NCBI GenBank assembly: GCA_016938055.1
Contig: JAFGVJ010000008.1
Span: 1-33,699, forward strand
Reading direction: 5' to 3'
DNA: 33,699 nucleotides
DNA from: Prolixibacteraceae bacterium
GTDB lineage: Bacteria > Bacteroidota > Bacteroidia > Bacteroidales > Prolixibacteraceae
The translations under genes and the position numbers were made by a program. Positions within the stretch are counted from its first letter, which is position 1, and every line of letters starts with the position of its first letter. Shown one piece after another: positions 1-33,699 of this stretch. The notes beneath the pieces were generated by a model, which made no database searches, was not told the origin of the DNA, and saw only the letters and a program-made list of their open reading frames with translations.

Positions 1-1338
1 CACCTCGATGGTTCCCCAGCGGCTCACTTTCAAATCGGGCAAACAGGCCGGGATGAGCGGGTTGGGTGAAACGCCCACGGCTACAATGACCAGATCAACG
101 TCGATATCGGTTTCGGAACCTTCTTTGGGAATGGGCCTACGTCGCCCCGAGGCATCGGGCTCACCCAGTTCCATGAATTGCACACGCATTTTGTTCACAC
201 GTCCGCTTTCATCGGAAAAATATTCAAGGGGGTTGGCCAGGTTCATGAATTCGATGCCTTCTTCTTCGGCATGTTTCACTTCTTCGACCCTGGCAGGCAT
301 TTCAACCCTGGAACGACGGTAAACAATCATGGCCCTTTCGGCACCAAGGCGTTTGGCAGTACGTACCGAGTCCATGGCCGTATTTCCGCCACCAATCACG
401 GCCACATTCTTACCACGCAACACTAGCGTGTCATGCTCACCATCGGCAGCCCCCATCAGGTTCACCCGGGTAAGGTATTCGTTGCTGGACATGATGCCAT
501 TAAAATTTTCACCCGGGATATTCATGAATCGAGGCAAACCGGCACCGCTGGCCACGAAAAAGCCTTCAAAACCTTCAGCCTTTAAATCATCGAAGCTTGC
601 TGTTCTTCCCACAATAAAGTTGGTGACGAACTTCACCCCCATTTGCTTCAGGTTATCGAGCTCAACATCCACAATGCTGTTGGGCAGCCTGAATTCGGGG
701 ATCCCGTATTTCAACACGCCTCCAATTTCGTGCAGCGCCTCAAAAACAGTCACATCGTAGCCCAGTTTGGCCATATCGCCCGCGAAAGAAAGGGATGCTG
801 GTCCGGAGCCAATGGCAGCAATTTTTTTACCGTTCGATGGCAGGCAATCTGGCACCGACATGGCGCCGCTTTCGCGTTCCCAGTCGGCCGCAAAGCGTTC
901 AAGGTGACCAATGGCAATGGGATCTTTCTTCAGCTTGATGGTATAGAAGCATTGTTCTTCGCATTGCTTCTCCTGAGGACATACCCGTCCACAAACAGCA
1001 GGCAAAGCGCTGGTGCGCTTCAGTGTTTGCGCGGCAAGTCCGTATTCCTTTCGCTCAATGTTTTTAATGAATTCGGGAATGTTGATCTGTACGGGGCAGC
1101 CCTCAATACAGGTAGGATTTGCACAGTCCATACAACGAGATGCTTCCACCAGCGCCTGATCTTCAGAAAGGCCCAGGTTTACCTCCATGGTTTGAGATTT
1201 CACCCGTTTGGCCGGATCAAGCTCCGACATGTGTACGCGGGGAATGTCGGTCCGTTCTTTTCCTTTTAACTTTTTACGCAGCTCTTCGCGCCATTCTTCT
1301 GCCCGGCGTTCTTTTAAGTATTCGGTATAATTTGTCAT
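1..1338 (-). CDS. nfnB/gltD: NADPH-dependent glutamate synthase small subunit-like / NfnB (partial, C-terminus beyond left edge)
   Basis: Reverse-strand translation from ATG at 1338: MTNYTEYLKERRAEEWREELRKKLKGKERTDIPRVHMSELDPAKRVKSQTMEVNLGLSEDQALVEASRCMDCANPTCIEGCPVNIPEF...; Cys-rich 4Fe-4S motifs and a GxGxxG-type FAD/NAD fold (IAAIGSGPASLSFAGDMA, VAVIGGGNTAMD). Not listed in the ORF track, which shows only + strand shadow ORFs here. Confidence 0.9.
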   Translation of the reverse strand, partial: MTNYTEYLKERRAEEWREELRKKLKGKERTDIPRVHMSELDPAKRVKSQTMEVNLGLSEDQALVEASRCMDCANPTCIEGCPVQINIPEFIKNIERKEYGLAAQTLKRTSALPAVCGRVCPQEKQCEEQCFYTIKLKKDPIAIGHLERFAADWERESGAMSVPDCLPSNGKKIAAIGSGPASLSFAGDMAKLGYDVTVFEALHEIGGVLKYGIPEFRLPNSIVDVELDNLKQMGVKFVTNFIVGRTASFDDLKAEGFEGFFVASGAGLPRFMNIPGENFNGIMSSNEYLTRVNLMGAADGEHDTLVLRGKNVAVIGGGNTAMDSVRTAKRLGAERAMIVYRRSRVEMPARVEEVKHAEEEGIEFMNLANPLEYFSDESGRVNKMRVQFMELGEPDASGRRRPIPKEGSETDIDVDLVIVAVGVSPNPLIPACLPDLKVSRWGTIEV

Positions 1339-1363
1339 GATTCTTTTCTGATTGTCTCAAAAT

Positions 1364-2185
1364 CTATTTTTGCATGAATTGTTCGAAGGCCTTTTTTTCT
1401 TCGGAACGGTAGCCACCAAGGCGCATGATCATTTCATCAAAGTCGATCTGGTGAGCATCGAACTCTGGTCCATCCACGCAGGTAAATTTTGTTTTTCCAC
1501 CAACCGTTACCCTGCAGGCACCGCACATGCCGGTACCATCCACCATCATGGAGTTCAGGCTGGCCTGGGTAGGAATCTCATAGTTTTTAGTGAGCAGGGC
1601 AGTAAATTTCATCATCACAGCCGGTCCAATGGCAATGCACTCGTCAACATTCTCACGAAGAATGACTTCCTCAGCACCTTGTGTTACAAGGCCTTTTCGT
1701 CCGTACGAACCGTCGTCGGTCATGATGATTACTTCATCGGACCACTTGCTGATTTCGTTTTCCAGAATAATGAGATCCTTACTACGGGCGGCCAATACGC
1801 TGATCACGCGGTTTCCAGCTTTCTTAAATCCTTCAACAATGGGCAAAAGGGGCGCTACCCCCACACCGCCTCCACAGGCCAGCACAGTACCTACCTTATG
1901 AATATCGGTAGCCCGCCCCAGTGGTCCAACCAGGTCGATCAGATGATCACCCGGCTCCATCCGGGCCAGTTTTTCGGTGCTCACCCCAACTTTTTGGGCA
2001 ATCAGGGTGATGGTTCCTTGTACTTCGTCGGCTGCAGCAATGGTTAGCGGAATACGCTCACCCTTTTCACTGACTCTCAAAATAACAAAATTCCCTGGTT
2101 TACGAGCCTTGGCAATCAATGGCGCTTCCACCACCAATTTCACCACATTCTCTGAAAAAAACTCCTTTTCTACAATTCGGTTCAT
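1364..2185 (-). CDS. nfnA: Ferredoxin-NADP+ reductase subunit alpha-like (NfnA / sulfide dehydrogenase beta-like)
   Basis: FAD/NAD-binding fold (ACGGGVGVAPLLPI) and C-terminal 2Fe-2S motif VDGTGMCGACRVTVGGKTKFTCVDGPEFD; immediately upstream of the nfnB-like gene. Confidence 0.88.
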   Translation of the reverse strand: MNRIVEKEFFSENVVKLVVEAPLIAKARKPGNFVILRVSEKGERIPLTIAAADEVQGTITLIAQKVGVSTEKLARMEPGDHLIDLVGPLGRATDIHKVGTVLACGGGVGVAPLLPIVEGFKKAGNRVISVLAARSKDLIILENEISKWSDEVIIMTDDGSYGRKGLVTQGAEEVILRENVDECIAIGPAVMMKFTALLTKNYEIPTQASLNSMMVDGTGMCGACRVTVGGKTKFTCVDGPEFDAHQIDFDEMIMRLGGYRSEEKKAFEQFMQK

Positions 2186-2456
2186 GCTTTGGTTTTATCT
2201 CATTTTTTCGGTTTCGAACATACAAAAATATAATTTCATTCGGGCAGTTTATTGTTTACAAAGCAAACAGAAGGTCAAATTTCGATTCATTTAAAATGAG
2301 GATACAAAATAAAAGCACATTTTTTAGGTAAGCCGAGACAATCATCAAGCAAATCTTTATTATTTTCGAAGTTTGCCTGCATGCGAAAGACGGAAGGATG
2401 AAATGCGATGTAAAGTTTTCAGTCTGATCACATTATTAATTGTTGAAGTGTACCGA

Positions 2457-5432
2457 ATGAATCATCAAAACAACACCAAGCATGAAGTGGAGGAGCTGAG
2501 CAAACAGATTCCGCAGTTTGTGGTGGCGCTTACGGAACACAGGCTGTTCGGGCATATTTTGGTTCCCTTTCTCATCGTGCCGAACCAACAGGGCACCTTT
2601 TATTCCATCGTTTCTACAGTGCTGAAGACCGATCTGCAACAACAAGCCGAAAGATTTTCCAAAATTGAAAAACAGCTGGTTGAGCTCATGGACAAATACA
2701 GTGAGGAAGTGCTTGCCCGCAAATTCTCCAGAAATCAGGGTAGTAAGGATTTCTTCCAAAAAATTGATCAAAAGTTTTTTAACGAGCACATTACTCCTTA
2801 CATCGACAAACAAATAGTTGAATGCTTGCGGATTATCGGGGAGAACAAGGTTCGGCTTTATTACAAAGCCGCCAAATACAATAACCTATACGACGAAGAC
2901 CTGATCACCATTGGAACAACCTATGCCATGCCCACCTTTCATTTTCATCTCGATGATCAGGGCCTAACTTACCGCCTTTCGGTAAAATACAAAAACCAGA
3001 ACTTAAAATTGCTGTTTAAAAAACCACTGATGGTGAGTGATACTCCCTGCCGGATGGTACTGCATAATGAACTCATCGCTTTCGAGAAAATTTCGGGTAA
3101 GCGTTTAGCTCCCTTTCTCGAAAAGGAGCAAGTGAAAATTCCGCCCACAGTCGTGGAAAAATACATGAAAGGTTTTGTTCTGAAGCTGATACAGGAACAT
3201 CATGTTGAAGCAAGCGGTTTCGATATTATTGAAATGGATGAAGAAAAAAAAGCCATCCTTTCCATCGAACAAGGTATGGACCTGAATCCAATGCTGGTAC
3301 TGAAATTCAGTTATGGCTCCAAAATTTTTCCTGCGGGAAAAGCAGGTCAGGTTGAAGTTGAATTCAGGCACCAAAGCGGGCAATTTCAATTCTTTAAACA
3401 CCAAAGAGACGCCGACTGGGAAAAAGGGATTGTGAACTTTTTGAAGGAGTTGGGCTTAGTGTTGAACAGCAGTATGCTCATGCTCTCCCCCAAAAACAAG
3501 CTGAACAACGACGATCGGGCCTATTCTGGTATCAGCTGGATCAACCAACATCAACCGCAGTTACAAAAGGTAGGGATCGTCATTCAACAGGCGCTTGATG
3601 GTAAACGTTTTTATTTGGGTTCCCAACAGCTTAAGGTTGACCTCAAGATGCAGTCCGATTGGTTCGACCTTTACGCAGTGGTAACTTTTGGTGAATTTCA
3701 GGTCCCCTTTATTCGTTTGCGCAAGCATATTCTTAATGGGAAACGTGAATACCTGCTACCCAATGGCGAAGTGGTCATTTTACCGGAAGAATGGTTTGCA
3801 CAATTCAGTGAACTCCTTCCTTTTGCTGAACAAACAAAAGAAGGTTTTCGCTTATCGAAACATCACTTCAAACTGTTTGAGGGGAAAATAAGTATTGATG
3901 AAACCCTCAGAAAACAAATCAATGAACTGTATGCCAACACTGTTGAGCTGCAGCCTGTCCCCGAAGGACTGAATGCTAAGCTTCGCCTCTACCAGGCTGA
4001 GGGTTACTCCTGGATGCATATGCTGGGGATGCATGGTTTTGGCGGCTGTCTGGCCGACGACATGGGGCTGGGAAAAACCCTCCAGACGCTGGTATTACTG
4101 TTGAAAGAAAAAATGGAAAACCAGTTAGATCAGCAAGTACAGCCTACAATTACCGATCAACAACTGGAACTGTTCACCTGCCAGCCAAATTCCAAACCGG
4201 CTTCCCTGATCATTGTGCCTACTTCACTGGTTCATAACTGGAAGAACGAAGTGAAAAAATTCACTCCGCAACTGAAGGTTTACCTTCATCAGGGCGTACA
4301 CCGCAAACGTTCGGAAAGTTTGAAACGGATTGCCGATCAATACGATGTGATCCTCACTACTTACGGAACCCTGCGAAACGATTTTGCTCTTTTAAGCACC
4401 ATTCCCTTCAACTACCTGATTTTGGACGAAAGCCAGTACATCAAAAACAGCGAGTCGAAAACCTACCAATCGGTTTGTACCTTGCAAGCCGACAAGCGCC
4501 TGGTGCTTACCGGAACTCCCATTGAAAACAGCCTTACAGACCTTTGGTCGCAACTTAATTTTCTGAATCCGGGTTTGCTGGGCTCAATGCAATATTTTAA
4601 GAAGGCCTTTATTCATCCCATTGAAAAAATGAATGATGAAACCAGCCGGCAAAAACTTAGCCAGCTCATTTCCCCTTTTATCCTTAGGCGCACCAAGGAA
4701 CAGGTTGCCAGTGACCTGCCTCCCTTAACAGAACAAATCAGGTATTGCTCCATGACTGAGGAGCAAGCACGGATTTATGAAGAACACAAATCGCTGATCA
4801 GAAATAAATTACTGGAAAACATTGAAATAATGGGCTTGGAAAAGTCTACTTTCATGGCGCTACAGGGCCTTACCCGTTTACGTCAACTGGCTAATCACCC
4901 GGCTTTGTATCAGTTCCCGGAGGCCGATTCCGGAAAATACAACGAAGTCATCCAGAGCCTTGAAGACCTGATGGCCGAAAAACACAAGGTGCTCATCTTT
5001 TCATCGTTTGTCACCCATCTCAAATTGTTTCAAACTGAATTCGAAAAAAGAGACTGGCACTACAGCTGCCTCACCGGGCAAACCCGAAACCGGGAGGAGG
5101 TCATTCAGGATTTTCAACAAAATGAAAAAAAACGAATTTTCCTCATCTCATTGAAGGCTGGCGGCGTTGGACTGAACCTCACTTCGGCCGATTACATATT
5201 CATTTTGGATCCATGGTGGAACCCTGCTGCCGAGAACCAGGCCATTAACAGGGCACACCGTATCGGGCAAGACAAGAAAGTTTTTGTTTACCGGTTTATC
5301 ACCGAAAACTCTATTGAAGAAAAAATTCAATTGCTGAAAGAAAGAAAATCGGCTCTGGCCGGACTTTTCATCACCAACAACAATCCATTTCAGGCAATTT
5401 CGAAAGAAGAAATGGTGGATTTGTTCCAATAA
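2457..5432 (+). CDS. SNF2-family DEAD/DEAH-box helicase
   Basis: Walker A region GGCLADDMGLGKTLQTL, box II LDESQYIKN, VLTGTPIENSLTDLWSQL, C-terminal LISLKAGGVGLNLTSADYIFILDPWWNPAAENQAINRAHRIGQ. First plausible ATG is 2457; the ORF-track start at 2373 is a longer upstream extension. Confidence 0.93.
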   Translation: MNHQNNTKHEVEELSKQIPQFVVALTEHRLFGHILVPFLIVPNQQGTFYSIVSTVLKTDLQQQAERFSKIEKQLVELMDKYSEEVLARKFSRNQGSKDFFQKIDQKFFNEHITPYIDKQIVECLRIIGENKVRLYYKAAKYNNLYDEDLITIGTTYAMPTFHFHLDDQGLTYRLSVKYKNQNLKLLFKKPLMVSDTPCRMVLHNELIAFEKISGKRLAPFLEKEQVKIPPTVVEKYMKGFVLKLIQEHHVEASGFDIIEMDEEKKAILSIEQGMDLNPMLVLKFSYGSKIFPAGKAGQVEVEFRHQSGQFQFFKHQRDADWEKGIVNFLKELGLVLNSSMLMLSPKNKLNNDDRAYSGISWINQHQPQLQKVGIVIQQALDGKRFYLGSQQLKVDLKMQSDWFDLYAVVTFGEFQVPFIRLRKHILNGKREYLLPNGEVVILPEEWFAQFSELLPFAEQTKEGFRLSKHHFKLFEGKISIDETLRKQINELYANTVELQPVPEGLNAKLRLYQAEGYSWMHMLGMHGFGGCLADDMGLGKTLQTLVLLLKEKMENQLDQQVQPTITDQQLELFTCQPNSKPASLIIVPTSLVHNWKNEVKKFTPQLKVYLHQGVHRKRSESLKRIADQYDVILTTYGTLRNDFALLSTIPFNYLILDESQYIKNSESKTYQSVCTLQADKRLVLTGTPIENSLTDLWSQLNFLNPGLLGSMQYFKKAFIHPIEKMNDETSRQKLSQLISPFILRRTKEQVASDLPPLTEQIRYCSMTEEQARIYEEHKSLIRNKLLENIEIMGLEKSTFMALQGLTRLRQLANHPALYQFPEADSGKYNEVIQSLEDLMAEKHKVLIFSSFVTHLKLFQTEFEKRDWHYSCLTGQTRNREEVIQDFQQNEKKRIFLISLKAGGVGLNLTSADYIFILDPWWNPAAENQAINRAHRIGQDKKVFVYRFITENSIEEKIQLLKERKSALAGLFITNNNPFQAISKEEMVDLFQ

Positions 5433-6359
5433 TTATTTTGTCGATTTTTTGAACCACTGTTCAATGTGTTGTAGCTTTTCATCCATGGGCAGCGTACCAT
5501 CGAGCCAGTGAATGACCAATCCTTGTTTTTCCATCCTCCTGAACCAGGTCATCTGACGCTTACCAAATTGATGAATGGCGGTTTCCAACTGTCTGAACAT
5601 TTCATCGTAACTCAGTTTTCCGGTTACAAATTGTGTCAGATACTTGTATTCAAGCCCATAATAAATCAATTGTTCAGGCTGTAGGCCCTGCTCAAGCAAA
5701 CGGGCCGTTTCGGCAATCATGCCCTCGTTCAGGCGGGTTTTCAGGCGTTCGGTAATTCTCCTGCGACGTGATTCCCGGTCGAACTCAATGCCCACAATAA
5801 GGCTGTTGATGGACGGAAAGTGGTGGTTGATGGGAGGATTTTTAGTATAATATTCCTGTATTTCGATGGCACGTATGGCCCGTTTCACGGTATCGACATC
5901 GGAAACATTGTGCAGGGTTTTATAGGTTTTCAGGATGGTTTCCAGTTCAGCAAGGCTCTTGCCGGACAGTGACAGACGCAAGCTTTCGTTCACGGGTACA
6001 TTGATGAGCTGATACCCTTTGAGTACCGCTTCGATGTACATCCCCGTTCCGCCACACACCACTGGCAAGCGACCCCGATTCCTGATACTTTCAAAAGCAT
6101 TCACAAAATCGCGTTGATATTCAAACACATTGTATTCGTACCCGGCATCCACAATATCGATGAGGTGATGCGGGATTATTTGACCATCGGTGGTGTATTC
6201 CGCGAGGTCTTTCCCCGTGCCAATGTCCATGCCCCGGTATACCTGACGCGAATCGGCTGAAATAATCTCACCGTTCAGCCGATGCGCTGTATGTACAGCT
6301 ACACTGGTCTTTCCCGAGGCTGTAGCACCCAAAATGGTGATCATGTTGTATGAATTCAT
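5433..6359 (-). CDS. miaA: tRNA dimethylallyltransferase
   Basis: ILGATASGKTSVAVHTAHRLNGEIISADSRQVYRGMDIGTGK ... VVCGGTGMYIEAVLKG ... GKRQMTWFRR. Confidence 0.97.
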   Translation of the reverse strand: MNSYNMITILGATASGKTSVAVHTAHRLNGEIISADSRQVYRGMDIGTGKDLAEYTTDGQIIPHHLIDIVDAGYEYNVFEYQRDFVNAFESIRNRGRLPVVCGGTGMYIEAVLKGYQLINVPVNESLRLSLSGKSLAELETILKTYKTLHNVSDVDTVKRAIRAIEIQEYYTKNPPINHHFPSINSLIVGIEFDRESRRRRITERLKTRLNEGMIAETARLLEQGLQPEQLIYYGLEYKYLTQFVTGKLSYDEMFRQLETAIHQFGKRQMTWFRRMEKQGLVIHWLDGTLPMDEKLQHIEQWFKKSTK

Positions 6360-6492
6360 GGTAACTGGGACAAAACAAGGACACGATTAAACTTCAGTTT
6401 TGCAAAACTAATGTATTTTTGTATTGAAACGAAACGCCGAACAACAGGGATCATTCGTGCTTTATGCCGGGAGGCCTTCAGATTATAAACCA

Positions 6493-7077
6493 ATGAGATT
6501 ATTCGAATACATCCAGCAACTTTGGCAGGCCACCTATAGGCTAATGGTGCATCCGCGCAGGCACTGGAATTTGGTTCAGCAATCGGCAGATTTTCAGTCG
6601 GGCAGTTTCAGGCGCTTTATGCTCCCCTGGCTTTTCGTGCTGGTGCTGGCCGTTTTTTTGGGAAGTTGGTGCTTCGAATCGCGTTACGGTTTTTTGTTGA
6701 CCGATACCCTCATCAAAGCCGTCAGAAAAGTGATTCTGATCGTCGTTTCATTTTTGGGTGCCAACATGATGATTTATGAAATTTCAAGAATTTACAAGGT
6801 TCCGGTTTCTTTTGAATTTTCACGTAAGATGGCCATTTATGCAACCATTCCTTTGATATTGGCTTTGACTGTGACAGCCTTATTTCCTTTTGCCTACATT
6901 TTTGGCCTAAGCGGATTTTATGCACTGTACCTTGTTTACAACGCATTGAATTATCTTTACCAGGTTCATTGGATTCGCAATGCGAAGTATTTGATCGTTT
7001 TGCTGGGCCTGCTCCTTATGAGCTTTATATTCATCGCTTATTTGCTGAGTATATTAACCGCTTTAATCATTTATTAA
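6493..7077 (+). CDS. Yip1-family-like integral membrane protein
   Basis: [28 protein letters not shown] start followed by several hydrophobic segments; the ORF-track start at 6424 is a TTG, and ATG 6493 is more plausible. Confidence 0.65.
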
Positions 7078-7078
7078 G

Positions 7079-7540
7079 ATGGGACTGAAACCACAAAATA
7101 CTGTCAATATCAAAAACAAGAAGGCCTTTTTCGAGTTCGAAATACTGGAAACCTTCATCGCCGGTCTGCAGTTGCAGGGGACCGAAATCAAATCAATCAG
7201 GGAAGGACGTGCAGGTTTGGTGGATTCCTATTGCCAGTTTTACAAAAGTGAATTGTATGTGAAAAACATGCACATTGCCGAATATTTCTTTGGATCTATC
7301 AACAACCACGATGCCAAGCGGGAGCGGAAACTTTTACTGAATAAAAAGGAAATCAATAAGCTGGAACGAAAAATCAAAGAGAGTGGTTTTACCATTGTTC
7401 CCCTTCGGCTTTTTTTAAACGAGAAGGGTTATGCCAAACTCGAAATTGCCCTTGCCAAAGGAAAGAAAACCTATGACAAACGCGAGAGCCTTAAAGAGAA
7501 GGACACCAAACGTGACATTGACCGGGTGATGAAAATCTGA
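7079..7540 (+). CDS. smpB: SsrA-binding protein SmpB
   Basis: [42 protein letters not shown] ... C-terminal [19 protein letters not shown]. Confidence 0.97.
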
Positions 7541-7548
7541 GAACCAGC

Positions 7549-8328
7549 TTATATTTGATCAGGACCTTTGGTCTTCCAAACTGTATGGGTTCGCACCATT
7601 TCCTTTCCGCTTTCATGCTGAACAATGTTGTGTAAAAAAGTACCGGGTCCGGTTTGTTCCTGCTGCACCACGATGGATTCACCGGGAATGGCTTCCTTCA
7701 GAAAATTGATCTCAAAGGTTTCAATTTGTTGGTCCGCTAAGAAATCGGGATCATAACAGTTCATGATCCTGTCAATGTAACTCACGTTGTTCATGTGTTG
7801 GTTCATATCGGTCTCCGTGAAAGAAACCCTGGCCGGTTCAAAACTGATGGGTCCTTTCAATCCCTCAATTTTATCAGGAAGTTCGTCGAACAAGCGTTCC
7901 CTGTTCAGGGGAAAATTCTCCATGTAGCCCTCGGGCCTAACCAGGCGCCGGGTACTGGTATTCACCATCAGCCACATGCTTACAGCCCTGACCAACTCTT
8001 GTCCGCTTTCGTCATGAACCTGAAAATGACGAACAGCCATCAGTCCGTCGAGGCCGTTTGACCAGGTGCGGATCACAATGCGGTCGCGCCATTCGGGAAA
8101 TTTATGGATGCTGATTTTCAAGCGCGAAAGCACCCAGAACATTTGGGCTTCCTGCATCACCTCCCAACCTACGCCACAAGCCACGGTGTGATTTCCTGCT
8201 ATATCCTGAAAAAAACTACACAGTTTTTGGATGGTCAGCCTCCGGTATCGGTCTACATGATAGGATCGAATCAGGTATTCTTCGCTATAAACAACTGGTG
8301 CTTCGGGATGAATGTGAAACTTCATCAT
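7549..8328 (-). CDS. Acyl-ACP thioesterase-family protein
   Basis: YHVDRYRRLTIQKLCSFFQDIAGNHTVACGVGWEVMQ ... MNQHMNNVSYIDRIMNC: tandem hot-dog-fold thioesterase pattern. Start set at ATG 8328; the track's 5' extension runs into map on the opposite strand. Confidence 0.85.
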   Translation of the reverse strand: MMKFHIHPEAPVVYSEEYLIRSYHVDRYRRLTIQKLCSFFQDIAGNHTVACGVGWEVMQEAQMFWVLSRLKISIHKFPEWRDRIVIRTWSNGLDGLMAVRHFQVHDESGQELVRAVSMWLMVNTSTRRLVRPEGYMENFPLNRERLFDELPDKIEGLKGPISFEPARVSFTETDMNQHMNNVSYIDRIMNCYDPDFLADQQIETFEINFLKEAIPGESIVVQQEQTGPGTFLHNIVQHESGKEMVRTHTVWKTKGPDQI

Positions 8329-8413
8329 AAAAACAAATTCGGTTTCTACAAAAGTAGTAGTGCATTTTGAAAAGCGGTAATGAATCATCATTTTTGTAGA
8401 AAATTCAGGAACG

Positions 8414-9187
8414 ATGGGGATTATCATTAAAACGCCCGAACAGATAGCAGGAATCAGGAAAAGCAGCCAGCTGGCGGGCCATGCGCTGGAGATGATCAAG
8501 GGCTTCATTAAAGAGGGGGTATCAACCGAAACCCTCGACAACATCATTGAGGAATACATTCGCGACCACGGGGCCATTCCGGCCACCAAAGGCTACAACG
8601 GCTATCCCAAATCATCGTGCATCTCCCTCAACGAGGTAGTTTGCCATGGTATCCCCTCGCCCGACATCATTCTGAAACCCGGTGATATTTTCAACATCGA
8701 TGTGACCACCATTCTCGACGGTTATTACGGCGATACCAGCAAAATGTACTGGTTGGGTGAAATTACGCCAAAAGCAAAACAGCTCATCGATGATACTTAC
8801 CATTGTATGAACCTGGGTATCCAGCAGGTGAAACCCGGCAGTTATTTTGGCAACATTGGTTTTGCCATTTCGCGATATGCCCAGGCCAAAGGCCATTCAG
8901 TAGTATACGAATTCTGCGGGCACGGAGTGGGTATTGATTTTCATGAAGAACCCCAGGTAGAACATACCGGTCGTCGCAACACCGGTCCCATGATGAAACC
9001 AGGCATGATTTTCACCATTGAACCCATGATTAACGAAGGAAAATCACGCACCAAAGTTGATAAGCATGATGGCTGGACTGCACGGACCATTGATGGCAAA
9101 TTATCGGCTCAATACGAGCACACCATTTTGGTAACCGAAACAGGGTTTGAAGCCCTGACTGATGTAACCGGTGAATACAGCGAATAA
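8414..9187 (+). CDS. map: Type I methionine aminopeptidase
   Basis: IIIKTPEQIAGIRKSSQLAGHALEMI ... CISLNEVVCHGIPS ... NIDVTTILDGYYGDTSKMYW ... YEFCGHGVGIDFHEEPQV ... GMIFTIEPMI. Confidence 0.97.
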   Translation: MGIIIKTPEQIAGIRKSSQLAGHALEMIKGFIKEGVSTETLDNIIEEYIRDHGAIPATKGYNGYPKSSCISLNEVVCHGIPSPDIILKPGDIFNIDVTTILDGYYGDTSKMYWLGEITPKAKQLIDDTYHCMNLGIQQVKPGSYFGNIGFAISRYAQAKGHSVVYEFCGHGVGIDFHEEPQVEHTGRRNTGPMMKPGMIFTIEPMINEGKSRTKVDKHDGWTARTIDGKLSAQYEHTILVTETGFEALTDVTGEYSE

Positions 9188-9190
9188 AAA

Positions 9191-9210
9191 AGCCCCGATG
9201 GAGCGGGGCT
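9191..9210 (-). terminator. Rho-independent-type hairpin between convergent map and dsbD-like genes
   Basis: AGCCCCG-atggag-CGGGGCT perfect 7-bp stem; on the - strand it is followed by TTTTTT. Confidence 0.85.
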
Positions 9211-9282
9211 TGTATCATAAACTTCGGAAAATATCGCTTTACTTTAGCTGTCAGATTTCCAAATTGTAATGAACTGTTGTTA

Positions 9283-11280
9283 TTATCTCTTCGCGAATTC
9301 AGCCAAAGCATCATCCAGAAACTTCACAAAGTTATCGGGATTCAAATCGCGGGCTTTGGGTTGCACCAGCATTTGCTCGTTGTGGTCCAGTATCACATAA
9401 TAGGGCTGGGCATTCACGCCAAAGCGGGCAATTTGAAAATCAGCATATTTTTTCCCGATGGTTTTTTTCACCTTTCCGTCGTATTCCGAAGTGACCCATT
9501 CCGACTCGGGCAATTTTGTTTTATCATCGACGTACAAAGCCACGATCACAAAATCGTTTTTCAAACGGCTTAACACACGCGCATCGCTCCAAACGGTGGC
9601 TTCCATTTCGCGGCAGTTCACACAACCATGGCCGGTAAAATCGATGAATAATGGCTTCCCTGTAGCCTTTGCACAAGCCAGGCCCTGTTCATAATCGAAA
9701 TAGCCGTTCAACCCATGAGGCAAGTGCAGCAGCTCCTTGAATTTGGGTTCTTCACAGCCTTCGGCTTTATCACCATTCATCACAAAATTGCTACCCGATG
9801 AGGCAACCAATGCCACTTCTTCCCGAACAATTTTATGCAGGTCGAAATCGTGGGTCGACATGGGCGGCATGTAACCCGAAATGGCTTTTAAAGGCGCACC
9901 AAACATACCGGGAATCAGGTAAATGACAAACGAAAAAGTCACGATGGATAGCATCAAGCGGGGTACCGAAATGAATTTCACTTCGCTGTCGTGTGCAAAT
10001 TTTAACTTCCCTAAAAGGTAGAAACCCATGAGGGTGAAAATGACAATCCAGATGGCAATGTACACTTCACGGTCGAGCAGGCCCCAATGGTAAGTTTGAT
10101 CGGCAATGCTCAGGAATTTGAGACCCAGGGCCAGTTCCACAAAACCCAAGACCACTTTCACGGAGTTGAGCCAACCGCCCGATTTTGGCAATTTGTTGAG
10201 CCATTGCGGGAAGAGGGCAAACAAGGTGAAGGGTAGCGCAAAGGCCAGCGCAAAACCAAACATTCCGATGATGGGTTTGAGCACTTGTCCACCGGCCGAT
10301 TCTACCAAAATGGCACCAACAATGGGACCGGTACACGAAAATGAGACTAAGACCAGGGTCAGGGCCATGAAAAAAGAGCCCAGGAAACCACCTTTATCGG
10401 CTCCCTTATCGGCTTTGTTCACCATCCAGCTTGGCAATACGATTTCGAACATACCGAAGAATGAAAAAGCAAAGATCACGAACACCGCGAAGAAAATCAC
10501 GTTAGGCAGCCAGTGCGTACTGAGCCAGTTGGCTGCATCGGGACCAAAAATGACTGCCACCAGTGTTCCAATCACCGTGTATATGGCAATGATGGACAAG
10601 CCGTACAATACTGCATTCATACGCGCCCTGGCTTTCGACTCATTGCTGTGCATGAAAAACGAAACAGTCATCGGGATCATCGGGAAAACGCAGGGAGTAA
10701 GGATGGCTGCCAAGCCTGCCAGAAAGGAAAACAGGAAAAAAATGAGCATGCCCCGATTGGTATCCACCTTAAAATTATCGGTAATCACAATAGACCCTTC
10801 TTCTTTCTCGACAGGAGTGGTTTGCTTACTTCCCATTGAAAATACAAAATCGGCTTCGGTTGGTGGGGTGCAAGTTTCGTCGTTACAGCTCATGTACTCC
10901 ACGTAGCCTTTCAATTTAGCAAGTTCGGGATTGGATATTTTTATTTTCTGAATAAAACGGGCCTGCTTGCTAAAGTATTCGATTTCCATATTGAAAATCT
11001 GGTCAAATACTTTTTCGGCTTTTGGTACTGTGCTTATTTCACCAATCAACTCAAAACCATCAGTATTTTCAAAAACGATGGAAGTGGCAATTGGGCCTCC
11101 TTCGGGCAAAACATTGGAATAAAGGTGCCAGCCCTTTTCAATTTTTGCATCGAAATACAATTCATATTCGGTGTCGGTGATTTTTTTCTGATCAAAAGAC
11201 CAGTTAACAGGATTGATAATCTGTGCCTGAGCAAACCAGGCTGTCAGTAGTACAACAAGGGTAAGGAGCAATCGTTTCAT
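9283..11280 (-). CDS. DsbD-family thiol:disulfide interchange protein with C-terminal thioredoxin-like domain
   Basis: Signal peptide, N-terminal DsbD-like domain, multi-TM core with LTPCVFPMIPMTVSFF and SFSCTGPIVGAIL, C-terminal thioredoxin-like FIDFTGHGCVNCREMEATVW. Confidence 0.92.
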   Translation of the reverse strand: MKRLLLTLVVLLTAWFAQAQIINPVNWSFDQKKITDTEYELYFDAKIEKGWHLYSNVLPEGGPIATSIVFENTDGFELIGEISTVPKAEKVFDQIFNMEIEYFSKQARFIQKIKISNPELAKLKGYVEYMSCNDETCTPPTEADFVFSMGSKQTTPVEKEEGSIVITDNFKVDTNRGMLIFFLFSFLAGLAAILTPCVFPMIPMTVSFFMHSNESKARARMNAVLYGLSIIAIYTVIGTLVAVIFGPDAANWLSTHWLPNVIFFAVFVIFAFSFFGMFEIVLPSWMVNKADKGADKGGFLGSFFMALTLVLVSFSCTGPIVGAILVESAGGQVLKPIIGMFGFALAFALPFTLFALFPQWLNKLPKSGGWLNSVKVVLGFVELALGLKFLSIADQTYHWGLLDREVYIAIWIVIFTLMGFYLLGKLKFAHDSEVKFISVPRLMLSIVTFSFVIYLIPGMFGAPLKAISGYMPPMSTHDFDLHKIVREEVALVASSGSNFVMNGDKAEGCEEPKFKELLHLPHGLNGYFDYEQGLACAKATGKPLFIDFTGHGCVNCREMEATVWSDARVLSRLKNDFVIVALYVDDKTKLPESEWVTSEYDGKVKKTIGKKYADFQIARFGVNAQPYYVILDHNEQMLVQPKARDLNPDNFVKFLDDALAEFAKR

Positions 11281-11499
11281 CTTCTATCTATATCGTTTAT
11301 AATCATTTGAAAATGCATACAAAAAAACACATTGAACAGCTCAATAATAATTTTAGCAGAGGCTGTAAAACAGATTTTAAATGTAACAAATAAACAGAAG
11401 GAAGGTTATGGGCATGGTGACAATAATCACAAAGGGGTGGGTAGCGCAGGTATTTTAACGTTTATTAGGAATTTCGGAAGGCATATGATTGAAATAAGA

Positions 11500-11521
11500 A
11501 AACCCCGTGCCTGACGGGGTT
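11500..11521 (-). terminator. Rho-independent-type hairpin downstream of rng
   Basis: gaaaACCCCGTgcctgACGGGGTtttc; stem followed by TTTTC on the - strand. Confidence 0.8.
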
Positions 11522-11543
11522 TTCATTTTCCGGTCCATGAAGA

Positions 11544-13094
11544 TCAGAAAATAATCTCTTCCAAAGATTCGTCAAAATAATGAGCTTCGAGCAATTGGAT
11601 GTTCTCGTCAGCTATCACTTCAATTCTTTTTTTGTACTTCCAACGCCATTTTCTCAAAATCGATAAAACACCTTTTTTCAGGTAAGCATCCACAAAAGGA
11701 TGCACATGAATGATGATTTTTTTGTGGTTCAGATCGGAAAAGATGTAGTCGATCTTACTGGCAATTTCATCGGTAAATAAAATGGTTGGAGTTACCTTCC
11801 CAGTTCCCTTACAAACCGGACATCCCTCGGCGATGTCGATGTTTTCTTCAGGGCGAACTCTTTGTCGTGTAATCTGCATCAAGCAAAACTTACTTAAAGG
11901 CAGTATGTGATGCTTGGTTCGGTCAATTTCCATGACCTCTTTCATTTTGTTGTACACTTTGTGGCGGTTTTCGGCATCGTGCATATCGATGAAGTCGATC
12001 ACAATAATACCGCCCATGTCCCTTAAACGTAGCTGGCGTGCAATTTCATTGCACGCAGCGAGGTTGACTTCAAGAGCGTTTGTTTCCTGGTCGTTACCGG
12101 CCTTGGCTCTGTTGCCGCTGTTCACATCAATTACATGGAAGGCTTCAGTATGTTCAATAATGAGGTAAGCCCCACTTTTGAAGGTTACTGTTTTGCCAAA
12201 TAATGCTTTAATCTGCTTGTCGATTCCAAAGGAATCGAACATTGGCACCTTTTTGTCATAGAACTTAACGGTTTTCTTTTTATCGGGAGCTATTCCGGCA
12301 ATATAATCAGTCACTTCTTCAAAGACAGCAAAGTCGTTGATATAAATGTTACTGAATTCGGGGGTGTAGATGTCGCGCAAAAGGGAAGTCGTTCTGCTGA
12401 GCTCACCCAGCACAAGGCCTGGGGCCTGAACTTTTTTCAATTTTGGCAATATCGATTCCCACCTGTTTACCAGTCTTTTTAACTCCTGATCCAAATCAGC
12501 CACCCGCTTCCCTTCGGAAGCTGTTCTGATAATGACTCCGTAATTACGTGGTTTGATACTTTGAATAAGTTTTTTTAACCGGTTACGTTCTTCAACGGTT
12601 TCAATCTTTTGCGATACCGATATTTTATCACTAAAGGGCACCAGTACCATGTATCTTCCTGCAATGGATAATTCGGAAGTAAGCCTTGGACCTTTAGTGG
12701 ATATGGGTTCCTTGGCAATTTGTACCATGATGCTCTGACCGGCACGCAACTGTTGGGTAATCTTCCCGTTTTTGTCAATATCTGGTTCGGGATGCAACTT
12801 GATGGTGGGTATAAACCTACCCTTTGATGAAGTTGCATTGTGTAAAAACTTATTCAAAGTAGCGAATTGAGGGCCCATGTCGAGGTAATGCAAAAAAGCA
12901 TCCTTTTCATAGCCAACGTCAACAAAAGAAGCATTCAGCCCGGGCATGATTTTTTTTACTTTTCCGAGGTAAATATCGCCCACTGCGAACTTCGTGCCAC
13001 TTTTCTCCCTGGTCAACTCTACGATACGTTTGTCTTCGATCAAAACAATCACAATCTCAGAGGGACTAACGTTAATAAATAACTCGCTACTCAC
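11544..13094 (-). CDS. rng: Ribonuclease G (Rne/Rng family)
   Basis: FINVSPSEIVIVLIEDKRIVEL ... GDIYLGKVKKIMPGLNASFVDVGYEKDAFLHYLD ... NEIARQLRLRDMGGIIVIDFIDM ... CPVCKGTGKV. Confidence 0.96.
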   Translation of the reverse strand: MSSELFINVSPSEIVIVLIEDKRIVELTREKSGTKFAVGDIYLGKVKKIMPGLNASFVDVGYEKDAFLHYLDMGPQFATLNKFLHNATSSKGRFIPTIKLHPEPDIDKNGKITQQLRAGQSIMVQIAKEPISTKGPRLTSELSIAGRYMVLVPFSDKISVSQKIETVEERNRLKKLIQSIKPRNYGVIIRTASEGKRVADLDQELKRLVNRWESILPKLKKVQAPGLVLGELSRTTSLLRDIYTPEFSNIYINDFAVFEEVTDYIAGIAPDKKKTVKFYDKKVPMFDSFGIDKQIKALFGKTVTFKSGAYLIIEHTEAFHVIDVNSGNRAKAGNDQETNALEVNLAACNEIARQLRLRDMGGIIVIDFIDMHDAENRHKVYNKMKEVMEIDRTKHHILPLSKFCLMQITRQRVRPEENIDIAEGCPVCKGTGKVTPTILFTDEIASKIDYIFSDLNHKKIIIHVHPFVDAYLKKGVLSILRKWRWKYKKRIEVIADENIQLLEAHYFDESLEEIIF

Positions 13095-13151
13095 ATTAAA
13101 AATTTTAAGGGAGAATTAATAAATATGTATAAGAACTTAAATTCATAAAAG

Positions 13152-13188
13152 GATTAAACCTAAGTAGCATAGCAACTTAGGTTTAATC
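13152..13188 (-). terminator. 14-bp perfect stem-loop between the HU/micro-ORF unit and rng
   Basis: GATTAAACCTAAGT-agcatagca-ACTTAGGTTTAATC. On the - strand it is followed by CCTTTTATG, on the + strand by gtaatttttt; position is downstream of the 30-aa micro-ORF. Confidence 0.6.
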
Positions 13189-13225
13189 GTAATTTTTTCA
13201 AAATTAAGCTGGCTTTGCTTAAAGA

Positions 13226-13318
13226 TTATTTCTTGCTCTTATGGCGGTTTTTTCTTAATCTTTTTTTACGCTTATGCGTTGCCATCTTATGTCTTTTTCT
13301 TTTCTTTCCGCTAGGCAT
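13226..13318 (-). CDS. 30-aa highly basic protein, AURKAIP1/COX24-domain-like (bS22/mS38-like candidate ribosomal protein)
   Basis: Reverse-strand translation MPSGKKRKRHKMATHKRKKRLRKNRHKSKK*; 17 of 30 residues are K/R plus 3 His. Starts 6 nt after the HU-like stop codon. Too short for the ORF track. Confidence 0.82.
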   Translation of the reverse strand: MPSGKKRKRHKMATHKRKKRLRKNRHKSKK

Positions 13319-13324
13319 AATAAT

Positions 13325-13609
13325 CTATTTTACTTTGTCTTTCACGTGATTCACAAATGTCTTAGCAGGTTTAAATGCCGGGATGTTGTGCTCAGGAATA
13401 ATAATGGTTGTGTTTTTGGAAATGTTACGAGCAGTTTTTTCAGCTCTTTTCTTCACGATAAAACTACCAAATCCTCTAAGGTAAACGTTGTTCCCGTCAA
13501 CTAATGAATCTTTCACTGACTCCATAAAAGCCTCTACAGTTTTCTGAACAGTTACTTTTTCAATTCCTGTGTTCTTTGAAATCTCGTTTACAATATCTGC
13601 TTTTGTCAT
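13325..13609 (-). CDS. HU/IHF-family DNA-binding protein
   Basis: MTKADIVNEISKNTGIEKVTVQKTVEAFMESVKDSLVDGNNVYLRGFGSFIVKKRAEKTARNISKNTTIIIPEHNIPAFKPAKTF. Confidence 0.96.
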   Translation of the reverse strand: MTKADIVNEISKNTGIEKVTVQKTVEAFMESVKDSLVDGNNVYLRGFGSFIVKKRAEKTARNISKNTTIIIPEHNIPAFKPAKTFVNHVKDKVK

Positions 13610-13655
13610 TGCTTAAAATATTTAATTATCAACTATTTATTCCACAATCGGTTGG

Positions 13656-13689
13656 CAAAGATAATTTTTTTCCAATAATAAATACCAAA
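13656..13689 (-). promoter_or_regulatory. Candidate Bacteroidetes-type promoter for the HU-like gene
   Basis: On the - strand: TTTG (13689-13686), 22-nt spacer, TATCTTTG (13663-13656), matching the -33 TTTG / -7 TAnnTTTG consensus, about 47 nt upstream of the HU ATG. Confidence 0.6.
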
Positions 13690-13742
13690 CAAAGCTGAAT
13701 TTTTTTCGTTTTATTGGATAGTGTAAAACATGGAGGAAGGTC

Positions 13743-14798
13743 TTGGATTTCAGCAACAAAATTTTATTGTGGTATAGGCAGAACATGCGTGATTTGCCCT
13801 GGCGACATGAGTCTGACCCTTACAGGGTGTGGATTTCAGAGATAATTTTACAACAAACGCGTATCGATCAGGGCATTGGATACTACCTGCGCTTTATCGA
13901 GCGTTTCCCAAACCTGAGCATCCTGGCTGAAGCCAGTGAAGATGAAATACTCAAAATGTGGCAGGGGCTTGGCTATTATTCAAGGGCCAGAAATTTACTG
14001 ACCGGTGCCCGTCAAATAGCCAAACTGCATCAGGGTCAGCTTCCGGGCAATGCTAAACAATTAAAAACCATCAAAGGAATTGGTGACTATACTGCGGCTG
14101 CCATTGCTTCCATCGCATTCAATGAGGCAGTCCCGGCCATCGATGGAAATGTCTATCGGGTATTATCACGTATTTTTGGCATCGAAACCCCGATCGATAG
14201 CAGCGAAGGAAAAAAAACATTTGCCAAACTTGCTGCAAGCTTAATGCACATTGAACACCCGGGTGATTATAATCAGGCTTTGATGGAATTCGGGGCTTTG
14301 CATTGTAAACCAGCCCAGCCTCTTTGCCAAAGTTGTCCTTTCCAAAACGAATGTATGGCCTTTCAGCTCAAAAAGGTACAGGACCTGCCGGTGAAAACGA
14401 AAAAAATCAAGCCTGCAAACCGATATCTCTATTATATTGTAGTGGAGGAACAAAGTGCAGTTTATCTGAAAAAAAGGATCGCTGCCGATATCTGGAAAAA
14501 CTTGTATGATTTTCCCCTGATTGAAACACCTGTTGCAACACCTGTTGAACAAGTAATGGGTTCTTCTGCCTGGAAGTCACTTTTCGGCAGTGCTACTGTC
14601 GAAATCAAAGCCATATCTGAAAACATCCATCACCTGCTGACTCACCAGCACCTCCATGTGCGGTTTATCCATGTCGCATTAAAAAATGGAAAGTTTATGC
14701 ATTCAAATTTTCTTAAAATCGATAAAAGAAATATTTTTGAGTGGCCGGTTCCGAAATTGATCGAGAACTACCTGAATGAGAAAATTGAAGGGCAATGA
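13743..14798 (+). CDS. mutY: A/G-specific adenine glycosylase
   Basis: ILLWYRQNMRDLPWRHESDPYRVWISEIILQQTRIDQG ... ALMEFGALHCKPAQPLCQSCPFQNECMAF (4Fe-4S cluster). TTG start; in-frame TAG at 13719-13721 leaves no upstream ATG. Confidence 0.95.
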   Translation: MDFSNKILLWYRQNMRDLPWRHESDPYRVWISEIILQQTRIDQGIGYYLRFIERFPNLSILAEASEDEILKMWQGLGYYSRARNLLTGARQIAKLHQGQLPGNAKQLKTIKGIGDYTAAAIASIAFNEAVPAIDGNVYRVLSRIFGIETPIDSSEGKKTFAKLAASLMHIEHPGDYNQALMEFGALHCKPAQPLCQSCPFQNECMAFQLKKVQDLPVKTKKIKPANRYLYYIVVEEQSAVYLKKRIAADIWKNLYDFPLIETPVATPVEQVMGSSAWKSLFGSATVEIKAISENIHHLLTHQHLHVRFIHVALKNGKFMHSNFLKIDKRNIFEWPVPKLIENYLNEKIEGQ

Positions 14799-14921
14799 TG
14801 CAGTTCATGTCCCAAAAATGCGGTTTTGTTAAAAAAAATGACAGATTTGCCTTCGAAAATCTCATCGTAAGCCATCAATTTGTAGCTTTATGTGCATGTT
14901 TAACTCTTAAAACCTCAAACA

Positions 14922-15356
14922 ATGTCTGTAAACAAAGTAATTTTAGTGGGCAACGTTGGCAAAGATGCCGAAGTTCGTCACATTGACAATGGCGTTGCTG
15001 TAGCAACATTCTCATTGGCTACAAGTGAGACTTACACCGCCAAAAATGGCGAAAAAGTAACCAACACCGAATGGCACAACATTGTAGCCTGGAGAGGACT
15101 GGCCGAATTCGCCGGCAAATACATCCAGAAAGGCCGTCAACTTTTTATTGAAGGTCAGATCAGAACCCGTTCATACGACGATAAGGACGGAGTTAAAAAG
15201 TACATCACTGAAATTGTGGCCAATTCCATCCAGTTGCTCGGTCGAAAAGAAAATGGCAGCAACACCGGGGAAGAATACCAAAAACCCGAAGAAAAAATGT
15301 CGGTGGAAGACAACAATTTCAGCGCCGGCGATGTCGCCGACGATTTACCGTTTTAA
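14922..15356 (+). CDS. ssb: Single-stranded DNA-binding protein
   Basis: MSVNKVILVGNVGKDAEVRHIDNGVAVATFSLATSETYTAKNGEKVTNTEWHNIVAWRGLAEFAGKYIQKG ... acidic tail ending DDLPF. Confidence 0.97.
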   Translation: MSVNKVILVGNVGKDAEVRHIDNGVAVATFSLATSETYTAKNGEKVTNTEWHNIVAWRGLAEFAGKYIQKGRQLFIEGQIRTRSYDDKDGVKKYITEIVANSIQLLGRKENGSNTGEEYQKPEEKMSVEDNNFSAGDVADDLPF

Positions 15357-15374
15357 AACCTAAATTCGCTGATT

Positions 15375-16706
15375 TTGGAACCCGACAGTATTCCTCCTTC
15401 ACCCTTGTGGGACATTCAATTTTACCAGGTAGAAACTTTTCACCTGATTGGTTTTGCAGCCTTATTGTTGTTGCTCTTTTTTTCCGCGCTGATTTCGGGT
15501 TCCGAAGTGGCCTTCTTTTCCCTGTCGCCAACAGACAGGAACAAATTATCTGAATCAAAAAAGAAGATCCACCAGCTGATTCTTGAAATGTTGAATTTGC
15601 CCGAGAAATTGTTGGCAACAATCCTGGTTGCCAACAATTTTATCAATGTGGGCATTGTCATTCTTTCCACTTACATGGTTAACAACCTGGTGGATTTCAC
15701 CAATGAACCCATCGTGGGCTTCATCATGGAAGTGGTAGTGATCACCTTCGTCATTCTTTTGTTTGGTGAAATTTTACCAAAAATTTATGCCAGCAGCTAT
15801 AGCCTGCCCTTTGCCGGTTTCATGGCCCGTCCACTAAAAATTCTTTCGGTAATTTTTTCTCCAATCATTTTTATCCTGATACGCTCTACCTCCATCGTCA
15901 ACAGGCGCATTTCGAGGTACAATAAAAATCTTTCTATCGACGAATTGTCGCAAGCATTTGAACTGACCGATGAAAATGAGTTCGACGAAGACAAGGGTAT
16001 TTTGGAAGGGATCATCAACTTTGGCTCTACCAGTGTGGATCAGATTATGACACCCCGAATCGACGTAGTAGCGGTCGATGAACAGTTCTCTTACCTCAAA
16101 ATAATTGATATTGTTAAAGAATCGGGCTATTCAAGGATCCCGGTGTACAACGAAACCTTTGACCACATTTCGGGAATTCTTTACGTGAAAGACCTGCTTC
16201 CTCATCTCGACAAACCCGATTCCTTTAACTGGCAGGTTCTTCAACGACCTCCCTACTACATTCCTGAAAACAAAAAAATTGACGACCTGCTGAAAGATTT
16301 TCAGAAAAACAAGGTACACATGGCCATAGTGGTAGATGAATATGGCGGAACTTCAGGCATCGTTACCCTCGAAGACATCCTGGAAGAAATTGTTGGCGAT
16401 ATCATCGATGAATTCGACGATGAAGACCGCCCCTTTGTAATCATCAACGACAATACCTACTTGTTTGACGGTAAAACGCAACTCAATGATTTTTATCGTA
16501 TTTGCAACATCGAATCGGGCTCACTCGATGAGGTGAAGGGTGATGCCGATACCCTGGCTGGTTTGCTCCTGGAAATGAAGGGCGATTTTCCCGTTCTGAA
16601 TGAAAAAATCAACTATCAAAACATCGACTTTACCGTTGAAGACATGGACAAACGCCGGATCAAGAAAATTAAGGTGGTATTTAACTTTGATTCCCCTAAT
16701 CTTTAA
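15375..16706 (+). CDS. gldE: Gliding motility-associated protein GldE (CNNM/CorC-HlyC-like, CBS domains)
   Basis: Hydrophobic N-terminal CNNM-like region (GSEVAFFSLSPTDRNKL, LLATILVANNFINVGIV), CBS pair with VDEYGGTSGIVTLEDILEEIVGDIIDE, C-terminal CorC-like domain; followed by gldD and preceded by ssb. TTG start. Confidence 0.9.
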   Translation: MEPDSIPPSPLWDIQFYQVETFHLIGFAALLLLLFFSALISGSEVAFFSLSPTDRNKLSESKKKIHQLILEMLNLPEKLLATILVANNFINVGIVILSTYMVNNLVDFTNEPIVGFIMEVVVITFVILLFGEILPKIYASSYSLPFAGFMARPLKILSVIFSPIIFILIRSTSIVNRRISRYNKNLSIDELSQAFELTDENEFDEDKGILEGIINFGSTSVDQIMTPRIDVVAVDEQFSYLKIIDIVKESGYSRIPVYNETFDHISGILYVKDLLPHLDKPDSFNWQVLQRPPYYIPENKKIDDLLKDFQKNKVHMAIVVDEYGGTSGIVTLEDILEEIVGDIIDEFDDEDRPFVIINDNTYLFDGKTQLNDFYRICNIESGSLDEVKGDADTLAGLLLEMKGDFPVLNEKINYQNIDFTVEDMDKRRIKKIKVVFNFDSPNL

Positions 16707-16730
16707 GGAAGTATTACCTTTGTCGCTATC

Positions 16731-17306
16731 ATGAGATATACCCTGTCAGTTTTCATCTTGTTCATATTTGTCTGGCTACTGGGCGGATGTAAAGAAAAAT
16801 ATGCACCCAAACCGACAGGTTTTTTCCGGATTGATTTTCCTGAAAAGGCCTATCAAACCAGCCAACTATCCTATCCTTATGCATTTGAATATCCGGTTTA
16901 TGCCCATTTAATACCCGACTCCTCTGTTCTGTCGGAACCTTTCTGGCTCAACATTTACAGTCCGGCAAACAAAGTAAACATTCACCTATCGTACAAAAAG
17001 GTCACAAACAACCTGTTCAAACTCACTGAAGAATCACGTGAACTGGCTTACAAACACGCAATCAAAGCCAATGCCATCAACGAAAACTTATTCATCGATC
17101 CCGATAAAAAAGTGTTTGGAACCATCTATACGATCAAAGGGAATGTGGCATCCACCATGCAGTTTCACCTGACCGACAGTTTGAATCATTTTATCAGGGG
17201 TTCCTTCTACATCAGTGAAATTCCCAATTTCGATTCCTTGAAACCGGTCATTCAATTTTATGAGCAGGACATTTATCACCTCATTGAAACATTCACCTGG
17301 AAATAG
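16731..17306 (+). CDS. gldD: Gliding motility lipoprotein GldD
   Basis: Lipobox-like N-terminus VWLLGGCKEKYAPKPTGFFRIDFPEKAYQ; directly after gldE. Confidence 0.92.
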   Translation: MRYTLSVFILFIFVWLLGGCKEKYAPKPTGFFRIDFPEKAYQTSQLSYPYAFEYPVYAHLIPDSSVLSEPFWLNIYSPANKVNIHLSYKKVTNNLFKLTEESRELAYKHAIKANAINENLFIDPDKKVFGTIYTIKGNVASTMQFHLTDSLNHFIRGSFYISEIPNFDSLKPVIQFYEQDIYHLIETFTWK

Positions 17307-17308
17307 CC

Positions 17309-17929
17309 ATGCCTATTGTACTCAACAAATACGAAAATTCTTATCGCCTGGCGCTTTGGTCGCTCAGCGAGCCGCTTGAATTTTTTGAACAAAATGCCCG
17401 GATGACAGCTGCTGATTTATCGGTCTATCAAAATATTGGCAGTTCAAGCCGAAAAAAGGAATGGTTGGCCGTACGGGTATTGTTGAATGAAGTGTTGGGG
17501 TTTTGGCCTCAAATCAACTATTCCGAAACCGGAAAGCCACTGTTACGGAACCATACCCGGCACCTGAGTATTTCTCATTCGAGGTCCATGGTGGGTATCT
17601 TGCTATGTACCAACCCCTATGCTGGCATCGACATTGAAAAGACTGACCGGAACATCGAAAAAGTCTCTGCCCGGTTTTTATCTGAAAGTGAACTGGAACA
17701 AATGAAAAAACAGCCCGGAGATTTTAGCCGTGTGCTGTATTGGTGTGCCAAAGAGGCCATTTATAAAGCAGTCAGCGAATCGAATGTGCTTTTTTCCAAA
17801 CAAATATTCATCCGTGAAGTCAATTCAAACGGCACCATTGCTGCAAGCTTCACCTCAAAAATTGAAACACTCGATTTTCAACTGAACTACATGGTTTACG
17901 ATGAACACATGGTGGTTTGGACCATTTAA
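17309..17929 (+). CDS. 4'-phosphopantetheinyl transferase superfamily protein
   Basis: LSISHSRSMVGILLCTNPYAGIDIEKTDRNIEKVSARFLSESELEQ ... LYWCAKEAIYKAV. Confidence 0.9.
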   Translation: MPIVLNKYENSYRLALWSLSEPLEFFEQNARMTAADLSVYQNIGSSSRKKEWLAVRVLLNEVLGFWPQINYSETGKPLLRNHTRHLSISHSRSMVGILLCTNPYAGIDIEKTDRNIEKVSARFLSESELEQMKKQPGDFSRVLYWCAKEAIYKAVSESNVLFSKQIFIREVNSNGTIAASFTSKIETLDFQLNYMVYDEHMVVWTI

Positions 17930-17992
17930 TTCCTTTGGTAACTTTAATTACAGAAAACAAGCCCGCTTTTTGTTTGTTTTGATATAAATTTT

Positions 17993-19504
17993 TTGATGAT
18001 GAAAAAAACAGCTCCACACATTGTGGTCATTTTTGGCGCATCGGGTGATCTTACAAAACGAAAACTGATTCCGGCCCTATACAACCTGCACCAGCAGCAA
18101 TTGTTGGGTCATCCCTTTGCCATTTTGGGAGTAAGCCGTACCGAAATGAACGATGAAGCCTTTCGGGATAAAATGATGGAGTTTTTGCCCTCGAACGAAA
18201 CCAGTGCCGATTTTCAAAGCCATTTGTATTACGAAACCATACAAACTTCTGAGGAGAATGATTACCCGGGGCTGAAACTACGCATCGAAAAATTACAGAA
18301 AGAATTGAAGGCTCCGGGAAATATCATCTTTTACCTGTCAACCCCGCCCAAACTGTACTCGCTGATTCCAAAATTTCTTTCCAAAGTTGGTTTAAACCAG
18401 GAAGATGATGGTTTCAAGAGGCTTATTGTTGAAAAACCTTTTGGGACCGATCTGAAAAGTGCCCGCGACCTTAACCGTGACTTGCTGCAATACTTCAACG
18501 AAAATCAACTTTACCGCATTGACCATTACCTGGGGAAAGAAACAGTACAAAACCTTTTGGTGTTGCGCTTTTCGAATGCACTGTGGGAACCTCTTTGGAA
18601 CCATAAATACATCGATCACGTGCAAATCACCTCATCGGAATCACTTGGAGTTGAGAAAAGAGGCGGTTATTACGACCAATCGGGCGCACTGCGCGACATG
18701 GTGCAGAACCACCTGATGCAACTGGTAGGACTGGTTGCCATGGAACCACCAACCGTCATCAATGCCGATGCCATCAGGAACGAAATGCTGAAGGTATTTC
18801 AGTCCATCAGACCCATCGATACCAACAAACTGGAAGAGAATGTAATTCGCGGTCAATACACTTCATCCAGCATCAAGGGTGAAACCGTACCGGGGTACCG
18901 CGAAGAAGAAGGGGTTGATCCTGAAAGCCGAACCGAGACTTTTGTAGCCATGAAGCTGAACATCGACAACTGGCGCTGGGCAGGAACCCCGTTCTACATC
19001 CGTACAGGCAAAAAACTACCCACAAGGGTTACTGAGATTGTGATTAATTTCAGGTCTGCACCGCATCACCTTTTCGATGCAAGCGACTTTCGCAGTGCTC
19101 AGCCCAATCAGCTGGTCATCCGGATTCAACCCGATGAAGGCATTCTGATGAAAATGGGACTAAAAGTTCCGGGCGCCGGATTCAATGTTCAATCGGTCAA
19201 TATGAATTTTCGGTATGCCGAACTCTCAGAAGCATACCTGCCCACCGCCTATGAACGCTTGTTGCTGGACTGTATTCAAGGCGATGCAACCCTTTACTCC
19301 CGTGGCGACAATGTTGAAAAAGCCTGGGAAATTGTGCAGCCCATCATCGATACCTGGGAGCAAAACCATCATTTCCCCCTGCATGGCTACCCGGCAGGCA
19401 CCTGGGGGCCTTTGGCTGCTGAAGAACTCATCGTTTCGCAGGTAAATGGCTGGCGTTATCCTTGTAAAAATTTGAGCAACGATGGCGAATACTGTGAATT
19501 ATAA
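17993..19504 (+). CDS. zwf: Glucose-6-phosphate 1-dehydrogenase
   Basis: VVIFGASGDLTKRKLIPALYNL ... RIDHYLGKETVQNLLVLRFSN ... GYPAGTWGPLAAEELI. Confidence 0.97.
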   Translation: MMMKKTAPHIVVIFGASGDLTKRKLIPALYNLHQQQLLGHPFAILGVSRTEMNDEAFRDKMMEFLPSNETSADFQSHLYYETIQTSEENDYPGLKLRIEKLQKELKAPGNIIFYLSTPPKLYSLIPKFLSKVGLNQEDDGFKRLIVEKPFGTDLKSARDLNRDLLQYFNENQLYRIDHYLGKETVQNLLVLRFSNALWEPLWNHKYIDHVQITSSESLGVEKRGGYYDQSGALRDMVQNHLMQLVGLVAMEPPTVINADAIRNEMLKVFQSIRPIDTNKLEENVIRGQYTSSSIKGETVPGYREEEGVDPESRTETFVAMKLNIDNWRWAGTPFYIRTGKKLPTRVTEIVINFRSAPHHLFDASDFRSAQPNQLVIRIQPDEGILMKMGLKVPGAGFNVQSVNMNFRYAELSEAYLPTAYERLLLDCIQGDATLYSRGDNVEKAWEIVQPIIDTWEQNHHFPLHGYPAGTWGPLAAEELIVSQVNGWRYPCKNLSNDGEYCEL

Positions 19505-19528
19505 TCAATTATCGAAATAACAGAACAC

Positions 19529-19891
19529 ATGAAACAAAAACGGATCAGCAGCATTTTAGGACTGGACCAAACATCTTATCAAAACAAGGAACAGATTATT
19601 TTGAGGGATTACCTGGCGCTTGAAAGAACTAAATTGGCCAATGAACGTACCCTATTTGCTTACATCCGCACCTCGTTATACCTGATTTTAGCTGGAGTGA
19701 CCCTTATTCAGCTTCGCGAGTTGGGATCCCTGCAATGGATAGGCATTGTTTCGTTGATCATCAGCATCATCATTTTACTCATTGGAGTATTGCGCTATGT
19801 TAAACTCAAGCAACAACTCAAAAACTATTATCAACAGGACCTTGACCTACAAAATAACAGCGATTTAAAAAAGAACGAAACACCAGCATGA
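19529..19891 (+). CDS. DUF202-family small membrane protein
   Basis: ILRDYLALERTKLANERTLFAYIRTSLYLILAGVTLIQL then a second hydrophobic segment; stop overlaps the pgl start (ATGA). Confidence 0.85.
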   Translation: MKQKRISSILGLDQTSYQNKEQIILRDYLALERTKLANERTLFAYIRTSLYLILAGVTLIQLRELGSLQWIGIVSLIISIIILLIGVLRYVKLKQQLKNYYQQDLDLQNNSDLKKNETPA

Positions 19892-20607
19892 TCAAGGTTT
19901 TTAAAAATACCGGCGACATTGCCGAAGCGTTGGCAGGTCTATTGTTCGAAATGAAAAAAAGACCAGGCAATACCCACATGCACATTGCCTTATCGGGCGG
20001 TAACACTCCCAAGGCCATTTTTCGCTACCTGACGGAACATTATGGTGACAAGCTGGCCGACAGGCGTTTCCACTTTTGGTGGGGTGACGATCGTTGTGTT
20101 CCACCCTCCGATGACGAAAGCAATTACAAGTGGGCTTATGAACTTTGGCTGAAACCCATGGGCATAAAGGATGAAAATATCCATCGGGTGATGGGCGAAA
20201 ACGAGGCAGAAAACGAAGCTATCCGTTATACCGATACATTAAAAAAACATGTGAAAACCAAAAATGGATGGCCGGTCATTGATCTAAACATACTTGGACT
20301 GGGCGACGACGGACACACAGCGTCCATCTTTCCACACTGCATGGAATTGTTAAACGATGAACATTGGTGTGCCGTGGCCATTCATCCGGTTTCGGGACAA
20401 AAAAGGATCACTTTTACAGGAGAAGTGCTGAATCATGTACAAAAAACAGTATTCATCGTCACCGGAGCAGGTAAAGCCAAAATGGTAAAAAGCGTGGCGC
20501 TTGATGGATTGCTTCAATATCCGGCATCCCACATCAGGCCTTTGAGCGGAGACCTCTCTTGGTTCATCGATGAAGCTGCTGCACAATTGCTCTACATTCC
20601 TTTTTAA
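19888..20607 (+). CDS. pgl: 6-phosphogluconolactonase (DevB type)
   Basis: HIALSGGNTPKAIFRYLTEHYGDKL ... FWWGDDRCVPPSDDESNYKWAYE ... NILGLGDDGHTASIFPHC. Confidence 0.95.
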   Translation: MIKVFKNTGDIAEALAGLLFEMKKRPGNTHMHIALSGGNTPKAIFRYLTEHYGDKLADRRFHFWWGDDRCVPPSDDESNYKWAYELWLKPMGIKDENIHRVMGENEAENEAIRYTDTLKKHVKTKNGWPVIDLNILGLGDDGHTASIFPHCMELLNDEHWCAVAIHPVSGQKRITFTGEVLNHVQKTVFIVTGAGKAKMVKSVALDGLLQYPASHIRPLSGDLSWFIDEAAAQLLYIPF

Positions 20608-20643
20608 TTTCTTTAAAAATAGAAACATCTTCTAATCTCATCT

Positions 20644-20660
20644 TTACATAACTTATGTAA
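20644..20660. promoter_or_regulatory. 17-bp perfect palindrome in the pgl-tetR intergenic region
   Basis: TTACATAA-c-TTATGTAA; function unknown. Confidence 0.45.
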
Positions 20661-20702
20661 GGAAACTTTCTCATTTTTTTGATAAAAAAACATAGTGAAA
20701 TA

Positions 20703-20733
20703 TTGTTATTTATAAAATGATTTTTTAGTTTTG
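20703..20733 (+). promoter_or_regulatory. Candidate Bacteroidetes-type promoter of the tetR/transporter cassette
   Basis: TTG (20703-20705), 20-nt spacer, TAGTTTTG (20726-20733), matching TAnnTTTG; 36 nt upstream of the tetR ATG. Confidence 0.6.
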
Positions 20734-20750
20734 ACCAACCGTTCAGTCAA
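20731..20750. promoter_or_regulatory. Candidate TetR-family operator
   Basis: TTGACCAACCGTTCAGTCAA: imperfect inverted repeat (7 of 10 symmetric pairs, outer arms TTGAC/GTCAA) overlapping the -7 element and the predicted transcription start, just upstream of tetR. Confidence 0.6.
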
Positions 20751-20769
20751 TAAAAATTTATTATTCTGT

Positions 20770-21351
20770 ATGCCACGAACGTCGGAACAATACAAAGAAA
20801 TCAGAAGCGAAAAAAAACACAAAATTATGGATGCTGCATTGGAATTATTTGCCAGTGAAGGATACCATGTTACTTCAATCAGTAAAATTGCTGATAAAGC
20901 ACATATGTCAAAAGGGCTTCTATACAACTATTTTCAGAGCAAAGAAGAATTACTATTGGAAATTGTCGACGAAGGCTTTCGTGAGCTTATCAACAATTTT
21001 GATCTTAACAACGACAACATATTGACAGATGATGAATTTGATTATTTCATCAATTCTATGTTTGAAATTATAGACACAAAGCGCACTTTTTGGAAGCTCT
21101 ACTTCAGCTTATTGCTTCAGCCTTCAATCGCTAAGATTATTGAATCGAAAGTAATGACTTTATATCAGCCAATGATTGATATTATGGAAAAGTACTTCGC
21201 TAAAAAAAAATACAAAAATCCCCGTATCGAGGCTTTGATGTTTGGCTCAATGCTGGATGGGATTGGACTCAATTACATCATGAATCCTACACTCTACCCG
21301 GTTGAAGAAGTGAAATCATACCTGATTGAAAAATATAAAACAATAAAATAA
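20770..21351 (+). CDS. TetR/AcrR-family transcriptional regulator
   Basis: MPRTSEQYKEIRSEKKHKIMDAALELFASEGYHVTSISKIADKAHMSKGLLYNYFQSKEELLLEIVDEG: canonical TetR HTH. ATG at 20770; the track start (TTG 20731) lies inside the putative operator. Confidence 0.94.
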   Translation: MPRTSEQYKEIRSEKKHKIMDAALELFASEGYHVTSISKIADKAHMSKGLLYNYFQSKEELLLEIVDEGFRELINNFDLNNDNILTDDEFDYFINSMFEIIDTKRTFWKLYFSLLLQPSIAKIIESKVMTLYQPMIDIMEKYFAKKKYKNPRIEALMFGSMLDGIGLNYIMNPTLYPVEEVKSYLIEKYKTIK

Positions 21352-21358
21352 AGCGCTC

Positions 21359-22117
21359 ATGAAATCCCGATTAAACTTAACACTCATTGGTGCAATACTC
21401 ATGTTATTCAGTAACCCGCTTCAGGCACAGGATGCCAAAGAAATTGTTCAAAAAGCTGACACAAAATTCAAGGGCGAAAAATCGAGTTACAGCGAAATGA
21501 CCATGACCATTGTGCGCCCCAAATACAAACGTTCTCTCGAATTTAAAAGCTGGTCAGAAGGAAATGAAAACTCGCTCACACTAATTACTGCACCGGCAAA
21601 AGAACAAGGCCAGACTTTTCTGAAAAGTGGCAACAACATGTGGAGCTGGAACCCAACCATACAACGTTTGATCAAACTGCCCCCGGCCATGATGTCACAG
21701 GGATGGATGGGATCGGATTTCTCGAACGATGATATTTTGAAAGAATCATCGATTGTGGTTGACTACACTCACGCACTTATTGGGAATGAGTTAATTGATG
21801 GGCACGATTGCTACATCATCGATTTAACACCACTTGAAAATTCTGATGTGGTTTGGGGGAAAATCACCTTGTGGATTTCGAAAGATGACTACCTCAACCT
21901 GAAGTCGGAATATTACGATGAAGAGTTTTACCTGGTTAAAACCCATTTGGCATTCAATGTAAAATTGTTCGATGGTCGTACCTTACCATCAACGATGGAA
22001 ATTATTCCTGCCGATGTAGAAGGGAATAAAACCATTGTAAATATCACCGCTATGAAATTCAACATTGAGCTGGAGGAGAACTTTTTCTCTCAGCAAAACA
22101 TGAAAAAAATTCGTTGA
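21359..22117 (+). CDS. LolA-like outer-membrane lipoprotein-sorting periplasmic protein
   Basis: Signal peptide ending LQAQ, then DAKEIVQKADTKFKGEKSSYSEMTMTIVRPKYKRSLEFKSWSEGNENSLTLITAPAKEQGQTFLKSGNNMWSWNPTIQRLIKLPPAMMSQGWMGSDFSNDD: LolA-like/RseB-like pattern. Confidence 0.85.
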   Translation: MKSRLNLTLIGAILMLFSNPLQAQDAKEIVQKADTKFKGEKSSYSEMTMTIVRPKYKRSLEFKSWSEGNENSLTLITAPAKEQGQTFLKSGNNMWSWNPTIQRLIKLPPAMMSQGWMGSDFSNDDILKESSIVVDYTHALIGNELIDGHDCYIIDLTPLENSDVVWGKITLWISKDDYLNLKSEYYDEEFYLVKTHLAFNVKLFDGRTLPSTMEIIPADVEGNKTIVNITAMKFNIELEENFFSQQNMKKIR

Positions 22118-22119
22118 TC

Positions 22120-23538
22120 ATGAAAAAAATAATCATACTAGCCTGGCGAAATTTATGGCGAAACAAACGGCGAACACTTATTACAGCAGCTTCGATTTTC
22201 TTTGCCATCTTTTTTGCCATTCTCATGCGGTCGTTTCAACTGGGCACCTACGGCTATATGATTGAACAGAGCATAGAATCTTACACCGGATACTTACAAC
22301 TGCAGAATCCAGATTATTACGACGACCCAAGCATCGACAACTCTTTCGGCTACAACCAGCAACTGATTGAAAAAATCAGAAGCCATCAAAATGTAAAGTC
22401 GATTGCCCCCCGAATTGAGTCGTTTGCTTTGGCTTCTAATGGAATCCAATCGAAAGGGGTATTGGTTTCGGGGATCGATCCCGATGCTGAAAAAGAAATT
22501 TCGAATCCCATACACCGATTAATCCGCTACCAGTTTACCGAGGCAGCCATCGATAAAATGAAGCAGAATGGGAATCTGCCACCCGATTTGATGGCAAAAA
22601 TTGAAAGCTGTAAAAACAACACCTATTCTTCAGAAGCAAAAATTGAACTTGAGTTGGAACTGGACGATGAATCCACCAACAAATACCTGCCCATCATTAC
22701 ACATTATTCACATTTTAATTCGCAATACCTCACTTCATCCGACAATGGAGTATTGGTCTCCGACCGTTTATCGAGGTATCTAAAAGTTACCATTGGCGAT
22801 ACCATAGTGCTAATGAGCCAGGGATACCATGGGCTGAGTGCTGCCGGTATTTATCCGGTCAGGGGAATCATCAAAATGGCCTCGCCCGACCTCGACAATA
22901 AACTGATTTACATGAGCCTTCCTGAAATCAGTGAATTTTTAGGCCTCGATCAGCAGGTTACCTCTATGGTGATTAACCTGAACAACAACGATGAAATGAT
23001 GCAAACACAAACTGAGTTGCAAACACTGATCAGTAACGATCATCAATACGCCGTGAAGAATTGGGAGGAGCTGATCCCTACCCTTAAACAACAAATTGAA
23101 GGCGACAGCATTGGTGGCCAGTTGTTCATTTTTATCCTGTACGTGATTGTTTTCTTTGGAATTTTCGGAACAGTTTTGATGATGATTGCCGAACGGAAAA
23201 GAGAATTCGGGGTGATGATTGCCATAGGAATGAAACGCAAGAAATTATCGCAGATTGTGAGTTTGGAACTCATTTTCATGGGCATTCTGGGGATTATCTC
23301 AGGGATGATTGCCATTGCACCCATATTGTTATTTGGCCATTACTACCCGATCAGGCTTACAGGCGAGGTGGCCAAAATGTATGAAGATATGGGTTTCGAT
23401 GCCCTTATGCCTATGGCCCTGTTCGATTCCTATTTTTTCAGTCAGGGAGTGATAATTCTAATTATGATTTTGATCGTTTGTATTGTTCCGCTGCGAAGCA
23501 TTAAACGATTAAAAGTGATTGATGCCTTGCACGGTTAA
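22120..23538 (+). CDS. ABC transporter permease, FtsX/LolCE type (permease 1)
   Basis: AWRNLWRNKRRTLITAASIFFAIFFAILMRSF, periplasmic domain, then three C-terminal TM segments with GVMIAIGMKRKKLSQIVSLELIFMGILG. ATG at 22120 is preferred to the TTG at 22114. Confidence 0.9.
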   Translation: MKKIIILAWRNLWRNKRRTLITAASIFFAIFFAILMRSFQLGTYGYMIEQSIESYTGYLQLQNPDYYDDPSIDNSFGYNQQLIEKIRSHQNVKSIAPRIESFALASNGIQSKGVLVSGIDPDAEKEISNPIHRLIRYQFTEAAIDKMKQNGNLPPDLMAKIESCKNNTYSSEAKIELELELDDESTNKYLPIITHYSHFNSQYLTSSDNGVLVSDRLSRYLKVTIGDTIVLMSQGYHGLSAAGIYPVRGIIKMASPDLDNKLIYMSLPEISEFLGLDQQVTSMVINLNNNDEMMQTQTELQTLISNDHQYAVKNWEELIPTLKQQIEGDSIGGQLFIFILYVIVFFGIFGTVLMMIAERKREFGVMIAIGMKRKKLSQIVSLELIFMGILGIISGMIAIAPILLFGHYYPIRLTGEVAKMYEDMGFDALMPMALFDSYFFSQGVIILIMILIVCIVPLRSIKRLKVIDALHG

Positions 23539-23555
23539 TATTAACATTCTCGAAA

Positions 23556-23633
23556 ATGGAAAAAACAGTGATATATAGCATCCGAAGTTTTCAAAACAAT
23601 CACACCGAAACACTTAAAAAAAACCGACAATGA
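23556..23633 (+). CDS. Possible 25-aa ORF upstream of and overlapping permease 2
   Basis: ATG at 23556 encodes MEKTVIYSIRSFQNNHTETLKKNRQ*; its TGA overlaps the permease-2 ATG (ATGA at 23630-23633). Confidence 0.3.
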   Translation: MEKTVIYSIRSFQNNHTETLKKNRQ

Positions 23634-25054
23634 TTTGGTCAATTGCATGGAAAAACGTTTGGCGAAACCGCAAACGCAGCCTGGTGGTAATTGGTGCCGT
23701 GACCCTTGGTACCATTGCAGGTGTATTTACTGCCGGGATGATGAAGGGCTGGGTCAATCAACGGATCGAATCCATTGTTTATACCGAAATTTCGCATGTG
23801 AAAATTCATCAACCTGAATATTTACTGAACAACGAAATCAACTATACCATCCCGAACATCGATCAGATTGACCGTTATGTGGAAAATCAGCCCAACATCA
23901 TAGGCTATTCGAAACGTTTAAAGCTGATGGCCATGGCCCAAACTTCGGGTGGCAATACTGCACTGATGCTTCAAGGAATTCAGCTCAATGAGGAAAAAAA
24001 TGTTTGCAGGGTGCATCAGCAACTGGTCGAAAATGGAGGGACCTTTTTCGATACCAATATGAGTAATCCCATTGTGATTAGTGATAAAACTGCAGAACAG
24101 CTCCGAATTAAAAATTACAAAATTGAACCCGAAACACTTGATAGTCTTAAAATACTTGGTGTTCCCGATAAGATTATCAGAAAGTTGAAAACGATTGAAA
24201 ACGAACGATTTATAACGGAGAAATTATTCAAAAAAGCAATAACCTCGACATTATCAAAAAAAGGGATCAAAAAATACGGGTCGCTAATTGTTGAAACTTC
24301 GAAACATTACCGTTTAAACAGTAAAATTATTCTCACGTTCAACGACATTGATGGCGAACTCATCTATCAAACCTACAAAGTTTGTGGCATTTTCAAAACG
24401 GCCAATACCATGTTCGATCAAATGACCGCTTATGTATTAAGAGATGATTTGTCGGCTATAACAGGTTTTGGCAGAACTGATTTTCATGAAATAGCCATGA
24501 TTGTGAATGAAGAAACCGATCCGGGGCAAATCAGGAATGAAATGAGGGAAAAATTTTCAGGACTGAGTATTATGAGCTGGAAGGATATATCGCCCGAAGC
24601 CGCCATGATGACCTCTTTTATGGACATCTGGTACCTGGTGATCATGGGAATTATTTTACTGGCTCTTGCTTTTGGCATCATCAATACCATGCTAATGGCC
24701 ATTCTCGAAAGGGTAAAAGAGCTGGGAATGCTCATGGCCATTGGAATGAACAAAAAACGTGTGTTCCGAATGATCATGCTAGAAACCATTTTTCTCACCA
24801 TGGTTGGAGCTGTGATTGGAATGGTACTGGGTGGAATTCTCATTGCTGTGACTAAACATACAGGGATCAATTTCTCATCGGTGGGCGAAGGGCTTGAAGC
24901 CATGGGATGGTCGGCGATGGTTTACCCCGATATTGACTTTGATTTTTTCCTTTTAGTTACCGCGATGGTCATCGTTACAGGAATTTTGTCATCGATCACC
25001 CCGGCCCGAAAAGCATTAAAATTGAATCCGGTTGAAGCCATCAGAACAGAATAA
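23630..25054 (+). CDS. ABC transporter permease, FtsX/LolCE type (permease 2)
   Basis: MIWSIAWKNVWRNRKRSLVVIGAVTLGTIAGVF ... NTMLMAILERVKELGMLMAIGMNKKRVFRMIMLETIFLTMVGAVIGMVLG. Confidence 0.9.
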   Translation: MIWSIAWKNVWRNRKRSLVVIGAVTLGTIAGVFTAGMMKGWVNQRIESIVYTEISHVKIHQPEYLLNNEINYTIPNIDQIDRYVENQPNIIGYSKRLKLMAMAQTSGGNTALMLQGIQLNEEKNVCRVHQQLVENGGTFFDTNMSNPIVISDKTAEQLRIKNYKIEPETLDSLKILGVPDKIIRKLKTIENERFITEKLFKKAITSTLSKKGIKKYGSLIVETSKHYRLNSKIILTFNDIDGELIYQTYKVCGIFKTANTMFDQMTAYVLRDDLSAITGFGRTDFHEIAMIVNEETDPGQIRNEMREKFSGLSIMSWKDISPEAAMMTSFMDIWYLVIMGIILLALAFGIINTMLMAILERVKELGMLMAIGMNKKRVFRMIMLETIFLTMVGAVIGMVLGGILIAVTKHTGINFSSVGEGLEAMGWSAMVYPDIDFDFFLLVTAMVIVTGILSSITPARKALKLNPVEAIRTE

Positions 25055-25062
25055 AACATAAG

Positions 25063-25200
25063 CTCAGTGAACACAAAGTAAACTCGGAGATAAAAGAGAA
25101 TAAACAAATTAAAATTAATGTACAGAGCATAGAAAAGCGTCAGACATAAATGATTGATTAACTCAATCTCTCTGTGCTACTCTGCGTCCTCTGTGGTAAA
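25063..25200. repeat. Degenerate inverted repeat (possible short palindromic/MITE-like element) in the intergenic region of the transporter operon
   Basis: Left arm 25063-25090 ctcagtgaacacaaagtaaactcggaga and right arm 25167-25196 tctctctgtgctactctgcgtcctctgtgg are approximate reverse complements around an AT-rich centre. Confidence 0.45.
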
Positions 25201-25211
25201 AAGAAGAAGCC

Positions 25212-25895
25212 ATGAACGTAATTGAAATCAAAAATCTGGAAAAAATATACAATGGAACAGCCATTCAGGTGAAAGCTATAAACGGAGTTGATTTGAACAT
25301 CGAAGAAGGTGAGTTTACCGCCATTGTTGGCCCTTCGGGGTCAGGAAAAACCACCTTGCTCAACATGGTTGGAGGACTCGACTCTCCCACATCGGGTTCA
25401 ATTGTTGTAGACAAGACCGATCTTTCTACCCTGAACCAAAAACAGTTGGTTGATTTCAGACTGCACAACATAGGCTTCGTGTTTCAGGCATATAACCTAA
25501 TTCCGGTGCTTACAGCCAAAGAAAATGTTTCGTTTATTATGGAAATGCAGGGTGCACCCAAAGACCAAATCGCAAAACGTACTCGTGAAATTCTCGAAAG
25601 CGTTGGCCTGGGTAACCGGATGAACAGCCGGCCTAATCAACTTTCAGGAGGTCAACAACAGCGGGTGGCTGTGGCTCGTGCTTTGGCATCGAAACCTAAA
25701 TTCATCATTGCCGATGAACCAACGGCCAACCTCGATTCAAAATCGACCGAAAACCTGCTCGATATTATGGAAGAACTGAACCGTAAAGAGAACATCACTT
25801 TCATTTTTTCAACCCACGACCAAAGGGTAGTTAAAAAAGCACGAAGGGTAATAGTGCTCGAAGACGGTAAAATTGTGAAGGACGAAAAAAAGTAG
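25212..25895 (+). CDS. ABC transporter ATP-binding protein, LolD/MacB type
   Basis: Walker A GPSGSGKTTLLN, signature LSGGQQQRVAVARALA, Walker B FIIADEPTANLDSKS. Confidence 0.96.
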   Translation: MNVIEIKNLEKIYNGTAIQVKAINGVDLNIEEGEFTAIVGPSGSGKTTLLNMVGGLDSPTSGSIVVDKTDLSTLNQKQLVDFRLHNIGFVFQAYNLIPVLTAKENVSFIMEMQGAPKDQIAKRTREILESVGLGNRMNSRPNQLSGGQQQRVAVARALASKPKFIIADEPTANLDSKSTENLLDIMEELNRKENITFIFSTHDQRVVKKARRVIVLEDGKIVKDEKK

Positions 25896-25950
25896 ACGGA
25901 CAAATGTGTGTCAATACCTATGTTGCCGTTTTTACTGAAAAATTATTTTT

Positions 25951-27132
25951 ATGAAAAGGATTCTTATTGGAATAGGATTCACATTTTTAAGTTTCGCAAT
26001 AAAAGCACAAATCGCAAGTGTGAATGGATACCTCAAAGACATGCAAGGAATCTATATTTTTGAAAATCATGTTACAACATCAGCGGGCAATAAAATCAGC
26101 AACATCAGTTACAACCTTTTGCACAACCGCTTAAATTTCAAACTATACCCTTCGGGTAGTTTAACTTTGGCACTTGAACTTCGTAACCGGATGTTTTCAG
26201 GACAATTGCTGAAACAAATTCCGACTTATGCTACCTCCATTTCAACCGATAACGGCCTCATTGATCTGTCGTGGAACTGGACTAAGCAGGACAATTACCT
26301 CATCAACACCGTCATCGACAGGGCTTACATCGATTACACGATGGGCAACTGGCAGTTACGAGCAGGACGGCACCGCATCAATTGGGGGATTAATTTTGTA
26401 TGGAACCCCAACGATATCTTCAACGCCTTTTCGTACATGGATTTCGATTACGAAGAGCGTCCCGGAAGCGATGCCATTTTAGTTACCTGGTATCCAACAA
26501 TGTCTTCATCGGTCGATGTGGCTTACAAAGCAGCAAGCTCAATTGAGAACAGCGCTTTGGCCGTGAAATATCGTTTCAACAAATTCAATTACGACTTTCA
26601 GATACTGGCAGGACAATCAGGCGTTGATTATGTATTGGGAGGCGGCTGGAGCGGAAACATTCAAAACATAGGTTTCAGGGGTGAAGCCTCGTATTTCAAA
26701 CCCATAAACAATTATAAAAGTCAATCTGAAGAAGGGGTTTCTGTATCAGTTTCACTCGATTATAATTTCGAAAACTCATTGTATGTACACACTTCATTTT
26801 TATTTAACAGCCTTGGATCTACCGAAAAAGGGGAAAGCTTCTCGTTGATTGATCCTAACATACAACTGAGTGCGAAAAAACTGTCAATTGGAAAATACGA
26901 ATGGTTTGGACAAGTATCGTATCCCATTGGAACCTTATTCAATGTGAGTGGTGCGGCCATGATAAATCCGGTAGACCTGTCCATGTTTATTGGCCCATCG
27001 GTTTCGGTTTCGTTACAAAACAATTTGGAATTATTCCTGACTTCGCAGCTTATGTTGGGTGAATCGGGTACCGAATATGCCGCTATGGGAAATTTATATG
27101 CCTTGTTCGGTCGCTTGCGCTGGAGTTTCTAA
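25951..27132 (+). CDS. Outer-membrane beta-barrel protein (porin/DUF1302-like architecture)
   Basis: Signal peptide MKRILIGIGFTFLSFAIKAQ; RAYIDYTMGNWQLRAGRHRINWGINFVWNPNDIFNAF resembles the 'RxGRQ..xWG...NPxD' region of DUF1302-like barrels; ends in aromatic residue (LRWSF). Confidence 0.72.
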   Translation: MKRILIGIGFTFLSFAIKAQIASVNGYLKDMQGIYIFENHVTTSAGNKISNISYNLLHNRLNFKLYPSGSLTLALELRNRMFSGQLLKQIPTYATSISTDNGLIDLSWNWTKQDNYLINTVIDRAYIDYTMGNWQLRAGRHRINWGINFVWNPNDIFNAFSYMDFDYEERPGSDAILVTWYPTMSSSVDVAYKAASSIENSALAVKYRFNKFNYDFQILAGQSGVDYVLGGGWSGNIQNIGFRGEASYFKPINNYKSQSEEGVSVSVSLDYNFENSLYVHTSFLFNSLGSTEKGESFSLIDPNIQLSAKKLSIGKYEWFGQVSYPIGTLFNVSGAAMINPVDLSMFIGPSVSVSLQNNLELFLTSQLMLGESGTEYAAMGNLYALFGRLRWSF

Positions 27133-27177
27133 GATGATTCAAATGAAAAAAGGTTTTCCAGTCCATCATGATCATTC

Positions 27178-29124
27178 TTAACCCACAGGCAGAGTAAACG
27201 AGAAGGTACTACCCAGATCAACCTTACTTTCCACCCAAATCTCACCTCCCTGCATCTCAACAAAATCCTTGCAGAGCATCAATCCCAGTCCACTTCCCTT
27301 TTCGTTGCGTGTTCCGTATGTTTTATAGTGCGTTTCCTTGTTGAAGATATCATTGATCCGTTCAGGGGGAATACCACAACCTTGATCGGCAATGTGTAGT
27401 ACCACAAAGTCCTGCCCTTTCACTTTTTTCAATTCGGAACTGAGCTTAACCGTAGTGTTTTCATACGAAAATTTGAGCGCATTGGATATAAGATTCCTAA
27501 TCACGATGTTTGTTACACTCCGATCAAAAAGGGCATAATGGTCGGGATCAATCTGATTCATAATCTCAATTTTCTTCTCCAGTGCATTGGTCTGTTGCGA
27601 CAATATCACTTCGTTACACAACTCATAAACCGATTGACTGACAGGCTGGAGTTGAATGGATTGTTGTTGAGCCTGTGCCCAGGATAAAAGGTTCTCCAAC
27701 AAGTCGATCAAACTGCCCGATGTGTTGTACATGCTCTTAATCAATACCATTGACTCCTCAGAAGATAGCTTTCTGGGGTCATCGAGCAATAGCTCCGTGA
27801 TGTTCCTGAAACTCCCCACCGGGTTCCGCAAATCGTGGGCGATGATAGAAAAGAATCGGTTTTTGATGTCGTTCAATTTGCTGAGACGCTGTTCAGATTC
27901 CTTCAGTTCATTTTCTGCTTCTTTGATTGCAGTAACATCATAAGCATTGTAGATAACACTTTTCGGTGATTTGTACGAAACCCTGGCCACAAACCATTTT
28001 TGCTCACCCTGCAAGACCAAGGGGTATTCAATGATACTAACTTCTTTCGTTTCCAGACATTGACGAATCGAATGCATAAACAATTCGGCCAGTTCGGGCT
28101 CAAAAATGTCCCTGATTTTTTTTCCGATGATTTCTTCGGGAGGAGCAACCAGCAAACTAATTTTTGTAGGGGCTATTTTCAGGTATTCTCCATCCACGCT
28201 CAACTCAAAAATCAGGGTGTCGAGCGAATTGAAGATGGCTTTAAACTCACGGGCATCTTCCCTGATTTTTGAATTGGCCCTCAGTGCAACATACAACAGC
28301 ACACTCATGGCTAAGGCACTGAAAAAAAGCATCACAATCAGGATCAGATCATAATTGTAAAATACATCCCAACCATTCAAAGGAGCTGCTGCCAGTACCC
28401 AATTTCCATAGGGCAGTTCAACGTTAATGCTCACAGGATGAAGTTGAAAGACATTGGGATCACCCCAGAAAATTTCCCCTTTATTCCCTTTACCATCATA
28501 CCCCTTCATTACAAACCGGAAGCCTCGTTCCTCGGGCAATAAACCAGCCTCGTTTAAAAGGGCATCACGCAGAATGACAATGTCGGTCAAACCCCAAAAC
28601 TTGCCGGTGGTATCGGTGGTGATGTCAAAAATGGGCGTATAACTGATAAAAGCAATGCCCCCTTCGACCAATTCAACCGGACCGGCAACAAAGGTTTGGC
28701 GTGTTTCAATGGTTTGGTCAACAATCTCTTTCCGGTCGGGATGTGCCAGCAAATCGAGTCCCAGGGCTGCCTCATGACCTTCGAGGGGATAAATGGCATT
28801 GATCACGCAGTTCCTGGCTAACGACATGGAATTAATGACCGTGTCGTTCCCTACAAATACCCGGGCAAGATGTTCATAATCTTCGTTACTGATATTGGGG
28901 TTGAGCGAAACGATGGCTGCAGTGCTCCGTGTATAATAGATTCTTGAAAACAATGATTTTTCGAGTTTGGTTTTTTTGGACATCAGCATTTCCATGGTCT
29001 GAATACGCACTTCGTTTTCCCATTGTGATTTTCGGAAGTCGATGTAAAACAAAACCCCCAACACCAACAACACAAAAAAGGCGATGGCCCACAAACTGTT
29101 ACGGTAACGATTCAAAACTTGCAT
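27178..29124 (-). CDS. Sensor histidine kinase with CHASE-like extracytoplasmic domain and PAS domain
   Basis: Two TM segments flanking a CHASE-like region (SLNPNISNEDYEHLARVFVGNDTVINSMSLARNCVINAIYPLEGHEAALGLDLL), H-box FFSIIAHDLRNPVGSF, ATPase boxes NLISNALKFS, DQGCGIPPERI, GSGLGLMLCKDFVEMQGGEIWVES. Confidence 0.92.
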   Translation of the reverse strand: MQVLNRYRNSLWAIAFFVLLVLGVLFYIDFRKSQWENEVRIQTMEMLMSKKTKLEKSLFSRIYYTRSTAAIVSLNPNISNEDYEHLARVFVGNDTVINSMSLARNCVINAIYPLEGHEAALGLDLLAHPDRKEIVDQTIETRQTFVAGPVELVEGGIAFISYTPIFDITTDTTGKFWGLTDIVILRDALLNEAGLLPEERGFRFVMKGYDGKGNKGEIFWGDPNVFQLHPVSINVELPYGNWVLAAAPLNGWDVFYNYDLILIVMLFFSALAMSVLLYVALRANSKIREDAREFKAIFNSLDTLIFELSVDGEYLKIAPTKISLLVAPPEEIIGKKIRDIFEPELAELFMHSIRQCLETKEVSIIEYPLVLQGEQKWFVARVSYKSPKSVIYNAYDVTAIKEAENELKESEQRLSKLNDIKNRFFSIIAHDLRNPVGSFRNITELLLDDPRKLSSEESMVLIKSMYNTSGSLIDLLENLLSWAQAQQQSIQLQPVSQSVYELCNEVILSQQTNALEKKIEIMNQIDPDHYALFDRSVTNIVIRNLISNALKFSYENTTVKLSSELKKVKGQDFVVLHIADQGCGIPPERINDIFNKETHYKTYGTRNEKGSGLGLMLCKDFVEMQGGEIWVESKVDLGSTFSFTLPVG

Positions 29125-29303
29125 GCTGCTATTGCTTTAAAGATTGAAATCAATATAATTAAAAAAACAGTTGATCGATATGTTTCATCTGATTAAAATC
29201 AAACTTTGGACAAATGATCAAGTAATCAACGAAAAATAATCGGGCATTTATGCAACTTTTCGATTCCTATTCGTTCTTTATGTAAACAAATTCAAATACC
29301 CGC

Positions 29304-29972
29304 ATGAAAACATTGTTGACCCTCTTATTTGCGATGCTTATACTGGGAACCAAAGCTCAGGAATATTTTGAGTGGCCGTTGAAAGAACTGGATACTGCCA
29401 GGGAGGTAAGTTACCTGAGCAGCGAAGAAAAAGATGTGATCCTTGAATTGAACAAGGTACGTTCCAATCCGGCCATGTATGCGCGTTTATCGTTGAAATG
29501 GATGGAAGTTTACTATTCCGGAAAGTTGCTCAAAATACCAGGCAAGGAGGTTTATGAAACCGAAGAAGGGAAAACAGCCTTTCTCGAATGTCTCGGGGAG
29601 CTCGAAAAAGCAGCTCCTGCTCCTTTGCTTTATCCATCAAAAGGAATGTCGAAAGCCTGCGATTTGCTGGTGTATGATCAAAGCGCTACCGGAAAAACCG
29701 GCCATCGAGGCAGCGGAAATTCAAGTCCTACCGACCGGCTGGCCAACTTTGGAACCTTCACCGGACATTTTGGTGAAAACATTCATTACGGCGACTGTGA
29801 ACCTGCATTTGTGGTCATATCCCTTTTGATCGACGATGGTGTAAAATCCCGTGGCCACAGGAAAAGCATTCTCGATCCTTCATTTCATTTTACTGGTGTA
29901 GCCATCGGAACCCACAAAGTTTATGGGCATATGTGCGTAAATACTTACGCCACTGCATTTAATGAAAAATAG
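29304..29972 (+). CDS. CAP (SCP/PR-1) domain secreted protein
   Basis: Signal peptide; LELNKVRSNPAMYA ... TGHRGSGNSSPTDRLANFGTFTGHFGENIHYG ... SRGHRKSILDPSFHFTGVAIG. Confidence 0.88.
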   Translation: MKTLLTLLFAMLILGTKAQEYFEWPLKELDTAREVSYLSSEEKDVILELNKVRSNPAMYARLSLKWMEVYYSGKLLKIPGKEVYETEEGKTAFLECLGELEKAAPAPLLYPSKGMSKACDLLVYDQSATGKTGHRGSGNSSPTDRLANFGTFTGHFGENIHYGDCEPAFVVISLLIDDGVKSRGHRKSILDPSFHFTGVAIGTHKVYGHMCVNTYATAFNEK

Positions 29973-30101
29973 TTAATAACATCCCTCTCATTTCAAGCTG
30001 TACCTACAGCCGATTTCTTCTTTCGTTGAATATGTTTTAGAATAGTAAGCGTGCTTCAGAAAATAATTTTACATTATCTTAAGCGCCTTAATTGGTAGGA
30101 T

Positions 30102-31226
30102 ATGGAAATTCAAATCAGGGAAGTTGTTAACAAAAACGACTTGCGCACTTTTATTTATCTCCCCGAAAAAATTCATCAAAATCACCCGAACTGGGTGCAC
30201 CCCATTTATCTGGACGAATGGGACTTTTTCAACCCGAAGAAAAACAAATCATTTGAACACTGCGACCATGTGCTGCTGTTGGCGTATAAAGGTCAGGAAG
30301 CTGTAGGGCGCTGCATGGGATTGATTCATCATGAATACAATCAAAAGCACAACGAATTGTACGGTCGCTTTTCTTTCATCGAAACCTATGATGATCAGGA
30401 AGTATTCCATGCCCTCGTGCAGCATGTTGCAAGTTGGGCAAAATCGCGCGGCATGGAAAAATTGGTTGGTCCCCTGGCTTTTTCCGACAAGGATCCACAA
30501 GGATTTCTTGTTGAAGGGTTTGATGAGCCAGTTGTGATAGCATCCAACTGCAATTTTCCCTACATGGTGGAGCTGATCGCGAACGAAGGTTTTCAGAAAA
30601 AAGTGGACCTGGTAGTTTATAAAATTGATATTCCGGACCAACTCCCCGATATTTATCAGAAAATTGAAGAACGTTTCAAAAGAAATAATACAAGCCTCAG
30701 AGTTGTAGAATTTACTTCCCGCAGGAAAATAAAACCCCTGGTGCGGCCCGTATTGCAACTCATTAACGATACATTCAACGACATTTACGGCTTCACACCA
30801 TTCAACGAACGTGAAATGGACGATTTTGCCAACCGTTATCTCTACCTGGTGAATCCGCGCTTTATCAAACTGGTTATGAACGATGAAAACAATGTGATCG
30901 GGACCATTATTGGCATGTCGGACTTAAGCAAAGGCATACAGAAAGCCCGTGGCAGGTTGTTGCCCTTTGGTTTTATTCCTATCCTTACTGCTGGCCGCAA
31001 ATCGAAACAGCTCAACCTGATGCTGGGTGCTGTTCATCCGAGTTATCAGGGGCGCGGGCTGGAAGTGCTCATGGGCATTAAGCTGATAGCATCGGCCAGG
31101 GCCGAAGGGAAAACGGTGATTGATTCACACCTTGAGCTGGAGTACAACACCAAAGTGCGGGCCGAGATGGAACGTATGGGTGGTGTGGTTTACAAACGCT
31201 ATCGTTTGTTTGAAAAGTCCCTTTAA
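30102..31226 (+). CDS. GNAT-like N-acetyltransferase-family protein
   Basis: AVGRCMGLIHHEYNQKH ... LMLGAVHPSYQGRGLEVLMGIKLIASARAEGKTVIDSHLELEYNTKVRAEMERMGGVVYKRYRLFEK. Confidence 0.75.
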   Translation: MEIQIREVVNKNDLRTFIYLPEKIHQNHPNWVHPIYLDEWDFFNPKKNKSFEHCDHVLLLAYKGQEAVGRCMGLIHHEYNQKHNELYGRFSFIETYDDQEVFHALVQHVASWAKSRGMEKLVGPLAFSDKDPQGFLVEGFDEPVVIASNCNFPYMVELIANEGFQKKVDLVVYKIDIPDQLPDIYQKIEERFKRNNTSLRVVEFTSRRKIKPLVRPVLQLINDTFNDIYGFTPFNEREMDDFANRYLYLVNPRFIKLVMNDENNVIGTIIGMSDLSKGIQKARGRLLPFGFIPILTAGRKSKQLNLMLGAVHPSYQGRGLEVLMGIKLIASARAEGKTVIDSHLELEYNTKVRAEMERMGGVVYKRYRLFEKSL

Positions 31227-31230
31227 AAAA

Positions 31231-31256
31231 CAATACCCTGCCGGGGCAGGGTATTG
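31231..31256. terminator. Bidirectional terminator-type hairpin between convergent genes
   Basis: CAATACCCTGCC-gg-GGCAGGGTATTG: 12-bp perfect inverted repeat; preceded by a run of A (= T run for the - strand gene). Confidence 0.8.
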
Positions 31257-31281
31257 TAACTGTTGTATTGATTGTTTCTTT

Positions 31282-33699
31282 TCAATATCCAAATATCTCT
31301 TCAAGGGTAAGGGTTTCTACCTCGCCAAGCGATTTGAGCGCCTTCTGATCCAGTTTGTCCTTTTTCCCTAAAACCAGGTAAGTAAAGTGCTGACCTTTGA
31401 TTTTTTCATCGAAAAATTTGGCAAACTCATCAATCGTCATGTTCTTGGCGGCTTCGTACTCATCTATACGAAGGTCATAATCAATACCGCGATCCATGTT
31501 GCGTTGCCAAGTCCAAAAAATGTTTTCACGGGTAATCCGTTCGGTATTGGTTTTCTTCACAATGGCTTCGCGGGCCATATCGTACTGCTGAACAGCCATG
31601 GGCATATTATTGAGTAAGTCAATCAGTGTTTCGGTGGCGATGGAAAGCTTATCGGACTGCGTTCCCAGATAACCCACCAGGCTGTTCTTCCGGCCTGTTT
31701 TATTGGCCATGCGATAAGCTGAATAGGCTGAATAGGCCAGGGCTTTCGATTCCCTGATTTCCTGGAATACCACCGATGACAAGCCACTTCCATAAAATTC
31801 ATTGTAAATTCTGGCGGCTGGAATCAATTCTTTGTTGAATACCTCGCCATTACTTACCAGAAGAATATTGGCCTGGTTAATGTCGAAATCAACCACATAC
31901 ACTTTGTTTCCTTCGGCACTGAGTTGATCAAATTGTTTGGCAACAGGAACCTCAGCCAGTTCTTCGGGCATCTGGTGTTTTTGTTCCAAAACTGATTTCA
32001 CCGATAAATCATCGGCCGGGCCATAGTAGAAAATATTGTGACGATAACTGGTGAGTTGCTTCAACTGTTCAGTCAATTCAGTGGGATCGATGGCTTTCAG
32101 CTCTTCTTCGCTCAGCAAATGCTTTTTCGGATTGTTCGTTCCGTATAATCCATAGTTGAACATGGCTTGCCACAGAATGGTGCTTTGTTCAGCTTTCTGA
32201 TCGTTACGTTCCTTCAGAATTCTTGCAACATAATCCTGGTAAGCCTTTTCGTCGGGCTGAGCATTGGCCAAAATGTGTTCCAGTAGTTCAACACCTTTTT
32301 CAAACGATTCATTCAAACCCCTGATGGTGATGTACGAACGTTCAGCTTCGGTTGAAACATTTAGTTCCAGACCGTATTTGTACAACTCTTTTTGAAGATC
32401 GGGGGCCGAAAATTCGTTGGTGCCAATGTAGTTCAAATAACCAACGGCCAGTTCGGCTTTCAGATCGTTCCAACTGCCCATTTCAATAATATAGCGCAGC
32501 GAGAAAAGTTCATTGGATTCATTTTGAATGTAATAAAAGTTGCAGCCATCCTGAATGGGATGGGTGGTAATTTTCTCCTGGAAGTTTACGAATACCGGTT
32601 CCACATCTACCGATTCCATGGCGCTGAATTCTTTGGCGAAATCAGATTGAAGATCGCGGTTAACGGGAACAGCCGTTATTTCGGGTTTTTCAACTTTCAC
32701 CAGGCTGACATTGTCGCCCTGTGTTTTGTTCACCATTACATAATTGCTGCCATATTTTTCGTTGGCAAATTTCACAACACCTTCTTTGGTGATGGCATTC
32801 AGTGTATTCATATACGAAAGGGCCTCTTCGCGGCTCAGGCCGTCGATGAAATTACCCATCAGTTCATAAGCACGGCCCGAGTTTCGTTCCTGACTTCTGA
32901 TTTTGCGTAATTTCAAATCATTGATCACAGCCTGGATCAACCAATCATCGAAATGACCGGCTTTGATAGAATCCAGCTGTGCAGTCATCAGGGCTGCAAC
33001 TTCGGCCAGGCTTTGACCTTGAAGGGGAGCTCCCTGCAACACATGAATGCCGTAGTCTTTCAGTGCATAATAGAATGATCCGGCGTACAGCACTTTTTGT
33101 TGTTGTACCAGGTTCAGGTCAATCAAACCTGCCTGACTGTTGGTCAGCAGCATGTCAATGACATCGCAGTATGGTTGATCAACCGAGCCAACACCTCCCA
33201 TGCGGAAAGCCACCATCACGTTTTCAGGCTCAGGCCCAACTACTTCGTGGCTAATCACATCCTGTATGGGTTCTTCAACAATGGCATTACGTTCGGGGAG
33301 TTCCTTATACTCAAGGTTACCAAAATACTGATCGATGAGCTGGATGCTTGCTTCGAAGTCAATGTCACCCGATAAGGCAATGGCCATGTTGTTGGGCACA
33401 TAAAATGTTTTGTAGAACTCCTGGATATTAATCATGGATGGATTTTTCAGGTGTTCGGGAAACCCGATGATGTCGCGACCATAAGGATGGTTGGGGAAAA
33501 GGGCCTCCATGAGGGTACCAAAAGCACGCTCTGAATCACGGTCCTGGTACATGTTAAATTCTTCGTAAACAGTTTCCAGTTCAGTGTGGAACAGTCGTAA
33601 AACGATGCCATGGAAACGTTCACTTTCGAGTTTGGCCCATTTTTCGAGTTCATTCACCGGCACATCGTTGATGTATACAGTCGATTCATAAGAGGTTCC
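31282..33699 (-). CDS. M16-family metallopeptidase / insulinase-like protein (partial, N-terminus beyond right edge)
   Basis: Frame is open to the right edge (...GTSYESTVYINDVPVNELEKWAKLESERFHGIVLRLFHTELETVYEEFNMYQDRDSERAFGTLMEALFPNHPYGRDIIG...FYKTFYVPNNMAIALSGDID): typical M16 core after the zinc motif. The start at 33663 in the track is an internal GTG. Confidence 0.9.
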   Translation of the reverse strand, partial: GTSYESTVYINDVPVNELEKWAKLESERFHGIVLRLFHTELETVYEEFNMYQDRDSERAFGTLMEALFPNHPYGRDIIGFPEHLKNPSMINIQEFYKTFYVPNNMAIALSGDIDFEASIQLIDQYFGNLEYKELPERNAIVEEPIQDVISHEVVGPEPENVMVAFRMGGVGSVDQPYCDVIDMLLTNSQAGLIDLNLVQQQKVLYAGSFYYALKDYGIHVLQGAPLQGQSLAEVAALMTAQLDSIKAGHFDDWLIQAVINDLKLRKIRSQERNSGRAYELMGNFIDGLSREEALSYMNTLNAITKEGVVKFANEKYGSNYVMVNKTQGDNVSLVKVEKPEITAVPVNRDLQSDFAKEFSAMESVDVEPVFVNFQEKITTHPIQDGCNFYYIQNESNELFSLRYIIEMGSWNDLKAELAVGYLNYIGTNEFSAPDLQKELYKYGLELNVSTEAERSYITIRGLNESFEKGVELLEHILANAQPDEKAYQDYVARILKERNDQKAEQSTILWQAMFNYGLYGTNNPKKHLLSEEELKAIDPTELTEQLKQLTSYRHNIFYYGPADDLSVKSVLEQKHQMPEELAEVPVAKQFDQLSAEGNKVYVVDFDINQANILLVSNGEVFNKELIPAARIYNEFYGSGLSSVVFQEIRESKALAYSAYSAYRMANKTGRKNSLVGYLGTQSDKLSIATETLIDLLNNMPMAVQQYDMAREAIVKKTNTERITRENIFWTWQRNMDRGIDYDLRIDEYEAAKNMTIDEFAKFFDEKIKGQHFTYLVLGKKDKLDQKALKSLGEVETLTLEEIFGY

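Follow-up and report, generated by a model that had tools for sequence, protein, structure and literature searches.

The open reading frame at positions 13226 to 13318 on the minus strand of the window (the whole 33,699-nucleotide stretch of DNA analysed) is, with a probability of about 0.96, the bS22 ribosomal protein gene of a Bacteroidales genome, probably one from Prolixibacteraceae. We take it to form an operon with the gene for HU and, by orthology, its product to serve in a pocket of the 16S rRNA. The gene encodes an already known ribosomal protein and its novelty is low. A hairpin downstream may be the sole part of the locus that is new.

The bS22 gene and its matches to solved ribosomal chains

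The features of the locus are as follows.

13226..13318, minus strand: bS22 gene, 30 amino acids, ATG start, TAA stop; assigned from its sequence, phylum-wide conservation and the PDB matches 9i5v_10, 7jil_5 and 8fmw_V.
13325..13609, minus strand: gene for an HU-family DNA-binding protein of 94 amino acids (PF00216, E = 9e-28), 6 nt upstream of bS22.
11544..13094, minus strand: rng, ribonuclease E/G family, GTG start (TIGR00757, 444 bits against a cut-off of 326, E = 5e-133; PF10150, E = 2e-98); the downstream neighbour.
13656..13663, minus strand: match TATCTTTG to the promoter -7 element TAnnTTTG, 54 nt upstream of the HU start.
13152..13188, minus strand: hairpin GATTAAACCTAAGTTGCTATGCTACTTAGGTTTAATC in the bS22-rng gap; candidate terminator/attenuator or regulatory site.

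Reading from 13318 to 13226 on the minus strand, the product is MPSGKKRKRHKMATHKRKKRLRKNRHKSKK. It contains 17 K/R (11 K and 6 R) and 3 His among its 30 residues. Amongst the 184 ATG-start frames of 25-45 codons in the window, this is the sole frame with at least 45% K/R. The HU stop codon, TAG at 13327-13325, is followed by ATTATT and then by the bS22 ATG at 13318, giving the 6-nt spacing; rng starts 131 nt downstream of bS22. The initial annotation had recorded the coordinates, strand, sequence, K/R and His counts and HU gap, all exactly, and had placed the frame between HU and rng, as the PF00216 and TIGR00757 matches listed above confirm.

A search against all PDB chains returned three distinct sequences, each aligning with the window protein ungapped and over the full length. 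The best, 9i5v_10, is named 'AURKAIP1/COX24 domain-containing protein' (E = 2.9e-10); this chain, found in 9I5V/9I5X, has the same length as the window protein and is 93% identical to it. The next is 7jil_5 from Flavobacterium johnsoniae (E = 1.2e-9, 87% identity). It has a common length with the window protein and differs by few substitutions: M12V, L21A, K23A and S28K. The third, 8fmw_V, is Borrelia burgdorferi bS22 (bb0822; E = 2e-5, 70% identity). This protein shares the pattern MPxGxKRK...THKRKK..RKNRHK but has a shorter tail and a GUG start (PMC10618245). A profile built from 16 homologues returned the same three PDB sequences and nothing further; since the profile includes the 7JIL and Borrelia sequences, it is independent only as a test for further matches.

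The exact 7jil_5 sequence is encoded between HU and rng at two loci, L170 and L172, in genomes of the same class (G117 and G230). The window has the same HU-bS22-rng order. Hence, by both sequence and gene position, the window protein is the orthologue of F. johnsoniae 7JIL chain 5. The initial annotation had proposed a bS22/mS38-like ribosomal protein, and this is borne out by orthology to bS22 chains of Bacteroidota and Borrelia ribosomes (PMC10618245, PMC10085706). It had also suggested a role in ribosomes or RNA; the ribosomal part is supported, since the orthologues are built into ribosome structures. The frame had further been called unannotated. That holds for the ORF track then used, but not for the PDB, where a homologue already bears the AURKAIP1/COX24 name given above.

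Among its five PDB entries, the 7jil_5 sequence carries two conflicting names, 30S S22 and 50S L38. We use bS22 rather than the L38 name because the Borrelia chain is named bS22 and because of the literature.

Conservation, gene order and alternative readings

In six-frame searches, 59 of 61 related genomes had bS22, as did 289 of 297 sampled across the phylum. Selection and gene order were measured in 80 named loci, fetched with HU as bait and nearly all from Bacteroidales. Judged by HU, the closest named relatives belong to Prolixibacteraceae, which makes this the probable family of the window. Within the 80 loci, 23 of the first 29 bS22 residues are invariant. Synonymous change is near saturation (pS 0.85) and pN is 0.03, giving a pN/pS of 0.037. 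Consensus frequencies at codon positions 1, 2 and 3 are 93.5%, 99.9% and 66.9% respectively.

In all 80 of these HU-anchored loci bS22 lies close downstream of HU, which tblastn places directly upstream. The same search places rng downstream in 79; the 80th locus ends with its contig. Both neighbours are also present in all 30 loci from the first search. Altogether, bS22 adjoins HU in 110 of 110 family- and order-level loci, and the order HU-bS22-rng is kept in 109. The initial annotation had named amino-acid conservation and HU-rng synteny as points to check, and both were found (289/297 genomes and 109/110 loci). An apparent double copy in one genome, G022, was considered and set aside; the copies look like contig-edge pieces, one without rng and the other with a truncated HU, and not like a duplication.

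More distant members of the phylum differ in arrangement. Here, 22 loci have bS22 with HU elsewhere and no rng, and 11 have bS22 with neither. Thus, the peptide is more conserved than its neighbourhood. At five loci from distant members (L064-L067 and L069) a diverged HU, 43-48% identical, lies ~100-150 nt upstream of bS22 and rng is not nearby. The HU-bS22 neighbourhood may therefore predate the association with rng.

No copy was detected by six-frame search in 8 of the 297 phylum genomes, which argues that bS22 is not universally required. The eight include all three genomes of genus f60/g144 (99% complete, one of them in two contigs) and three of at least six genomes of genus f48/g124. Searches of the genomes without a match, using the Borrelia protein, the 16-sequence profile and COX24_C, gave nothing convincing. 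Six nearly complete phylum members are without detectable bS22: G207, G255 and G259, which belong to one genus, and G287, G335 and G347. Lineage-specific loss or strong divergence is possible in these six. For G001 the gap is probably one of assembly, because rng is missing there too. Lineages that have no detectable bS22 offer natural tests of what the protein does.

These data bear on three other readings of the frame. One is an accessory DNA- or RNA-binding peptide that works with HU or RNase G, is not a component of the ribosome, and has a neighbourhood that reflects its function. The very basic peptide would suit such a role, as would adjacency to HU, which is strict in Bacteroidales and seen also in Flavobacteriia-like genomes. 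However, orthologues are built into ribosome structures, and bS22 persists without HU and rng beside it at the 22 and 11 distant loci described above. We consider this reading very unlikely. A frame that is open by chance in A-rich DNA, and is not a gene, is the least credible explanation, with a likelihood close to nil. It could appeal to the very short length and to the lack of a family match above curated cut-offs, but conservation of the amino acid sequence across the phylum, alongside saturated synonymous change, and the solved homologues refute it.

The remaining alternative, that the window protein is bL38 of the F. johnsoniae 50S subunit, draws on the naming conflict: at least one PDB entry with the 7jil_5 sequence is named 50S ribosomal protein L38. 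Yet PMC10618245 treats bL38 and bS22 as different proteins, the former beta-stranded and bound at 23S H95/H97, uL6 and uL14; it also places bL38 on the 50S subunit near H95 and the sarcin-ricin loop. Moreover, the Borrelia bS22 chain of that study is the one that matches the window protein. We regard identity with bL38 as extremely improbable. The comparison with bL38 proposed by the initial annotation was accordingly rejected, bL38 being a separate 50S protein. Assignment of the window protein to bS22 is retained.

Predicted ribosomal site and relatives in other lineages

Borrelia bS22 occupies a pocket formed by 16S h2, h27, h44 and h45, and touches 23S H68 (PMC10618245). That source equates this site with that of F. 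johnsoniae and mycobacterial bS22, mS38 and eL41. In Cutibacterium acnes, bS22 bridges the two subunits through 23S H67 and also touches the neck (PMC10085706). In yeast, loss of mS38 reportedly perturbs h44 close to the decoding centre as well as the initiation of translation on some mitochondrial mRNAs (PMC6582356). By orthology, the window protein would sit in the h2/h27/h44/h45 pocket, below the decoding centre. From there it could reach 23S H67/H68, adding an inter-subunit contact. It would be expected to stabilise upper h44 and the neck, as in Flavobacterium, Borrelia and mycobacteria, with mS38 and eL41 doing likewise in mitochondrial and eukaryotic ribosomes. That the product of the window gene binds and acts as its orthologues do is inferred from orthology.

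The window protein resembles actinobacterial bS22 (NF047430; Mycobacterium smegmatis and C. acnes) in length and basic character, and is predicted to share its pocket (PMC10085706, PMC10618245). PMC10085706 gives 37% identity between the C. acnes and F. johnsoniae proteins. Aligned in register, 11 of 30 residues of the window protein are identical to M. smegmatis bS22. This similarity is only moderately above that of shuffled sequences, which attain the in-register score in 280 of 100000 trials and, with every register allowed, the best score in 193 of 5000.

With Pfam PF08213 (COX24_C), the window protein scores 9.3 bits (E = 1.4), below the curated cut-off of 23 bits, whereas the mycobacterial control scores 46.2 bits. 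Seven of 16 homologues match COX24_C at E values up to 10, the best being 0.054, and nothing exceeds the PF08213 cut-off in 16 genomes (the source genome and 15 others of the phylum). Similarly, NCBIfam NF047430 (ribo_bS22, cut-off 34 bits) recognises mycobacterial bS22 at 62.6 bits but misses the window protein and the solved chain of F. johnsoniae alike. Hence, the 'COX24-type' label of the initial annotation is apt as an analogy but does not extend to formal COX24_C membership. With both models missing it, Bacteroidota-type bS22 is left without model-based annotation. A protein that is near-universal in the phylum, yet falls below the Pfam and NCBIfam cut-offs and usual ORF lengths, is easily missed.

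Mitochondrial mS38 (AURKAIP1/COX24) and eukaryotic eL41 are found at the same site of the small subunit (PMC10618245, PMC6582356), although mS38 is much longer than the window protein. No direct sequence match to mS38 was obtained from the window protein or its profile, and the profile search with the homologues did not find actinobacterial bS22 either. Common descent of the Bacteroidota-type and the actinobacterial bS22/mS38 branches is plausible.

Transcription of the unit and the hairpin preceding rng

The sequence TAnnTTTG is the -7 element of Bacteroidota promoters. All 78 of 78 loci have it in the 150 nt that precede HU, with 10.4 expected. In the bS22-rng gap it is at background (20 of 126, with 15.5 expected). 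Very probably, bS22 and HU share a transcript that begins at the Bacteroidota-type promoter before HU. Since TAnnTTTG is not enriched before rng, rng may be read through from the HU transcript.

A hairpin follows bS22 in 95 of 126 bS22-rng gaps. Its lower stem, AAACCTAA/TTAGGTTT, is conserved in sequence. Within the 3.37-Mb assembly the core AACCTAA/TTAGGTT has a single copy, in the bS22-rng gap. Thirteen of 16 family genomes contain one or two copies of a slightly longer core, and one of these always lies just after bS22. The upper stem covaries, with pairing kept through changes: the two inner pairs form in 72 and 78 of 89 sequences (shuffles, 42 and 43) and the two outer pairs in 67 of 89 (shuffles, 39 and 40), counts that are indicative only because the sequences are related. 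No Rfam family matches the hairpin region.

Processing or feedback sites exist in the E. coli rne and rng mRNAs. The hairpin, the tail of which is only moderately T-rich, fits both a site of this kind and a weak terminator keeping rng lower than HU-bS22. A more specific proposal, which we advance tentatively and think rather less likely than its negation, is that it is a dedicated cis-regulatory RNA, and not a plain terminator, setting the level of RNase G from the HU-bS22-rng transcript in Bacteroidales. Such an element may act through RNase G feedback, cleavage by another RNase or protein binding. Together, the HU-bS22-rng unit and its conserved hairpin connect genes for nucleoid, ribosome and RNA decay in a concrete way that can be tested. 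In other lineages, different stems are found at the same place after bS22.
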